This document shows positions 1-59,862 of a stretch of 59,862 bases of DNA, in pieces; position 1 is the first letter of the stretch, and every line of letters begins with the position of its first letter. The position numbers and the translations under genes were made by a program. The stretch lies in assembly GCA_017513005.1 (NCBI GenBank), contig JAFWDM010000005.1, positions 1 to 59,862 on the forward strand. The letters are read 5' to 3'. The notes beneath the pieces are model-generated. The model ran no database searches. It was not told where the DNA came from and was given only the letters and a program-made list of their open reading frames with translations. The stretch comes from Lachnospiraceae bacterium (GTDB taxonomy: Bacteria > Bacillota > Clostridia > Lachnospirales > Lachnospiraceae).

Positions 1-84
1 CGTCGTCATCGTGGTCATGGTGATGGTGGTGCCCGTGCTCCTCGTCGTCATCGTGGTCATGGTGATGGTGGTGCTCGTGCTCCT
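1..84 (-). repeat. 42-bp tandem repeat encoding a His/Asp metal-binding tail
   Basis: Two copies of a 42-bp unit (1-42 and 43-84) differ at one position and encode 14-residue His/Asp/Glu-rich units at the end of the visible CobW-like protein. The array may continue left of the window. Confidence 0.85.
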
Positions 85-745
85 CCTCGTCTTCGTCATC
101 ATCGTAGTCCGCGGCGAGGACTTCCTCCAGCATCTGCTTCTGCAGATCAGCCGTACCCTCGATCGTATCCAGGATCATCTTTCCGTCCAGGCTGGCGATG
201 GGGGTCGTGATGATGGTCGCATCCTTGTTGTAGGCGCGCAGCAGTTCTATACACTCCTCGATCTTCTCCTGGCTGACCTTGTCCGTCCTGGTGAGGATGA
301 TCGTCCCTGCGTAAGCGATCTGGTTATTGAAAAACTCACCGAAATTCTTGAGGTATACCTTGCACTTGGAGGCATCCACGACTGCAACCGCACTGTTGAG
401 GTGCATCTGCGTGTGCTCGGACGCGTCGTTGATGGCACGCATGACATCCGAAAGCTTTCCGACGCCGGAGGGCTCGATCAGGATACGCTCGGGGGCATAG
501 GCTTCCATGACCTCTCTGAGGGAAGTGCCGAAATCACCCACCAGGGAGCAGCAGATGCAGCCCGCGTTCATCTCACGGATCTCGATGCCGGATTCCTTCA
601 AAAATCCGCCGTCGATGCCGATCTGTCCGAATTCATTTTCGATGAGAACGACTTTGGTTCCGGCGAGCGCCTCTTTTAGAAGCTTTTTGATCAGCGTAGT
701 CTTGCCCGCGCCCAGGAAGCCGGACACGATATCTATTTTCGTCAT
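1..745 (-). CDS. CobW/P47K-family (G3E) GTPase with histidine-rich tail, 3' end outside window
   Basis: G3E GTPases act as metal chaperones or insertases for zinc, cobalt or nickel. The visible 248 residues begin MTKIDIVSGFLGAGKTTLIK, so the Walker A loop GFLGAGKTT lies at residues 9-17. The family's metal-binding CxCC motif (GCICC) is at about 62-66 and a TRTD guanine-specificity motif at about 152-155. From about residue 210 the chain turns Asp/Glu/His-rich, with at least two 14-residue units of the type EEHGHHHHHDHDDD; the DNA is a 42-bp tandem repeat at 1-84. The gene continues past the left edge, so the tail length and C-terminal domain are unseen. The ATG at 745 follows AGGAGG at good spacing. 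The His-rich tail suggests zinc or nickel handling; the metal is inferred, and no regulator site was seen. Confidence 0.9.
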   Translation of the reverse strand, partial: MTKIDIVSGFLGAGKTTLIKKLLKEALAGTKVVLIENEFGQIGIDGGFLKESGIEIREMNAGCICCSLVGDFGTSLREVMEAYAPERILIEPSGVGKLSDVMRAINDASEHTQMHLNSAVAVVDASKCKVYLKNFGEFFNNQIAYAGTIILTRTDKVSQEKIEECIELLRAYNKDATIITTPIASLDGKMILDTIEGTADLQKQMLEEVLAADYDDDEDEEEHEHHHHHDHDDDEEHGHHHHHDHDDD

Positions 746-811
746 TAGTCTTTTCCTCCTCTGTATACAGTTATACCAGGGGGCTGTCCCCCTGGCACAT
801 GTTCTCAAAAA

Positions 812-1166
812 ATAAGCAGGGCTGTAAGCCGGGTTCTGTCTTGGATGATCATCTATCTTGGACTGCCGTTACCGACAGCCTCCAGCGACCCACCTGAGAA
901 CGGGCCGGGCAAGCCCATGGTCCTCGTTTCGGTCTTGCTTCGGATGGGGTTTACATGGCTCTCCATGTTACCATGAAGACGGTAGTCTCTTACACTGCCT
1001 TTTCACCCTTACCCGCGGCACACCTGCGTGCGCCGCTGGCGGTATATTTCTGTTGCACTGGCCTGGGAGTCACCTCCACCGGACGTTATCCGGCATCCTG
1101 CCCTGTGAAGCCCGGACTTTCCTCAGTCCGGAATGCTCCGGACCGCGATCACCCGCCCTGCTTATC
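812..1166 (-). ncRNA. rnpB: RNase P RNA, A type
   Basis: RNase P RNA is the catalytic subunit that trims tRNA 5' leaders. On the minus strand the diagnostic GAGGAAAGTCCGGGCT occurs near the 5' end, followed by GCAGGATGCCGGATAACG, GTGCAACAGAAA and, near the 3' end, GAACCCGGCTTACAG. The 5' and 3' ends (TAAGCAGGGC and GCCCTGCTTA) pair to form helix P1. The length of about 355 nt suits an A-type clostridial RNA. A near-consensus promoter lies just upstream. Confidence 0.95.
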
Positions 1167-1173
1167 GTGTGAA

Positions 1174-1202
1174 ATGTTAGTCTCGTTTTTCTTTTTTGTC
1201 AA
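1174..1202 (-). promoter_or_regulatory. Promoter of rnpB
   Basis: On the minus strand TTGACA (1202-1197), a 17-nt spacer and TAACAT (1179-1174) put the start about 7 nt downstream, at the 5' end of RNase P RNA. Confidence 0.8.
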
Positions 1203-1243
1203 TGGCAGACGGAAACTGCCGGAATCTATGCCGGCTCCTCGTA

Positions 1244-1281
1244 TTACTGTTCACGTCCTGTCGAGGGCGTGAACATGTAAC
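1244..1281 (-). repeat. Partial copy of the dispersed three-hairpin repeat (third hairpin only)
   Basis: On the minus strand this is GTTACATGTTCACG, CCCTCGACAGGA, CGTGAACAGTAA, nearly identical to the third hairpin of the copies at 23480-23633 and 38482-38635, but in the opposite orientation. It lies between the uridine-kinase-like stop and the rnpB promoter. No T-tract follows, so it is not a standard terminator. Confidence 0.75.
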
Positions 1282-1291
1282 CCCTCCCTTA

Positions 1292-2959
1292 TCACACCGG
1301 GAAGATCCCCCCGCCCACAAACTCCCTGCAGATGGAATTGCCGGGTACGGGCGTAGCGTCGATCCCCACGAAGTAATCGAGGAATTTGATGAGCCGCTTG
1401 GCCTCATAGTACTCCGGTTCATTGGGCCGCACGCCCAGAAGGAGCGGTTCCGCAAACTGCTTGAGGATGGCCAGCTCGTAGATCAGGACGGAATTGAAAA
1501 CCGCGTCGGCAGTCTCCTGGAAGGGGAAGATATTCCTCTCTTCGCCTTCCCGGACCTTCGGCCAGCTGCGCAGGGTATCCTGGGCAGTGTAGGACCGGGT
1601 CCTGGCATCCCGCACCATCCGACGCAGGAGCCTGGTATCGGTGGACGGAATACGGTTGTGTTCATCGATGTTCAGGCTGGTCATGGCGCTGATGTAGATC
1701 TTGAACTTGTTTTCCTCCGGAAGCTTCTCGGTCACGCGGGGGTTGAGCCCGTGGATCCCTTCGATCACCAGGATGTCCGACTCTTCAAATTTCAGGAAGT
1801 CACCCTTGTAGACGCGTCTGCCGCTCTTGAAGTCAAAGCGCGGCATCTCGATGGTCTCGCCGTTGAGCAGGTCCACCATGTCGTCATTGAAGAGCTCCAG
1901 GTCGAGCGCCTCCAGTACATCAAAATTGAAATTCCCGTCGATGTCGACAGGCGTGCGGTCCCGGTCGACGAAGTAGTCGTCCATGCTGATGATATGGGGC
2001 CGCAGGCCAAAGGACTTGAGCTGGATCGCAAGGCGGTGGGAAAACGTCGTCTTGCCGGAGGAGCTGGGTCCCGCGACCAGGACGAACCGGACTGTGCCCC
2101 GGTCATAGATCTCCTGCGCGGTCTTTGCGATCCGCCGCTCCTGGAGCGCCTCCTGGACCAGGATCATGTCACTGATGCTGCCGTTGCAGATCTGTTCATT
2201 CAGATCGCCGACAGTGCTGATATTGACCAGGTCTCCCCACTGTGTCGAGAGCATAAGCTGGTCAAATAAATTCGGCTGCTCCACAAACTCCTCGAGTTCC
2301 GTCGGGTTTTCCATAGTCGGAAGTACCAGCAGGAGCCCGCCCTCGTAGGCCATCACCTTGAACAGACGCACATAGCCTGTGGAAGGGAGCATATATCCGT
2401 AAAAATAATCGGAATATCCCTCCATCCGGTAGACATTGACCGTGGAACTGCGGCGATAGTGAAAGAGCTTCTCCTTATCCTTCATGCCCTGCCTGCGGAA
2501 GAGCTCGATCGCATCGTCGATCGGATAGGTCTTTTTGATAATGGGAATGTTTTTTTCCACATAAAGGCGCATCCGCTCCTCGATCCTGGCAGCGAAATCA
2601 GGGGTGGCACGAAGTCCGCCCAGCATGCTGCAGAAGCAGGCGTTTCCGAGGAAAAACTCGATCTTGATATGTGTGTTGCGGCCTGCGTCGCCCGCGTCCG
2701 CCAGAATCTCGGAGGCCGCCTTGACCAGCATCATCTGTGCTGTACGCACATAGGCGTTGTGTCCCGGCTTGTCAGCGGTCGTGATGAATGACAGCGCGCC
2801 ATCCCTTTCGAGACGTTTCGACAGCTCCCGCATCTTTCCGTTGTGATAGACCAGCGCAATGGAATAATTGTACTTGGGCTGGTATTCTCTGACGATCGCT
2901 TCGAAAGTCGTCCCCTTATCATACTGACGGATCGCCCCGTTGATCATGACTGTAGGCAT
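1292..2959 (-). CDS. Uridine-kinase-like P-loop protein with threonyl-tRNA-synthetase-like N-terminus
   Basis: A 555-residue cytosolic protein. The C-terminal half is a phosphoribulokinase/uridine kinase fold: Walker A GPSSSGKT at about residues 297-304, then SMDDYFVDRDRTP and the later VIEGIHGLN segment. The N-terminal half resembles the TGS and second additional domains of threonyl-tRNA synthetase, an architecture common in Firmicutes proteins annotated as uridine kinase. True uridine kinases are about 210 residues, so the physiological substrate is uncertain. The ATG at 2959 follows a GGAGGAAA stretch. It stands alone between rnpB and nif3 with about 100 nt upstream. Confidence 0.85.
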   Translation of the reverse strand: MPTVMINGAIRQYDKGTTFEAIVREYQPKYNYSIALVYHNGKMRELSKRLERDGALSFITTADKPGHNAYVRTAQMMLVKAASEILADAGDAGRNTHIKIEFFLGNACFCSMLGGLRATPDFAARIEERMRLYVEKNIPIIKKTYPIDDAIELFRRQGMKDKEKLFHYRRSSTVNVYRMEGYSDYFYGYMLPSTGYVRLFKVMAYEGGLLLVLPTMENPTELEEFVEQPNLFDQLMLSTQWGDLVNISTVGDLNEQICNGSISDMILVQEALQERRIAKTAQEIYDRGTVRFVLVAGPSSSGKTTFSHRLAIQLKSFGLRPHIISMDDYFVDRDRTPVDIDGNFNFDVLEALDLELFNDDMVDLLNGETIEMPRFDFKSGRRVYKGDFLKFEESDILVIEGIHGLNPRVTEKLPEENKFKIYISAMTSLNIDEHNRIPSTDTRLLRRMVRDARTRSYTAQDTLRSWPKVREGEERNIFPFQETADAVFNSVLIYELAILKQFAEPLLLGVRPNEPEYYEAKRLIKFLDYFVGIDATPVPGNSICREFVGGGIFPV

Positions 2960-3062
2960 CCTGTTTCCTCCATAATCTGCTGCTGTACTCTATCGGCAGC
3001 TGCAACTCTTTTCTGAAATGATACTCTGCTCTGCAACACGATGGTAGCTGCAGTTCTCTCCT

Positions 3063-3845
3063 TTATAAAACCCTGCAGGGTGCCGCCTCCGGTGCGGCGA
3101 TCACCTCAAGCGCAGGAAGCTTCCGTCGCAGATAATCCGTCATGTAGGGCACGAAAAGCTTTTCGACCCCGTAGTGGCCGGCATCGATCACCGCAATGCC
3201 CTTTTCCACTGCATCCAGCCCTGCATGATGGTTCACATCTCCGGTCACATATACGTCCGCGCCCGCTGCGCAGGCGAGGTCGATCTCCTCTTTTCCGGAG
3301 CCGGGCAGGACGGCACAGGTGACGACGGTATCCGACAGGTCTCCGTAGACCTGGACCTGGTCCAGAGAAAAGGCCCTTTTGACAAAGGCGGCGAAGTCCT
3401 CCAGTTTCATGTGCTCCGGAAGCTTCCCGATCCTGCCGATCCCTTCCTTGGAGACATCATCCTCATAAGTCACTTCCAGCACTTCCCGGTCCGTGAGCCG
3501 AAGCAGGTCGGCGGCGGCATCCGCCATGCCCATGACGTCAAAATTGGTGTGCATGGCGTAACAGGAGATATCATTGCGGATCAGGTCTATGATCCTGCGG
3601 CCGACATGATCCCGGTCATGGATCTGCTTAATCCCCGAAAAAAGGAGGGGATGGTGGGTGATCAGCAGGTCCGCCCCTTCCTGCACGGCATAGGCGATCA
3701 CCGGTGTGGAGGCATCCACTGCCAGGCATACCGTCAACACATCCTGCCCGTACCGTCCTGTCTGCAGTCCGGAATTATCCCAGGAGACCGCAAACTGTGC
3801 CGGGCAGTCATGTTCCAGCTGTTCGATGACCTTCTCCAGTCTCAT
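3063..3845 (-). CDS. Nif3-like dinuclear metal centre protein
   Basis: 260 residues, the size of the short (no insert) Nif3/YqfO family, which forms hexameric rings with two metal ions per subunit; some members are described as GTP cyclohydrolase 1 type 2, but the role remains poorly defined. Visible metal ligands are in DLLITHHPLLFSG, HTNFD and the C-terminal DAGHYGVEKLF, in the usual order. The start at 3845 follows AGAGGGAAG. It lies about 120 nt downstream of trmK, its standard partner in Firmicutes, and is probably in the same transcript. Confidence 0.92.
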   Translation of the reverse strand: MRLEKVIEQLEHDCPAQFAVSWDNSGLQTGRYGQDVLTVCLAVDASTPVIAYAVQEGADLLITHHPLLFSGIKQIHDRDHVGRRIIDLIRNDISCYAMHTNFDVMGMADAAADLLRLTDREVLEVTYEDDVSKEGIGRIGKLPEHMKLEDFAAFVKRAFSLDQVQVYGDLSDTVVTCAVLPGSGKEEIDLACAAGADVYVTGDVNHHAGLDAVEKGIAVIDAGHYGVEKLFVPYMTDYLRRKLPALEVIAAPEAAPCRVL

Positions 3846-3967
3846 GCTCTTCCCTCTTTCTGCGTCTTTTCTGCCCCGGCTTTTTACCGGGACATGGATC
3901 GACCTGCTCTTTTGGCATTGCTGCTTTTCCTGTCAGGAACCGGCCGCCTTCCCGGTCTCATCGCTCT

Positions 3968-4822
3968 TCATGGCGTGGCCCCGGTTTCCGCGGAAAACGT
4001 GCCGTATGCATCCGCCGCAGACGAAGTACTATACACAGCCAGCGCGGCGCGAAAGATCTCAAGATCCCTCTCGATCTGCGTCTGTCTCTCCAGATGGACC
4101 CTGTGCAGGTCTTTTTTTTCTTCTTTTTTCTGCGGCGCAGTCTGCAGAACGGCCCCTCTGACGGAACGCAGGATCTTTTCCAGTACTGCGGTCTGACGGA
4201 TCAGGTATTCATGCAGGACCGGGTCCCGCCGGCGCAGCAGGACAGGCCCGAACAGGTCCTCTGCGGCCTGCCGGACAGGATCTTCCGCGGACCGCACCGG
4301 GCTCTGCGGGGTGCTTTTGACCGCCCGCAGGATCGGGTAGTATTTCCCGTCTTCGAAGAGGAAACGCTCCTCCTCGATCGTAAATCCCAGCGTCCGGAGA
4401 CAGCTGCGCACTTTATCCGGATCCGACTGCGGACCCAGGACCAGGGCGTAAAAGGATTTTGTTTTTTCCGGTTCCCGCAGCAGGATCTCCCGGATCATGG
4501 AACCGCCCATTCCGGCAATGATCAGGGTGTCCGCCTCTCCCGGACGGAAAGCATCCAGCCCGTCAGAGAGCCGCAGCTCCACCAGCTGCTCCATGCCGTA
4601 CAGGCGGAGGTTGCCGGCAGCCTTTCCGAGGGGGCCGGCGATCACATCCATGCCGATCGCCCGCGAGAAACGCTTTTCCTGCAGAAGACGGATCGGGATA
4701 TGGGCGTGGTCGCAGCCCACGTCACAGACTGTGTTCCCTGTGCCCGCGAGTGCAGAGATCGCCTGCAGGCGCCCGGAGAGGCTGACCGGCCTCGTTCTGT
4801 ACCCTGTCGTATTGTCTGCCAT
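3968..4822 (-). CDS. trmK: tRNA (adenine22-N1)-methyltransferase TrmK
   Basis: SAM-dependent methyltransferase making m1A22 in tRNA. The N-terminal Rossmann fold shows the SAM motif VCDVGCDHAHIPI at about residues 32-44, then IGMDVIAGPLGKA and the family motif IIAGMGGSMIREIL, which carries the catalytic region. The C-terminal part is a charged helical coiled-coil domain, as in the family. The ATG at 4822 follows the rpoD stop codon by one base, so translation is probably coupled. Length of 284 residues is slightly above the typical 230-250 because of a C-terminal extension. Confidence 0.92.
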   Translation of the reverse strand: MADNTTGYRTRPVSLSGRLQAISALAGTGNTVCDVGCDHAHIPIRLLQEKRFSRAIGMDVIAGPLGKAAGNLRLYGMEQLVELRLSDGLDAFRPGEADTLIIAGMGGSMIREILLREPEKTKSFYALVLGPQSDPDKVRSCLRTLGFTIEEERFLFEDGKYYPILRAVKSTPQSPVRSAEDPVRQAAEDLFGPVLLRRRDPVLHEYLIRQTAVLEKILRSVRGAVLQTAPQKKEEKKDLHRVHLERQTQIERDLEIFRAALAVYSTSSAADAYGTFSAETGATP

Positions 4823-4823
4823 C

Positions 4824-5957
<1,134 letters not shown>

Positions 5958-6005
5958 GTACTCTCGTTTCCTCCGGTTTTGATCCCTGTTGACAGGCCGG
6001 ATCAT

Positions 6006-6131
6006 CCGGCCTGCCCTCCCTGTTTAAAATATCTTCCGCGTCTGTCTGTATTTATACTTCCGTTAACCGGTCTGTGCGCTGACGATCCGTTAAACGGACT
6101 GCCGGTTACTGTATTTATACCCTGCAGCGAT
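6006..6131. promoter_or_regulatory. rpoD-dnaG spacer with repeated GTATAAATACAG motif and inverted repeats
   Basis: On the minus strand GTATAAATACAG occurs twice, about 63 bp apart. Between them lie nested inverted repeats (AACCGG with CCGGTT, and TCCGTTAAACGGA). These could be an internal rpoD promoter or RNA-processing site; no consensus -35 box fits well. Confidence 0.35.
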
Positions 6132-8111
6132 TTATACCTTGAAGTGTGCCGTCCGCAGTGTCTGCAGCAGCTGCTTCGTCTTTAAAAACTCCTGTATGGA
6201 CATGGCGGGGCCTCCCCCCTCCGTAACGGGGCCCGATCTTCTTGCCAACGATGCCTCCCGGATGGAATAGACAAGTTCCCGCAGTGTTTTTTCTCTGTCC
6301 GCCTCCGTCTCGATCCCGGCCATGTGGGCATTGAACATCTCCGCGACCGCCTCCTGCTGCTCCCGGGTCTCAAAGGAGGAAATGATTCCCGCCGCCGCGG
6401 AAAGCTCACCTGCCGTGCCGGCTCCCGCCTGCATCCGGTCCCATAGACGGGCAGCCGTCTCCCTGAAAAGAGGCCCGTCGAAGTCCTCCGGTCCCAGATA
6501 GGCACTCACCTGCCCGAAGATAGACGGCTGATCCGTGATCCAGGTCAGCAAGAGTCTCTGTTTTTTCCAGAGCGCCTGTGTCGCCTTTGGTATGCGGGGC
6601 CTGCCGCGGTTTGTAACGGCTGCCTGCGTCCGGACGCCTGCCTCCGGCCTCCCCGCTCCGGTTGCCGGCAGACCGCCCGCCTCTGTCCTGCCCGTTCCGG
6701 CGGAGGATGGACCGGCGGCCGGTGTCATGCCCCGGGCTGTATTCCCAGTGACAGGTTCCAGGATGACCGCATCCCTCTCCCCTGCAGACTCCCGTGACAG
6801 GCCGGTCATTTCCTCTGTTCCGGCCACAGTCCCGTACTGGGCGACCAGTCTGCGGAGGGCGTCTGTCCGGATGAAATATTTTTCCGCTGCCGCGGCAATA
6901 TAGTTCTCGCGCTCGATCTCATCGGAGAAGGTGCAGAGCTTTTTTGCGATCTCGCGGTGGAATGCGGTCCGGCTCGCGGGGTCATCCATCCGGTAGGAAT
7001 CGGACAGGATCCGCAGTTCATAAAAAAAGCTGTTCTCCGCATTGTCGATCCTGGCCTGAAAGGCCTCCCGCCCCTCGGCCTTGATAAACTCATCCGGATC
7101 CTTGTGCGGCCGCAGGTCGATCACTGCAGTGTCCATCCCCGCCTTCCGGAGGATCCCGATATTACGCAGCGCCGCCCGGACACCCGCACCGTCACTGTCA
7201 TAGGCGAGGAGGATCTTTTTCGCATAGCGCTTCAGGAGCGATGCCTGGCCGGCCGTAAAGGATGTCCCGAGGGAGGCGACGGCCTCCGTAAATCCCGCCT
7301 GGTGCATGGCGATCACATCCATATACCCCTCGCACAGGATCAGATATTCCTTTCTGCTGCGCCGCGCAAGGTTCAGGGCATATAGATTCCTTCCTTTATC
7401 GAAGATCATCGTATCCGAGGAATTCAGGTACTTGGGTTTCGTATCCCCCAGTACCCGGCCTCCGAAGCCGATGACCCTTCCCCGCACATCCTGGATCGGA
7501 AAAATGACACGGTTCCAGAACCGGTCATGGAGTCCCTGCTTTTCGTTGAAAACGGCCAGATCGGATTCCAGGATCATCTCGTCCGTATATCCCTTTCCCC
7601 GCAGCCATGCCGTCAGATCACTGCGCGCCCCGTCTGCAAACCCCAGGCCGAACTGCTTCATCGTCTCCGGTGTGAGGGCACGCTCCGTAAAATACCGCAT
7701 GCCTCTGGCCCCCTTTTTTGTCCGCAGCAGACGGTAATAGTACACAGCCGCCTCTTTGTTGATCGCGAGCAGGTCCTGTCTGTGCCGCTCCCTTTTTTTG
7801 CTCTCCTCGCTCCTGTTCGGAGCCGGGAGGGTGATCTTCGCCCTGTCCGCCAGGTCCTGCAGGACCTCCTGAAAAGGACTGTTGTTGTATTTCATCAGGA
7901 AGGTGATCGCAGAACCGGCCGCCCCGCACCCGAAGCAGTAATACATGTTCTTGGAAGGGACAACATAAAAAGAGGGAGTCTTTTCATTGTGAAAGGGGCA
8001 CAGACCGACATAGTCCTTCCCCTTTTTCTGCAGATGCACATGAGAAGAGATCACATCCACAATATCCGTATTTGCAAGGACCTGGTCCAGTACTTCCTGT
8101 GGATAATACAT
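6132..8111 (-). CDS. dnaG: DNA primase
   Basis: Synthesises RNA primers for replication with the DnaB helicase. The N-terminal CHC2 zinc finger shows GLCPFHNEKTPSF and YYCFGCGAAG. The Toprim core follows with LILCEGYMDVIAMHQAG and LLAYDSDGAGVRAALR. After about residue 430 there is a variable Gly/Ala/Thr-rich linker, then the helical DnaB-interaction domain. I prefer the ATG at 8111 (MYYPQEV), which matches the family's N-terminus; an ATG four codons upstream sits directly on AGGAGG and leaves no spacing. It precedes rpoD, the usual clostridial order. Confidence 0.96.
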   Translation of the reverse strand: MYYPQEVLDQVLANTDIVDVISSHVHLQKKGKDYVGLCPFHNEKTPSFYVVPSKNMYYCFGCGAAGSAITFLMKYNNSPFQEVLQDLADRAKITLPAPNRSEESKKRERHRQDLLAINKEAAVYYYRLLRTKKGARGMRYFTERALTPETMKQFGLGFADGARSDLTAWLRGKGYTDEMILESDLAVFNEKQGLHDRFWNRVIFPIQDVRGRVIGFGGRVLGDTKPKYLNSSDTMIFDKGRNLYALNLARRSRKEYLILCEGYMDVIAMHQAGFTEAVASLGTSFTAGQASLLKRYAKKILLAYDSDGAGVRAALRNIGILRKAGMDTAVIDLRPHKDPDEFIKAEGREAFQARIDNAENSFFYELRILSDSYRMDDPASRTAFHREIAKKLCTFSDEIERENYIAAAAEKYFIRTDALRRLVAQYGTVAGTEEMTGLSRESAGERDAVILEPVTGNTARGMTPAAGPSSAGTGRTEAGGLPATGAGRPEAGVRTQAAVTNRGRPRIPKATQALWKKQRLLLTWITDQPSIFGQVSAYLGPEDFDGPLFRETAARLWDRMQAGAGTAGELSAAAGIISSFETREQQEAVAEMFNAHMAGIETEADREKTLRELVYSIREASLARRSGPVTEGGGPAMSIQEFLKTKQLLQTLRTAHFKV

Positions 8112-8289
8112 CCCTACAGTCATCCTCCTGTCATGAAAAAACTGCGCATTTATATTATTCTGTTCAAAAAAGGAAAATCCTTTAGATGGTTTTCATAAAA
8201 ATGAAGATTATTTTACAATTTTATTGTGAAAATACTACAGATGCCCAACAAAAAGACCGGCGGCAGCTGCAGGTTTTTCGACCGGGTTT

Positions 8290-9297
8290 TCACAGCACAG
8301 ACCAGGACTTCGGGATGAAAAGCTCCTCGTATTTTGCGATCGCAAAGCGGTCCGACATGGCGCTGATATAATCACATACCTCGCGGTGCTTCGATGTGTC
8401 GTCCACCACCATTTCCCGCAGAAAAGCAGGCAGGTCCTCTGTATGCTCCAGATAGTACCCGTAAAGTACTTCAACGACCCTCTCCGCCTTGTGTTCCTCC
8501 GCCTTTGCGACCGGATCCGCGTAGACCCTTCTGTGCATGAAAGCGCGCATATCCTTCATTGCCTGTGCGACAGGCGGCGACATGGCGATCACGGGCTTTC
8601 CCTGGCTGGTCCGGATCAGGTCGTGAATAAAATGGTCCAGGCGTTCTCCGGTCGTCTTCCCGACGACGGAGGTGATCTCCTCCGGGACGTCCTCTTCGGT
8701 CAGGATCCCGGCCCGCATCGCATCATCCATATCGTGGTGGAAATAGGCGATCTTGTCCGACAGGCGGACGATCCGGCCCTCCAGCGTGGACGGAGACCCA
8801 CTTGTCTGGTGATTCAGGATCCCGTCCCGGACCTCCCAGGACAGGTTCAGCCCCTTTCCGTCCCGCTCCAGCACATCCACGAGCCGCAGACTCTGGACAT
8901 TGTGGGAAAATCCAAGCGGACACACCCGGTCCAGGGCCCGCTCTCCTGCGTGTCCAAAGGGTGTATGTCCCAGATCATGGCCCAGCGCGATCGCTTCGAC
9001 CAGATCTTCATTCAGGCGCAGGGCTTTCGCAATGGTCCTCGCATTCTGCGATACCTCCAGCGTATGTGTCATCCTGGTCCTGTAGTGATCTCCGAAGGGA
9101 GCCAGAAAAACCTGTGTCTTGTCCTTCAGTCTCCGAAAAGACTTGCTGTGCAGGATCCTGTCCCTGTCCCTCTGGAAAGCCGGACGGATATCACAGGGGA
9201 TCTCGTCCCTTTCTCTCCCCCTGCTCTCTGCCGACAGGCTTGCCCAGGGCGCAAGGATCTCACGTTCCCTCTGTTCAAGCTCCTCACGAATCGTCAT
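8290..9297 (-). CDS. dgt: Deoxyguanosinetriphosphate triphosphohydrolase-like HD protein
   Basis: HD-superfamily dNTP triphosphohydrolase that hydrolyses dNTPs to nucleoside and triphosphate, influencing dNTP pools. Metal-binding HD motifs are visible in RMTHTLEVSQNARTIA (H) and IALGHDLGHTPFGHAGE (HD), with a downstream Asp in RLSDKIAYFHHD. Length of 335 residues matches the shorter dGTPase-like group 2 proteins found upstream of dnaG in Clostridia. AGGAGG precedes the ATG at 9297. Substrate preference among dNTPs cannot be read from sequence. Confidence 0.93.
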   Translation of the reverse strand: MTIREELEQREREILAPWASLSAESRGRERDEIPCDIRPAFQRDRDRILHSKSFRRLKDKTQVFLAPFGDHYRTRMTHTLEVSQNARTIAKALRLNEDLVEAIALGHDLGHTPFGHAGERALDRVCPLGFSHNVQSLRLVDVLERDGKGLNLSWEVRDGILNHQTSGSPSTLEGRIVRLSDKIAYFHHDMDDAMRAGILTEEDVPEEITSVVGKTTGERLDHFIHDLIRTSQGKPVIAMSPPVAQAMKDMRAFMHRRVYADPVAKAEEHKAERVVEVLYGYYLEHTEDLPAFLREMVVDDTSKHREVCDYISAMSDRFAIAKYEELFIPKSWSVL

Positions 9298-9408
9298 GAA
9301 AGCCTCCTGCTGTGCTGCAAAGCTTGCTGTGTGTCCCTATTATTCTGTATTCTGTATCAGACTTCCGTTTCCTTTTTCCCCGGAAGACGGAAAAGATTAA
9401 TTTTTCAT

Positions 9409-9438
9409 AAAAAAAATCAGCATACCTTCGTATGCTGA
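9409..9438 (-). terminator. Rho-independent terminator of the tRNA cluster
   Basis: On the minus strand TCAGCATAC-GAAG-GTATGCTGA forms a 9-bp stem followed by a run of eight T, directly downstream of tRNA-Val(CAC). Confidence 0.9.
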
Positions 9439-9449
9439 GACTGTTTAAG

Positions 9450-9523
9450 TGGAACGGACGGGGATCGAACCCGTGACCTCTCGCGTGTGAGGCGAACGCT
9501 CATCCCGGCTGAGCTACCGTTCC
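9450..9523 (-). tRNA. tRNA-Val (CAC)
   Basis: 74 nt including the discriminator base; cloverleaf with acceptor GGAACGG/CCGTTCC, D arm GCTC-GAGC, anticodon loop CTCACAC (anticodon CAC) and T loop GTTCGATCC. CCA is not encoded. Confidence 0.95.
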
Positions 9524-9589
9524 CTGTTCTGTATGCCTCTGTATCTCACAGATGATACAAAAAAAGGAATCCTCAGATTCCCTTTTTCG

Positions 9590-9673
9590 TGCGGAAGATG
9601 GGACTTGAACCCACACGCTGTAACCAGCACAAGATCCTTAGTCTTGCTCGTCTGCCAATTCCGACACTTCCGC
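9590..9673 (-). tRNA. tRNA-Leu (AAG)
   Basis: 84 nt with the long variable arm of class II tRNAs. Acceptor GCGGAAG/CTTCCGC, anticodon stem CAAGA/TCTTG with loop CTAAGGA, giving anticodon AAG; T loop GTTCAAGTC. An A34 leucine tRNA implies use of unmodified or inosine wobble for CUN codons. Confidence 0.93.
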
Positions 9674-9693
9674 ATGCACTTCCAAAAGGAAGA

Positions 9694-9776
9694 TGCAGGA
9701 GATGGGACTTGAACCCACACTATGTTGCCATAACAGGCACCTGAAGCCTGCGCGTCTGCCATTCCGCCACTCCTGC
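9694..9776 (-). tRNA. tRNA-Leu (CAG)
   Basis: 83 nt class II tRNA. Acceptor GCAGGAG/CTCCTGC, anticodon stem CAGGC/GCCTG with loop TTCAGGT (anticodon CAG), long variable arm, T loop GTTCAAGTC. Confidence 0.95.
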
Positions 9777-9833
9777 GCACAAATGAAATTGTAACTCTGC
9801 CACCACAAAGCAGCTTTATGGTCTGACAGATAG

Positions 9834-9907
9834 TGGAACCGACGGGGCTCGAACCCATGACCTCCCGCACGTCAAGCGGACGCTCATCCCAGCTGAGCTA
9901 CGGTTCC
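9834..9907 (-). tRNA. tRNA-Val (GAC)
   Basis: 74 nt. Acceptor GGAACCG/CGGTTCC, D arm GCTC-GAGC, anticodon stem TCCGC/GCGGG with loop TTGACGT (anticodon GAC), T loop GTTCGAGCC. First gene of the four-tRNA transcript. Confidence 0.95.
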
Positions 9908-9939
9908 ATCCGACTGGCTTATCGCCGTCAACGAATGCT

Positions 9940-9968
9940 ATTATATATGACATTCCCCTGTAATGCAA
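9940..9968 (-). promoter_or_regulatory. Promoter of the tRNA cluster
   Basis: Minus-strand TTGCAT (9968-9963), 17-nt spacer, TATAAT (9945-9940); start expected about 25 nt before tRNA-Val(GAC). The rest of the 9908-10233 spacer is AT-rich and holds this promoter and the divergent one at 10162. Confidence 0.85.
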
Positions 9969-10161
9969 GACTTTTTTATAATCTTTTTTACGATTTTTAT
10001 CATACGTTATTATGTTAACAACAGGAAGGTACAAACTCCTGTAAGGACAGACTTCCTGCGACAGGCTACACATATGTAGATAGTCATACCTCGAACAAGT
10101 ATGGGTAACGAAAATAATAGAGGCTGTATTTCATAAGGTCTGAATTATATAAAGACCGGAA

Positions 10162-10190
10162 TTGGACAGATCTGCATCCTGTGCTATAAT
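10162..10190 (+). promoter_or_regulatory. Promoter of the NusG-II / Gx transporter pair
   Basis: TTGGAC, 17-nt spacer, TATAAT (10185-10190), about 44 nt before the start codon at 10234. Confidence 0.85.
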
Positions 10191-10233
10191 GCTTTAGTTA
10201 CACAAAGCTAATATCACAATGGTTGCATAAAAT

Positions 10234-10632
10234 ATGAATCTTTTTAAAATCCTTCGAAGGGGGGACTTCGTTCTCCTCTTTCTGTTTCTGGCCTGCGCGG
10301 CGCTGGTGGCTGCCTCTCCGCTCATACATCCCCCTTCAGAGGCCAGGCGGGTGAGGATCACATGCCGGGGAGAGGAATTCGGGATCTATCCGCTGGATAA
10401 AGATGCCGAGATCACGGTTACGCAGGCGGGAAACACCAATATCATAGCCATAGAAAATCATACCGTCCATATGGAATCTGCGACCTGTCACAATCAGGTC
10501 TGCGTAGATACGGGAGTCATCAGCCGCACCGGGGAGACGATCGTCTGCCTGCCGAACCGTGTCGTCGTGGAGATCCTGGGACCGCAGAAGGGAGGTGAAG
10601 ACGATGAAGGCATCGACGCCGTCGTCAAATAA
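10234..10632 (+). CDS. NusG domain II-containing membrane-anchored protein
   Basis: 132 residues. After a positively charged start (MNLFKILRRGD) one hydrophobic segment at about 12-30 anchors it, followed by an extracytoplasmic NusG domain II fold with the characteristic SATCHNQVCVDTG and ICLPNR-like VCLPNRVVVEI segments containing paired cysteines. Function of the family is not established. In many Clostridia it neighbours a Gx transporter and rnf or apbE genes, as here, so a link to membrane redox or quinone/isoprenoid biology is inferred. Its 3' end overlaps the next gene by 29 nt. Confidence 0.88.
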   Translation: MNLFKILRRGDFVLLFLFLACAALVAASPLIHPPSEARRVRITCRGEEFGIYPLDKDAEITVTQAGNTNIIAIENHTVHMESATCHNQVCVDTGVISRTGETIVCLPNRVVVEILGPQKGGEDDEGIDAVVK

Positions 10633-11140
10633 ACCGGCTTCTGCCGCGCGCCGTGTCGCGCTGACGGGCCTTTTAGCTGCTCTGGCACTGATCTTCACCT
10701 ATGTGGAGGTGCTGGTTCCCTTCAATGCCGGCATACCGGGGATCAAGCTGGGGCTCGCAAATCTCGTACCCCTCATCGTTCTGTACCGGCTTGACGCCCG
10801 CTATGCTGCCGGAGTGAACCTGATCCGCGTCGTACTGGCCGGTCTCCTTTTTACAGGGGCCTTCGCAATGCTATACTCCCTTGCCGGATGCATTGTCAGC
10901 TTTCTCGTCATGTGGGCCTGTAAAAAATCGGACCTGTTTTCCGTGATCGGCGTGAGTATGGCAGGAGGCGTCTTCCACAATCTCGGCCAGCTCATGGTCG
11001 CCATGTTCGCTGTCTCCGGTCTGCAGCTCATCCATTACATGCCCGTTTTGATCCTTTCCGGGATCATCGCCGGGATCATCGTCGGGATCGGAGCATATAT
11101 CCTGCTGGACCGCCTTCCAGGTCAGCTTTTCCGAGGCTGA
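10604..11140 (+). CDS. Gx transporter family membrane protein (HepI-like, ECF S-component fold)
   Basis: 178 residues with about five to six membrane segments and the family's conserved GIPGIKLGLANLVPLIVLY block near the N-terminus. Members were once annotated as heptaprenyl diphosphate synthase component I, but resemble ECF transporter substrate-binding subunits; the ligand is unknown. The start at 10604 has GGGAGG 8 nt upstream and lies inside the end of the preceding gene, indicating coupled translation. No ECF ATPase is in the window. Confidence 0.85.
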   Translation: MKASTPSSNKPASAARRVALTGLLAALALIFTYVEVLVPFNAGIPGIKLGLANLVPLIVLYRLDARYAAGVNLIRVVLAGLLFTGAFAMLYSLAGCIVSFLVMWACKKSDLFSVIGVSMAGGVFHNLGQLMVAMFAVSGLQLIHYMPVLILSGIIAGIIVGIGAYILLDRLPGQLFRG

Positions 11141-11215
11141 AAAACGGTACGTGTTAAAAAAACGGTCCGTGTTTAAAAACGGTCCGTGTTTAAAAACGGT
11201 CCGTGTTTAAAAAAG
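11141..11215 (+). repeat. 17-18 bp tandem repeat, four copies, after the Gx transporter gene
   Basis: Four units of the type ACGGTCCGTGTTTAAAA begin at 11144, 11162, 11179 and 11196. Each contains the short palindrome ACGG-T-CCGT. The array starts immediately after the stop codon. Confidence 0.85.
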
Positions 11216-11240
11216 TCATTGTCAAAAACTCTCAGTATAA

Positions 11241-11276
11241 AAGACCCGTCTGCGTTTCAATACACAGACGGGTCTT
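11241..11276. terminator. Bidirectional terminator between Gx transporter and rnfB
   Basis: AAGACCCGTCTG and CAGACGGGTCTT form a perfect 12-bp stem with a 12-nt loop; T-rich sequence follows on the plus strand and an AT-rich stretch on the minus strand. It serves the convergent ends of the two operons. Confidence 0.85.
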
Positions 11277-11342
11277 CTTTCATTTTCAGCTTTTTCTGTA
11301 TCAGGAGTTGACCTCCCTGCACAGACGAAACCGCTTCGCAGA

Positions 11343-12266
11343 TCAGGCCTTTGCTTCTGCTTCCTTCTTGGCAGCAGCTGCAGCGAGGGCAGCCTGTTTC
11401 TTCTTCTCTGCTTCCTTTGCTTCCATTGCAGCAAGGGTATTCTTGACCTTCTCAAGCTGCTCCACAGAGTGCAGAAGATCCTGGATCGCGCCGGTCGGAC
11501 ACTTCACCACGCACATGCCGCACTGTTTGCACTTGGCGGGATCGATAGAAGCCAGGTTGTTTTCGACGTGGATCGCGTCGAACTTACAGGTTCTCTGGCA
11601 CATACCGCAGCCGATGCAGGCGACTGTGCAGCCCTTGCGGGCATCCGCGCCCTTCTGGGTGTTGTGGCAGCGCACGGAGATCTTGGACTTCTCGGGAACC
11701 AGCTTGATCAGGCTGTTCGGGCAGGCCTTGATGCAGGCGCTGCAGCTCGTGCACTTGTCGCGGTTAACGACAGCGACGCCCTTGATCACATGGATCGCAT
11801 CAAATGTACATGCAGCTTCGCAGTCGCCCAGTCCAAGGCAGCCGTTAGGGCAGGCCTTGCTGCCGCCGTAGAGCTGCTTGGCAGCCTTACAGGTCTTGAT
11901 ATCTTCGTAATCGAAGAGCTGCTTGGCATTGTTGGTCGTACCGTTGCACATGACAAAGGCAACCTGCTTCTCCATGCCGTCAGCGCTCTTGCCGAGGATC
12001 TCAGCGAGCTTTTCCGCACAGGCGGGGCCGCCGACAGCACACTTGGTGATCGGAACACCGTCGGGATCTTCCACGAGAGCATGTGCGTAATCGTCACAGC
12101 CTGCGTAGCCGCAGCCGCCGCAGTTAGCGCCGGGAAGCTCTGCACGCATCAGGACAAATCTGGGATCCTCCTGAATGTAGAAGACTTTTGAAGCATATGC
12201 AAGGATAATGGAAGCGATCAGGCCGACTACAACGACGAGTACGACCGGAATAATGATCTGATTCAT
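11343..12266 (-). CDS. rnfB: Rnf complex subunit B, multi-[4Fe-4S] ferredoxin-oxidising subunit
   Basis: Receives electrons from ferredoxin in the Rnf complex. One N-terminal membrane helix (residues 4-25) is followed by the four-Fe-S cluster motif CGGCGYAGC near 53-61, then three 2[4Fe-4S]-type motifs, including CTSCSACIKACP, CIGCGMCQRTCK and CKQCGMCVVKCP. The last 40 residues are an Ala/Lys/Glu-rich helix, likely coiled coil. 307 residues. The ATG at 12266 follows AAGGAGG. It is the last gene of rnfCDGEAB, followed by the terminator at 11241-11276. Confidence 0.95.
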   Translation of the reverse strand: MNQIIIPVVLVVVVGLIASIILAYASKVFYIQEDPRFVLMRAELPGANCGGCGYAGCDDYAHALVEDPDGVPITKCAVGGPACAEKLAEILGKSADGMEKQVAFVMCNGTTNNAKQLFDYEDIKTCKAAKQLYGGSKACPNGCLGLGDCEAACTFDAIHVIKGVAVVNRDKCTSCSACIKACPNSLIKLVPEKSKISVRCHNTQKGADARKGCTVACIGCGMCQRTCKFDAIHVENNLASIDPAKCKQCGMCVVKCPTGAIQDLLHSVEQLEKVKNTLAAMEAKEAEKKKQAALAAAAAKKEAEAKA

Positions 12267-12282
12267 CTGTTGACCTCCTTCC

Positions 12283-12864
12283 TTACGAGAACATTCCGCC
12301 GAATCCCATGAAGCTCAGCGCCATGATGGCTGCTGTCAGCAGGACGATCGGAACGCCCTGCCAGGACTTGGGCATACGGCTCTGGTCAACGAGTTTGCTT
12401 CGGACACCAGCCATGAGGATCATCGCAAACAGGAAGCCGATGCCGGCGCCGAATGCGTTGAAGAGAGACTGGAGATAGTTGTAACCGCTGTCGATGTTGC
12501 TGATGCAGACACCGAGGACGGCGCAGTTGGTCGTGATCAGGGGAAGGAAGACACCGAGGGACTTGTACAGTCCGACCATGTTCTTCTTCATGAACATCTC
12601 GATCAGCTGCACGAGAGCGGCGATGACCAGGATGAACACGACGGTCTGCAGATATCCGATTCCGAATCTGTCAAGCAGCAGGTTCTGGATCGGCCATGTG
12701 ACGGCAGTCGCCAGGACCATGACGAAGGTGACGGCGATGCCCATGCCCGTTGCGCTTTCCTTATCCTTGGAAACACCCAGGAAAGGGCAGATGCCCAGGA
12801 ACTGCGCCAGGGGATAGTTGTTTACCAGCACCATGCTGATGATGATGATCACATATTTAGCCAT
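12283..12864 (-). CDS. rnfA: Rnf complex subunit A (membrane subunit)
   Basis: 193-residue integral membrane protein with six predicted helices; homologous to NqrE. It shows NYPLAQFLGICPFLGVSK near the N-terminus and ITTNCAVLGVCISNID in the middle; the paired Cys regions are where an intramembrane Fe-S cluster sits between RnfA and RnfE homologues. GGGGAGG precedes the ATG. Four bases separate it from rnfE. Confidence 0.95.
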   Translation of the reverse strand: MAKYVIIIISMVLVNNYPLAQFLGICPFLGVSKDKESATGMGIAVTFVMVLATAVTWPIQNLLLDRFGIGYLQTVVFILVIAALVQLIEMFMKKNMVGLYKSLGVFLPLITTNCAVLGVCISNIDSGYNYLQSLFNAFGAGIGFLFAMILMAGVRSKLVDQSRMPKSWQGVPIVLLTAAIMALSFMGFGGMFS

Positions 12865-12867
12865 AGA

Positions 12868-13557
12868 TTAAGCCACCTCCCCTTTTGCGCATCCGCTGCC
12901 GTCGACACAGTCATCCTGCATCGCGCAGTCGCTGCAGCCGAAGCCTTCGCGGATGGTGCTCTTGTCGGTCGTGATGTAGTGGACAAAAGCCATGACGAGC
13001 GCGTAGACGAAGAAACCGCCGGGAACGAGGGTCATGATGCTCATGCCGGGCATAATGCGGGAGAGGATCGGAACGCCGCACCAGGTGCCGGCGCCGATGA
13101 GCTCACGCAGGGAACCCATGACGACCAGTGTAAGTGTGAAGCCGATGCCCATGCCGATGCCGTCGAGCGCGGAATCAATGATGCCGTTCTTGCTGGCGAA
13201 CATTTCCGCACGGCCCAGGATGATGCAGTTAACGACGATCAGAGGCAGGTACAGACCCAGGGATTTATCCAGGGCAGGTGCGAAAGCCTTGACCACCAGC
13301 TGCACAATCGTGACGAAACCTGCGATGACCGTGATAAAGCAGGGGATACGGACATTGTCAGGAATGATCTTGCGCAGAAGCGCGATAACGATGTTGGAGC
13401 AGATCAGAACCGCCGTTGCGGAGACGCCCATACCAAAGCCGTTGATGACGGAAGTGGAAGTCGCAAGCGTCGGGCAGGTGCCGAGAACCAGAACGAGAAC
13501 CGGATTCTCTTTGATCAGTCCGTTGGTCAGGATCGAAAGTTTACTCTTGTTTTCCAT
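12868..13557 (-). CDS. rnfE: Rnf complex subunit E (membrane subunit) with cysteine-rich C-terminal tail
   Basis: 229 residues with six membrane helices; homologous to NqrD and paired with RnfA. It has LVLVLGTCPTLATSTS near the N-terminus and PLIVVNCIILGRAE mid-chain, the counterpart Cys sites for the intramembrane cluster. After the last helix a hydrophilic tail of about 30 residues carries four or more cysteines (GCSDCAMQDDC and a later GSGC). Such a tail is not part of the core fold; it may bind metal or be accessory. Its ATG overlaps the rnfG stop by one base. Confidence 0.94.
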   Translation of the reverse strand: MENKSKLSILTNGLIKENPVLVLVLGTCPTLATSTSVINGFGMGVSATAVLICSNIVIALLRKIIPDNVRIPCFITVIAGFVTIVQLVVKAFAPALDKSLGLYLPLIVVNCIILGRAEMFASKNGIIDSALDGIGMGIGFTLTLVVMGSLRELIGAGTWCGVPILSRIMPGMSIMTLVPGGFFVYALVMAFVHYITTDKSTIREGFGCSDCAMQDDCVDGSGCAKGEVA

Positions 13558-14129
13558 TACTGTGCACCTCCTATCGCCGCATACTGGGCAAGTGCCGCTG
13601 CTACGCCGGAGTGGATCGCCTGGCCGGAAACGGAAGCGCCGGAAATGTAAACGAACGGGGCAGCCTCTTTCTTGATGTTTCCTGCACTGGAGAGGGCATT
13701 CATGCCGGTGTACTGTGCCAGATAATCAGGTTCCATATCCTTGGTACCGACACCGGGAGTATCCGCGTGCTCTGTGACAGTGACGCCTGTGATCGCTCCG
13801 TCGGCATCCAGACCGACCATCATGGTCAGAGAGCCGCCGAAGGACTTTGTCTCCACTGTCATGACGCAGCCGGCGCCATTATCAGCGGTATAGATTTCCT
13901 GCACCTGTGCCTTGCCATCCTCGGATCCGGCAAGCTCCACACCTTCTGCGGCAGTGAAGCTGTCCGCCGCGGGCAGCAGCTGCTGTCTGGCAGCGACTGC
14001 GGAAGCCTCGGCATTGGCCTGAATGATCGGGTCTGCAACCTTAAATGTCAAAGCCAGAGCGATCGAAACAACAAGACAGATACAGCTCAGCACTATGATG
14101 GGTGCTGCAAAACTCTGTTTCTTTTCCAT
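13557..14129 (-). CDS. rnfG: Rnf complex subunit G (FMN-binding)
   Basis: 190 residues: one N-terminal membrane helix (about 9-30), then an extracytoplasmic FMN-binding domain. RnfG carries FMN covalently, attached by ApbE to the fourth residue of an (S/T)GA(T/S) motif. Here the motif near residue 170 reads SGASVS, so the likely acceptor is Ser rather than the common Thr. No apbE gene is in the window. RBS AGGAGG before the ATG. Confidence 0.93.
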   Translation of the reverse strand: MEKKQSFAAPIIVLSCICLVVSIALALTFKVADPIIQANAEASAVAARQQLLPAADSFTAAEGVELAGSEDGKAQVQEIYTADNGAGCVMTVETKSFGGSLTMMVGLDADGAITGVTVTEHADTPGVGTKDMEPDYLAQYTGMNALSSAGNIKKEAAPFVYISGASVSGQAIHSGVAAALAQYAAIGGAQ

Positions 14130-14141
14130 TTCACACCCTCC

Positions 14142-15212
14142 TTATGCTTTCTTTGCTTCCGCTGCTGCAGCTTCCTTCTTGCGCTTCGAAATACCGTAGA
14201 ACTTGTCCTCCGCAAAGGAATCCAGAAGAGGAGTCGCGATGTTCATGAACAGAATTGCGAAGGAAACACCTTCAGGATAAGAGCAGAACAGACGGATGAT
14301 CATGGTGACAAGACCACAGCCGATACCAAACATCACCTTGCCCATAGGCATGATGGGGGATGTGACATAGTCCGTCGCGCAGAAGACCGCACCGAACATG
14401 ACACCGCCGGCACATACATGGAAGCAGGCCATATACAGAGCCGACTGGCCTTCAGGGCCGCCGCCGGTCACTGCGTAGTAGATCAGTGCGAACAGGAACA
14501 CGGTGCAGACGAAGCAGACCGGGATGATCGGGGAGATGATCTTGAGGGCGATCAGGATGATCGCGCCGATCAGGATCGCGATGGCGCAGGTCTCACCCAT
14601 GGCGCCGCCGATATTACCGGTGAACATGTTCAGCAGGGAAGGAGCACCTTCCAGGCTGCCGTCTGCCAGATAGCCGAGGGGAGTCGCGCCGGTCACGGCG
14701 TCAACGCCTGCCTTCTGGAAGTTGGTCAGCGGCCACAGGGACATCCATGCCGTGAAGGAGAGGAACAGGGTGATACGACCGACGATCGCCGGATTCGCAA
14801 AGTTCCTTCCCATGCCGCCGAACAGCTGCTTGACGATCACGATCGCCACGAAGCTGCCGATGATGCAGATCAGGATCGGCATAAAGATCGGATAGCCGAT
14901 CTCGCTCAGGTGCGTGAGATTTGCAGGCAGGTTCAGGGCCAGGATCAGGCCGGTGACCAGGGCACTGCCGTCGCGCACGGTAACGGGTTTGTTCAGGATC
15001 TTCTCATATGCCCACTCAAAGAAGGCACAGGAAGCCATACATACCGCGATGATCACGACCGCGGGAATGCCGAAATAGACGATACTCATGATCGCCGCCG
15101 GGCAGAGTGCTGCCACGACATACAGCATTGTCTTTGTTGTATCCAGGCTCGTCACCAGATGGGGCGAGGAGGATACAGTCAGATTATCATAATATTTTGT
15201 ATTACTTGCCAT
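14142..15212 (-). CDS. rnfD: Rnf complex subunit D (membrane subunit, covalent FMN)
   Basis: 356 residues with about nine to ten membrane helices; homologous to NqrB. The flavinylation motif DAVTGATPLGY is intact, matching Dxx(S/T)GAT with Thr as FMN acceptor. The C-terminus has FGIGCGLVTMIIRLF and ends in a Lys/Glu/Ala-rich cytosolic tail. Its start overlaps the end of rnfC by 11 bases, with GGGAGG inside rnfC. Confidence 0.95.
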   Translation of the reverse strand: MASNTKYYDNLTVSSSPHLVTSLDTTKTMLYVVAALCPAAIMSIVYFGIPAVVIIAVCMASCAFFEWAYEKILNKPVTVRDGSALVTGLILALNLPANLTHLSEIGYPIFMPILICIIGSFVAIVIVKQLFGGMGRNFANPAIVGRITLFLSFTAWMSLWPLTNFQKAGVDAVTGATPLGYLADGSLEGAPSLLNMFTGNIGGAMGETCAIAILIGAIILIALKIISPIIPVCFVCTVFLFALIYYAVTGGGPEGQSALYMACFHVCAGGVMFGAVFCATDYVTSPIMPMGKVMFGIGCGLVTMIIRLFCSYPEGVSFAILFMNIATPLLDSFAEDKFYGISKRKKEAAAAEAKKA

Positions 15213-16524
15213 TGCTGCTTGCCTCCCTTACCATTGCTTTGCCCAGCTTGTTCATAAAGGCCAGCGGACGATGCGCGGGACAGACGAACGAGCAGCTGCC
15301 GCACTCCATGCACTGCATGACCTGCAGGTCATTGAGCCGCTCCACATCGCCCATTTCATACGCATCTGCAAAGCCTGTGGGCAGCAGTTCGAACGGACAC
15401 GCCTGGTGGCATCTGCCGCAGTTGATGCAGGCTGTTTCTTCGGGGATCCATGCCTGTTCCTTGGAGAACACGAGGATCGCGTTGTTGTTCTTGACGATCG
15501 GCAGTCTGTCGGAGAAGACCGCACGGCCCATCATAGGTCCGCCCATCAGGATCTTCTTCGGAGGCTTGCGGTAACCGCCGCAGAACTCTACGACGTCGTG
15601 GATGTCAGTGCCGATCGGAGCCACAATGTTCTTCGGCTCGGCAACCGCATCACCGTCGACTGTCATGCGCTTGCTGATAAGCGGGATACCATCCTTGAGA
15701 TACTGCCCCAGGAACGCGATCGAAGTCACGTTGGAGACGATGCAGCCCAGATCCGCAGGAAGAACGCCTGCGTCACAGGTCTTGCCGAGCACCTCGTAGA
15801 TCAGGACACGCTCAGCGCCCTTGGGATAGCTGGCCTTGAGCGGGAACGTATACATGTTGTTGATTCCCTGCTTCGCAAACATGTTGTCGAAATTGTCGAT
15901 CGCATCCGGCTTGTTGTCCTCGATGCCGATATAGCAGTCATCGAGTTCAAGGTACTTCATGACGGCAAGTGCGCCGTCGATCACGTTCTGAGCATCCTCC
16001 AGCATTGTCCGATGGTCGGACGTAATGAAAGGCTCGCACTCTGCGCCGTTGATGATCAGGGTCTTGACGCCGTCCTTGTTCTTGGGATCGAATTTCAGCC
16101 AAGTCGGGAATGACGCACCGCCCAGACCGACCAGTCCGCTTTCCTTGACGGCTGCCACGAATTCCTTGTGGTTCGTGATGACCGGCGGCTTGATCTCGGG
16201 ATCCATGGCCTGCTGTCCATCAGATTCGATAACGACCATCGTGTCCATGCCGCCCATTGCGTTCCTCTCGGTCTCGATGCCCGTCACCTTGCCGGAGACG
16301 CTGGCATGAATCGGAACGTGCAGGAAAGCATCAGTGTCACCGATCTTCTGGCCTACCAGAACCGTGTCCCCCTTCTTCACCAGGGGCTTGCAGGGCGCAC
16401 CAATGTTCTGCGACATGGAGATCCTGACAGTAGCAGGAACCGGCATGATCTCAGTCGCACAGCCGGCCGTGTGTTTGTGGTGGCCGGCATTAATGCTGTT
16501 CAAATGCCTGGATTTGAAAAACAT
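15202..16524 (-). CDS. rnfC: Rnf complex subunit C (NADH/FMN and Fe-S subunit)
   Basis: 440 residues; the peripheral subunit that hands electrons to NAD. The N-terminal barrel-sandwich domain includes the family's GAPCKPLVKKGDTVLVGQKI, the Rossmann-like FMN/NADH region has GLGGASFPTWLK, and two [4Fe-4S] motifs follow (CINCGRCHQACP and CMECGSCSFVCP). First gene of the operon; GGGAGG precedes the ATG. Together rnfCDGEAB would couple ferredoxin oxidation by NAD to Na+ or H+ export at the membrane; the ion cannot be told from sequence. Confidence 0.95.
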   Translation of the reverse strand: MFFKSRHLNSINAGHHKHTAGCATEIMPVPATVRISMSQNIGAPCKPLVKKGDTVLVGQKIGDTDAFLHVPIHASVSGKVTGIETERNAMGGMDTMVVIESDGQQAMDPEIKPPVITNHKEFVAAVKESGLVGLGGASFPTWLKFDPKNKDGVKTLIINGAECEPFITSDHRTMLEDAQNVIDGALAVMKYLELDDCYIGIEDNKPDAIDNFDNMFAKQGINNMYTFPLKASYPKGAERVLIYEVLGKTCDAGVLPADLGCIVSNVTSIAFLGQYLKDGIPLISKRMTVDGDAVAEPKNIVAPIGTDIHDVVEFCGGYRKPPKKILMGGPMMGRAVFSDRLPIVKNNNAILVFSKEQAWIPEETACINCGRCHQACPFELLPTGFADAYEMGDVERLNDLQVMQCMECGSCSFVCPAHRPLAFMNKLGKAMVREASSNGK

Positions 16525-16806
16525 AAGTTAGCTCCTCCCTTTCCTTTTATGGTACTATGAACGCTGCATAAAGATCGAATCAGGAGAACGTCATCATCCC
16601 GCCCCGGCCCGTCACCACACACCCCCACAGTGCGGAGTCACTATGCAGTCAGTTCCTATTTCAGAATGCATTGAAGACAAGCAGGGTACATAGCCATTCA
16701 ATGCATACTTACATATTATAATCCATATTTTGTTTTCCTGCCTGTATGTTTTGACTACATATGCCGAAAAATTGTTTCTTTTTTCATACAACTTAACCAA
16801 TATCAT
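16525..16806 (-). promoter_or_regulatory. rnf upstream region with candidate -10 and leader hairpin
   Basis: On the minus strand a TATAAT lies at 16720-16715 with no good -35 box. About 190 nt of leader follows, including GCATTGAA paired with TTCAATGC. No coding sequence is apparent. Confidence 0.4.
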
Positions 16807-18672
16807 TCATTCCCGAAAGGAAAACCGGCCGTCGAGAAAATCAAACCGGCTGCGGATCCAGACTTCCATTTTCTCCATGGCCTTCTGCGCATCCTCGTCC
16901 TGCGGCCAGCCCTTCATCTCCCTTGCCAGGGCTCCGCTCCGGCGGAGTGTTTCAAAATACCCTTCTGCCACGGAAATGATCCTGTCAGCGCTGATGCCTC
17001 CCGCACGCCATGCGGCCCACTTCCTCCCAAGTGCCTTCTGCAGCTCCTCCCCGGTTCCGGCATCCGACCTCAGAAAAGCCTCGAAATCGCAGGTACTGTC
17101 CTCATACGGCGTAAAGGCGGAAGCCGTATCCATGTCAAACGCCGTATACCGTTTTTCCGGTTCATAGACAAAGACATCCCCGAAGGTATAATTCATATCC
17201 CAGATCGTCCGGTACAGATCATACTCATACAGATCTCCGTCTCCGGCAGTATCTCCGTCTCCGTTATTCCCATTTTCTTTATTTCCATTTTCATTATTTC
17301 CATTCCCGTTCTTTTCGCCGGGCATATGCTTCGATGCGATGAGAAAGCTGTTTTTCCAGTTGTTGTCCATGGCGTGGGTCATCGCACAGAACAGGCTCAG
17401 GGAAAGGACACTGTCCATGTCCGGAACAAGCTGCGCATTTTCCAGCGTACCGCTGTCATACGTCCGGAAGGAAAACTCGTGGAAGGCCTGCATCGGTCTC
17501 CATGTGGCAGTCTGATCCCAGCTTTTCGGATACCTGAGCTCCACGCAGGGGAATCCGTAGTCATTGCAGATCTCCAGGTCCTGCGCCCGTTCCGCCCCCT
17601 CATAGAGATCCAGGTAGGGGTATTCCCGGTTCCACCGGTCGATCTTGTACAGAAGGTCTCCCGGCGACAGGCCGAGCTGCTTTCTGTCGACAGGCTCCAT
17701 CAGACCGTAGATCCCCTGCCAGGCATTGTCGATAAAAAGCTCGACGTAGCGCATGCGGGAAGACGGCATCGGCGTCCCGGCAAAAAAGGAAGCCTCATCC
17801 CAGAGTGTATAAGCGGTCATCTCCCGCACCCTGGTGCTGTCCGTATAGAGGGGATTCAGGATCCAGTCGTCATCGCGGCGCAGGTCCAGCCAGGTCACTT
17901 TTTCCTGGTCCCCTGCCGTGTCCTTGAGGGAGATCTTATAGGGCTTTTTCTCCAGTGTGGAGGAGACATTGCCCCGCACATGAAAGCTGCACCGGAAAGT
18001 CTGTTCCGAAGCAGCTCCCGCTCCCCTGTCTCCCGCGCCCGCAGACAGAGGCGGCAGCAGGCGGATCAGTCCCTCATGTTTTTCTTTATAAGCGATCTCC
18101 TGCGCATCGGTCTTTTGAAGAGAGAGGACGGGAAGTCCGGTCAGGACGATCTGAAACTGCGAAGTACCCTCCGGAGTCACCAGCCGGGCGGGGAAGGCAT
18201 GGCCCTCCTGCACGGCAGCCGCAGGGTCCTCCTGCAGATCGTCCGCATAAAGCTCGATCCTGCCACCGGGAGCAGCCGGGACAAGCGCCTCCAGGATGGT
18301 CCTTCGAAATTCCGCGGCAGCCTCGTCCCTGTTTTCCACAGTGTTCTTTTCGGAAAGGGCGCCTTCGTCCGGCAGCTCCCAAGGGACGTAGACGGTGCAG
18401 GAAGCGGCATCACATGCCGGCATCCCGCCCTTCCACAGCACATCCTTTGGGGTAAACGGCAGAGCCGCTGCGGCTCCCGCTCCGGTATCCGCAGCCGAAG
18501 GATCCTGCAAAGAAACAGTGTCCTGCGCACGAGCAGAAGAAGCCGCGCCGCTTCCTTCGGAGGCGGAAGTCCGGTCCGCGCCTCCCGCATACATGTATTC
18601 TGCCATTAAGATGCCGCTAAGCAGCAGCATAAAAAGCAGGAGGAGAAACAGGGTCTCTCTTTTACTGGTCAT
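16807..18672 (-). CDS. CotH-family protein, membrane-anchored or secreted
   Basis: 621 residues. An N-terminal hydrophobic segment (about 7-25) follows MTSKRETLF and acts as signal or anchor. The CotH core spans roughly residues 210-600: FHVRGNVSSTLEKKPYKISL, SSRMRYVELFIDNAWQGIYG and DWILNPLYTDSTRVRE are characteristic, with a later FDMDTASAF segment. CotH proteins include protein kinases of spore coats and cell-surface proteins of unknown activity. An Asn/Gly/Asp/Glu-rich insert (about nt 17232-17320) interrupts the core. Last gene of the polysaccharide operon, 52 nt after the Wzz-like gene; role in modifying the polymer or surface is inferred. Confidence 0.85.
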   Translation of the reverse strand: MTSKRETLFLLLLFMLLLSGILMAEYMYAGGADRTSASEGSGAASSARAQDTVSLQDPSAADTGAGAAAALPFTPKDVLWKGGMPACDAASCTVYVPWELPDEGALSEKNTVENRDEAAAEFRRTILEALVPAAPGGRIELYADDLQEDPAAAVQEGHAFPARLVTPEGTSQFQIVLTGLPVLSLQKTDAQEIAYKEKHEGLIRLLPPLSAGAGDRGAGAASEQTFRCSFHVRGNVSSTLEKKPYKISLKDTAGDQEKVTWLDLRRDDDWILNPLYTDSTRVREMTAYTLWDEASFFAGTPMPSSRMRYVELFIDNAWQGIYGLMEPVDRKQLGLSPGDLLYKIDRWNREYPYLDLYEGAERAQDLEICNDYGFPCVELRYPKSWDQTATWRPMQAFHEFSFRTYDSGTLENAQLVPDMDSVLSLSLFCAMTHAMDNNWKNSFLIASKHMPGEKNGNGNNENGNKENGNNGDGDTAGDGDLYEYDLYRTIWDMNYTFGDVFVYEPEKRYTAFDMDTASAFTPYEDSTCDFEAFLRSDAGTGEELQKALGRKWAAWRAGGISADRIISVAEGYFETLRRSGALAREMKGWPQDEDAQKAMEKMEVWIRSRFDFLDGRFSFRE

Positions 18673-18724
18673 AGTCTTGCATTATGCACTTCTTATTTCC
18701 TGTGCATATATAGTTCCTGCACAT

Positions 18725-20173
18725 TTAAAGATACACGGTTCCAAGGATCGGCTTGCCGGACGCCTGTACAAGCTCCACTTCCTCCGCGGCATCGCGGTAA
18801 ACCGTCTCCCCGATCTCCTCGACCAGGATGCAGGCATCCGCATCGCGCAGGCGCCGGATCGAAGAAGCGTTCCTGTCGAGCTCGGAGGCGACGGCAAAGG
18901 TGAGAGCGCTGCCGCTCTCCCCGGCGCGCTTCTGCAGCATTTCCGCAAAGGAACGCAGAAGCGATTCCCTGAGACTTCCGGCCAGAACAATATTGGACCA
19001 GCCTGAGGCGGCGGTGAGGTTCTCCACCCTGGCCAGCAGCACATCACTGGCCTCTGCGATGGTCATATCCGGCGCATCGCTGACCAGTCTCTCCACCAGT
19101 CTGTCGATCGCGGAGGAGGGTTCTCTCCCGCCGGCACCCGCCGGGAAGGTCATGAGGTTCCTGAGCCCGTAGGTCACATTGATCTCATCATCCGTCAGGA
19201 TCCTGCCGTTCATCAGGATCCGGATCGCGAACAGGAGCACCATCAGGAAGATGCCGCCGGCCATCCCGACGACGCCGTATTTGATGCCGTGCTTGATGAT
19301 CGTCTTCGTGGACGCGCCGGTCGCCTCACTGGGTTTGATGAGCTCCTTGAGACTGGTCTGGGATGTCTGGAGGTTCTTCTGCAGGGTGGCGATCGAATTC
19401 TGCAGGTCTGTCTGCTGCTGCAGGAGCACGGTGTCGACCTGGTTCTCCTCACTCCGGCTTACCACGCTGATCTCATATTCTCCCAGCGTCCCCCGGAAAG
19501 CGTCGCGGTTTTTGTCGATCTCCTCTATGATATGGTCCAGGATCTTCCGGGACAGGTCCATATCCATGCTGCGGGCCTGCACCTTGAAGACACTGCTGAA
19601 ATGATACTGATCGCTCGTGATCAGGACCAGTTCGCGGATGTTCTGCTCCGACACACCCTGCTCCGAGGCGATCGCATCATAGGAGATCCCGCTGTTGATA
19701 AAATCCACGTAGGCATGGACGACATTGCTGGCATTGATGACAGCGGCGTTCTGTGTCTGTCCGGGCTCTGCGTCGGAATCATCCGCCCTGTCCAGGCCGG
19801 GTGTGCGGACGACAAAGGAGGCAATGGCGGCGCTTTCGTTGTGCGGATCGATCTGCATCAGCAGAGACTCGTTAAAATACTGCTGCTTCGCATCGATCTT
19901 GGTCTGAAAGCGCTCGATCGCGTTGGTATATGCCTCTACAGAGGCATTATAGACGGCCATATTCGCCAGGTACTCCTCGTGCGCCACATTCGAGACGCTC
20001 CGGTTCCGGTACTCGCGCAAGACCTTCACGCCTGCCAGAAGGACCGCCAGGATCAGGCCGGCCAGCAGCATACTGCGCCAGCGCCGCAGGGTCAGGAGCA
20101 GGAGCCTGGGCAGGCTCACTTCCCGCATCTTTGCGCCCGGATGATTACGGTTCGTGTAGTTCATATTGCTCAA
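18725..20173 (-). CDS. Wzz-like chain-length regulator with degenerate BY-kinase-like C-terminus
   Basis: About 482 residues. Two membrane helices flank an extracytoplasmic helical region: one after LLLLTLRRWRS (about residues 23-48) and one at VGMAGGIFLMVLLFAIRI (about 298-320), the Wzz/CpsC plan that sets polysaccharide chain length. The C-terminal 140 residues look like a CpsD-type tyrosine kinase fold but lack Walker A (SNIVLAGSLRESLLRSFAE replaces it) while keeping the terminal DACILVEE and GKPILGTVYL strands. TTG at 20173 has GGGGAGG six bases upstream and is my chosen start; ATG at 20164 is an alternative. Confidence 0.75.
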   Translation of the reverse strand: MSNMNYTNRNHPGAKMREVSLPRLLLLTLRRWRSMLLAGLILAVLLAGVKVLREYRNRSVSNVAHEEYLANMAVYNASVEAYTNAIERFQTKIDAKQQYFNESLLMQIDPHNESAAIASFVVRTPGLDRADDSDAEPGQTQNAAVINASNVVHAYVDFINSGISYDAIASEQGVSEQNIRELVLITSDQYHFSSVFKVQARSMDMDLSRKILDHIIEEIDKNRDAFRGTLGEYEISVVSRSEENQVDTVLLQQQTDLQNSIATLQKNLQTSQTSLKELIKPSEATGASTKTIIKHGIKYGVVGMAGGIFLMVLLFAIRILMNGRILTDDEINVTYGLRNLMTFPAGAGGREPSSAIDRLVERLVSDAPDMTIAEASDVLLARVENLTAASGWSNIVLAGSLRESLLRSFAEMLQKRAGESGSALTFAVASELDRNASSIRRLRDADACILVEEIGETVYRDAAEEVELVQASGKPILGTVYL

Positions 20174-20281
20174 AGTATACCTCCCCTCAGGACTGCTTTT
20201 GCCTGAATCGATGTGGCGTGCCGCCCCGGCTGTTCTCCTGCCGTTGATCACAGGCGGCACATGTCCGTAAACTGTGCTCCG

Positions 20282-20423
20282 TCTACTATCTGTCTACTGT
20301 CTGCTATCCATCTGCTGTGCTTTCCTGCGTCTGTGCAGGATCTGCTGTACCCGCCCGCACAGGGTCTGCTGTGCTTTCCGGCATCCGAGCAGGTCTATTG
20401 TGCTTTCCGGCGCCTGTGCAGGA
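20282..20423 (-). repeat. Four degenerate 24-30 bp tandem copies of the 3' end of the polymerase-flippase gene
   Basis: Units on the plus strand start at 20311, 20341, 20365 and 20394 (type TCTGCTGTGCTTTCCGGC followed by CTGTGCAGGA). The last unit is the coding end of the upstream gene (…LHRRRKAQ, stop); the others extend into the spacer. Shorter CTACTATCTGTCTACTGTC copies lie at 20283-20310. Confidence 0.8.
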
Positions 20424-23337
20424 TCCCTCTCACGAAATCCATGCAGAAGCCGGTCATAAATCCGTCCCGCAGTACAAAAAGAACCAGGATATATACCGTC
20501 CCGCCCAGCAGGATTTCACAGGCCAGCGCGGGAAAGTTTCTGTGAAACAGCGGGTCGATCCCCCGCACCGCCGCAAACATAAGGGCAGCGGCGATCAGTT
20601 TTTTCCATCCGTCCAGAAAGAGCACACAAGGATGGAAGAGGTCCCCGGCGAACACGATATAGAGTACCGTGATCGTCAGCTCGGCGACGATCGAAGCCGC
20701 GATCGCCCCGTAGCCCCAGTACCTCGGGATCAGCAGGAGGTTCAGGACCAGGTTGACGCAGGAACCCGCGATGATGAACCGGGCACTCTGGGCCCGCTTC
20801 CCGGCAGGCGTATAATATTGCGATCCCAGACAATTGCTGACACCGATGATGACAACGATCGGGCTCATCAGGATCAGCATCATGACCGCGCGCTCATAGC
20901 CCGGCCCCAGAAACCAGGGTATAAACCGGGGTGCCACCCCCGCCAGGCCAAACCCGATCGCCAGCCCCATAAACAGGATATAATTGATCGACGTCTCGAT
21001 CCTCCGGCGGATCTCATCGTATCTCTCCTCCGCAAACAGGAAGGAGATCCTGGCTCCCAGGACGCTGTTGAGCGCCGTAAAGGTGAGTGCCTTCATGATG
21101 TTGATCAGCTGCACGACCTTGTCATAGCAGCCGTTCTCGGCCTCGTTGCGCGTGATCTCCCCGATCAGGGTCTTGTCCAGTACGGTGTAGACAGAGGTCG
21201 CGATCGACGGGATAAAGTAGACCATCGTTTCCTTCAGGTGCCTGCGGATCCGAAGCGTCCGCGGATCGACCCGGTCCAGAAACTTCGGCATATGGATCCA
21301 CATGGACATATTTCCCACCATGGTGGTCGCGGACAGGATCGCGATATATAAGAGCAGGTCCTCCGGCCTGTGGACCAGCGTAAAGATCAGGACGGCGCCC
21401 AGAAGCTTGAAGGCGGCGTTTTTCGTCACGATATAGCGGAACTCTTCAATGCCTGTGAAAAACCAGGAGATGTCGAACATCACCGCCAGGATCGCCATGA
21501 TCTGCGGAATATAGTAGATCTGATAGCGGTCCCTGCAGAGAATAAAAACGATAAAGGCAAGGATCGCGGCCGACGAGGTCAGGACGGTCATCAACTCGAT
21601 CTCCCAGAAGAGCTTTGACCGCAGAGCCCTGTCCCGGCGGTTGCGGGCGATCTCGCGGGACCCGTAGGAGACCGTTCCCAGTGCCGCGAACATGGAAAAA
21701 TAGGTCTGGTAGGAGGCCGTGAAGCTGTAGATCCCGTTTTTATCCGCCCCCAGGACACGGGCCACATAGGGGGCCGTGATCATGGGCAGGATGACGATCA
21801 GCACCTGGTAGGCCATGCTGAGGACAAAGTTCACACGCACGCTGGGCCCGTCCGGCTTCGTCCCGCTTTTTTTCCCTCCCGCTGCTGCGGGAGCTTCCAC
21901 TTCTTCGGGAGTTTTCGCCGTTTCGGAGGGGTCCTCCCCTGCGGGCGCTTTCCATCCCGCAAGGGCAGGATCCTTCACAGCCCCGGCGGTTTCCGCATAA
22001 AGGGACGATCTCCTCTCAGCCTCTGCGGCTTCCGCAAAAGAGACAGGTGCCCCCTCATAAAAACCGGCTCCCGGCTCCTTGTCCGGCGAAGTCCCGGCGG
22101 ATACGATCCCGGGTGTTTTTTTTCTCCTCCACACCTCCAGTGCATGCCAGAAGGCAAACAGGGTGCAGCACTGCTCGGGATCCAGCAGGACATTGTTCAT
22201 CAGGCTGTAGCCTGCGATACACACCATCCAGATGCAGAGTACCGTGTCCCCGTTTTTCACGGCGGCGACGGAGATCATCGCATAAACACCGAACAGGATG
22301 ATCGCGAAGACCAGGCCGTAGTTGATCAGCACCTTCATGTAGGCGCTGTCTATATAGAAATAGTTGGGGGACTGCAGGTCCCCGTTCTGATAGACGACCT
22401 GTCCGAAGGGATGGATCCCGTAGCTTTTGAGACCCTCCGCCGCATGCCGGATGCGAAAGTGGGTCAGCTTATCATCGATCTTGAGCCACAGCTTGCTGTT
22501 GGAATTGTAGTGGGAGACCACTTCATAGGCAAAAAACGCCAGGACCGGATAGCAAAGCCCCGCCAGAAGCCGCATCAGGGCATGATTCGGAAACAGATCG
22601 ATCCCGCCGTAGAAACAGATCAGATACAAAAGGACGAAAAAGCTTGTGATCAGAAAGGGAATGTTCGTGTTCGTCCGCACGTAGACCAGGACATTGATCC
22701 CCTCCAGCACGGCCAGAGACCACAGCGGGAGCCGCTGTACACGCTCCCCCCGCAGCTGCTTTTCCTCCGCCAGAGCCGGAAGATCCGTATAGGCATATGC
22801 CCCGCAGAAAAACAGGTTAAAAATATAGATCGAAGGGAAAGAGACGAACCTGAATCCCATATAATCACGGACCCGGCTGCCGTCGATCAGGGGCGGCTGC
22901 CAGATCAGTCCGATCCTGTCGCAGACCAGTACCCCCAGATAGGACACCAGACAGGCCCAGAACATGACCTTGCAGATCCGTTTGAAGGAGATATCCTTCA
23001 CCGCCATCATCATCACAAAGAGCTGCAGAAAAGTGATCCCCGCCCCCGCCATCTGCTGGATCATCATAAAAAAGCAGAAAGCGCCGGCCGCCAGGGATAC
23101 CGCCCTGGCCGCCAGGTGCATGTCTGAGAGCAGGATCCGCGCAAGGAAAAGAAACAGGCAGAAATACCGGATGAGTTTGCCCAGCTCGGTGCCGAAAATA
23201 GTCCCGAACCCGCTGTCATCGATATATGCCTGCAGCACCCACAGGATCAGTCCTGCAAATGTCATCAGTTCATCGAGGCGTACCCGCGGACCCTCCTGCG
23301 GAATCCTGATCCGGACCGCCCTGCTGTCAAAAATCAT
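20395..23337 (-). CDS. Fused Wzy-like polysaccharide polymerase and Wzx-like flippase
   Basis: 980 residues in one frame. Residues 1 to about 405 form a multi-helix membrane domain like O-antigen/EpsG-type polymerases, with a long loop before NYFYIDSAYMKVLINYGLVF near its end. Residues about 406-499 are a hydrophilic Pro/Ala/Glu-rich linker. From about residue 500 the chain is a complete 12-14-helix oligosaccharide flippase: NFVLSMAYQVLIVILPMITA, APYVARVLGADKNGIYSFTA, then PIVVIIGVSNCLGSQYYTPA late in the domain, about 480 residues, the usual Wzx size. Normally these are separate genes. The ATG at 23337 has GGAGG 13 nt upstream. It would flip lipid-linked units and polymerise them outside; the coupling is inferred. 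Confidence 0.85.
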   Translation of the reverse strand: MIFDSRAVRIRIPQEGPRVRLDELMTFAGLILWVLQAYIDDSGFGTIFGTELGKLIRYFCLFLFLARILLSDMHLAARAVSLAAGAFCFFMMIQQMAGAGITFLQLFVMMMAVKDISFKRICKVMFWACLVSYLGVLVCDRIGLIWQPPLIDGSRVRDYMGFRFVSFPSIYIFNLFFCGAYAYTDLPALAEEKQLRGERVQRLPLWSLAVLEGINVLVYVRTNTNIPFLITSFFVLLYLICFYGGIDLFPNHALMRLLAGLCYPVLAFFAYEVVSHYNSNSKLWLKIDDKLTHFRIRHAAEGLKSYGIHPFGQVVYQNGDLQSPNYFYIDSAYMKVLINYGLVFAIILFGVYAMISVAAVKNGDTVLCIWMVCIAGYSLMNNVLLDPEQCCTLFAFWHALEVWRRKKTPGIVSAGTSPDKEPGAGFYEGAPVSFAEAAEAERRSSLYAETAGAVKDPALAGWKAPAGEDPSETAKTPEEVEAPAAAGGKKSGTKPDGPSVRVNFVLSMAYQVLIVILPMITAPYVARVLGADKNGIYSFTASYQTYFSMFAALGTVSYGSREIARNRRDRALRSKLFWEIELMTVLTSSAAILAFIVFILCRDRYQIYYIPQIMAILAVMFDISWFFTGIEEFRYIVTKNAAFKLLGAVLIFTLVHRPEDLLLYIAILSATTMVGNMSMWIHMPKFLDRVDPRTLRIRRHLKETMVYFIPSIATSVYTVLDKTLIGEITRNEAENGCYDKVVQLINIMKALTFTALNSVLGARISFLFAEERYDEIRRRIETSINYILFMGLAIGFGLAGVAPRFIPWFLGPGYERAVMMLILMSPIVVIIGVSNCLGSQYYTPAGKRAQSARFIIAGSCVNLVLNLLLIPRYWGYGAIAASIVAELTITVLYIVFAGDLFHPCVLFLDGWKKLIAAALMFAAVRGIDPLFHRNFPALACEILLGGTVYILVLFVLRDGFMTGFCMDFVRGILHRRRKAQ

Positions 23338-23479
23338 CGAATATGCTCAACCTCCGCACTGCCAGTGTGCTGTCCTCCACCGTTATGGCCTGCCCGCGGA
23401 TGACAGCAGCTCAGGAGCTCCATTGGAAATGATCCCCGGAAATGATCCCTGCAGTTCGTTCTGCTACAGGTCCTCAACT

Positions 23480-23633
23480 GTCACAGTTCAGGCTCACCTG
23501 AAAACTCGAGGTGTTTTTCGCGGCTTTTTCACGAAAAACCCGAGTAGAACGGCGCGCGCCGCACGCGAAGCGTATTGGAATCGGTGCGCGCAACGTTACA
23601 TGTTCACGCCCTCAATAGGGCGTGAACAGTAAC
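23480..23633 (+). repeat. Dispersed 154-bp three-hairpin repeat, copy A
   Basis: Three consecutive inverted repeats: GTTTTTCGCG with CACGAAAAAC; GCGCGCGCCG with CGGTGCGCGC, enclosing ACGC-GAA-GCGT; and GTTACATGTTCACGCCCT with AGGGCGTGAACAGTAAC. Ends are imperfectly inverted (GTCACAGTTCAG versus complement GTTACTGTTCAC). No open frame. It fills most of the 298-bp gap between the LicD gene and the polymerase-flippase gene. The second copy is at 38482-38635. Confidence 0.85.
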
Positions 23634-23635
23634 CC

Positions 23636-24490
23636 TCATCTGCCGGCAATATCCTCCGGCGTCTCGCCGGGCTCCAGAAGCCAGGCATCCATGCCGTGCA
23701 TGACACGCTTTTCCTCGGGAGGCAGCTGCATATAGTCGTGATACAGCCCCCTCAGATAGTGGTCATAATTGGAGGGCGCGTTCATCTGCCTGCCCTCGAA
23801 AGGAACCTTGACCGGAATCATGAATTTTTTCCGGGACATACGCTCCCTGGGACCATATCCCCACATGACGCAGCCGACATAGGGAGTACTGTCGTAGGGA
23901 ACGCTCATGGACAGCCTGTCGATCTTTGCAAGAAGCTTCGGCATCGGAGCCGCCACCTTCAGCACGGCGATCACCGCGGGCTTCAGAAGCCGTTTCAGGG
24001 CAGTCCTGCCCTCGCCCTTTTTTGCGATCTTGATAAAGATCAGTTTCCGCAGGCGAAGGGACTTTTCATAGAGGCGCCGGTTCTCATTTCTGTCAACGGG
24101 ATTTCCGTCGATGGGAAAAATATCCATCCAGATCTGGCTGATATTCTCCTCGCTGTCGTAATAGGGGAAATCGACGAAGGTGCGTGTGTCGACCAGCTTG
24201 ATGAAGGGATAGGACAGGCTCCCGTCGCGATAGCTCAAAAACTCCATGTACTCCGGAAACCCGGTCATATCCAGGCTGTCCGGATCAAAGAGCCGCTCAT
24301 AGTCCGTCCGCGGCATCATCACGTCGATGTCATCGTCCCAGGGAATAAAGCCCTGGTGGCGGATGGCCCCCAGAAGTGTCCCACCGCCCAGCGTAAAATA
24401 AATATCATTCTGTTCGCACAGCTTTGTAAAGGCATCGAGGAGCTCCAGCTCAAGACCGCGGATCTCCTCCAGTGTTAGTTTTTTCATCAT
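23636..24490 (-). CDS. LicD-family phosphotransferase
   Basis: 284 residues. The nucleotidyltransferase-fold signature is clear: LGGGTLLGAIRHQGFIPWDD near residues 34-53 followed by DIDVMMPR. LicD enzymes transfer phosphocholine or another phospho-polyol group from a CDP-linked donor to a cell-surface glycan or teichoic acid. It lies between two glycosyltransferases and the polymerase-flippase, so it most likely decorates this polymer. A CDP-donor-making enzyme (42362-43078) is encoded 18 kb away. The exact group transferred is unknown. The start is the first of two adjacent ATGs, with a weak AAGGGTGA site. Confidence 0.9.
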   Translation of the reverse strand: MMKKLTLEEIRGLELELLDAFTKLCEQNDIYFTLGGGTLLGAIRHQGFIPWDDDIDVMMPRTDYERLFDPDSLDMTGFPEYMEFLSYRDGSLSYPFIKLVDTRTFVDFPYYDSEENISQIWMDIFPIDGNPVDRNENRRLYEKSLRLRKLIFIKIAKKGEGRTALKRLLKPAVIAVLKVAAPMPKLLAKIDRLSMSVPYDSTPYVGCVMWGYGPRERMSRKKFMIPVKVPFEGRQMNAPSNYDHYLRGLYHDYMQLPPEEKRVMHGMDAWLLEPGETPEDIAGR

Positions 24491-24492
24491 TC

Positions 24493-24602
24493 ACCCTTTC
24501 CGGCCGTGCCGCCCGCCAGCGTAAAAAAATGTTATCGAACTTTTTTTACTCTTTCCGACCATGCCGCTCGCCAGAATAAAATATGCTGTCGAGCATTTTT
24601 TT
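24493..24602 (-). repeat. 55-bp tandem duplication at the GT4-LicD junction
   Basis: Two imperfect 55-bp copies (24493-24547 and 24548-24602), the second overlapping the stop codon of the preceding glycosyltransferase. Each has a short hairpin near its T/A-run, e.g. ATGCT-GTCG-AGCAT before TTTTTTT. Confidence 0.85.
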
Positions 24603-25854
24603 ACTCTTCCAGCAGCCCTTCCAGCAACCCTTCCAGCCGCTTCACTTCTGTCGCACTGTTATACCCTTTTTCGGTAAAATCGTCAAGGAGACTCCTGCAG
24701 GCCGGACCATCTGCGGAGAGGGGCCTCGCATCCATCTGCCTTCTCATCTGTGCGATCTGCACCGCCCAGGCAGCCGGTCCCTTTTCCAGCGGATAAAAAC
24801 ACAGCCTGTCCGTGACGGCGATATCCTCCGGGATCACGCCGGCGGAAGCCAGCGTCGGAAGACCGGATGCCTGTGCCTCCAGCCCTGCGATCCCGAGCCC
24901 CTCAAAGACGGACGGGAACAGGAAGAAATCCGAAGCTCCCAGCCACCCCGGGATATCCGTCACGATGCCGGCAAACCGGACCTTATCCTGCAGTCCGCGG
25001 TCCCGCACATGCGTGCGCAGCATCTCCTCGTCCTCCCCCTGCCCGATCAGAAGAAGCCTGGCATCCGGCATCTGCGGCAGGAGCGCCTCCAGGACATCGA
25101 CCGCAAACTTCTGGTTTTTCTGAAAATGGAGCCTGCCGATGCAACTCAGAAGATAGGGGTCTTCCCACCCGGCAGCCACTCCGGATGCAGACGGGCCGCC
25201 GGCCTGCCCTGCCTCAATTTCTGAAACGGGGCCATGCAGGCCAGGGTCCGGAAACGTTCCCGCTCCTGCCTGCTTTCGCAGTTCCTCCCGGCGGGCAATG
25301 CCCGCCTGGATCCTTTCCACATCGATGGCATTGCGGATGACGACGGCTTCATGCCGCAGGTCTCCCTTCCCGCCGCGGCCGGCATAGAACCATTTCGCGG
25401 CATATTCGGAGCAGGCCCAGAAATCCGTGGCATATTTTCCGACCGCGCCCCGGTTCGCCTCATGCAAAAGGCCGCGAAGCTTTGTATCCATATTCTGCGC
25501 GTTATGGCTGTGGATGATCCGCCTGGGAATCCCGTATTTTTTTGCCATCTTCAGATAATCGATATTGGCAAGGCTGTTGACATTGACCCAGACCGCATCG
25601 TACATGGACGCATGCTTTGCAAAAAAAGCCTCCAGCTCCTTTTTAAACCGCAGCGGGTTCTGCCTTCTCGAAGTAAAATGGACCGTGCGCCCGCCCATGG
25701 CATGGATCTCATCCTCATAAGCCACCGGATCGTAGGAATTGCACAGGAAATCGAAGTGAAACCTGGTCCGGTCGATCCTGCGGTAGTAATTCATGAGAAA
25801 GCTCTCCACCCCGCCCGGGTTCTCTGTCATACCGAAAACAAGGACATTGATCAT
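24601..25854 (-). CDS. GT4-type glycosyltransferase
   Basis: 417 residues, GT-B fold. The N-terminus MINVLVFGMTENPGGVESFL is typical of retaining GT4 enzymes of exopolysaccharide clusters (EpsF type). The C-terminal half has SCIGRLHFQKNQKFAVDVL and the EX7E donor motif in FEGLGIAGLEAQASGLP. A low-complexity Gly/Pro/Ala-rich insert at about residues 195-230 separates the two domains and is not usual. AGGAG precedes the ATG. Sugar donor and acceptor cannot be inferred. Confidence 0.88.
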   Translation of the reverse strand: MINVLVFGMTENPGGVESFLMNYYRRIDRTRFHFDFLCNSYDPVAYEDEIHAMGGRTVHFTSRRQNPLRFKKELEAFFAKHASMYDAVWVNVNSLANIDYLKMAKKYGIPRRIIHSHNAQNMDTKLRGLLHEANRGAVGKYATDFWACSEYAAKWFYAGRGGKGDLRHEAVVIRNAIDVERIQAGIARREELRKQAGAGTFPDPGLHGPVSEIEAGQAGGPSASGVAAGWEDPYLLSCIGRLHFQKNQKFAVDVLEALLPQMPDARLLLIGQGEDEEMLRTHVRDRGLQDKVRFAGIVTDIPGWLGASDFFLFPSVFEGLGIAGLEAQASGLPTLASAGVIPEDIAVTDRLCFYPLEKGPAAWAVQIAQMRRQMDARPLSADGPACRSLLDDFTEKGYNSATEVKRLEGLLEGLLEE

Positions 25855-25998
25855 GTACAGCTGCTCCTGTCTTTTTCTTCATCATCGCGCCATATCCGTG
25901 ACTTCATCCGCGGATACGCGCGTGCGGACAGCGAATCTTTCTGACACCGGCGTCGGGCAGAAAGACTTGCTGACCATCCGGAGTACTTTTAACTGCGC

Positions 25999-27174
25999 CT
26001 AAGGCTCCGGCCGACTGCGCTTCTCCCTTCGTCCGTTCTGAATGACGCGCGCCTCGTAGACGGCCGCCGCGCCCGCAAAGAGCTTTCTCCGGAGAAGTCG
26101 GATCGGCAGAAACCGCGCCCCTTTATGGCGCCCGGGATCGTACGCCCCGATCGCCGCCGCAAACGGCTCCTCTTCACTGATTTCTCTCATCCTTCGGATC
26201 TTTTCCCTTAGGGACATGGGATTTCCGGCGGAAAAAACCTCGCGGACCATGAGAATATTGAACTGCATCATCCCGTAGGCGGCGCCGGCCGCCCGGATCT
26301 CCTCCGGCTGTGTGCGCAGATACTTCTGTACGGCTTCAAGTGATCTCCGGTAGCCTTCCTCCTTGCTCCCGTCGAAGGTCCGCACCGCCGACGCAGTATC
26401 TGTCGAATAGTGGTAAAAAGGGCGGTCCAGCAGCCGGATGCGCCGGCAGCCGGCAAGGCAGCGGATGAGGAAATGGCTGTCCTCCGACAGCCGGAGCGCG
26501 GGATCAAAGCGCAGATGCAGACGCTCGATGCAGGACCTCCGGAAAAACTTTCCCCACACACTCGTATACCGGGTCGGATCTTCGATGATCCGGACACTGA
26601 TCCCCATCAGTTCCTTTCCGGAAAAACGCTCCCCGCCCTCCCGGCAGACATGCACGGTCTTTTCCCCCGCCTCAAAACTGCAGAGGATCAGGTCTGTCCC
26701 CGTGAAATGGACCGCGCCGCACAGGACCTCTCCTGCGCTCTCCAGAAAATAGTCATCTGCATCCAGAAACAGGATCCATTCCCCGCAGGCCTCCTCCAGC
26801 CCCCGGTTGCGCCCGTTGGAAACACCGGGTTCACACTGAAACGCCCGCACGATCCCCGGATGCTCCTCCTGCAGGGTATTCGCCAGCTGCCAGGTCGCAT
26901 CCTCCGAGGTGTTTTCAATGATCAGGACTTCGAAGAGCGCGGAACCGCTGTCCTCTTCCTGTAGTTTGAGCGATCCCCCCTCCGGTTCCTGCAGGTCCGT
27001 TCTTTTCATGCGTGCCCGGACGACCGCGTCCTCCTGTACAGTGCCCATCGCGGTAATGGCACTCTCCACAGCCCTGCGGAGGGTCGCTTCCGCATTGTGC
27101 GCAGGAATAATGACGGAAAACAACACCCCATCACGCTGCCTGTTTTTCAGACGATTCAGAACCAGTTCATTCAT
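25999..27174 (-). CDS. GT2-type glycosyltransferase
   Basis: 391 residues from the ATG at 27174, which has AGGAG six bases upstream (an in-frame ATG at 27219 lacks one). GT-A fold: FSVIIPAHNAEATLRRAVES at the N-terminus, ENTSEDATWQLA, and the metal-binding LDADDYF, then a late SEDSHFLIRCL. A charged insert of about 35 residues interrupts the first Rossmann strand-helix region. First gene of the polysaccharide operon, following the promoter at 27228. Confidence 0.87.
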   Translation of the reverse strand: MNELVLNRLKNRQRDGVLFSVIIPAHNAEATLRRAVESAITAMGTVQEDAVVRARMKRTDLQEPEGGSLKLQEEDSGSALFEVLIIENTSEDATWQLANTLQEEHPGIVRAFQCEPGVSNGRNRGLEEACGEWILFLDADDYFLESAGEVLCGAVHFTGTDLILCSFEAGEKTVHVCREGGERFSGKELMGISVRIIEDPTRYTSVWGKFFRRSCIERLHLRFDPALRLSEDSHFLIRCLAGCRRIRLLDRPFYHYSTDTASAVRTFDGSKEEGYRRSLEAVQKYLRTQPEEIRAAGAAYGMMQFNILMVREVFSAGNPMSLREKIRRMREISEEEPFAAAIGAYDPGRHKGARFLPIRLLRRKLFAGAAAVYEARVIQNGRREKRSRPEP

Positions 27175-27227
27175 GCCCTTCTCCTGCCGACCGTTTCTCT
27201 TAGAGATCCTCATTTCCAACTTATTTT

Positions 27228-27256
27228 AGAGTATCGTAAAAGCGCCTTTTCCGCAA
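27228..27256 (-). promoter_or_regulatory. Promoter of the 16.8-27.2 kb polysaccharide operon
   Basis: Minus-strand TTGCGG (27256-27251), 17-nt spacer, TACTCT (27233-27228), about 55 nt before the first glycosyltransferase. Confidence 0.65.
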
Positions 27257-27397
27257 GTCCGGCTTGTCTGTGCACTGGCCCTCCGCCCCGTCTGCCCAGC
27301 CAGGAAAAACACTTTCCGCCCCTGACATCATTTTATCTCAGCGAGTGAAGCCCCCGCTTATAGAAGCAGGATCTTTTCCTCACAAAGACAAATAATT

Positions 27398-27430
27398 CCG
27401 GAGGCTTTCCGCGCACAGGAAAACCTCCGG
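27398..27430 (-). terminator. Terminator after queA
   Basis: CCGGAGG plus TTTCC pairs with GGAAA plus CCTCCGG; on the minus strand it is followed by a T-rich tract, 70 nt beyond the queA stop. The rest of 27257-27500 shows no other feature. Confidence 0.7.
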
Positions 27431-27500
27431 ATGTACATTTTTCACACGTCAGGCGGCTGCCTGTTTTTTCATGCCGCATCGACAAGCCGGGGTCTCTCGT

Positions 27501-28583
27501 TTACTGTATATGGTCTGTGATGAGCATGGCATCCCCGAAGCTGAAAAAGCGGTAGCGCTTTTCAACGGCCTCCTGATAGGCCGCCAGGACATTCTCCCTT
27601 CCTGCAAAAGCCGAGACCAGCATGATCAGGGTGGACTCGGGCAGGTGAAAATTGGTGATCAGGGCATCCATGGCCCGGAACCTGTACCCCGGATAGATGA
27701 AGATCGATGTCTCGTCGCTCCCGGGATGCACGACGCCGTTTTCGTCCGCCGCGCTCTCGACGGTGCGGCAGCTGGTCGTCCCCACGCAGATCACACGGTG
27801 CCCCGCCGCATGGGTCCGGTTGATGAGGTCCGCCGTCTCCGGGGGGACATTGTACCACTCGGTGTGCATGGTGTGCTGTTCCACGTCGTCGACCTTGACG
27901 GGACGGAAGGTCCCCAGTCCGACGTGAAGGGTCACAAATCCCGTGTTTACCCCTTTTGCCCGGACCTCGTCCAGAAGCTCCGGTGTGAAGTGCAGGCCCG
28001 CTGTCGGAGCCGCCGCAGAGCCCTCGTATTTCGCATACACGGTCTGGTAGCGGTCCCGGTCTTTGAGCTTGTGCGTGATATAGGGGGGCAGAGGCATCTC
28101 TCCCAGCCGGTCGAGGACCTCCTCGAAGATTCCTTCAAATTCAAACCGGACCAGCCGGTTTCCGCCCTCCGCAACCTCCAGGATCTCCGCCTTCTGAGTG
28201 CCGTCCCCGAAGACGGCCCGCGCGCCCGGGCGGAGCTTTTTGCCGGGCCGCACCAGGCACTCCCAGACATCCGCCTCCAGCCGCTTTAAGAGCAGGATCT
28301 CGACTGCTGCGCCGGTCCCCTCCCTCTGCCCCAGAAGGCGGGCGGGAATGACTTTGGTGTCATTGAGGATCATGGCGTCGCCGGGCTCCAGATACTGCAG
28401 GATATCCCGGAAGGTCCCGTGCTTCCTGGCCCCGGTCTTTTTGTCCAGCACCAGGAGCCGGGAGGACGAGCGGTCCTCCAGGGGATCCTGGGCGATCAGC
28501 TCCTGCGGCAGGTCAAACCAGTAGTCCGCGGTGCGGTGGCCCAGCGGGACGCCGCCGCGCGGCATTTCTTCTTTTTCGATCAT
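27501..28583 (-). CDS. queA: S-adenosylmethionine:tRNA ribosyltransferase-isomerase QueA
   Basis: Transfers and isomerises the ribosyl group of SAM to 7-aminomethyl-7-deazaguanine at tRNA position 34, making epoxyqueuosine. Family features are [16 protein letters not shown] and [10 protein letters not shown] near the N-terminus, [18 protein letters not shown], and [11 protein letters not shown] with the later [10 protein letters not shown]. About 360 residues from the ATG at 28583; upstream in-frame codons to 28736 are not conserved and contain the short 3'-end duplication described below. RBS GAAAGG is modest. Confidence 0.94.
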
Positions 28584-28702
28584 TTCTTGTGCCTTTCGCT
28601 GACAACAGGGACGGTTCTTTTTGTCACCCTTTTGCAGGCATACCTGAAGCTGGTTTTCGCTGCAGATGCCTGTTTTGCCGGTACCCTTACAGGGTTCCAC
28701 AG

Positions 28703-28800
28703 GTTGTCTCACATGTTTCTCATCTTCTTTTGACACGCGACGGTTACAGGCGCGAAATCATTATGCGCCATAGTTTGTCTCACATATTTCTCATCTTCAT
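28703..28800 (-). repeat. Duplicated 26-28 bp end of the M18 aminopeptidase gene
   Basis: The minus-strand text ATGAGAAAYATGTGA with flanks occurs at the aminopeptidase stop (28773-28800) and again 70 bp downstream (28703-28728), ending each time in TGA followed by GACAA. The second copy appears to be a remnant. Confidence 0.75.
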
Positions 28801-30246
28801 GCCGCGCAGGAAGGCCAGGTATCCGCGATAGGCCTCGTAGATATCCGCCTTACTGGTCGCCTCCCAGGGAGCGTGCATGGAGAGAACCGCCACACCGCTG
28901 TCGATGACGTTCATGCCGTAGAGGGCCAGGATATAGGCGATGGTGCCGCCGCCCCCGAGGTCGACTCTGCCCAGCTCAGCCGTCTGATAGAGGACCTGTG
29001 CGCCGTCCATGACCTCGCGCAGGGCACCCAGGTACTCGGCATTGGCATCATTGGAACCGGATTTTCCGCGGGAACCCGTGTACTTGTTGAAGACCATGCC
29101 GCCGCCCAGCATGCAGGCATTCTTTTTCTCGAAGGCCGCCGCATAGGAGGGATCAAACGCTGCGCTGACGTCAGAGGAGAGCATGGCGCTGTTGGCAAGC
29201 GCCCGGCGCATGGCCAGCTCGGAATACTGGCCGCAGAGCTCCATGACCTCCGCCAGGGCATTTTCAAAGAAGCGGGATTGCATGCCGGTGGCGCCGACGC
29301 TCCCGATCTCCTCCTTGTCCACCAGGAGAGTGCAGCTGGTGCGGGCGATGTCCGCCGCCTCCATCTGGGCGCGGAAGGAGGGATAGGCGCAGACGCGGTC
29401 GTCCTGTCCGTAGGCCAGAACCATACTGCGGTCAAAGCCTGCGTCGCGGGCCTTCCCTGCGGGGACGATCTCCAGCTCCGCGGAGATGAAATCCTCCTCC
29501 TCAGTGCCGTACTCTTCTTTAAGGATCTTCAAAAGAGCTTTCGTGACGGAATCCTTTGCAGCGCCCTTCTTTTCATCCTTATCGCCGTTTTCCGCTGCCT
29601 TCTCGCCCTTTTTCACAGGCTTCGTGTCCGCATCGATCACAAGGGGCATGCTCCCGATGATGAGATCCAGCGCCTCCCCCTCGATGAAGGTCGAAGCATT
29701 TTTCTTCATCTGGTCCTGTGCCAGGTGCGGCAGCAGGTCGGAGATGAAAAAGACGGGGTCGTCATCCTCTTCTCCGATATTCACAAGTACGGTCTCCCCG
29801 CTCTTTTTGACCACGACACCGTGGATGGCCAGAGGCAGGGTCACATACTGGTATTTCTTGATGCCGCCGTAGTAGTGCGTATCCAGATAGCCGATGCCGC
29901 CGTCCTCATACAGCGGGTTCTGTTTGACATCCAGACGGGGAGAATCGATATGGGCTCCCAAGATGTTCATGCCCTCCTCAAAAGGCCTGTCCCCGATCCG
30001 GAACAGGACCATGGACTTGTTCATCCATACGCTGTAGACACAGTCTCCCGCCTGCAGCTTTTTTCCCTCCGCAATGGCGCGGCCCAGCTCGATATATCCG
30101 TTTTTCTCCGCCTCCGCGACAAAAAAGTCCACGCACTCACGCTCGGTCTTGCCGGCATTCAGAAAGTTCATGTAGTCATCCGCAAAAGCCATGCAGGCGT
30201 CCCGCATAGCCAGATCATATGTGTTCCAGGCATTCAGTCTTTCCAT
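28780..30246 (-). CDS. M18-family aminopeptidase
   Basis: 488-residue cytosolic zinc aminopeptidase, tetrahedral TET-like family that removes N-terminal residues with preference for acidic ones in some members. Metal ligands sit in NILGAHIDSPRLDVK, VDKEEIGSVGATG and the C-terminal VLSMHAPWEATSKADIY. A Lys/Glu-rich acidic insert in the middle of the chain (PVKKGEKAAENGDKDEKKG) is unusual. AGGAG precedes the ATG at 30246. It lies between queA and pheT, likely transcribed on its own. Confidence 0.93.
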   Translation of the reverse strand: MERLNAWNTYDLAMRDACMAFADDYMNFLNAGKTERECVDFFVAEAEKNGYIELGRAIAEGKKLQAGDCVYSVWMNKSMVLFRIGDRPFEEGMNILGAHIDSPRLDVKQNPLYEDGGIGYLDTHYYGGIKKYQYVTLPLAIHGVVVKKSGETVLVNIGEEDDDPVFFISDLLPHLAQDQMKKNASTFIEGEALDLIIGSMPLVIDADTKPVKKGEKAAENGDKDEKKGAAKDSVTKALLKILKEEYGTEEEDFISAELEIVPAGKARDAGFDRSMVLAYGQDDRVCAYPSFRAQMEAADIARTSCTLLVDKEEIGSVGATGMQSRFFENALAEVMELCGQYSELAMRRALANSAMLSSDVSAAFDPSYAAAFEKKNACMLGGGMVFNKYTGSRGKSGSNDANAEYLGALREVMDGAQVLYQTAELGRVDLGGGGTIAYILALYGMNVIDSGVAVLSMHAPWEATSKADIYEAYRGYLAFLRGMKMRNM

Positions 30247-30306
30247 GGTAATCTCCTATGATGTTAATCGCTTATAATGATAAAAAACAGAGACAAAAAG
30301 CATTGT

Positions 30307-30340
30307 AAGGGCAGGGAAATCCATTCTTTCTCCTGCCCTT
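30307..30340 (-). terminator. Hairpin in the pheT-aminopeptidase spacer
   Basis: AAGGGCAGG pairs with CCTGCCCTT across a 16-nt loop. It is followed by few T residues, so it is a weak or imperfect terminator. It may end the pheST transcript. Confidence 0.5.
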
Positions 30341-30433
30341 ATCGTTTCATTATTTTCAATCCGGAATCAACGCATCGTGGATCATTGATCTCTGAACCGT
30401 TTTTTACTCCTCACGCCTGTCCCGGGCGGCAGC

Positions 30434-30535
30434 AAAGCTTCGCATTGCTCAAAGCTTCGCATTGCTCAAAGCTTCGCATTGCTCAAAGCTTCGCATTGCA
30501 TAAAACTTCACATTGCTCAAAGCTTCGCTTTGCTG
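30434..30535 (+). repeat. 17-bp tandem repeat, six copies, downstream of pheT
   Basis: Six contiguous units of AAAGCTTCGCATTGCTC (30434, 30451, 30468, 30485, 30502, 30519); the first three are identical and the last three differ at one to three positions. Apart from this and the hairpin, the 307-nt spacer 30247-30553 shows nothing else. Confidence 0.95.
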
Positions 30536-30553
30536 TAAGGCTGCGGGCGGCCG

Positions 30554-33060
30554 TCAGCTGCGCAGCTCGATGCCCAGACCTTCGAGTCCGTTCAGGATCT
30601 TCTTCATGGCTGCGGTGATCTCAGCCTCCTCCAGGGTCTTCTCTTTATGCCGGAAGACGAGGTTGTAGGCGATGGACTTGAATCCCGGACGCACCTGTTT
30701 GCCCTCGTAGATATCGAAGAGGCTGTAGGACTCCAGGATCTTTCCGCCGCGCTGGGCGATGACCGCTTCGATCTGTCCGGCCATGACATCCTTCGGCACC
30801 AGCATGCTGATGTCGCGGGAGACCGCAGGGTACTTGGCGATGCCGGAGTAGCTGTAGTCAAAACTCGTGTGCGGAAGGACGCAGGCCATGTCGATGACCG
30901 CGATATAAGCGCGGCCGCCGATGCCGTAGGCACCCGCCACATCGGGGTGCACTTCGCCGAGGTAGCCGACTGTTTCGCCCTTGTACTGTACCAGGGCCTG
31001 CCGGCCGGGATGCAGGAAGGGTTTGCCTGCCTTCGGGTCACAGGTCATTTTGTCATGCATGCCCGCCATCTCGAAGAACTGCTCGATAACGCCCTTCATA
31101 GTGAAGAAGTCACCTTCTCCGTACATGCCAGTGTGAACATGGACCGCTCATCGGGGAGCTCCGTCAGAGGCAGAGCCTTGGGGATATAGACATTCGCCAG
31201 TTCAAAGAGCCTGGCGTCCTTGTTCTTGCGCTTGTAGTTGGTACCCAGGCTGGTCAGCATGCCGTGGAGGGGGGTGGTCCGCATCATGGAGAAGTCCTCG
31301 CCCAGCGGGTTGGAGATGCGGATCGCCTGACGCTCGGGGGCGTCCTGTGCAAAGAGCAGGCGGTCGAAGACCTTCGGGCTCTCGAAGGAATAGGTCATGG
31401 CCTCGGAGAAGCCGTTGAACCTGGCTGCCTCGCGGGCAATATCCTGTACGCGCAGATTGTAGGGGAGGCCGCCCATCATGGAGGAGCCGGCCGGCAGCGT
31501 CAGCGGGATGTTCTCATAGCCGGTGAAGCGGGCCACTTCCTCCGCAAGGTCGCACATGGCCTTGAGGTCCTGACGGAAATACGGGACAATGACTTCCTCT
31601 TTTTCGATGTCATAGTCCATCTCGAGCTTGGCGAAGATGTCCAGCATGACCTCCGGCGCGTAGTGAGTGCCCAGGAAGGCATTGATCTCACGCGCAGAGA
31701 AGGGGATGCGGGTCCGCTCCGGGATCGGGACGCAGGCGTCCGCCATGCCCTTGACGGGGGTTCCGCATCCCAGCTCCTTCATGAGCTGGCAGGCGCGGTT
31801 GACGGCCGCCTCTGCATTCGTGGGATGCAGGCCCTTCTCGAAGATACCGGAGGCGTCCGTGCGCAGGCCGATCCGCTTCGCGGATTTGCGGATATTGGGG
31901 CCGTTGAAGGTCGCGGACTCGAAGAGGACGGTCCTGACGTCGTCCGTGATCTTGGAGTTCTCGCCGCCCATGATGCCGGCGATGCCGATCTCCTTCTCGG
32001 CGTCGCAGATCATCAGGACATCGTGGTCCATGTCCCGCATCTGGCCGTCCAGGGTCTGGAACTTGTCGCCGTCCTTCGCGCGGCGGACGATGATCTTGTG
32101 TCCTGCGACCGTGTCGAGGTCGAAGGCATGCATGGGCTGGCCATACTCGATCATGACATAATTGGTGATATCGACCAGGTTGTTGATGGGACGGATCCCG
32201 CTCGCCGCGAGCCGCCTCTGCATCCACCAGGGGGAAGGACCGATCTTTACGTCTGTGCAGACACGGGCGGTATACCGGCTGCAGAGGTCGGTGTCCTGTA
32301 CCTCGACGGAGATATAGTCGTTGACATCGCCCTCTTCATCCTCTGTGGGCGTCGGATCCGGCTCCACATAGGTGCTGCCGAAGGTGACCGCCGCCTCGCG
32401 GGCGATCCCCAGCATGCTGTAGCAGTCCACGCGGTTGGAGGTGATCTCATACTCAAAAACGGTATCGCGCAGGCCCAGGAGCTCCACGGCGTCCATGCCG
32501 GGTTTTACCGGGTGCATGGCGCGTGCCTCCTCGCTGTCCAGTTTTCCGGCCTCCGCGAGCGCGCGGGTCTCCTTCTCCGTCACGGGGCCCAGGGCCTCGG
32601 GGAAGATGTAGATTCCCTCTTCGGGAGCCTCCGGATAGGCATTCCTGTCGCTTCCAAGCTCCTCGACGGAGCACATCATGCCGTAAGAGGGTACGCCGCG
32701 GAGCTTGCCTGCCTTGATCTTGATGCCGTTCTCCGGGAGCGGGCCGCCGTCATGTCCGCCCGCCACACGGCCGCCGTCCAGAACGACGGGCACAAGGGCG
32801 CCCTCGAAGACATTCTGTGCGCCGGTGACGATCTGCACCGTCTCTTCTCCGACGTCCACCTGGCAGACGATCAGCTTGTCCGCATCAGGGTGCTTCTCGA
32901 TCGACAGCACTCTGCCGACCACGATTTTCTCCAGGTTTTTATCCAGGCGGGCGACACCGTCCACCTTGGTCCCGGTCATCGTCATCCTGTCACTGTATTC
33001 CTTGTCGGTGCATGCGAGCTCCGGCACATATGCTTTCAGCCATGAAATAGGTGTGTTCAT
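30554..33060 (-). CDS. pheT: Phenylalanyl-tRNA synthetase beta subunit, interrupted by a single-base frameshift
   Basis: Beta subunit of PheRS, which charges tRNA-Phe with PheS. The chain from the ATG at 33060 (MNTPISWLKAYVPELAC) includes the tRNA-binding domain (VGRVLSIEKHPDADKLIVCQ), B3/B4 editing and B5 regions, and stops early at 31096 after FTLACTEKVTSSL. The rest, from MYGEGDFFTMKGVIEQFFE to the FDX-ACB domain ending at 30554, is in another frame. Adding one base near 31127-31129 joins them into about 835 residues (…LGMYGEGDFF…), the expected length. The gene is essential, so a sequence error in a GG run is more likely than real loss. Confidence 0.9.
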
Positions 33061-33233
33061 AGATTTCCTGTTTTCCTCCAAATTATCCGAAAAAAGCTCC
33101 CGCTGTGGACCTGTGCGTCATACAGACCTGCCTGCAGCAGACTGCATGCTGCAGAGTACAGATAGGACAGTACATCGTACAGATAACGTTCTTTGCAAAG
33201 GAACCGTTCATTCGCGGGATCCGTGCCGTCTGA

Positions 33234-34256
33234 TCAGAACTGCTTCAGGAAGCGGACGTCATTCTCATACAGAAGCCGCATATCATCGATCTCATAATTG
33301 AGGAGCGCGATGCGCTCGAGGCCGACGCCGAATGCAAATCCGGTGTATTCCTTCGGATCGATCCCGCAGCGGGAAAGGACATCGGGGTGTACCATGCCGC
33401 AGCCGAGGATCTCGATCCAGCCTTCGCCCTTGCAGAAGCTGCAGCCCTTGCCGCCGCACTTGAAACAGCTCACATCCATCTCGGCGCTGGGCTCGGTAAA
33501 GGGGAAATGATGGGGCCGGAACCTGGTCTGTGTCTCTTCGCCGAACAGCTTCTTTGCGAACTCATCCAGGGTGCCCTTGAGGTCCGCGAAGGTGATGCCC
33601 CTGTCGACGACCAGGCCTTCCACCTGATGGAAGGTCGGGGAGTGGGTCGCATCGACCGCATCCGACCTGTAGACACGTCCCGGTGCGATCATGCGGATCG
33701 GGATCCGTCCGCCTTCCATGGCGTGGATCTGGGTGGAGGAAGTCTGTGTGCGAAGAAGGATATCTCCGTTGATATAGAACGTGTCCTGCTCGTCTTTCGC
33801 CGGGTGGTCCGCCGGGATGTTGAGCGCCTCGAAATTGTAATAATCGCGCTCGACCTCGGGTCCCTCGATGACTTCGTAGCCCATGCCGATGAAAATGCGC
33901 TCCATCTCCTTGAGTGCGATCACATTGGGGTGGCTGTGTCCCACGGGCAGACGCTTTGCGGGGAGGGTGACGTCGATCGTCTCAGCGGCCAGGCGCTGCT
34001 CCTGTACCCTGCGCTCGATGGTCTTCTGCGCTTGTGCGATCGCCTCTTCGATCTGCACGCGCACGTCATTGACCATCTGTCCGACCTTCGGGCGCTCCTC
34101 CGCAGGGACATTTTTCATGCCCTTGAGGATCTCCTTCAGGCTTCCCTTTTTGCCCAGAACACTGACACGGATCTCATTGACCATGTCCAGCGAGTCGGAC
34201 TGCTCCAGGCGCTGCTGCGCCTCCTGTCTGATTTTTTCAAGTTCTTCCTTAAACAT
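33234..34256 (-). CDS. pheS: Phenylalanyl-tRNA synthetase alpha subunit
   Basis: 340 residues. An N-terminal coiled-coil arm is followed by the class II core: motif 2 region PGRVYRSDAVDATHSPTFHQ and motif 3 GFAFGVGLERIALLNY. A zinc-finger-like insert CFKCGGKGCSFCKGEGW is typical of many Firmicutes PheS. It binds ATP and phenylalanine and forms the alpha2beta2 enzyme with PheT. It lies 173 nt upstream of pheT; the spacer 33061-33233 shows no terminator. No T-box was found upstream. Confidence 0.97.
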   Translation of the reverse strand: MFKEELEKIRQEAQQRLEQSDSLDMVNEIRVSVLGKKGSLKEILKGMKNVPAEERPKVGQMVNDVRVQIEEAIAQAQKTIERRVQEQRLAAETIDVTLPAKRLPVGHSHPNVIALKEMERIFIGMGYEVIEGPEVERDYYNFEALNIPADHPAKDEQDTFYINGDILLRTQTSSTQIHAMEGGRIPIRMIAPGRVYRSDAVDATHSPTFHQVEGLVVDRGITFADLKGTLDEFAKKLFGEETQTRFRPHHFPFTEPSAEMDVSCFKCGGKGCSFCKGEGWIEILGCGMVHPDVLSRCGIDPKEYTGFAFGVGLERIALLNYEIDDMRLLYENDVRFLKQF

Positions 34257-34288
34257 AACTGATATCCTTCTTGCTCTGTGAATGTGTA

Positions 34289-34317
34289 ACTATATGAATA
34301 ACGGACAAAATCCGCAA
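34289..34317 (-). promoter_or_regulatory. Candidate pheS promoter
   Basis: Minus-strand TTGCGG (34317-34312), 17-nt spacer, TATAGT (34294-34289), about 33 nt before the start codon. It begins right after the long hairpin at 34319-34384. Confidence 0.55.
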
Positions 34318-34318
34318 A

Positions 34319-34384
34319 GCACAGCAGACCGGGAATGTCCTCCCGCGAGCGAACTCCCGACGGGCATTCCCGGTCTGCTGTGCG
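34319..34384 (-). terminator. Long perfect inverted repeat between 6S RNA and pheS
   Basis: GCACAGCAGACCGGGAATG pairs perfectly (19 bp) with CATTCCCGGTCTGCTGTGC across a 28-nt loop. It may end the small RNA transcript or insulate the pheS promoter, but only short T-runs follow. Confidence 0.55.
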
Positions 34385-34409
34385 CAAATCCATCAAAAAA
34401 TGCACAAAG

Positions 34410-34595
34410 AAGCCTGAAACGCCGAACCTGCATTTTGACTCCTAGCACGCATGCCAGGTGGGTGTCCGCAGCATGTGCTTGCTGTCTTCCTCTGCCTGTG
34501 CAAAAGCACGGAAGGCCTGACATCCGCACAGCAATGTAAGATTCCCGTTTAAAGTAATTGTAGGTTCAAAATAGCAGATGAGTGGCATCTCAGGT
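34410..34595 (-). ncRNA. ssrS: 6S RNA candidate
   Basis: About 186 nt. The 5' end CCTGAGATGCC pairs with GGCGTTTCAGG at the 3' end to form the closing stem; GAACCTACA pairs with TGCAGGTTC inside it. A large open central region follows, then TTGCTGT/ACAGCAA and an apical GTGC-TTTT-GCAC hairpin. This is the fold of 6S RNA, which binds sigma-A RNA polymerase by imitating an open promoter. A consensus promoter lies at the right distance and a T-run (TTTTTTG) follows. No comparison with Rfam was possible, so the name rests on the fold and length. Confidence 0.75.
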
Positions 34596-34601
34596 GAACT
34601 C

Positions 34602-34631
34602 ATTATAACACACAGGTATGCCATGTGACAA
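34602..34631 (-). promoter_or_regulatory. Promoter of the 6S RNA candidate
   Basis: Minus-strand TTGTCA (34631-34626), 18-nt spacer, TATAAT (34607-34602); transcription expected to start at about 34595. Confidence 0.75.
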
Positions 34632-34678
34632 CTGCTTGTTTCGTCTGTACAGTAAATGTGTATCCGGTAAAATGTTTT

Positions 34679-36682
34679 TTACAGGGGCCTTGTCTGTTCG
34701 CGCAGCCAGCTTCTCTCCTCTTCAGGAATCAGCGGTGCGATCTCCTCATAGACGCGGGCGTGGTAGCGGTTGAGGACCTCCCTTGTCCGGGGAGTGAGGT
34801 AAGCCGGATCGATGAGGGCGGGGTCGAGCGGAACGAGCGTCAGGGGTGCAAACCGCAGAAATCTCCCGTCCCCGTTTCTGGCAGCCTCGGTCACCTCCAG
34901 GATCGTCTCGATCCGGATGCCGTACTGTCCCTCGATATAGACGCCAGGTTCGTCGGAGACGATCATGCCGGGTTCCAGCACTGCTTCCGCCATCCCTTCC
35001 GTGAAACGCCAGCGGATGTTCTGGGGTCCTTCATGGACACTGAGCAGGTAGCCGATGCCGTGTCCCGTGCCGCACTTGTAATCCACAAAGGTCTGCCACA
35101 GGGGCTCCCTGGCCAGAATGTCCACGTTCCTGCCGCTGCATCCGTACAGAAATACCGCGTCCAGAAGCTGGAGATTGCCGACGGCCGTGAGTGTGTAATG
35201 GCGGCGCATGTCGTCAGTGACAGGGCCCAGGGCCATCGTGCGGGTGACATCCGTCGTCCCGCGCAGGTACTGGCCGCCGCAGTCCACGAGCAGCATACCC
35301 TCCGGCTTAAGCCGGGCACAGGCACCTTCCTTCGCCGTATAGTGCATCATGGCCGCATTGGAGCCGTAGGCGGAGATCGTCTCAAAAGAGAGGTCCACAT
35401 AGTCATGGATCTGTGCCCGCAGGGAGTCCATCTTCTGTGCGGCATCCATCTCCGTAAGGTCCGTGACTGTCCCCTTCTTTACGTGCTGCGAGAGCCAGTA
35501 GAGGAATCTGCACACCGCCGCGGAATCATCCCGGTAGCAGGAGCGGATGTTCCCAAGCTCCACCTCGTTTTTGACTGCCTTGAAATCCTCGACCGGGCTC
35601 CGCTTTTCCACGTCACGGCCCGGTCCTCCCTGCCTGCTGCAGACAAGAGCCTCCCCGGCAGCGTCCTTTTTCTCCTGTCTTAATGCCTCGTCTCTGCCCT
35701 TTTGCACTGCATCCAGCAGCCGTACGCTAAGGCTCCCGGGCTGGAACCAGATCCTGCCCGGATCAGGCCCATTCGCTTCGCCATCTCTCCCGGAGCGCCC
35801 GGTCCGATAGAGGGAGGGATCCTCCAGGAAGGAGTAGATCGTATCATAGGGCAGAAGCTCCAGGCCTGTTTCTCCAGCATAGGCTCTGACTTCATCCGTC
35901 ACAGCCTCCTCCTGCAGAAACAGGATCCGGCGGTCCATCGTGACCACGCCGAAGCTGAGGGCGACCGGCGTGCACTCCACGTCATGTCCCCGCAGGTTAA
36001 AAAGCCACATCAGGCTGTCGAGCCTGTTTTCCACATAGAGGCCGGCCCCCTCCTCCGCCATCTTTTCGCGCAGACGGGCGGTCTTGGAAACAGCGCTCTC
36101 CCCGGCAAATTCCTCTTTCAGGACAAAGGCAGGGGCAGCGGGTCTTGCAGGGCGGTCCTGCCAGATCCCCTCCGCGGGATCCACATCCGTCACAAAGCGG
36201 ACCCCGAGTCCCGCGAATTCCTTCCGGAACTTCCGCATCTGGCTGACATTGACACAGCGCCCGTCAAAACCGAGCGTCGGGGCATGCCCTTCTTTTACCG
36301 CCTGCGCATCCGCTGTTTCGGCCTGCCTGGTCACTGTCTTAGTCCCTACATCCGCTTTCGCCAGCCGGTCCGCGAGCCAGGCGTCCACCGTGGGAACACC
36401 CTCCTCCAGTTCGCGGTACAGGTCTACGCCCGTGCCGGCCAGTTCCTTTTCCGCCTGGATAAAGTACCTGCCGTCTGTCCACAGCCCGGCTTCCTCCATG
36501 CCGACCACCAGGGTCCCGTTGGAGCCGGTAAAACCACTGAAAAACTCCCTCGTTCTGAAATAGGGGGCGACATATTCGGAATTGTGATAGTCCGCAGTCG
36601 GGATCAGGAAATAGTCGATCCCGAGTCCGGCCATTTTGGAGCGAAGCCCCGACAGCCTGCTCCGTATCATTTCATTTTCCAT
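34679..36682 (-). CDS. Xaa-Pro aminopeptidase, large M24B type
   Basis: About 667 residues, the size of the XPNPEP1-like (large) aminopeptidase P. Two creatinase-type N-terminal domains (LGIDYFLIPTADYHNSEYVA; a second starting near GLYVENRLDSLMWLFN) precede an M24 pita-bread domain with metal ligands in MLLVDCGGQYLRGTTDVTRT, GTGHGIGYLLSVHEGP and RIETILEVTE. It removes N-terminal residues before proline. I use the ATG at 36682; an ATG at 36724 has no Shine-Dalgarno, while this one has only a weak A/G-rich site. It is transcribed toward the 6S RNA. Confidence 0.9.
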   Translation of the reverse strand: MENEMIRSRLSGLRSKMAGLGIDYFLIPTADYHNSEYVAPYFRTREFFSGFTGSNGTLVVGMEEAGLWTDGRYFIQAEKELAGTGVDLYRELEEGVPTVDAWLADRLAKADVGTKTVTRQAETADAQAVKEGHAPTLGFDGRCVNVSQMRKFRKEFAGLGVRFVTDVDPAEGIWQDRPARPAAPAFVLKEEFAGESAVSKTARLREKMAEEGAGLYVENRLDSLMWLFNLRGHDVECTPVALSFGVVTMDRRILFLQEEAVTDEVRAYAGETGLELLPYDTIYSFLEDPSLYRTGRSGRDGEANGPDPGRIWFQPGSLSVRLLDAVQKGRDEALRQEKKDAAGEALVCSRQGGPGRDVEKRSPVEDFKAVKNEVELGNIRSCYRDDSAAVCRFLYWLSQHVKKGTVTDLTEMDAAQKMDSLRAQIHDYVDLSFETISAYGSNAAMMHYTAKEGACARLKPEGMLLVDCGGQYLRGTTDVTRTMALGPVTDDMRRHYTLTAVGNLQLLDAVFLYGCSGRNVDILAREPLWQTFVDYKCGTGHGIGYLLSVHEGPQNIRWRFTEGMAEAVLEPGMIVSDEPGVYIEGQYGIRIETILEVTEAARNGDGRFLRFAPLTLVPLDPALIDPAYLTPRTREVLNRYHARVYEEIAPLIPEEERSWLREQTRPL

Positions 36683-36849
36683 TTTTCTTTTGTCTTCTTG
36701 TTTTTGTCTGTCTGGAAATCGCATTGCGATCGTTACTCTGTTTTATGGTTATTGTCTTATGGTTTTTGTCTTATTTTTTTGCCACTCTGTTTTATGCTCC
36801 GGCGCGCAGGACCCGCATAGCCCCGGCTGTTCCGGCTTATTTCGTCTGT

Positions 36850-38337
36850 TCAGATTCCCAGGAACCTGCGCACTTCGTCCTTCATTTTATCCCTGTCACA
36901 CACGATATTGTGCCGCACGGGTGCGGTCCGCAGGACATTGACAGCTTCCGGTACGGGGACACCGGCCTTCTCGCTGAGCCTGTCGGCCAGTTCCAGGTCG
37001 GGGAGGTCCGAGGGTTCGCCCAGGGCCTGCATCACGCTGTTCTCAAACTTGAAGGGACTGGCAGTCGAGGCAATGACTGCGGGCGTCCCGTCGCCTGTCT
37101 GCGCACGGTATTTGTCATAGACATCCGCGGCGACCGCTGTGTGGGGATCGATCACATAGGAATCCTTTTCGTAGACCCGGCGGATGGCACCTGCCGTCTC
37201 CTCTTCCGTCGCATAGCCGCCCGCAAAGAGATCCAGGCCCCCGCGCATCTCTTCCGTGATCGCATAGGCCCCCTTCTCACGAAGATCCTGCATCAGGGCT
37301 GCCGTCTTTTCGGCGCTGTTTCCGCTGATGTGATAGATCAGGCGCTCCAGATTGCTGGAAATCAGGATATCCATGGAGGGGGAGCTGGTCAGGATAAACT
37401 CCCTGTTTTTGTCATAAGTGCCCGTCGTAAAGAAATCATAGAGCACCTTATTGGAGTTGGAGGCACAGACGAGCTTCCCGACAGGCAGCCCCATCTTCGC
37501 CGCATAATAGGCCGCGAGGATATTTCCGAAATTGCCGGTCGGAACGACGAAGTTCACCTTGTCCCCATCAGAAATGACGCCCTCCTTCAGGAGCCTCGTA
37601 TAGGCAAACACATAGTATACGATCTGCGGGACCAGCCGGCCGATATTGATCGAATTTGCGGAGGAGAAGGCAAAGCCCTTCTGCGCCATCTCTGCGCGCA
37701 GGGCACTGTCTCCGAAGATCTCCTTCACGGCGTTCTGGGCATCGTCAAAATTGCCCCGGATCCCTACGACGCGGGTATTGCCGCCCTTCTGGGTCAGCAT
37801 CTGCCGCTCCTGGATCGAGGAGACCCCGTCCTTGGGATAAAAGACCATGATCCTTGTACCTTCGACATCCGCAAAGCCGGCCATCGCCGCCTTGCCGGTA
37901 TCGCCGCTCGTCGCTGTCAGGATCACGATCTCCTTGTCCTCATGGTTCTTTTTTGCGGAAGTCGTCATCAGGTGCGGCAGGATCTGCAGAGCCATGTCCT
38001 TGAAGGCGATCGTGGGCCCGTGAAACAGTTCCAGAAAGTATGCCCCGTCCGCCCTGTGCAGCGGGACGATCGATTCCGTATCAAAATTACTGCCATAGGC
38101 GTTCGCGATGCACCCCTTCAGTTCCTCCTCGGTAAAATCAGTGAGCATCAGCTTCATCACTTCGTATGCGACGCCCCGGTAATCCATCTTTGCGAGGTCG
38201 GAAAGGCTCCTGTCCAGTGCGGGGATCTGCGTGGGGACAAACAGGCCTCCGTCCTCCGCCAGCCCCATCAGGATCGCCCTGGAAGCCAGGATCGGCGCGC
38301 CATCGGAACGTGTGCTTTTGTATAAGATCTCTTTCAT
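36850..38337 (-). CDS. thrC: Threonine synthase
   Basis: PLP enzyme converting O-phosphohomoserine to threonine. 495 residues from the ATG at 38337, which has GGAG eight bases upstream; the family start is MxxxYKSTRG-like, here MKEILYKSTRSDG. PLP features are ELFHGPTIAFKDMALQI with the Schiff-base lysine in FKD, and SGDTGKAAMAGF for the phosphate. It is the longer fungal/clostridial class. Monocistronic, upstream of a divergent nuclease gene. Confidence 0.95.
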   Translation of the reverse strand: MKEILYKSTRSDGAPILASRAILMGLAEDGGLFVPTQIPALDRSLSDLAKMDYRGVAYEVMKLMLTDFTEEELKGCIANAYGSNFDTESIVPLHRADGAYFLELFHGPTIAFKDMALQILPHLMTTSAKKNHEDKEIVILTATSGDTGKAAMAGFADVEGTRIMVFYPKDGVSSIQERQMLTQKGGNTRVVGIRGNFDDAQNAVKEIFGDSALRAEMAQKGFAFSSANSINIGRLVPQIVYYVFAYTRLLKEGVISDGDKVNFVVPTGNFGNILAAYYAAKMGLPVGKLVCASNSNKVLYDFFTTGTYDKNREFILTSSPSMDILISSNLERLIYHISGNSAEKTAALMQDLREKGAYAITEEMRGGLDLFAGGYATEEETAGAIRRVYEKDSYVIDPHTAVAADVYDKYRAQTGDGTPAVIASTASPFKFENSVMQALGEPSDLPDLELADRLSEKAGVPVPEAVNVLRTAPVRHNIVCDRDKMKDEVRRFLGI

Positions 38338-38413
38338 GCGTTTCACTCCGGTATTGTCTTCGAATGAACTGCCCGGCACGGTAGAGCGGCGGGCATAAGT
38401 CAACTAAACACTT

Positions 38414-38443
38414 ACTATAACATAAAATAACAGACAACACAAA
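38414..38443 (-). promoter_or_regulatory. Candidate thrC promoter
   Basis: Minus-strand TTTGTG (38443-38438), 18-nt spacer, TATAGT (38419-38414); about 75 nt before the start codon. Confidence 0.55.
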
Positions 38444-38481
38444 GAAAAATCAAAACAGAAAAAACGGCGCAGAGATAGCCT

Positions 38482-38635
38482 GTTACAGTACAGATCCACC
38501 TGAAGCCTCGAGGTGTTTTTCGCGGCTTTTTCGCGAAAAACCCGAGTGAAACGGCGCGCGGCGCACGCAAAGCGTATTGGAATCGCCGCGCGCAACGTTA
38601 CATGTTCACGCCCTCGATAGGGCGTGAACAGTAAC
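38482..38635 (+). repeat. Dispersed 154-bp three-hairpin repeat, copy B
   Basis: Same length and order of hairpins as copy A. First hairpin GTTTTTCGCG with CGCGAAAAAC; second GCGCGCGGCG with CGCCGCGCGC (fully paired), enclosing ACGC-AAA-GCGT; third GTTACATGTTCACGCCCT with AGGGCGTGAACAGTAAC. Relative to copy A a C-G pair became G-C and a G-U became G-C, so pairing is maintained. It lies in the thrC/yprB divergent spacer. Confidence 0.85.
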
Positions 38636-38659
38636 GATAGCCTGTGAACCCCTGCCGGA

Positions 38660-38688
38660 TTGTAAACAGGTATTCTATGCTTTATAAT
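38660..38688 (+). promoter_or_regulatory. Promoter of the YprB-like gene
   Basis: TTGTAA, 17-nt spacer, TATAAT (38683-38688), beginning 25 bp beyond repeat copy B. Confidence 0.75.
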
Positions 38689-38817
38689 GTACTTTACATT
38701 TTCGTATCTGTTCGGCACTCCGCAGCGCCTCTGTCTGCCCCGGATTGCAGGTGCACAGCCCCTGCAGCAGGGTGGTTCTGAACAGTTGCATCTTGTCTAT
38801 GATTCAGGGAGGCATTC

Positions 38818-39936
38818 ATGCAGATCATCAGCAAATCCATTGACAGAGATACACAGATCGACCTGCCCGGCATCGACGCCGGTGCGCAGGATGTTCTGTT
38901 TCTGGACATCGAGACGACCGGGATCAAACGGGCCGACAACCGGGTCTGCCTGATCGGCTGTATCTGCATGCAGCCGGACGGCTGGCACCTGACCCAGTGG
39001 TTCGACGACACCGGCCTGGAGGAACGGTCGATCCTCTCCTCCTTCCTTCTCTATGCCGGGCGCTTCCGCTATGTCATCAATTACAACGGGAACCGCTTTG
39101 ACCTTCCCTTCCTGCGGGTGCGGATCGAAACAAACGGCCTGGACAGGGAGGCCGCCGCTTTCCTCTCCATGAACTCGATCGACCTCTACGGATATATCGC
39201 CCCCTACCGGCACCTGCTGGGGCTCCCCGACTACAGGCAGCAGACCCTGGAGAACGCCCTGCAGCTGCAGACCGGGCGGGCACAGGGAGAGGACGGGAAG
39301 GCCTTTCTCGAAGCCTACAAGCAGTATCTGCTGCTGCCTTCCCACGGCCTGATGGAGAAACTGACCCTGCACAACGAAGCCAATGTAACGGGCCTTCTGG
39401 ACCTCCTCTGCCTCTCCTCTTTCTCCCGCCTCGACGATATGAAGGTCAACGTGCGGCGGGCCCAGGCCAACTACTACACCAACTACGACGGAGAACAGGC
39501 GGAGGAACTCCTCATCCATTTTACCCTTTCCTTCTCCCTGCCCATCCGCATCTACGCGGGGCTGGACCACTGCTATCTGAAGATCGACGGGGAAAACGGT
39601 GTTCTGAAGATCCCCCTCTACACCGGAGAGATGAAGTATTTTTACGCCAATTATAAAGATTACTATTATCTGCCCGGGGAAGATATGGCGATCCACAAAT
39701 ACATTGCATCCTATGTGGACAAAAACAGGCGGGTGCAGGCGCGCCCGGAAACCTGCTACACGAAAAAGGCTTCCACCTACCTTCCCCAGTGGGACCTCTA
39801 CCGCACCCCCTTCTTCAAGCGCAGCTATGAAGAGAAAGAGATCTTTTTTGAATTTACCGAACAGATGAAGCGGGACCGCGAAGCCCTTTCGGACTATGCC
39901 TCCTACGTGCTCGCGCATATTATCTTTCGGAAATGA
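38818..39936 (+). CDS. YprB-type ribonuclease H-like (DEDD) nuclease
   Basis: 372 residues. The N-terminal half is an RNase H-like exonuclease domain with DEDD features: VLFLDIETTGIKRADNRVCL (motif I) at about residues 26-45, NYNGNRFDLPFLRVR (motif II) and later SYASYVLAHI-type helix. YprB-like proteins are predicted nucleases of unknown substrate. The C-terminal half has no known domain. GGGAGG precedes the ATG at 38818. Its own promoter and terminator bracket it, so it is monocistronic. Confidence 0.85.
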   Translation: MQIISKSIDRDTQIDLPGIDAGAQDVLFLDIETTGIKRADNRVCLIGCICMQPDGWHLTQWFDDTGLEERSILSSFLLYAGRFRYVINYNGNRFDLPFLRVRIETNGLDREAAAFLSMNSIDLYGYIAPYRHLLGLPDYRQQTLENALQLQTGRAQGEDGKAFLEAYKQYLLLPSHGLMEKLTLHNEANVTGLLDLLCLSSFSRLDDMKVNVRRAQANYYTNYDGEQAEELLIHFTLSFSLPIRIYAGLDHCYLKIDGENGVLKIPLYTGEMKYFYANYKDYYYLPGEDMAIHKYIASYVDKNRRVQARPETCYTKKASTYLPQWDLYRTPFFKRSYEEKEIFFEFTEQMKRDREALSDYASYVLAHIIFRK

Positions 39937-39989
39937 ACGGGTATGCAGGGTATTTCACAGCCCGAATAAAAAAAAGAGATAAGTACTCA

Positions 39990-40027
39990 AAAGCCGATTG
40001 CGGACAGGATCCGCTCGGCTTTTTTAT
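39990..40027 (+). terminator. Terminator of the YprB-like gene
   Basis: AGCCGA-T-GCGGA pairs with TCCGC-TCGGCT and is followed by TTTTTTATT. Confidence 0.9.
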
Positions 40028-40079
40028 TCCCTGCGGCTTTCATTTTTCCCGCCAACTTTGTGCATTTTGTATAAATTAT

Positions 40080-40108
40080 TTGACAATAGCCTCCTTCTAT
40101 TCTAAAAT
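40080..40108 (+). promoter_or_regulatory. Promoter of the cytidylate-kinase-like gene
   Basis: TTGACA, 17-nt spacer, TAAAAT (40103-40108). It is near consensus but about 350 nt upstream of the start codon at 40462. Confidence 0.85.
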
Positions 40109-40114
40109 ATAGAC

Positions 40115-40461
40115 AGGTTGGAGCAGAATCAATCAGGCTGATCCTGTTCCGGCCAGGGGAAATGATCTTTATGGTTGCTGCATGTCACGCAGCTTACAGA
40201 AATCAGCGCTCTGCGCCATCCGCTCTGCGCCGGCACTGCAGGAAGGCAGGCACAAATACAGACGGACCCGGTCACGGGACCGCGCTTGTTTGCAGCCGCC
40301 TTGGAAAACGGCATTGACCGGAGCGGGCTGCGCCGGCGTCTGTTCTGTGCGGCGATGGCTCTGTGAACCGCTCATAAGCCTGATTTATGAACAGTCGTTG
40401 CGGCGCGGTATCTGTCTGTGATCACGGCACCTGCCGCGCCCATCCAGAGGGAGGTAATATC
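40115..40461 (+). other. Long untranslated leader, unassigned, possible structured RNA
   Basis: About 347 nt from the expected transcription start to the start codon. It contains several local inverted repeats (for example GCTGC-N7-GCAGC, and CCCG-GTCA-CGGG) but matches no riboswitch I recognise, and no open frame looks real. Confidence 0.5.
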
Positions 40462-41052
40462 ATGGGAAACAGCATCATTACGATCAGCAGAGAATATGGC
40501 TCCGGCGGCAGGGAAGTGGGTGAAAAGCTTGCCAAGAAGCTCGGCATCCCTTTCTACGACAAAGAGATCATCACCATGCTTGCCAAGGAAAGCGGCCTGA
40601 GTGAAGAAACGATCCGCAACTGGGCTGAAAAGGAAGTCTCCGGCTTCTTCTACGGCATCAACGCCGCAAGGGGCATTATTCCGATCCCGGACAGGATCTT
40701 CGGTGCCAGGAGAAAGGTCCTGAACGATATCGCTGACAAGGGCAGCTGTGTCATCGTCGGAAGCTGCGGCGACTATATCCTGCGGGACCGCGAAAACCTG
40801 AGGAGCTTCTTCATCTATGCTCCGAAGGAAGCCCGCGCAAAACGCGCCCTCGAGGTTTACAAGGACGACCTCGCCCAGTACCCCAACCTCATCAAGCGCA
40901 AGGATGAAGAGCGCCGGGATTATTACAACCATTTCACAAGCTATAAGTTCGGCGACTACAAAAACTACGACGCCTGCATAAACAGTGAGATCGGCATTGA
41001 CAAGGTCGTCGAGATCATCGAATTCATGCTCAAGGAGAAAGAGGCGGATTGA
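40462..41052 (+). CDS. Cytidylate kinase-like family protein (Cytidylate_kin2)
   Basis: 196 residues. The phosphate-binding loop appears as ISREYGSGGREVGEKLAKKL, where GSGG replaces a normal Walker A GKST, as in the Cytidylate_kin2 family; FYDKEIITMLAKE follows. The family is common in Firmicutes and of unproved substrate; a genuine cmk is present at 46526. GGGAGG before ATG at 40462. Confidence 0.9.
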   Translation: MGNSIITISREYGSGGREVGEKLAKKLGIPFYDKEIITMLAKESGLSEETIRNWAEKEVSGFFYGINAARGIIPIPDRIFGARRKVLNDIADKGSCVIVGSCGDYILRDRENLRSFFIYAPKEARAKRALEVYKDDLAQYPNLIKRKDEERRDYYNHFTSYKFGDYKNYDACINSEIGIDKVVEIIEFMLKEKEAD

Positions 41053-41123
41053 TCCTCTGTTTTCCGTCCGAAAGAAAAGGACGAAATTGATGCTCTGTGA
41101 ACCGCCTTCCTGCCGGGCTTTGC

Positions 41124-41184
41124 CTGCAGGAGCCGCAGGCGGATCCCGGGCGCAGTCCCGCGGCAAAAACCACGGATACTTGTA
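41124..41184 (+). repeat. About 60-bp repeat flanking the GT2 gene, copy 1
   Basis: Similar to 42281-42340, sharing CTGCAGGA, GTCCCGCGGC, AAAA and CGGATAC/CGGATCC segments in the same order and orientation; the two lie on either side of the glycosyltransferase at 41252-42244. Confidence 0.65.
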
Positions 41185-41189
41185 AAAAA

Positions 41190-41234
41190 TAACAGCCCTG
41201 CCGGATGTGTACATGCATACCCGGCAGGGCTGTT
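41190..41234. terminator. Bidirectional terminator between cytidylate-kinase-like and GT2 genes
   Basis: AACAGCCCTGCCGG pairs with CCGGCAGGGCTGTT (14 bp), T-run on the plus strand and A-rich preceding sequence serving the minus strand. Confidence 0.9.
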
Positions 41235-41251
41235 TTCCGTTTCCGTCTGTT

Positions 41252-42244
41252 TCAATACCTGTATTCCCTGCGCAGCCGTTCGTGCAGGATCCCGTAGGCG
41301 CCAAATCCCGACAGCAGGAGGATATTCAGGATCCTGCTCGTGCGCCTGAGCTCCCTGTAGATCGGCTTCTGCTCTCTCTTCAGGTATCCGAGGAAGTTTT
41401 TCAGTTCCTGCCTGTGCAGCTGTGATTTCGAGATCACTAAAAGCACCTTGATCTGCAGGAAGGTGCGCAGGACGAAGTAGTGGAAAATGTACCTGTCCTT
41501 CGCGGTCTTCTTTTCCCCGACATCCGGATAGACGCTGTAGAGCCGCTTGAGAACGATCGTCTGGTCCCGGTAATGCTTTTCCAGCCCCTCCGGGCTCACA
41601 CTCTGCTCGCCCCGCCCGATCCTGTAACAGTAGACTACCTGCGGGAAGATCCGCACCGTGTCCACCCAGGGGAGAGGAAGCAGGTCATATTCCTGGTCTG
41701 TGTAAAAGCAGTGCTCTGTCAGACGGACCCCATTGTCCTGCAGGATCTTTGTCCGGTAGGTGACGGCATGCATGGTGAACCACTCGTGGTCTCCAAGCGC
41801 ATCGAAATGAACGACCTTCTCTGCGATATCCTCCGCCTCATCGCGCAGCTCCTCATGCCCGTCCTCCTCAAAGACGCGCTTGAACTGTGCGATGACCATA
41901 TCCTCTCCGGCCGTGGAAAGCTCCTCGACAAAAGCGGTCAGGCCCTCTCTGTCAAACCAGTCATCCCCGTCCAGAAGACGAAAATACCTGCCTGTCGCCG
42001 CCCGGATCGATGCGTTTACCGTCGATCCGTATCCGCCGTTCTCCTTGTCGATCACCCGGAACGTACCCGGATATTTCTCTTCATACTCCCTGGCGATCTC
42101 CAGCGTCCCGTCGGTAGAGCCGTCATTGACCACCAGGACCTCGAGCCGGTCCATGATCTCGGGGACACAGCAGGAATCCAGCGCTTTGCGGATATACTTC
42201 TCAACATTATAGGAAGCGATCGATACACTTAAGATTTTTTCCAT
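41252..42244 (-). CDS. GT2-type glycosyltransferase
   Basis: 330 residues. GT-A fold: LSVSIASYNVEKYIRKALD, VLVVNDGSTDGTLEIAREYE and the metal site LLDGDDWFD, with a C-terminal membrane-associated helix near ILNILLLSGFGAYGILH. I start at the ATG at 42244, seven bases after GGAG. It may be the glycosyltransferase for the polymer unit or for a teichoic-type linkage. Direct repeats flank it. Confidence 0.88.
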   Translation of the reverse strand: MEKILSVSIASYNVEKYIRKALDSCCVPEIMDRLEVLVVNDGSTDGTLEIAREYEEKYPGTFRVIDKENGGYGSTVNASIRAATGRYFRLLDGDDWFDREGLTAFVEELSTAGEDMVIAQFKRVFEEDGHEELRDEAEDIAEKVVHFDALGDHEWFTMHAVTYRTKILQDNGVRLTEHCFYTDQEYDLLPLPWVDTVRIFPQVVYCYRIGRGEQSVSPEGLEKHYRDQTIVLKRLYSVYPDVGEKKTAKDRYIFHYFVLRTFLQIKVLLVISKSQLHRQELKNFLGYLKREQKPIYRELRRTSRILNILLLSGFGAYGILHERLRREYRY

Positions 42245-42280
42245 TATCATTCTCCGGGATATTCCTGATCGGTACCTGCA

Positions 42281-42340
42281 TGCAGGATCCATTCGCGGGA
42301 CCCGCGCCGGTCCCGCGGCTAAAAGCCGCGGATCCTGTAC
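42281..42340 (+). repeat. About 60-bp repeat flanking the GT2 gene, copy 2
   Basis: CAGGATCC and GGATCCTG bracket two overlapping hairpins: CGCGGGACC with GGTCCCGCG, and CCGCGGCT with AGCCGCGG; the two share CGCGG, so they are mutually exclusive. It lies between the cytidylyltransferase stop and the GT2 start. Confidence 0.7.
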
Positions 42341-42361
42341 CTTTCTGTACAGACAGGCACG

Positions 42362-43078
42362 TCACATCAGCTGTTCATTTTCACGGGCGTCCGCCACAGC
42401 GCGGAACATGAAGAAATCCTCGGGTGTCGTGATCTTGACATTGTCCGCCCGGCAGTTCACGATCGACAGGGGATAGCCGTAGTGGCGCATCAGCGTACAG
42501 GTGTCGATCATATCGGTCAGTCCCTCGCGGATCGCGCGTTCCTCAAAATCCAGGACTTCATTCAGGCGATATCCCTGCGGTGCCTTTGCGACGCGGGAAT
42601 TGCTGCGGTTTACGATCTGCTCGACCTGCTCCCCGTCACTGACCAGCACTACTGTCTCGCTGACAGGTCCGCAGCTGATCGAAGAGCCGTATTTCTCCAC
42701 AGACCGGAGATTTGCCGTGATCAGGTCGGCATCGATCATCGGGCGCACGCCATCGTGGATGAGGACGGTGTGGCCGTCCCTTCCATAGAGCCTGGCCGCT
42801 TCCGCAAGTCCGTTATAGATGGACATCTGCCCTGTCGCCCCGCCCGGCATGATCGAAGCGATCTTGCCCAGGCGATAGGTGTACTTGAGCTCCTCCATAT
42901 AGGGGATCCAGTCCTCGATGCAGACGACCACGATCCCGTCGATCTCCGGATGCCCGTTGAAGATCTCGATCGTATGGACGATGATCGGTTTTCCGTGAAC
43001 AAACAGAAACTGCTTCGGCCGGTCCTTGGCGTGCATCCTTTTTCCGGATCCTCCGGCAAAAATCACAGCGATATTCAT
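42362..43078 (-). CDS. IspD/TarI-family cytidylyltransferase
   Basis: 238 residues. N-terminal AVIFAGGSGKRMHAKDRPKQ is the CTP-binding signature, with HDGVRPMIDADLI and NRSNSRVAKAPQGYRLNEV further on. The family couples CTP to 2-C-methylerythritol 4-phosphate (IspD) or ribitol-5-phosphate (TarI/Bcs1). The adjacent SDR and glycosyltransferase point to the TarI type, making CDP-ribitol or a related CDP-polyol for a surface polymer; the MEP gene ispH in this window means IspD remains possible. Assignment is inference. The start follows GGAG. Confidence 0.82.
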   Translation of the reverse strand: MNIAVIFAGGSGKRMHAKDRPKQFLFVHGKPIIVHTIEIFNGHPEIDGIVVVCIEDWIPYMEELKYTYRLGKIASIMPGGATGQMSIYNGLAEAARLYGRDGHTVLIHDGVRPMIDADLITANLRSVEKYGSSISCGPVSETVVLVSDGEQVEQIVNRSNSRVAKAPQGYRLNEVLDFEERAIREGLTDMIDTCTLMRHYGYPLSIVNCRADNVKITTPEDFFMFRAVADARENEQLM

Positions 43079-43134
43079 AAAGACAGGTCTCCTCGTTAGT
43101 TATAATACAGCCTTCACATTCTATCCCGGACCGA

Positions 43135-44169
43135 TCACATCGAAAGGATCATCCGCTGATATGCCTGTGCCAGATCCCGGGACGGTTTCCAGCCAAGGGC
43201 ACGGAGCTTCGATGTGTCGAGATTCATATGCAGTGTGGGGGCAAAGCCCAGTTTTGAGGGATCTTCCTCCGCCTCGATTCGGACGCCGATGCGGCCTTGG
43301 GCGCATCTTTCAGCCACCAGCTCCGCCATCTGCCGTATGCTGCAGTAGGTCTCCTCGTTTGCCGCATTGTAGGCCTCGCCGTCCCTTCCCCGCAAAAGGA
43401 CCGTCAGGATCGCCGAAGCGGCATCCGCGGTATACAGGTAGGACCGGCAGGTCGAACCATCCGTTTTGAGCACGATATCCCTTTTTTCCAGGACACAGCG
43501 GGCAAATTCGGCAAAGACCCTCCCGTCATCGTACCGGACGCCCGGTCCGAAGGTCTGTGTCAGGCGCAGGACCCGGACGGGCACGCCGTACTCCTTCTGC
43601 CAGGAGGCGCACAGGATCTCGCAGAGCCGCTTGGACTCCGGATAGCAGCTTCGGGGCTGCATGGTATCCAGGTTTGTCCCATGCCCTTCATCGATCTTCT
43701 CATCCCCGGAGGGCGCCCCGTACACTTCCATCGTGGAAAGATAGAGGAAACACCGGACCGCATTGTTTTTTGCAAATTCCAGCGCGCGCCTCGTCCCGTC
43801 GATCGCCGTGAAAATGGTCTCCACCGGCTGGTCGACAAAGGCTCTGCTCGAGGTCTGGCTCGCAGCATGGATCACATAGTCTACCTGCTGCGGGAGCTTT
43901 TGGACCGGCATGGAGGCAATATCCGCAACCATCAATTGCAGATTTCCGCTCTCAAGGCTCCCGAACATGCGCCGCGCCTTTTCTTCGTCCCGCACGCAGG
44001 CAATGACCCGGATACCGGGGCTGCGCAGAAGGGCCGACACCAGGGTCTGCCCGATCAGCCCGGTCGCGCCGGTCACGAGAACGGTCCGTCCCTCCAGTTC
44101 CTTCATTTCGGGAAGGGCGCACAACCGCTCCATATCCTCCAGAAAAACAGCCTTCTTCTGCAGATCCAT
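43135..44169 (-). CDS. NAD-dependent epimerase/dehydratase (extended SDR)
   Basis: 344 residues. Rossmann fold with TVLVTGATGLIGQTLVSALL at about residues 28-47, catalytic YxxxK as SCYPESKRLCEI, and the substrate-side IHAASQTSSRAF. It acts on a nucleotide-linked sugar or polyol-phosphate derivative, probably in the same pathway as the adjoining cytidylyltransferase; the specific product is not known. ATG at 44169 with AAGGAG five bases before it. Start codon lies 100 nt after the S1 terminator. Confidence 0.86.
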   Translation of the reverse strand: MDLQKKAVFLEDMERLCALPEMKELEGRTVLVTGATGLIGQTLVSALLRSPGIRVIACVRDEEKARRMFGSLESGNLQLMVADIASMPVQKLPQQVDYVIHAASQTSSRAFVDQPVETIFTAIDGTRRALEFAKNNAVRCFLYLSTMEVYGAPSGDEKIDEGHGTNLDTMQPRSCYPESKRLCEILCASWQKEYGVPVRVLRLTQTFGPGVRYDDGRVFAEFARCVLEKRDIVLKTDGSTCRSYLYTADAASAILTVLLRGRDGEAYNAANEETYCSIRQMAELVAERCAQGRIGVRIEAEEDPSKLGFAPTLHMNLDTSKLRALGWKPSRDLAQAYQRMILSM

Positions 44170-44267
44170 TGTCTCTCCTTCCCTCCATACCGCGGCAGTC
44201 CTTTTCAAGAGGCCCGGCAGGGCGCTGTCCCCGGCTCCTGTCCCCGCTGCAAAAAAGGCTCCGTTGC

Positions 44268-44299
44268 AAAAAGGGCCGGAACCACAGGGATTCCGGCCC
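44268..44299 (-). terminator. Terminator of the cmk-ispH-rpsA block
   Basis: On the minus strand GGGCCGGAA and TTCCGGCCC form a 9-bp stem followed by TTTTT. Confidence 0.85.
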
Positions 44300-44382
44300 G
44301 TAAAAAACGTCAGTCAGCTGACAAAGATCTCTCTGATCGGCGGTCCGTCCGCCTCAGGCGAAAGGCCTGTACGATCTTTCGA

Positions 44383-45555
44383 TCATTCAGCGTCCTCAGC
44401 CTCTTCTTTTGCCCTCTGGGCATTGACAAAAGCGTCCACGTCCACATCCGCGACATCCGCATCCGCGTTCGCGCGCTCTGCAGCACGTCTCTCACGCTCC
44501 TTGTCGATGAGGAGCTGCTTGACGCTCAGGCTGATCTTGTTGCTGTCTTCGTTGAAGTCCACGATCTTCGCAGTCACTTCCTGACCGGTCTTCAGGACGT
44601 CTGAAGGCTTGTCGATGTGCTCGCGTGCGATCTGGGAGACATGCAGCAGTGCATCGATGCCGGGCTCAAGCTCGACGAATGCACCGAAGTCGGTCATCCT
44701 GGCAACGCGGCCTGTGACGATCGTGCCGGCTGCATACTTCTCTGCAGCGCCGACCCAGGGATTCTCCTCCGGGAACTTCAGGGAAAGGGCGATCTTGGTG
44801 CCCTGGATGTCCTTGATCAGGACGCGGAGCTGCTCGCCGACCTTGAAGACCTTCTTCGGGTTCTCGACACGGCCCCAGCTCATCTCGGAGATGTGCAGCA
44901 GTCCGTCTGCACCGCCCAGATCGATGAAAGCACCGAAATCGGTAATATTCTTGACTGTACCCTCGACTGTATCGCCGGGGTGGATGGTCTCGAAGAGCTT
45001 GCGCTGCATTTCCTTGCGCTTCTCGACGAGGAGCTGCTTGCGGTCACCAATATATCTGCGCCTGTGCGGATTGTACTCGGTGATCACGAACTCGATGTCC
45101 TGTCCGAGGTACTTGCTCAGGTCTCTCTCATAAGTATCGGAAACAAGGCTGGCAGGGATGAACACCCTGACTTCCTCTACGACTACGCTCAGGCCGCCGG
45201 AAAGAACCTGCGTAACTTTTGCCGTGAGGACTTCCTTATTGTTGTATGCTTCCTCGATGCGCTTGTTGCCGCGGTCTGCCGCGAGGCGCTTGTAGGAAAG
45301 GACAACCTGGCCGTCTCCGTCATTCACTTTCAGAATCTTGACTTCAAGTTTGTCGCCTACGTGCAGGACTTCCGTGAGATCAACGGAATGATCGTTCGTA
45401 TACTCATTCCTGGTGAGAATGCCATCGGACTTCGCGCCGATATTCAGGATCGCCTCATCGGGCTTGACGTCGATGATCTGTCCCTCGACTACCTCACCGG
45501 TATGAATCGTCTTGAACGATTCGTCCAACATCTGTTCAAAGGTCTGCTCTGACAT
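44383..45555 (-). CDS. rpsA: Ribosomal protein S1 (four S1 domains)
   Basis: 390 residues. Four S1 (OB-fold) RNA-binding repeats, for example TGEVVEGQIIDVKPDEAILN, GDTVEGTVKNITDFGAFIDL and GTIVTGRVARMTDFGAFVEL; helps mRNA binding to the ribosome. Firmicutes S1 is often four-domain. The C-terminus is an acidic Glu/Ala/Asp tail. The ATG at 45555 has GAGGAGG nine bases upstream, inside the end of ispH, which overlaps it by 20 bases. Confidence 0.94.
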   Translation of the reverse strand: MSEQTFEQMLDESFKTIHTGEVVEGQIIDVKPDEAILNIGAKSDGILTRNEYTNDHSVDLTEVLHVGDKLEVKILKVNDGDGQVVLSYKRLAADRGNKRIEEAYNNKEVLTAKVTQVLSGGLSVVVEEVRVFIPASLVSDTYERDLSKYLGQDIEFVITEYNPHRRRYIGDRKQLLVEKRKEMQRKLFETIHPGDTVEGTVKNITDFGAFIDLGGADGLLHISEMSWGRVENPKKVFKVGEQLRVLIKDIQGTKIALSLKFPEENPWVGAAEKYAAGTIVTGRVARMTDFGAFVELEPGIDALLHVSQIAREHIDKPSDVLKTGQEVTAKIVDFNEDSNKISLSVKQLLIDKERERRAAERANADADVADVDVDAFVNAQRAKEEAEDAE

Positions 45556-46408
45556 GGTTATAAACCTCCTCAATGATATTCTTTGGGGTCGAAGCCCCCG
45601 CGGTAATGCCTATCACCTTTTCTGCACCAGTCAGAGTAAGATGTAAGTCTTTCCACGTTTGTATGAAATAGGTCCGGGGACACTCCCTGCGGCAGATCTC
45701 GTACAGCTTTGCCGAATTGGAGCTGCTCCGGTCTCCTATGACGATCATAACGTCCGCCCGTGCAGCAATTGCTTTTGCTTCCGACTGGCGCTCGTGCGTA
45801 GCGTTACAAATCGTATTCACACAAAGGACATTGTAACTTTTTTTTTGCAAAATAGCAACAATAACTTGAAATTTATTTGCATTAAAAGTCGTCTGGGCCA
45901 CCACGCACACCTCTGTGGCGGGATCCGCCCCCGGAATCTCGAATCTCTCCGCTTCCTCCGCACTCTGAAGCACCGTCACAGGCGTGGAGGACCAGCCCAT
46001 GATGCCGATGACCTCCGGATGGACCGGGTTCCCTATTATGACGATCTTCTTCCCGGCAGCGCTCTCCGCCTCCACGGTCCGGTGGATCCGCTTGACGAAG
46101 GGACAGGTGGCATCGATACAGGTCAGCCCGCTCTCTCTGAGCATCCGGTCCGTCTTTCGCGCCACCCCGTGCGAACGGATGATCACCGTCCCCTCTTTAC
46201 CGGCGAGGGACCTGATCTGCTCTTCGGTCTCCACGACATGGACGCCTCTCCCCTCCAGGTCCGCGACCACCTCCCTGTTGTGGATGATCGGGCCATAGGT
46301 ATAGATGGCACCGCCTTTTTCAGCCTCCTCATAGACCCTGTTGACGGCGCGTTCCACGCCGAAACAGAATCCGGCGCTCTTTGCAAGGATGATCTCCGGT
46401 TTGTTCAA
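45536..46408 (-). CDS. ispH: 4-hydroxy-3-methylbut-2-enyl diphosphate reductase
   Basis: Last step of the MEP pathway, making IPP and DMAPP with a [4Fe-4S] cluster. 290 residues with the three conserved Cys in AGFCFGVERAVN, DATCPFVKRIH and TICNATHERQSE. The initiator is TTG at 46408, six bases after GGGGAGG. In many Clostridia IspH is fused to S1; here they are separate, overlapping reading frames. Confidence 0.95.
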   Translation of the reverse strand: MNKPEIILAKSAGFCFGVERAVNRVYEEAEKGGAIYTYGPIIHNREVVADLEGRGVHVVETEEQIRSLAGKEGTVIIRSHGVARKTDRMLRESGLTCIDATCPFVKRIHRTVEAESAAGKKIVIIGNPVHPEVIGIMGWSSTPVTVLQSAEEAERFEIPGADPATEVCVVAQTTFNANKFQVIVAILQKKSYNVLCVNTICNATHERQSEAKAIAARADVMIVIGDRSSSNSAKLYEICRRECPRTYFIQTWKDLHLTLTGAEKVIGITAGASTPKNIIEEVYNHVRADL

Positions 46409-46525
46409 AATGATCCTCCCCTAAAATGCAGGGCTGTCTCCCGGCTGCGGCGAAGCGACAGCTTTGCGTCAGAAAAGATATTGGCGACGGATAGTCACGG
46501 ATATTGCGCGGCGAAGAACATGCTC

Positions 46526-47191
46526 TCAGGAAAGCTTCTCCCGCACGATCGACAGGATCCGGTCCGAGACCTCCTCGATCGTCATGTCGGAAGTATCCAC
46601 CAGCACCGCGTCATCCGCCTGTTTCAGCGGGGATACCTCGCGGGTCATATCCCGGTGGTCGCGCTCCGCGATCTCTGCCTCGATCTGAGACAGAACGGGG
46701 CTTTCCCCCTTTTCCTGCAGTTCCAGAAACCTGCGTTTCGCGCGCACGCCCACGCTGGCGGTCAGGTAGATCTTGACCTGGGCGTGCGGGAGGACGACCG
46801 TTCCGATATCCCTGCCGTCCATGACGACATTCTGTGCCGCTGCCAGCTCCTGCTGGAGCTGAACGAGGCGGGTCCGCACCTCGGGCACAGCGCTGCTTCT
46901 GGACGCCATGGCACTGACTTCCTGGGTGCGCAGAAAGGGATTCACGTTTTCGCCGCCGAGCAGGACGACCTGCTCTCCGTCCCGGTACTCGATGGAGATC
47001 TTCGCTCCGCCGCAGGCTCCGGCGATCGTCTGCGCATCCTCTGCATCGATCCCGTTCCTGTGCAGGTACAGGGCCATTGCCCTGTACATTGCCCCGGTAT
47101 CTACGTAGATATAAGAAAGCTCTTTTGCCACTCTTTTCGCTATGGTGCTTTTACCGGCGCCTGCCGGACCGTCGATGGCGATACTGACCAT
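46526..47191 (-). CDS. cmk: Cytidylate kinase
   Basis: 221 residues; phosphorylates CMP and dCMP. Walker A is IAIDGPAGAGKSTIAKRVAK near the start, with YVDTGAMYRA and the LID region RGDRD-type DGRDIGTVVLPHAQ. AGGAGG precedes the ATG. It heads the cmk-ispH-rpsA block conserved in Clostridia. Confidence 0.95.
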   Translation of the reverse strand: MVSIAIDGPAGAGKSTIAKRVAKELSYIYVDTGAMYRAMALYLHRNGIDAEDAQTIAGACGGAKISIEYRDGEQVVLLGGENVNPFLRTQEVSAMASRSSAVPEVRTRLVQLQQELAAAQNVVMDGRDIGTVVLPHAQVKIYLTASVGVRAKRRFLELQEKGESPVLSQIEAEIAERDHRDMTREVSPLKQADDAVLVDTSDMTIEEVSDRILSIVREKLS

Positions 47192-47245
47192 TTTTTATTC
47201 TCCTCCTGCCTGCCAATGATGATTCTGTCTGAATCCGCATTTTCT

Positions 47246-48829
47246 CTATTTTCTCGTTGTGTGCCGGTGCTCCACTGTCAGAACGGATATTTTCGGGGCG
47301 TCCATCTTATTCAGATCAAGAGAGCCGTCCGCACGAAGAGGCCAGGCTCTGCCCCCGATCCAGCTCTTCCCGGCGAGCATGTGCCCGTCCTTTGTCGAAA
47401 AATAATAGACCTTCCCGTCGATCATCTGCCAGCCGGTCTGGCGGATGCCGATCCGGCTCATGAAATATTTCCTTCCGCTCTTCGTCAGCCACCCTTCGTG
47501 CCGGTAGCCCCTGATCGTGAAATAATAGGTCTTCCCGCCGACAGTCTTCCATCCTCCGGACAGCCATTTCCCCTTTGCGGTCTTATATCTCCAGCCGGTG
47601 GAATCCTTCTTCCATCCGTTGTACTGTGCCGTGCGGTCCTGCGCAGTTCCGGTCACCAGCTCTGTCCCGGAAAACAGCATGCGCCTGTCCAGATGAAGCG
47701 TCTGGGCATCATTATAGACAAGTATCTGGGTGCGGATCTTTTTATTGGATCTGTTTTGCACCCGGATCGTTTTCTTCTTTACATGCCGCTGCGCGTGGAC
47801 CGTGATCGTATCGTACTGCACCTTGTAGGTGATGGTCCCGTTGTAGCGGTTTCCCAGTATATTATAGGTTTTTGCCAGCTTTTTCAAGGTCGTGGAGACA
47901 TCCGGCGCGGAGGCAAACTGCCGGTACTCCCGGTCCTGTCTGTTTTTGTAGGAATAATAGATATAACAGGGGTTCACGGCCTTCACGAAGGCCTCCGTGT
48001 TGGAGCTCCAGACACCATGGTGATTGAGTTTGAAAATATCCGCGGAGAGGTTTGTCCCGGCCGCCAGCAGGTCCCGCTCCGTAGAGGCTTCGATGTCACC
48101 CGCCGTCAGGAAGCTCCGTTTTCCGAGCGTGAACTTCGTCACCAGGGAGCTGTTGTTGGCATAGCCGACACCATCCTTGTCATAGGGGTCAAAAGCGCCG
48201 ATCCCCCGGGGATTGTGGTCCCAGAGCACCTTTGCCTTCACATTCCCGATCGAAAAGCTGTCCCCTTTTCTGAGCCCCTTCACGGGTACCTTTTTTTTAT
48301 AGGCAGCAGCCGTGATCGCCTTGTAGCGGTCGTCGTCCTGTTTGCAGGCTGTATAGAGTCTTTTCCGGTGCGCCCTGTAATACCCCGTGACATACCGCTT
48401 CACCGGATCCGGATTCGCGAGATAGAGTTTCTTCACCTTGAAATAGGAGTCCTTCAGAATGCTCGCCGCATAGTCACAGTGGTCTTCATGGAAATGAGAG
48501 ATATACAGACTGAGCGACCGGATCCCGTTTTTCTTCAGGTAGCTGACCACCGTATTTTTGGGATCCTTTGCGCCGGTATCGATCAGCAGATACTGTCCTC
48601 CTGATTCCAGCAGGGTCGCATCCCCGTAGACCGTGCTGCCGGATCCATAGTCGATGACCGTGATCTTCATATAGGGCTCGGTCGATAAAGTGCGCATAGA
48701 CGCCGTCTCTTCTGCCTGTACCGGGACCACCAGCGGATCCGCGGTCCTGGTGGTGACAGGGAGGATCCCCGCCAGGAGAGTCGTCACCGCCATCACGGCA
48801 AAGCCCCGCAGTTTCTGTAATCGTTCCAT
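47246..48829 (-). CDS. Secreted metallo-beta-lactamase-fold hydrolase with wall-binding repeats
   Basis: About 527 residues. A signal peptide (MERLQKLRGFAVMAVTTLL) is followed by a ComEC/Rec2-like MBL domain with metal motifs SHFHEDHCDYA and LNHHGVWSSNTEA. After about residue 340 there is a linker, then four or five GW-type cell-wall-binding repeats such as GWKKDSTGWRYKTAKGKW, GGKTYYFTIRGYRHEGW and GWQMIDGKVYYFSTKDG (choline-binding-like). The substrate of such extracellular MBL proteins is unknown; a nucleic acid or phosphodiester is plausible by analogy with ComEC. The ATG at 48829 has AGAGGAA upstream. Confidence 0.87.
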   Translation of the reverse strand: MERLQKLRGFAVMAVTTLLAGILPVTTRTADPLVVPVQAEETASMRTLSTEPYMKITVIDYGSGSTVYGDATLLESGGQYLLIDTGAKDPKNTVVSYLKKNGIRSLSLYISHFHEDHCDYAASILKDSYFKVKKLYLANPDPVKRYVTGYYRAHRKRLYTACKQDDDRYKAITAAAYKKKVPVKGLRKGDSFSIGNVKAKVLWDHNPRGIGAFDPYDKDGVGYANNSSLVTKFTLGKRSFLTAGDIEASTERDLLAAGTNLSADIFKLNHHGVWSSNTEAFVKAVNPCYIYYSYKNRQDREYRQFASAPDVSTTLKKLAKTYNILGNRYNGTITYKVQYDTITVHAQRHVKKKTIRVQNRSNKKIRTQILVYNDAQTLHLDRRMLFSGTELVTGTAQDRTAQYNGWKKDSTGWRYKTAKGKWLSGGWKTVGGKTYYFTIRGYRHEGWLTKSGRKYFMSRIGIRQTGWQMIDGKVYYFSTKDGHMLAGKSWIGGRAWPLRADGSLDLNKMDAPKISVLTVEHRHTTRK

Positions 48830-48858
48830 CGCACGTCTTCCTCTCGTCACTTTTATAT

Positions 48859-50232
48859 TCACACACTGCTTCCCGCCAGATGTCCTGTCGACCAGGCGAT
48901 CTGCAGGTTGAACCCGCCTGTCTGCGCATCCACGTCCAGAACCTCGCCGGCGGCGAACAGGCCGCGGATCTTCCGGGACTCCATCGTCGAGGGATTGAAT
49001 TCCCGCACACTGATCCCGCCGCGCGTGACGATGGCTTCATTGTATCCCCTGGTCCCGGTCACCGTGACCGGAATGTTTTTGATCATGGCTGCCAGCGCCC
49101 GGATCTCCGCTTCCGTAAAGGAGGCTGCTCTCCGCTCTGTCCCCAGTCCGGAGAGTCCGGTGACCGCCTCAGCGAGACGGGCGGGAAACAGGGGCCGTAC
49201 GGCACCGGGCAGATGGCGGTTGGGAGACGCGGCAAACTCCCTGGCAAGGCGCTGCTCCAGCTGGTCCTGCGACAGAGCCGGTTTGAGATCCAGTTCCAGC
49301 CGGAACCCGCCGGGATACCTGACAAAATCACAGTAACAGGAAGCCGTCAGGATGATCGGACCGCTCAGCCCGAAGTGCGTAAAGAGCAGTTCCCCGAAAG
49401 CTTCATAGACCGGCTTTTCTTTCTTTTTTCTCCGGCCTTTTCCCTCCTGCAGATCTCCTTCGGGCAGCTCTCTTTCGAGCGGAAACATCCTGACAGCGAC
49501 ATTTTTGAGGGCCAGTCCCTGGAGCCCCCGGCACCACTCCTCTTTCGTCTCAAATGGCACGAGCGAGGGGGCGGTCCCCGTGACCTCCAGCCCCAGGGCT
49601 CTGGCTATCTGCAGGCCGTCTCCCGTTGATCCCGTAGAGGGATAGGACAGACCACCCGTGCACAGGATCACCGCATCCGCCGGGAGTTTTTTCCCGTTTT
49701 TTAAGACAACGCCGCTGACGCGCCTTTTCCCCTGTCCGCTCCCGGACCCCTTTTCGGAAAGAACGGCATTCTCCGGGCCCGGGGCATCCGGGCCGCCCGC
49801 CCCGTCATCCTCCGGTTCGGTCAGGATCCCTGCCGCGCCTGTGTGGTACTCGATCCGGACTCCTGCCCCCCGCAATCGCCGCAGGAGCGCCGCGGTCACA
49901 TCCGAGGCATGGTCGGAAACCGGAAATACACGGTTTCCCCGCTCCACCTTCAGAGGGCAGCCGCTTTTTTCAAAAAAGTCCTTAACCATCTCATGGTCGA
50001 ATCCGTAGACGGCACTGTAGAGAAATTTATGGTTACGGACTACATAGCCGAAAAAATCCTCCGTCGCGCAGTCATTGGTGAGGTTGCACCTCCCCTTGCC
50101 CGTGATGTAGATCTTTTTTCCGGCCTTTTCATTTTTTTCAAGAACCGTCACTTTGTGCCCGCTTTGCGCGGCAGCAGCGGCAGCCATCAGACCGGAGGCG
50201 CCCGCGCCGATGACGATCACGTTTTTTCTCAT
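48859..50232 (-). CDS. HI0933-like NAD(P)/FAD flavoprotein
   Basis: 457 residues. N-terminal dinucleotide site VIVIGAGASGLMAAAAAAQS, then the family's GKGRCNLTNDCAT block near residue 48 and a C-terminal GEVLDVDAQTGGFNLQIAWS motif. The family (includes BaiN-like) is of unclear substrate; some members reduce bile-acid or other enones. A Gly/Asp/Pro-rich insert is present at about residues 130-160 and a basic KGRRKKKEK loop near residue 290. It overlaps the possible upstream GTG of the next gene by four bases. Confidence 0.88.
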   Translation of the reverse strand: MRKNVIVIGAGASGLMAAAAAAQSGHKVTVLEKNEKAGKKIYITGKGRCNLTNDCATEDFFGYVVRNHKFLYSAVYGFDHEMVKDFFEKSGCPLKVERGNRVFPVSDHASDVTAALLRRLRGAGVRIEYHTGAAGILTEPEDDGAGGPDAPGPENAVLSEKGSGSGQGKRRVSGVVLKNGKKLPADAVILCTGGLSYPSTGSTGDGLQIARALGLEVTGTAPSLVPFETKEEWCRGLQGLALKNVAVRMFPLERELPEGDLQEGKGRRKKKEKPVYEAFGELLFTHFGLSGPIILTASCYCDFVRYPGGFRLELDLKPALSQDQLEQRLAREFAASPNRHLPGAVRPLFPARLAEAVTGLSGLGTERRAASFTEAEIRALAAMIKNIPVTVTGTRGYNEAIVTRGGISVREFNPSTMESRKIRGLFAAGEVLDVDAQTGGFNLQIAWSTGHLAGSSV

Positions 50233-50309
50233 TTTTGTACCTTTTATTTCTGTACCTTTTTATACCTTTTCATTCAGAGCCGGATCCCGTGCAGGGATCC
50301 GGACTTGAG

Positions 50310-51584
50310 TCAGGGAGCAGGCTGCGGGCAGGCATTAAAGACATACCTGTCCAGGCGTTCCATCGCCTCCTGCACCCGGGTCAGGGGCAGGGCGAGATTG
50401 ATGCGGAGGTGGCTGGGCCCGCGGAACATCCCGCCGTCCTGCAGGGCGACCCCGACGCGCCAGCACATCTCCTCCAGTTCCCTCTGGCTTTTTCCGTGGT
50501 CCAGCATCCACTGTCCGCAGTCCGGGAAAAGCATATAGGTGCCCTCCGGCTCTGCGAGCGTCACGCCGTCAAAATGCGCCCGGATGTAATCCACCGCATA
50601 GCGCACATTGCCGGCAAGCACCCGGCGGAGCGCATCGACCCACTTAGCACCCTCGGGAGAATAGGCCCCCAGAAGGGCGTGCATGGAGAGGACGTTCATC
50701 TCGTTATAGTGGGTCAGGGCAGCCTCCCTGCGCACGCGCTCCCGCAGAGTCCTGTTGTAAATAATGTGATAGCTGCCCACAAGACCCGCCAGATTAAAGG
50801 TCTTGGAGGGCGCATAGAGAGCGACGGTATGATTTTTCGCATATTCGCTGACGCTCTGCAGGGCGATATGCACTTTTCCGGGCATCAGAAGGTCCGACCA
50901 GATCTCGTCACTGATGACCGTCACTTCGTATTTTTCGAAGATCTCGAACGCCTGCGCGAGCTCCTCCCGGCTCCATACCCGGCCGCAGGGATTGTGGGGC
51001 GAACAGAAAACGACTACATGAATATGCTGGTCCCGGATCTTCCGCTCCATATCCTCATAATCCATGTGCCATACAGGAACTGCGCCTTCCGGTCCTCCGC
51101 TCTTAGCATCCCCTGCCTGATAGAGGAGGGGGCTTTCCACGATATGATATCCGCTGCCCCGAAGCACATTTGTAAAGCCCACATAGGCGGGCGTGTGCAG
51201 CAGGATACTGTCGCCGCGCGAGCACAGTACGCGCAGAGCGCTGAGCAGGCCGCCCAGAACACCGTTCTCATAGCCGATACAGTCCGGCGTCAGTCCACTC
51301 ACCCCGTTTCTCTCCCGCTGCCAGCGTATGATCGCCTCGTAATAGGCATCCCTCGGCCGGAAATACCCGAACGCCGGATGCGCCGTGCGCTCCATGATCG
51401 CCTTTTGGACAGAAGGAGCCGTCGGGAAGTTCATATCCGCGACCCACATGGGGATCGCGTCGAAGCCATCTTCAGGAGCAGCCGGCGCAAAGCCCCCCGG
51501 CGCCCCGATCTCATCTACTGCCAGGGCATCCTGCCCGTGTCTGTCCAGGATGCTCGTAAAATCATATTTCTGCATATCTTCCAT
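50310..51584 (-). CDS. PatB/MalY-type aminotransferase (C-S lyase family)
   Basis: About 424 residues, PLP fold-type I. Family marks are MWVADMNFPTAPSVQKAI near the start, VVFCSPHNPCGRVWS and the PLP lysine in LYAPSKTFNLAGLVGS. Such enzymes cleave cystathionine or related C-S bonds, or act as aminotransferases. I start at the ATG at 51584, where GAGG lies eight bases before; further in-frame codons upstream to 51728 are not conserved. The leader just before the start contains a triplicated 12-bp sequence. Confidence 0.88.
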   Translation of the reverse strand: MEDMQKYDFTSILDRHGQDALAVDEIGAPGGFAPAAPEDGFDAIPMWVADMNFPTAPSVQKAIMERTAHPAFGYFRPRDAYYEAIIRWQRERNGVSGLTPDCIGYENGVLGGLLSALRVLCSRGDSILLHTPAYVGFTNVLRGSGYHIVESPLLYQAGDAKSGGPEGAVPVWHMDYEDMERKIRDQHIHVVVFCSPHNPCGRVWSREELAQAFEIFEKYEVTVISDEIWSDLLMPGKVHIALQSVSEYAKNHTVALYAPSKTFNLAGLVGSYHIIYNRTLRERVRREAALTHYNEMNVLSMHALLGAYSPEGAKWVDALRRVLAGNVRYAVDYIRAHFDGVTLAEPEGTYMLFPDCGQWMLDHGKSQRELEEMCWRVGVALQDGGMFRGPSHLRINLALPLTRVQEAMERLDRYVFNACPQPAP

Positions 51585-52011
51585 GATGAATGCCTCGATA
51601 AATGCCTCGATAAAACAAATGCCTCGATAAATATCTCGTCTGCTTACTGCTGTGAAAACAGATCGCACAGATACAAACAGATCCGGGTACAGGTCTATTA
51701 TGATGCTGTCGCGGAGGTGGTTTTTCATACCCGGTCCCGGCCTTTGTGCAGGAAGGACCGGCAGCCCTCATTTTATCCCTTCCGTGCATGACGGGCAAGG
51801 AGATTTTCGGCGATCCGTTTTCCCTGCCTTTTTCAGGACTGCCTTTCACAGGGAAAATGTGCTAAAGTGTAGCCTGCCACTGATTTTTGTAATGCTGCAG
51901 TCAACAGTCCTCTGCGGCATGGACGGACCGGGACCCGGTAAGCCATTGATCCCGAACTCCTCTGATCCCGACAGCATCTGATTCCGATAATATCTTTCCA
52001 AGGAGTGCACT
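51585..52011. other. Spacer between the aminotransferase and EamA genes
   Basis: About 427 nt between divergent starts. A 12-bp triplicate lies at 51589-51629. No consensus promoter pair is convincing; TAAAGT at about 51861 and CATAAT on the minus strand are weak candidates. Confidence 0.4.
51589..51629 (-). repeat. Three copies of a 12-bp unit over the aminotransferase ribosome binding site
   Basis: AATGCCTCGATA occurs at 51589-51600, 51601-51612 and 51618-51629. On the minus strand each carries a possible GAGG site; the copy nearest the start lies eight bases before ATG. Confidence 0.8.
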
Positions 52012-52878
52012 ATGTCTGAAGTATCTGAAGTGTCCGGAGCGTCCGAAGCGACACGGTCCCGTACGCCGGCTGGCGCCCTGATGGTGCTCGCCGCATCGGT
52101 CTGTTTTTCCACAGGCGGTATATTGCTGAAACTGGTCCCCTGGAATCCGCTCGCCATCAACGGGGCAAGGAACCTGATCGCCGTCTGCGTGATCGGCGCA
52201 TTCATTCTGGCGACGCAGCACCGGATCAGGTTCAATCTCACGGTTCTGGTCGGGGCAGTCTGCATGGCTGGCGTCACGACCCTGTTTGCGGTCGCCAATA
52301 AACTGACGACAGCCGGGAATGCCATCGTCCTGCAGTATTCCGCCCCGGTGTGGATCATCCTCCTGATGTATGTTTTTTTCAGGAAAAAACCGGGCCGACT
52401 CGACCTGATCACGGTCCTTCTGGTTCTGATCGGGATCCTGTGTTTTTTCTTTGACAGCCTCGCAGCGGGAAATCTCCCCGGAGATATCCTTGCCCTGGTC
52501 TCGGGACTGTTCTACGCAGGTGTCTTCATGCTGAACCAGTTTGAAAAAGGAGATGCCCTCTCCTCCATGTTTTTGGGCCAGCTCCTGTGCGGGATCACAC
52601 TCTCCCCTCTGGTGGCGGCGGAAACAGATTTTTCTCCCGGCGTCCTCCTGGCGGTCTTTCTCCTGGGAGCGGTCCAGGTCGGCCTGGCCTATATCTTTTT
52701 TTCCATCGGGATCCGGACCACAGATCCGGTCACTGCTTCGATCATCAACGCCGTCGAGCCGGTCCTGAATCCTGTCCTGGTAGCCGTCTTCTACGGGGAG
52801 ATGCTCCGGCCTCTCTCCCTCGCCGGAGCGGCCATCGTCGTCGGCAGCATACTCCTCTACAATATTCAGGCCCGATGA
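52012..52878 (+). CDS. EamA-family (DMT) transporter
   Basis: 288 residues with two EamA repeats and about ten helices; LAASVCFSTGGILLKLVPWN opens the first and EPVLNPVLVAVFYGEML lies near the end of the second. DMT transporters move small metabolites such as amino acids or nucleotide derivatives; this one's substrate is unknown. AAGGAG precedes the ATG. Confidence 0.9.
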   Translation: MSEVSEVSGASEATRSRTPAGALMVLAASVCFSTGGILLKLVPWNPLAINGARNLIAVCVIGAFILATQHRIRFNLTVLVGAVCMAGVTTLFAVANKLTTAGNAIVLQYSAPVWIILLMYVFFRKKPGRLDLITVLLVLIGILCFFFDSLAAGNLPGDILALVSGLFYAGVFMLNQFEKGDALSSMFLGQLLCGITLSPLVAAETDFSPGVLLAVFLLGAVQVGLAYIFFSIGIRTTDPVTASIINAVEPVLNPVLVAVFYGEMLRPLSLAGAAIVVGSILLYNIQAR

Positions 52879-52890
52879 CAGTTTTTCCTC

Positions 52891-52919
52891 TTGCGGATCA
52901 GGAGATAACCTCCTATAAT
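52891..52919 (+). promoter_or_regulatory. Promoter of the first surface-protein gene, with inverted repeat in the spacer
   Basis: TTGCGG, 17-nt spacer, TATAAT (52914-52919). The spacer contains AGGAG-ATAAC-CTCCT, a possible operator. The leader to 53127 is about 200 nt and has two TTTATACAAA copies. Confidence 0.65.
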
Positions 52920-53126
52920 TTAAGTTTATACAAATGGTTTTGGTTTATACAAAAACAACTACCTTTATTGGTCCGTTTTTCTTCGCGCGGTTCTTACAGG
53001 CCTGAAGAAAAAGTTCTGAAGAATAACCAACTGGATCTATCATTTTTTTTTAAAAAACGATCCATCAGGAACGGTCAATCAGGAGCAATCGATCAGAAAC
53101 GATCATCTTTTACAAGGAGGCAGCAT

Positions 53127-55232
53127 ATGAGAAAAAAGACACCATGGCTTCTGTGTTCCGCGCTTGCGCTGACGCTGGCGTTCTCCGGCCCGGGATTCTG
53201 CAGTGGATCTGCTGTACCGGCTGTGACGGCCTATGCGCAGGAAATGGGCGCACCGGAAAACAGCGCGGAAGACGCCGGCACAGAGGAAAAGGCTGCGGCG
53301 GCAGAGGATGACAGGGCCGCCGCAGAAGCGGAGCAGAAAGAAAGTACGGAAGCGGCAGAGACTGCTTCTGCAGACCAGGCTGGGGAAGCCGTCAGCGGGA
53401 CGCCGGCTGCAGCGGATGCGGCAGAGGATCCCGATCAGGAAGACCCCTCCGGACAGGACAAAAAAGACCCGGAGGAGCCGGAGAAGAAATCCGGGGACGG
53501 GAACGAGGAAGATCCTGCAAAAACCCCGGAACAGGAGAATCCTTCTGAGGATGACAGCAGCAAGAATTCCTCCAACGAAAACAGCACGGAGGATCCCGCC
53601 AGGGACCCGGACAAAGATAAGGACAAGGAGGACTCCTCAAAGGACCTCTCCTTCACCGTGGAGAACTGGCGCAACTGTTCGGACCTCGAAGGCGCGGTCA
53701 AGAGTGTAAAGCTCGATGGAAAGGACATCACTGCTTCCAGGATCCTGTCAAATCCCGCAAAAAAAACAGGGACAGGTTCCGAAGCTTCTTCCACCGCCTC
53801 TTCCGGCAAAAAGGAAGAGACTCCGGCAGTGCTGAAATTTAAGGCCGGCCAGAAGATCTCCGTTGAGATCGAGCTCAACAAGGGTTTTGTCTTCGACAAT
53901 ACAGCCGGCCACGGCTGGAGCGTCTGGTGGAACCACAAAAACGAGGACGGCGAATTTCTGGTCGTCTCCGGCAGTGAACAAGCCTATGCAAGTGAAGACC
54001 GCCCCCTCCTGCTCAGGGGAACCATCGAACTGCCGCCCGCGGACAAGACCAAGTATGAATACCTGGAGCCGGAGGATATCACTTTCGACACCCTGACCCT
54101 CTCCTTCGACGCCCGGAAAATTATCGACAGCGTGGACGTGACCGTCACGGCGCCCGTCTGCGGCACGAAAGTCACAAACAATGAGGAGACGGGCGAACAG
54201 ACGGGCGCCCCTGCAGTCACTGCTCCGAAGGGAGCCTCCTACAAAGTACTCGAGGACTTCCCCGCCTGGGTCGATTACGAAAACTATAAAGAAGGCGCCC
54301 CTGCCCCGGATGACTTTGCAGGACAGATCAAGGGCGATTCGACCTGTTATGCCCGCGTCTATCTCGTGCCGGCATCGGACAAATACGGCTTTCCCACAAA
54401 GAAGGAAATGACGCAGATCCTGCAGAAAAAGGGGTCGGACATGGAGGTCTTCTTCTCCTCTCCCTCGGGCCTCTATCTCGTCGTCCCGGTCAAACCGGTA
54501 CATACCGATACGGAAAAAGTCGTCACAAAGAATACAAAAGCCACCTGCACAAGTGCCGGCGTAAAGACGACCGAGACCAGATGCAAAAGCTGCGGGCTCG
54601 TCCTCGATACAAAAGAAGAAAAGACGCCTGTCGACAAAAATGCCCACGAGTGGGGTGACTGGGAGGTGACGAAGGAGCCTTCCGCCACACAGACCGGTGA
54701 AAGGACCCGCGTCTGCAGACTGGACGCCTCCCACACGCAGACCCAGGAAATCCCCGCCACCGGCGAGGAAGAAGAGACCGTCACCTACTCCTTCACGAAG
54801 GGGGCGGACGCGTCCTGGACAAAATCCACTGCGTCGACGGCCAATCTCTCCTTCACGGTCAAGCGCAGTGCGGATGATGACAGGACCTACGATCTCTTCG
54901 AGGGCATCTCGATCGATAATAAAACGGTTAGCGACAAAAATTACACCGCCGCCTCTGGAAGCCTGAACCTCACGCTCAAAAATGCCTACCTCAAGACCCT
55001 GACCGCAGGGAAGCATACCCTTACCGTGAAGTTCCGGGACGGAAGCGCCACGACAAAGTTCACCGTGAAGGCTGCCTCCGCGGCCGCCTCAAAGACGACT
55101 GCGAAAAAAGCCGCCGGCTCCAATTCCCCGAAAACGGGCGATGAAAGCCAGCCCCTCGTCTGGGCGGCGCTCGGTGCCTGTGCCCTTGCCGCGATCCTGC
55201 TTATTGTCTTCGCAAAGCGCAAAAAGAACTGA
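53127..55232 (+). CDS. Sortase-type surface protein, low-complexity stalk and X2-like module
   Basis: 701 residues. Signal peptide (MRKKTPWLLCSALALTLAF), then an acidic, Pro/Glu/Asp/Lys-rich stalk to about residue 170, an unassigned domain opening with FTVENWRNCSDLEGAVKSVK, a Cys/His block with CTSAGVKTTETRCKSCG and AHEWGDWEVTKEPSATQTG as seen in clostridial surface proteins, and an X2-type Ig-like module starting FTKGADASWTKS. It ends NSPKTGDESQPLVW, a hydrophobic helix and AKRKKN, a sortase signal with Ser in place of Leu. It would be wall-anchored; ligand unknown. AAGGAGG before ATG at 53127. Confidence 0.9.
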   Translation: MRKKTPWLLCSALALTLAFSGPGFCSGSAVPAVTAYAQEMGAPENSAEDAGTEEKAAAAEDDRAAAEAEQKESTEAAETASADQAGEAVSGTPAAADAAEDPDQEDPSGQDKKDPEEPEKKSGDGNEEDPAKTPEQENPSEDDSSKNSSNENSTEDPARDPDKDKDKEDSSKDLSFTVENWRNCSDLEGAVKSVKLDGKDITASRILSNPAKKTGTGSEASSTASSGKKEETPAVLKFKAGQKISVEIELNKGFVFDNTAGHGWSVWWNHKNEDGEFLVVSGSEQAYASEDRPLLLRGTIELPPADKTKYEYLEPEDITFDTLTLSFDARKIIDSVDVTVTAPVCGTKVTNNEETGEQTGAPAVTAPKGASYKVLEDFPAWVDYENYKEGAPAPDDFAGQIKGDSTCYARVYLVPASDKYGFPTKKEMTQILQKKGSDMEVFFSSPSGLYLVVPVKPVHTDTEKVVTKNTKATCTSAGVKTTETRCKSCGLVLDTKEEKTPVDKNAHEWGDWEVTKEPSATQTGERTRVCRLDASHTQTQEIPATGEEEETVTYSFTKGADASWTKSTASTANLSFTVKRSADDDRTYDLFEGISIDNKTVSDKNYTAASGSLNLTLKNAYLKTLTAGKHTLTVKFRDGSATTKFTVKAASAAASKTTAKKAAGSNSPKTGDESQPLVWAALGACALAAILLIVFAKRKKN

Positions 55233-55333
55233 GGTTTTTTAAGCCGGCTATTTTCCGGGGCTGCAATAATCCGGCAAAAAGGGGCTTCCCCCGCCAGACT
55301 ATGCAAGACTCTCCCGCGAGTCCTGCGCCCCGC

Positions 55334-55367
55334 AGGCCTCTGCACAGAACGTGCAGGGGCCTTTTTT
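55334..55367 (+). terminator. Terminator after the first surface-protein gene
   Basis: AGGCCTCTGCAC pairs with GTGCAGGGGCCT (one mismatch) and is followed by TTTTTT. Confidence 0.9.
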
Positions 55368-55436
55368 CATATCATCACGCTGTTATTATTTCGTCCGTAT
55401 AGCGAAAAAAATAATTCAAAAAAGCGTTATACTCAG

Positions 55437-55465
55437 TTCCGCTCCTCTTGTGTATTTGCTATACT
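55437..55465 (+). promoter_or_regulatory. Candidate promoter of the second surface-protein gene
   Basis: TTCCGC, 17-nt spacer, TATACT (55460-55465), about 80 nt before the start codon at 55545. The remaining spacer 55233-55544 holds only the terminator. Confidence 0.5.
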
Positions 55466-55544
55466 ATATCCAACTGAAGAGTTTTGACATCCTGCGGTAA
55501 TGTTGTTCTATGAAACACAAAAATGTGCAAAAGGAGGTTGGGTT

Positions 55545-58500
55545 ATGTGGAAGAACAGGATCATGAGCATTCTGCTCTCCGGTGTCCTGGCATTCTCCGC
55601 AGTTCCGCTTTCCGCCATGCCTGCCCATGCGCAGACAGATGCGGAAACCGCGGTAGAGACTGCAGGTCCGGAATCGGAGGGTACAGGGGAGACCCTGCAG
55701 ACAGAGTCCTCCAAAGGAGCGGTCTCTGAAGAAGCCGTCCCAGGAGAACAGGCAGACCAAAAGGCTGCTGCCGGCGTGCCTGAAACAGCAGCTGAAGCCG
55801 GGGGATCCCCCGATGCTGCAGACGGCTCTGCGCAGGAGAAAGCAGTGGACGAAGCTGCTGAAGAACAAGCTGAAGAACAAGCTGAAGAACCGGCTGCCGG
55901 CGACGATACCGGAGAGAAAGCTCCGAACGGCGCTGCGGTGGAGATGACTGCCGGCAACGCCGGGGAAGAGGCAGCCGGGGAAGACCTGTCGGAAGCGGAG
56001 GAGGCTCCGGCGGAAGCGGACGCGGCAGGCGCCGGCTCTGCAGCCGGAGAGGATCCGGAAGTTCTGCCGGCGGATGCCGGTAACGGAGAAGCTGCCGCCC
56101 CTTCTGCGGGATCCGGATCCGGGGATCATACGGAACCCTCCGCTGAGCATGCATCCTCTGCGGAAAACACTCTGCCGGACGTGACGGATGCGGACGCATC
56201 TACGGAGGAAGTATCGCAGATGCCTGCCGCGAACGCACAGGAGGAGGGAGGCCGGATCTGGTTCGATATTCCGGACTCCCGGATACAGCGACGGGACCTA
56301 TTCCTTCCCCCTGCATACCGAAGACATTCCCGGGGACTATACAGTGGACCTGGAATTCGGCCGCTACGGCGATGAGGGCCTGGTCGAAGCCTATACCAAG
56401 GGCGTGGAGTACGATTTTGACGGAACGACTCTCACCCTCTACGGCGACCGGCTCCTGGCGCGGGGCCATCACTCGTTCGGGCTGCTGGTGGAGGCATTGT
56501 CCACCGGGGACGGGAATCCCTTCTGCGGAAACGGATATATGTTTGATCTGGCAGAGCCGATCGCCGACTATGCCTTCGAGCAGGACCGGGATCTTCTGCC
56601 CGGCTGGTACGACACCGTCAACCACCGGGAGCCCGTGTATGTCGAAAACGCGGACCAGCCTGACGGACGGGACCTGGAATACGAGGTGACAAATGTCTCG
56701 ATCGAGAACCAGGATCCCGAGGAGGCAGGTAAAGACGTCCTGGAACTGCTCTTCTTTGAAGATGAAGACAATCCCTCCGGCGACAACTACTGGTGGCACT
56801 ATGAGGGCAGAAACCGGGGCACCGCCGTCGTGCGCGTGGACTATATCGATCTGGACGGGAACGAAGTGTCCTATACCTTCCAGGTCTCTGTCCGGTCAGA
56901 TGTGTATGCCGTATCGATCGACACGGAGGACGGCTCCACGATCTGCCGTCCCGGAAGCACGATCCGGCTCCTGACCGACGTGCGGCACCACGCCGTGGAG
57001 GAAGAGAACGAGGGTGTGACGGACGGGCTCATCTATGAATGGCGTCTGAACCGCGCTGGTGATAATCCGGAACCGGAGGACTTCGCATCGCTGGAGGTTG
57101 ACAGCGACGGCAGGGCCGCCACCGTCACCTTCCGGAGTATGACGGACCAGGAGGTCGAAGACGAGGCACGGTACGAGCTTTCGGCCGCTGTCTCGATCTA
57201 TAAGGATTCCGTGTCGGAAGAGAACCGGCTGGATGAGGATTCCATCCGGCTTACACTGATGGATTCCTACCGCGAGCTCTGGCCCGCCAGGATCAATTCC
57301 GGCCTGGAAGTGGGGCAGAGAGAAACCGTCACGGCCCAGCTGCGCTGCTACCCCGGTTCCAACGGCAGGGACTATGATCTCCCTGAAGGGGAGACAGTCT
57401 ACTATCGCTGGTACTATGACGACCGCGCCGTGCAGGTCTTCGATGCGGACGGGCGGCAGGTAGGCAACAATGATGAAGGGACGGGACAATACATGGGATC
57501 CGACGCCAGCCTGGGCGTCTCCTGCGACTTCACGATCTACCGGCGCAGGCCTTGGGAGACGGATCTGTTCCTGGAAGCCCGCTGGACAGATCCCGAGGGG
57601 AATGACCATCAGGAAGGCCGTCAGTTCCATCTCGATGAGCGCAATTACAGGGCCTGGCTCGATCTTCCGGATGACCGCGTATACAGCGATGGGACCGCTT
57701 CCTGTCGTGTGGTCCTGGAGGGGATCCCGGACACAGCCGTTTACGGGACTGACTACGACATCGACATGGTCGTCGGACTCTGGGGGGAAGACGGGATCGA
57801 AGCCCCCTTTACAGAGGGAGCGGAATATACCTTTGACGGCACCACACTCACAATAGACGGTGAGAAACTCGCCGCGCGCGGTCTTGACAATGACCGGGAA
57901 TTCGGCGCAGAGCTCACCCTGATCGTCGGAGGCGAACCGGTCTGGGTCGACAGCTGGGACCTCCGCTATAAGGAGGCGCTGATCGAATATGACAGAGAAT
58001 GGGACCGCGATCTTTTGCCCGGCTGGGACGGCACCGTACAGGGCATAAACCATCTGTTCGTCGAAAACAGTGCTTATCCGGGAGGAGAGGAGCTGGACTA
58101 CCGAGTCCTCGACGTGGAGCTCGTCAGCGATACCCCTCTGGAGGGAGAAGACGGCCCTGTCATCACTGATTTCCACCCGGACCGAAACAAAAATGACCCC
58201 TCTGACTACTGGTGGTACTACAGGGCACAGAGCAGGGGAGAAGCTGTTTTCCGGGTCACCTACGAGGACCTGGACGGGCGGGACCAGACCTATGAATTCA
58301 CCGTCCGCGTCGGCAATGATGTCTACAATGTCTCCCTGACCAGTGTGGACGCATCCTATGACGCCCTTCCCGGCGGCCGGTTTGACCTGCAGGCGGAAGG
58401 ATATCATGAGTACATGGATGAGGAGGACCATTACCAGAGCGAAACGGACGGATTCCGCTATGACTGGTTCTTTGAATACGGAGAAGAGTTTGCCCGCCTG

Positions 58501-59862
58501 GAAGTCGACCCCCAGGACCCTTCCAGAGCCACGCTTTTCTGTAATGACCTCCCGCAGGGACAGGACCGGATGTGGGAGGATGTCCGCGTCGCCGTGCGGA
58601 TCCTCGATGGACAGGGCAGGGAGACCGGCGGATACGATGCCAGGACATTCTGGATCAGCAGCGAATACTGCGAGATCGTTCCTCTCCTGCTCGACCGCGA
58701 TCTGGATGTCGGATGCCGGATCGAAAACCAGTCCTTCGAGGTGCGTCGGTTCAGACAGGGGCAGGACGGGTACGAAGTCCTCGATTCCTCCTGCAGGGTT
58801 CAATATGAATGGTATTTCGACGAAGACGCCCTGACGATCACGGAGGCCCGGGACGGGGATCCCGCGGCGCTGCACAACGGCGAAACAGCAGCCGGCAGCA
58901 CCTTCACCATCAGGCGCGACCGGCCCTGGTGGACAGACTACCATATCCGGGCCTTCTGGACAGACGAGGATGGCAGTGAGCGGGATGTCTGGGGCTCCTT
59001 CAACTTCCGGGACAGGAACTATGGCGACAAGGATGTTCAGACGATTTCCGCCGGCGACATCACCATGACCATGTTCGATGCGCCTTCTGTCTCTGTCACA
59101 GGGGCGGGCGAGGGGAGTACGCTCACCTTTGTGTCCGGGAATGAATCGGTCGTCAAAGCTGACTCCGCCACCGGTCTGCTCACACCTGTCGCGCCCGGCA
59201 CTGCACAGGTCACAGTCAGCGCGTCGGAGACAGACAGGTATCTCCCTGCCTCCACAGAACTCACTGTAAATGTGACAAAGCTCAGTCTTACAGACACTGC
59301 CGTGACGGTAACTCCCGCCTCCTGTACCTATGACAGGAAGAAAAAAGAACCGGCTGTGAAAGTCACCTATAAGGACAGGCCGCTCAAGAAGGATACGGAT
59401 TACACCGTCACATACCAGAACAACGTCAAAGCCGGCACTGCGACCGCGCTGATCACCGGAAAAGGAAACTGTACCGGGACAGTCAGAAAGACCTTCACGA
59501 TCGCGAGAGCTGCCCAGTCCCTCACGGTGAAGGCCGCAGCGACGGTCGATACGGGCAAAACGACAAAGATCACAGCGTCCGGTGCAAAGGAAACAAACAA
59601 ATACACCTTTACCTCGTCCAACACCTCTGTGGCGGCGGTCTCCGCAGACGGAACCGTGACGGGCAAAAAAGCCGGATCCGTGACCATCACAGTCGCGACC
59701 CCGCAGACCGCCAACTACAGTAAGGGCTCGAAGACCCTGAAGATCACGGTCAGGCTGGTCCTCAAAAAGCCCGGCAACTGCCACTTTGTCAAGTGGAACA
59801 ACGAGAAGTACAACAGCTGCCGGCTTGGCTGGAACAAGGTGGACGGAGCGACAGGCTACCAG
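55545..59862 (+). CDS. Large secreted surface protein with duplicated modules and Ig-like repeats; frameshift near 56280; right end cut
   Basis: From ATG 55545 (AAAAGGAGG upstream) a signal peptide (MWKNRIMSILLSGVLAFS) and an acidic low-complexity stalk of about 220 residues follow. The first frame breaks after FDIPDS at 56278-56280; dropping one C of a CCC joins it to an open frame running to the window end (DSGYSDGTYSFPL…). It then has two long related modules, about 56390-57680 and 57810-59030, each with FDGTTLT, DRDLLPGW, YWWYY/YWWHY and WTD motifs. After these come Big_2-like (VTVSASETDRYLPASTELTV) and further Ig-like repeats. A last segment (LGWNKVDGATGYQ) suggests an FN3-like module. 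Adhesin or glycan-binding role is inferred. Confidence 0.8.

Follow-up and report, generated by a model that had tools for sequence, protein, structure and literature searches.

A dispersed 154-bp hairpin element of a Lachnospiraceae genome as a MITE probably moved by an IS66-family transposase

The stretch of DNA analysed here (59,862 nt of a Lachnospiraceae genome, referred to as the window) carries two copies of a 154-bp sequence with three hairpins. What kind of element is this, what moves it, and why do its stems stay paired where the bases of the copies differ? The original prediction described a dispersed element of the MITE type with conserved hairpins, and proposed searching the complete genome and its relatives, looking for target-site duplications (TSDs) and analysing covariation across more copies. 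All three proposals bore the prediction out: we found many copies, 8-bp target duplications, an empty site and strong covariation. The element has the properties of a MITE in that it is short, has no transposase gene of its own, is bounded by terminal inverted repeats and by a TSD of fixed length (8 bp), occurs in dispersed copies and is absent from an empty site. In addition, an IS66-type element with similar ends and the same duplication length was found in the genus. Based on these sequence comparisons, we consider it quite probable that the 154-bp element is a non-autonomous DNA transposon moved in trans by an IS66-family transposase.

Copies, ends and insertion sites

Copies A and B were found where predicted. 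Each is 154 bp long (Table 1), and the two share the same base at 139 of 154 positions. A partial copy predicted to hold only hairpin 3 (1244-1281, opposite strand) is present as well, in agreement with a covariance-model match at 1244-1280 on the minus strand (E = 7.7e-7 in the window search); inspection of its flanks by eye gave no clear target-site duplication. Close to this solo hairpin lies the RNase P RNA (class A; 809-1164, minus strand), and a cluster of four tRNAs (Val, Leu, Leu, Val) occupies 9449-9907 on the minus strand. One further remnant, absent from the original prediction, was read as a hairpin 3 (Table 1); the covariance-model search of the window at E 0.5 gave no match there. 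The prediction that no protein is encoded seems reasonable, with the qualification that there are two mechanically called ORFs, of 222 and 104 aa, that share bases with copies A and B and reach past the element ends.

Table 1. Element copies and associated features in the window
Feature	Position	Strand	Basis
Element copy A, complete, 154 bp	23480..23633	+	Covariance model 172.4 bits, BLAST
Copy A left target-site duplication CCTCAACT	23472..23479	+	7/8 identical to right duplication
Copy A right target-site duplication CCTCATCT	23634..23641	+	Flank comparison
Copy A hairpin 1	23505..23544	+	Alignment
Copy A hairpin 2	23552..23591	+	Alignment
Copy A hairpin 3	23595..23633	+	Alignment
Element copy B, complete, 154 bp	38482..38635	+	Top covariance-model match, 183.5 bits; ends GTTACAGTAC...GTGAACAGTAAC
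Copy B left target-site duplication GATAGCCT	38474..38481	+	8/8 identical to right duplication
Copy B right target-site duplication GATAGCCT	38636..38643	+	Flank comparison
Copy B left end, 23 bp	38482..38504	+	87% to right end of IS66 element L141, BLAST E 0.074 (one-to-one)
Copy B hairpin 1	38507..38546	+	Alignment, covariation
Copy B hairpin 2: 10-bp outer stem, 3' bulge with TTGGAAT, small inner stem	38554..38593	+	Covariation
Copy B hairpin 3: two back-to-back terminal repeats, including the right terminal repeat	38597..38635	+	Alignment, covariation
Solo hairpin 3: two back-to-back terminal repeats	1244..1282	-	Sequence and covariance model
Remnant, read as hairpin 3; 5' arm contains six tandem 17-bp palindromic units	30404..30538	-	Bounds by eye

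BLAST of copy B against the window's own genome (2.68 Mb in 130 contigs) returned 54 matches. With a covariance model based on 34 copies, at least 71 matches were obtained at E <= 1e-3, representing at least 62 distinct places once merged; the scoring took in 150 of 938 first-look candidates, so that these counts are lower bounds, and many of the matches are truncated or decayed. Within the genus, the element was detected in 8 of 37 genomes of a first sample and in at least 11 of 61 genomes of the genus sample (a lower bound, with six candidates scored per genome), the latter 11 being the genomes that have the neighbourhood of copy A at E <= 1e-80. It was found in none of 24 genomes from other families of the order. 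When 246 genomes of the order were searched with the model, using stricter filters and scoring 12 candidates per listed genome, the only matches were in the window's own genome, plus a single weak one (E 1.4e-5) from a different genus within the family. This weak match (L270:1500-1643) reads by eye as a complete diverged element with the TSD AATTAATC on both sides, having a similar layout and different stems; there may be broader relatives missed by BLAST. The core pattern of the element is carried by records titled Sarcina sp. DSM 11001, RUG12263, RUG12566 and S24M_St_59_sub. The titles of two of these four records name Lachnospiraceae, NCBI places the Sarcina record in Clostridiaceae, and the RUG genomes originate from the rumen. 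BLAST with copy B gave no match in plasmids and phages; in viral contigs the 46-base core pattern had no exact match and a relative of the transposase was not confirmed.

The original prediction regarded copies explained by mere overlap or assembly duplication as fatal to it. Such an origin, or chance similarity, might be suspected in an assembly as fragmented as this one (130 contigs), but it is extremely improbable: the copies differ in sequence, flanks and target duplications, and the element recurs in independent assemblies, that of Sarcina sp. DSM 11001 among them.

The imperfectly inverted ends noticed earlier proved to be the inverted pair GTTACAGTAC / GTTACTGTTC, to which we can add the previously unreported 8-bp flanking direct repeats. 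According to the alignment of copies, complete elements mostly start with GTTAC[AT]GT[TA]CA and finish with its inverse, and the window's own genome contains 57 occurrences of a 12-base end pattern compared with 2 of the reversed control. Where candidate end pairs overlapped, the pair with the best end score and TSD was retained. Because this choice carries a mild bias, we restricted the analysis to 42 strong-end pairs from the own and sister genomes (terminal-repeat score >= 22/24) and used offset controls. In 36 of these 42 pairs the flanking 8 bp agree at 7 or more positions, and in 26 the agreement is perfect. Two of the remaining six (L045 and L059) have a 7-bp repeat displaced by one base. 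In the offset control, performed on 74 candidate pairs that include many false pairs within long loci, 39 pairs reached 7/8 at the true position, 5 each at -1 and +1, 1 at +3 and none at the eleven remaining offsets. One copy (L087, identical in place to L125) was inserted next to another copy's end and has a perfect duplication of its own, ACGTGCTG. Read in element orientation, the target duplications start with G in 29 of 39 copies (p about 6e-9 against 0.29) and end with C in only 9 of 39. In other words, the target preference is asymmetric and tied to the orientation of the element.

Some copies depart from the complete form. Four shortened ones (L020, L024, L025, L033) lack much of hairpins 2 and 3 and retain the 8-bp flanking repeats, as judged by eye; they could either have suffered deletion after insertion or have moved as short forms. 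We also considered whether a solo hairpin 3 could transpose by itself, and do not claim this: one solo, L112, bears a direct repeat, GAAAAAG (7 bp), and neither the window's solo hairpin nor L123 has a clear duplication by eye.

The insertion site of copy A, located between genes with Pfam domains Polysacc_synt and LicD, could be compared with nine sister genomes that have both flanks on a single contig. The site is empty in all nine (0 covariance-model matches at E 0.01), and in one of them, G079, the two flanks meet in an uninterrupted alignment of 540 columns at 73%. Since the sister loci are devoid of the element and the flanks are joined in G079, copy A represents an insertion in this lineage, a statement that applies to copy A's site alone. 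Overall, the insertions are recent-looking, and the interior of the element is unusually modular and structure-conserving.

A candidate IS66-family transposase

Of the two features expected from mobilisation by an IS66-family enzyme, matching ends and duplication length are observed in the genus, and a transposase in the same genome is not found in the window's own assembly. A search of eight element-bearing genomes for DDE_Tnp_IS66 gave matches in six, the window's own assembly and G010 being the two without. One sister genome (G008) contains a complete IS66-type element of 2,628 bp (L141:1377-4004) with ends GTTACAGTTCAGGCCCTACTGAAAA / GTTACAGTTCAGACCCATCTGAAAA, both of which score 16/16 on the degenerate end consensus, and with the TSD CAAAAATT (8/8). 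Its 568-aa transposase reaches 41.6 bits with Pfam DDE_Tnp_IS66, over the cut-off of 23.1, and scores 110.5 with the NCBIfam IS66 model, under the cut-off of 180 for that model. The second ORF of L141 (124 aa) has no Pfam or NCBIfam match. The ISBst12 group of IS66 is described as having a single transposase ORF (PMC12898284), compared with the 568-aa transposase plus 124-aa ORF of L141. Complete IS66-type elements were found at six other loci of the genus (L130, L133, L185, L186, L187 and L190), all with ends beginning GTTAC or GTAAC and perfect 8-bp TSDs. Altogether, both ends and a TSD were recognised in 7 of 19 IS66-type loci examined; the other 12 were without them, some ending at contig ends.

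The left end of the MITE resembles the right end of L141 (Table 1), and its right end, GTTACTGTTCACGCCC, is closer in look to the L185 subgroup. Beyond the ends, one-to-one BLAST of the MITE and L141 detected no convincing similarity. We therefore do not regard the MITE as a deletion derivative of an IS66 element, the similarity to L141, the one IS compared inside, being only terminal, and we do not claim its descent from this IS. In L141 itself, strong hairpins lie 57-100 bp inward from each end (0/100 shuffles at both). Subterminal hairpins as a general trait of IS66 elements were discarded, as they are borderline in L185, L186, L133 and L130 (2-11/100 shuffles) and absent from L187 and L190 (38-85/100).

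The L141 transposase has no match in the window's own genome. Close relatives of it (89-93%) turned up, besides G008, in G026 alone, so that two of the nine element-bearing genomes covered by the search have one. More distant ones (29-36%, and a fragment at 46%) are also present in five genomes in which the element was not detected. In G028, we looked for a long element between terminal-repeat matches (C32, C51, C45, C59); inspection of the L108 and L109 ORFs by eye gave no recognisable transposase, and for L110 and L111 the end matches alone were viewed. The IS66 gene of the same genome (L140) has no matching ends.

The absence of an IS66 transposase match from the own genome, together with the mere 23 or so terminal bases that the IS66 element and the MITE have in common, leaves some room for a MITE moved by a transposase of another family. 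IS256, ISL3 and IS1595 also make 8-bp duplications, and the search covered one transposase family, IS66. Nonetheless, both the end sequence and the duplication length of 8 bp fit IS66-type elements of the same genus, and an enzyme of another family seems unlikely. Under mobilisation by IS66, a DDE transposase supplied in trans would recognise the ends of about 16 bp (GTTAC[AT]GTNCA[GC]...) and insert the element, duplicating 8 bp of the target. From the similarity of the ends we infer that the L141 transposase or a close relative of it may have done the moving. The element family offers both a named transposase candidate and many insertions with exact duplications.

Paired hairpins and exchange of modules

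Hairpins 1, 2 and 3 recur in the same order across the aligned copies. Bases of hairpin 1 and of the bulge are conserved, the 3' bulge of hairpin 2 holding GGAAT in 32 of 34 rows. The two compensatory differences predicted for hairpin 2 agree with the sequences: pair 7 is G.U in copy A and G-C in copy B, and pair 8 changes from C-G to G-C. Across copies, 7 of the 10 pairs in the outer stem of hairpin 2 are changed on both sides and the remaining 3 are invariant, and the stems of this hairpin come in such unlike versions as GCGCGCGG, GCGAAAATCCC, GCGTTCGCCCC and GCGTTTGGCG. We quantified covariation on 34 rows (31 distinct; length 145-157), leaving out copies with inserts. In the 31 distinct rows 96.7% of cells are paired compared with 88.5% after shuffling, and 100 cells are changed on both sides compared with 28.8 +/- 4.7, where cells are not independent events since modules are inherited and exchanged. 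Further pair types number 29, as against 24.4 +/- 1.7 in the shuffled alignments (reached in 2/500 shuffles), and the covariation score is 0.223, as against 0.074 for shuffled and 0.085 for the best slid version.

Part of this signal has a visible source. In two copies of G028, L043 and L166, identity is 100% for the left 67 columns, 40% for the arms of hairpin 2 and 75% for the remainder; therefore, right halves have been exchanged between copies. Covariation is partly produced by such swapping. The compensatory changes of the original prediction are thus real, and taken alone they do not demonstrate an RNA, as right-half exchange yields some of them. Because part of it arises from exchange between copies, covariation in mobile palindromes should be taken with caution as proof of a functional RNA.

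Palindromes are also nested. By eye, additional ones are inserted in hairpin arms. A 17-bp unit with AAGCTT, which has 18 exact 14-base matches in the own genome, forms the six-copy tandem array of the apparent hairpin-3 remnant (Table 1), and a comparable short array is found in G000:C35 around 12180-12290. A second subfamily of the own genome (L113, L114, L116, L119) has a different hairpin 1 and hairpin 2; its hairpin 1 is GTGCGCTTAGGCGCAC in L113, with variants in the other three.

Is the pairing maintained by selection at the level of RNA? Selection acting on one RNA strand predicts G.U mismatches in excess of A.C mismatches. In a model-fitted alignment (101 matches in 96 sources, 93 distinct, insert-bearing copies included), the kinds of mismatch number 36 for G.U and 24 for A.C (two-sided p = 0.155), and the cells 89 and 46, respectively, on the plus strand; this alignment itself favours G.U, and its cells are not independent. 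Broken down by stem, the cells are 34 vs 2 in hairpin 1's outer stem, where a single column pair accounts for 24 of them, 9 vs 7 in its inner stem, 19 vs 23 in hairpin 2 and 27 vs 14 in hairpin 3. With MAFFT the counts are 12 vs 6 kinds (p = 0.24) and 19 vs 6 cells. A G.U lean is present, then, and is non-significant by kind, so that a role as a one-strand RNA is neither shown nor excluded. A mobile functional RNA family (a regulatory RNA or an mRNA stabiliser), with selection on the transcript of one strand, could draw on this lean in cells, most pronounced in the outer stem of hairpin 1, on the conserved bulge and hairpin-1 bases and on stable folding, both strands reaching -69.8 to -73.6 kcal/mol (z -5.6 to -6.8 vs mononucleotide shuffles). 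However, the lean is missing from hairpin 2 cells, copy A's site, the one compared, is a lineage-specific insertion, and Rfam has no family for the element at the gathering threshold (whole window and copy B searched) and no convincing one below it, the best sub-threshold match of copy B (E 0.0099) being a viral hairpin that scores roughly half of what its cut-off requires. We regard an RNA family of this kind as improbable.

A stronger competitor is mutation and recombination at palindromes, in which arms are corrected by template switching and right halves are exchanged, folding being under no selection. The exchange is directly visible in L043 and L166, and both the non-significant mismatch kinds of the two alignments and the hairpin 2 cells agree with such an origin, to which we give a substantial, somewhat less than even, chance. 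On the other hand, very different hairpin-2 stems retain one architecture with the GGAAT bulge nearly always in place, nearly all cells are paired despite the sequence differences, and the diverged L270 copy of another genus appears by eye to have a similar layout made of other stems. On balance, we lean toward selection, rather than mutation and recombination alone, as what maintains the pairing. The data are compatible with selection at the RNA or the DNA level as well as with mutational correction of palindromes, and the family is a case for asking which of them makes bacterial MITEs keep their hairpins.

The interior of the MITE is a succession of hairpins with stems that stay complementary, distinct from a shortened L141 IS; right halves are swapped between copies and small palindromes are added into hairpin arms. 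If the pairing is indeed selected, copies that fold might spread better or burden the host less, so that hairpins persist. Possible benefits are that hairpins might block transcription or translation passing through the insertion, or that palindromic DNA might aid the pairing of ends. One may go further and imagine a class of genome parasites in which IS66-recognition ends surround interchangeable self-complementary modules, traded and nested, with the folding potential itself, rather than any gene or fixed sequence, being inherited and selected, but we find this doubtful.

Relation to known elements

MITEs are a known kind of element; the probable link to IS66 and the exchange of hairpin modules make this family a variant of it. 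No description of a MITE attributed to IS66 was found among the open-access papers examined, a scope outside which most subscription journals lie. REP elements, which depend on IS200/IS605-type enzymes, have single-strand hairpin ends and make no target duplication; an element of this type was ruled out by the 8-bp duplications. BOX elements are of modular build with variable inner modules, and their ends and host differ from those of the MITE described here; both are modular, the exchangeable parts of the MITE being hairpins with unlike stems. The bcr1 repeat is about 155 bp long and makes a 5-bp duplication.

A parallel for the ends is ISDge4 of Deinococcus geothermalis, an IS66-family element that is reported to have been seen to transpose, its ends being GTGACTACTCAGCA / GTAACTGCTCAGCA and the duplication at the new insertion 8 bp long (PMC12898284). 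The type of end and duplication is the same as in the MITE, whereas ISDge4 encodes a transposase and the MITE has none, its interior being unrelated to L141, the one IS compared. MITEPsy1 of Pseudomonas syringae, described as a 100-nt MITE shown to move and with ends resembling those of the resident ISPsy2, differs in being listed as 'IS5?' and in its 4-nt duplication (PMC3189936). The bcr1-bcr3 repeats of the Bacillus cereus group are characterised as structurally and functionally MITE-like intergenic repeats, often located in UTRs or intergenic parts of operons (PMC3446304); they are similar to the MITE in this respect and differ in host. BOX elements of Streptococcus pneumoniae are among the repeats named in PMC10969869. 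Finally, a MITE of Porphyromonas gingivalis is described as containing an internal minisatellite (PMC4596501) and, judging by that description, is like the window's 17-bp array in having a short tandem unit inside, with both host and element being different.
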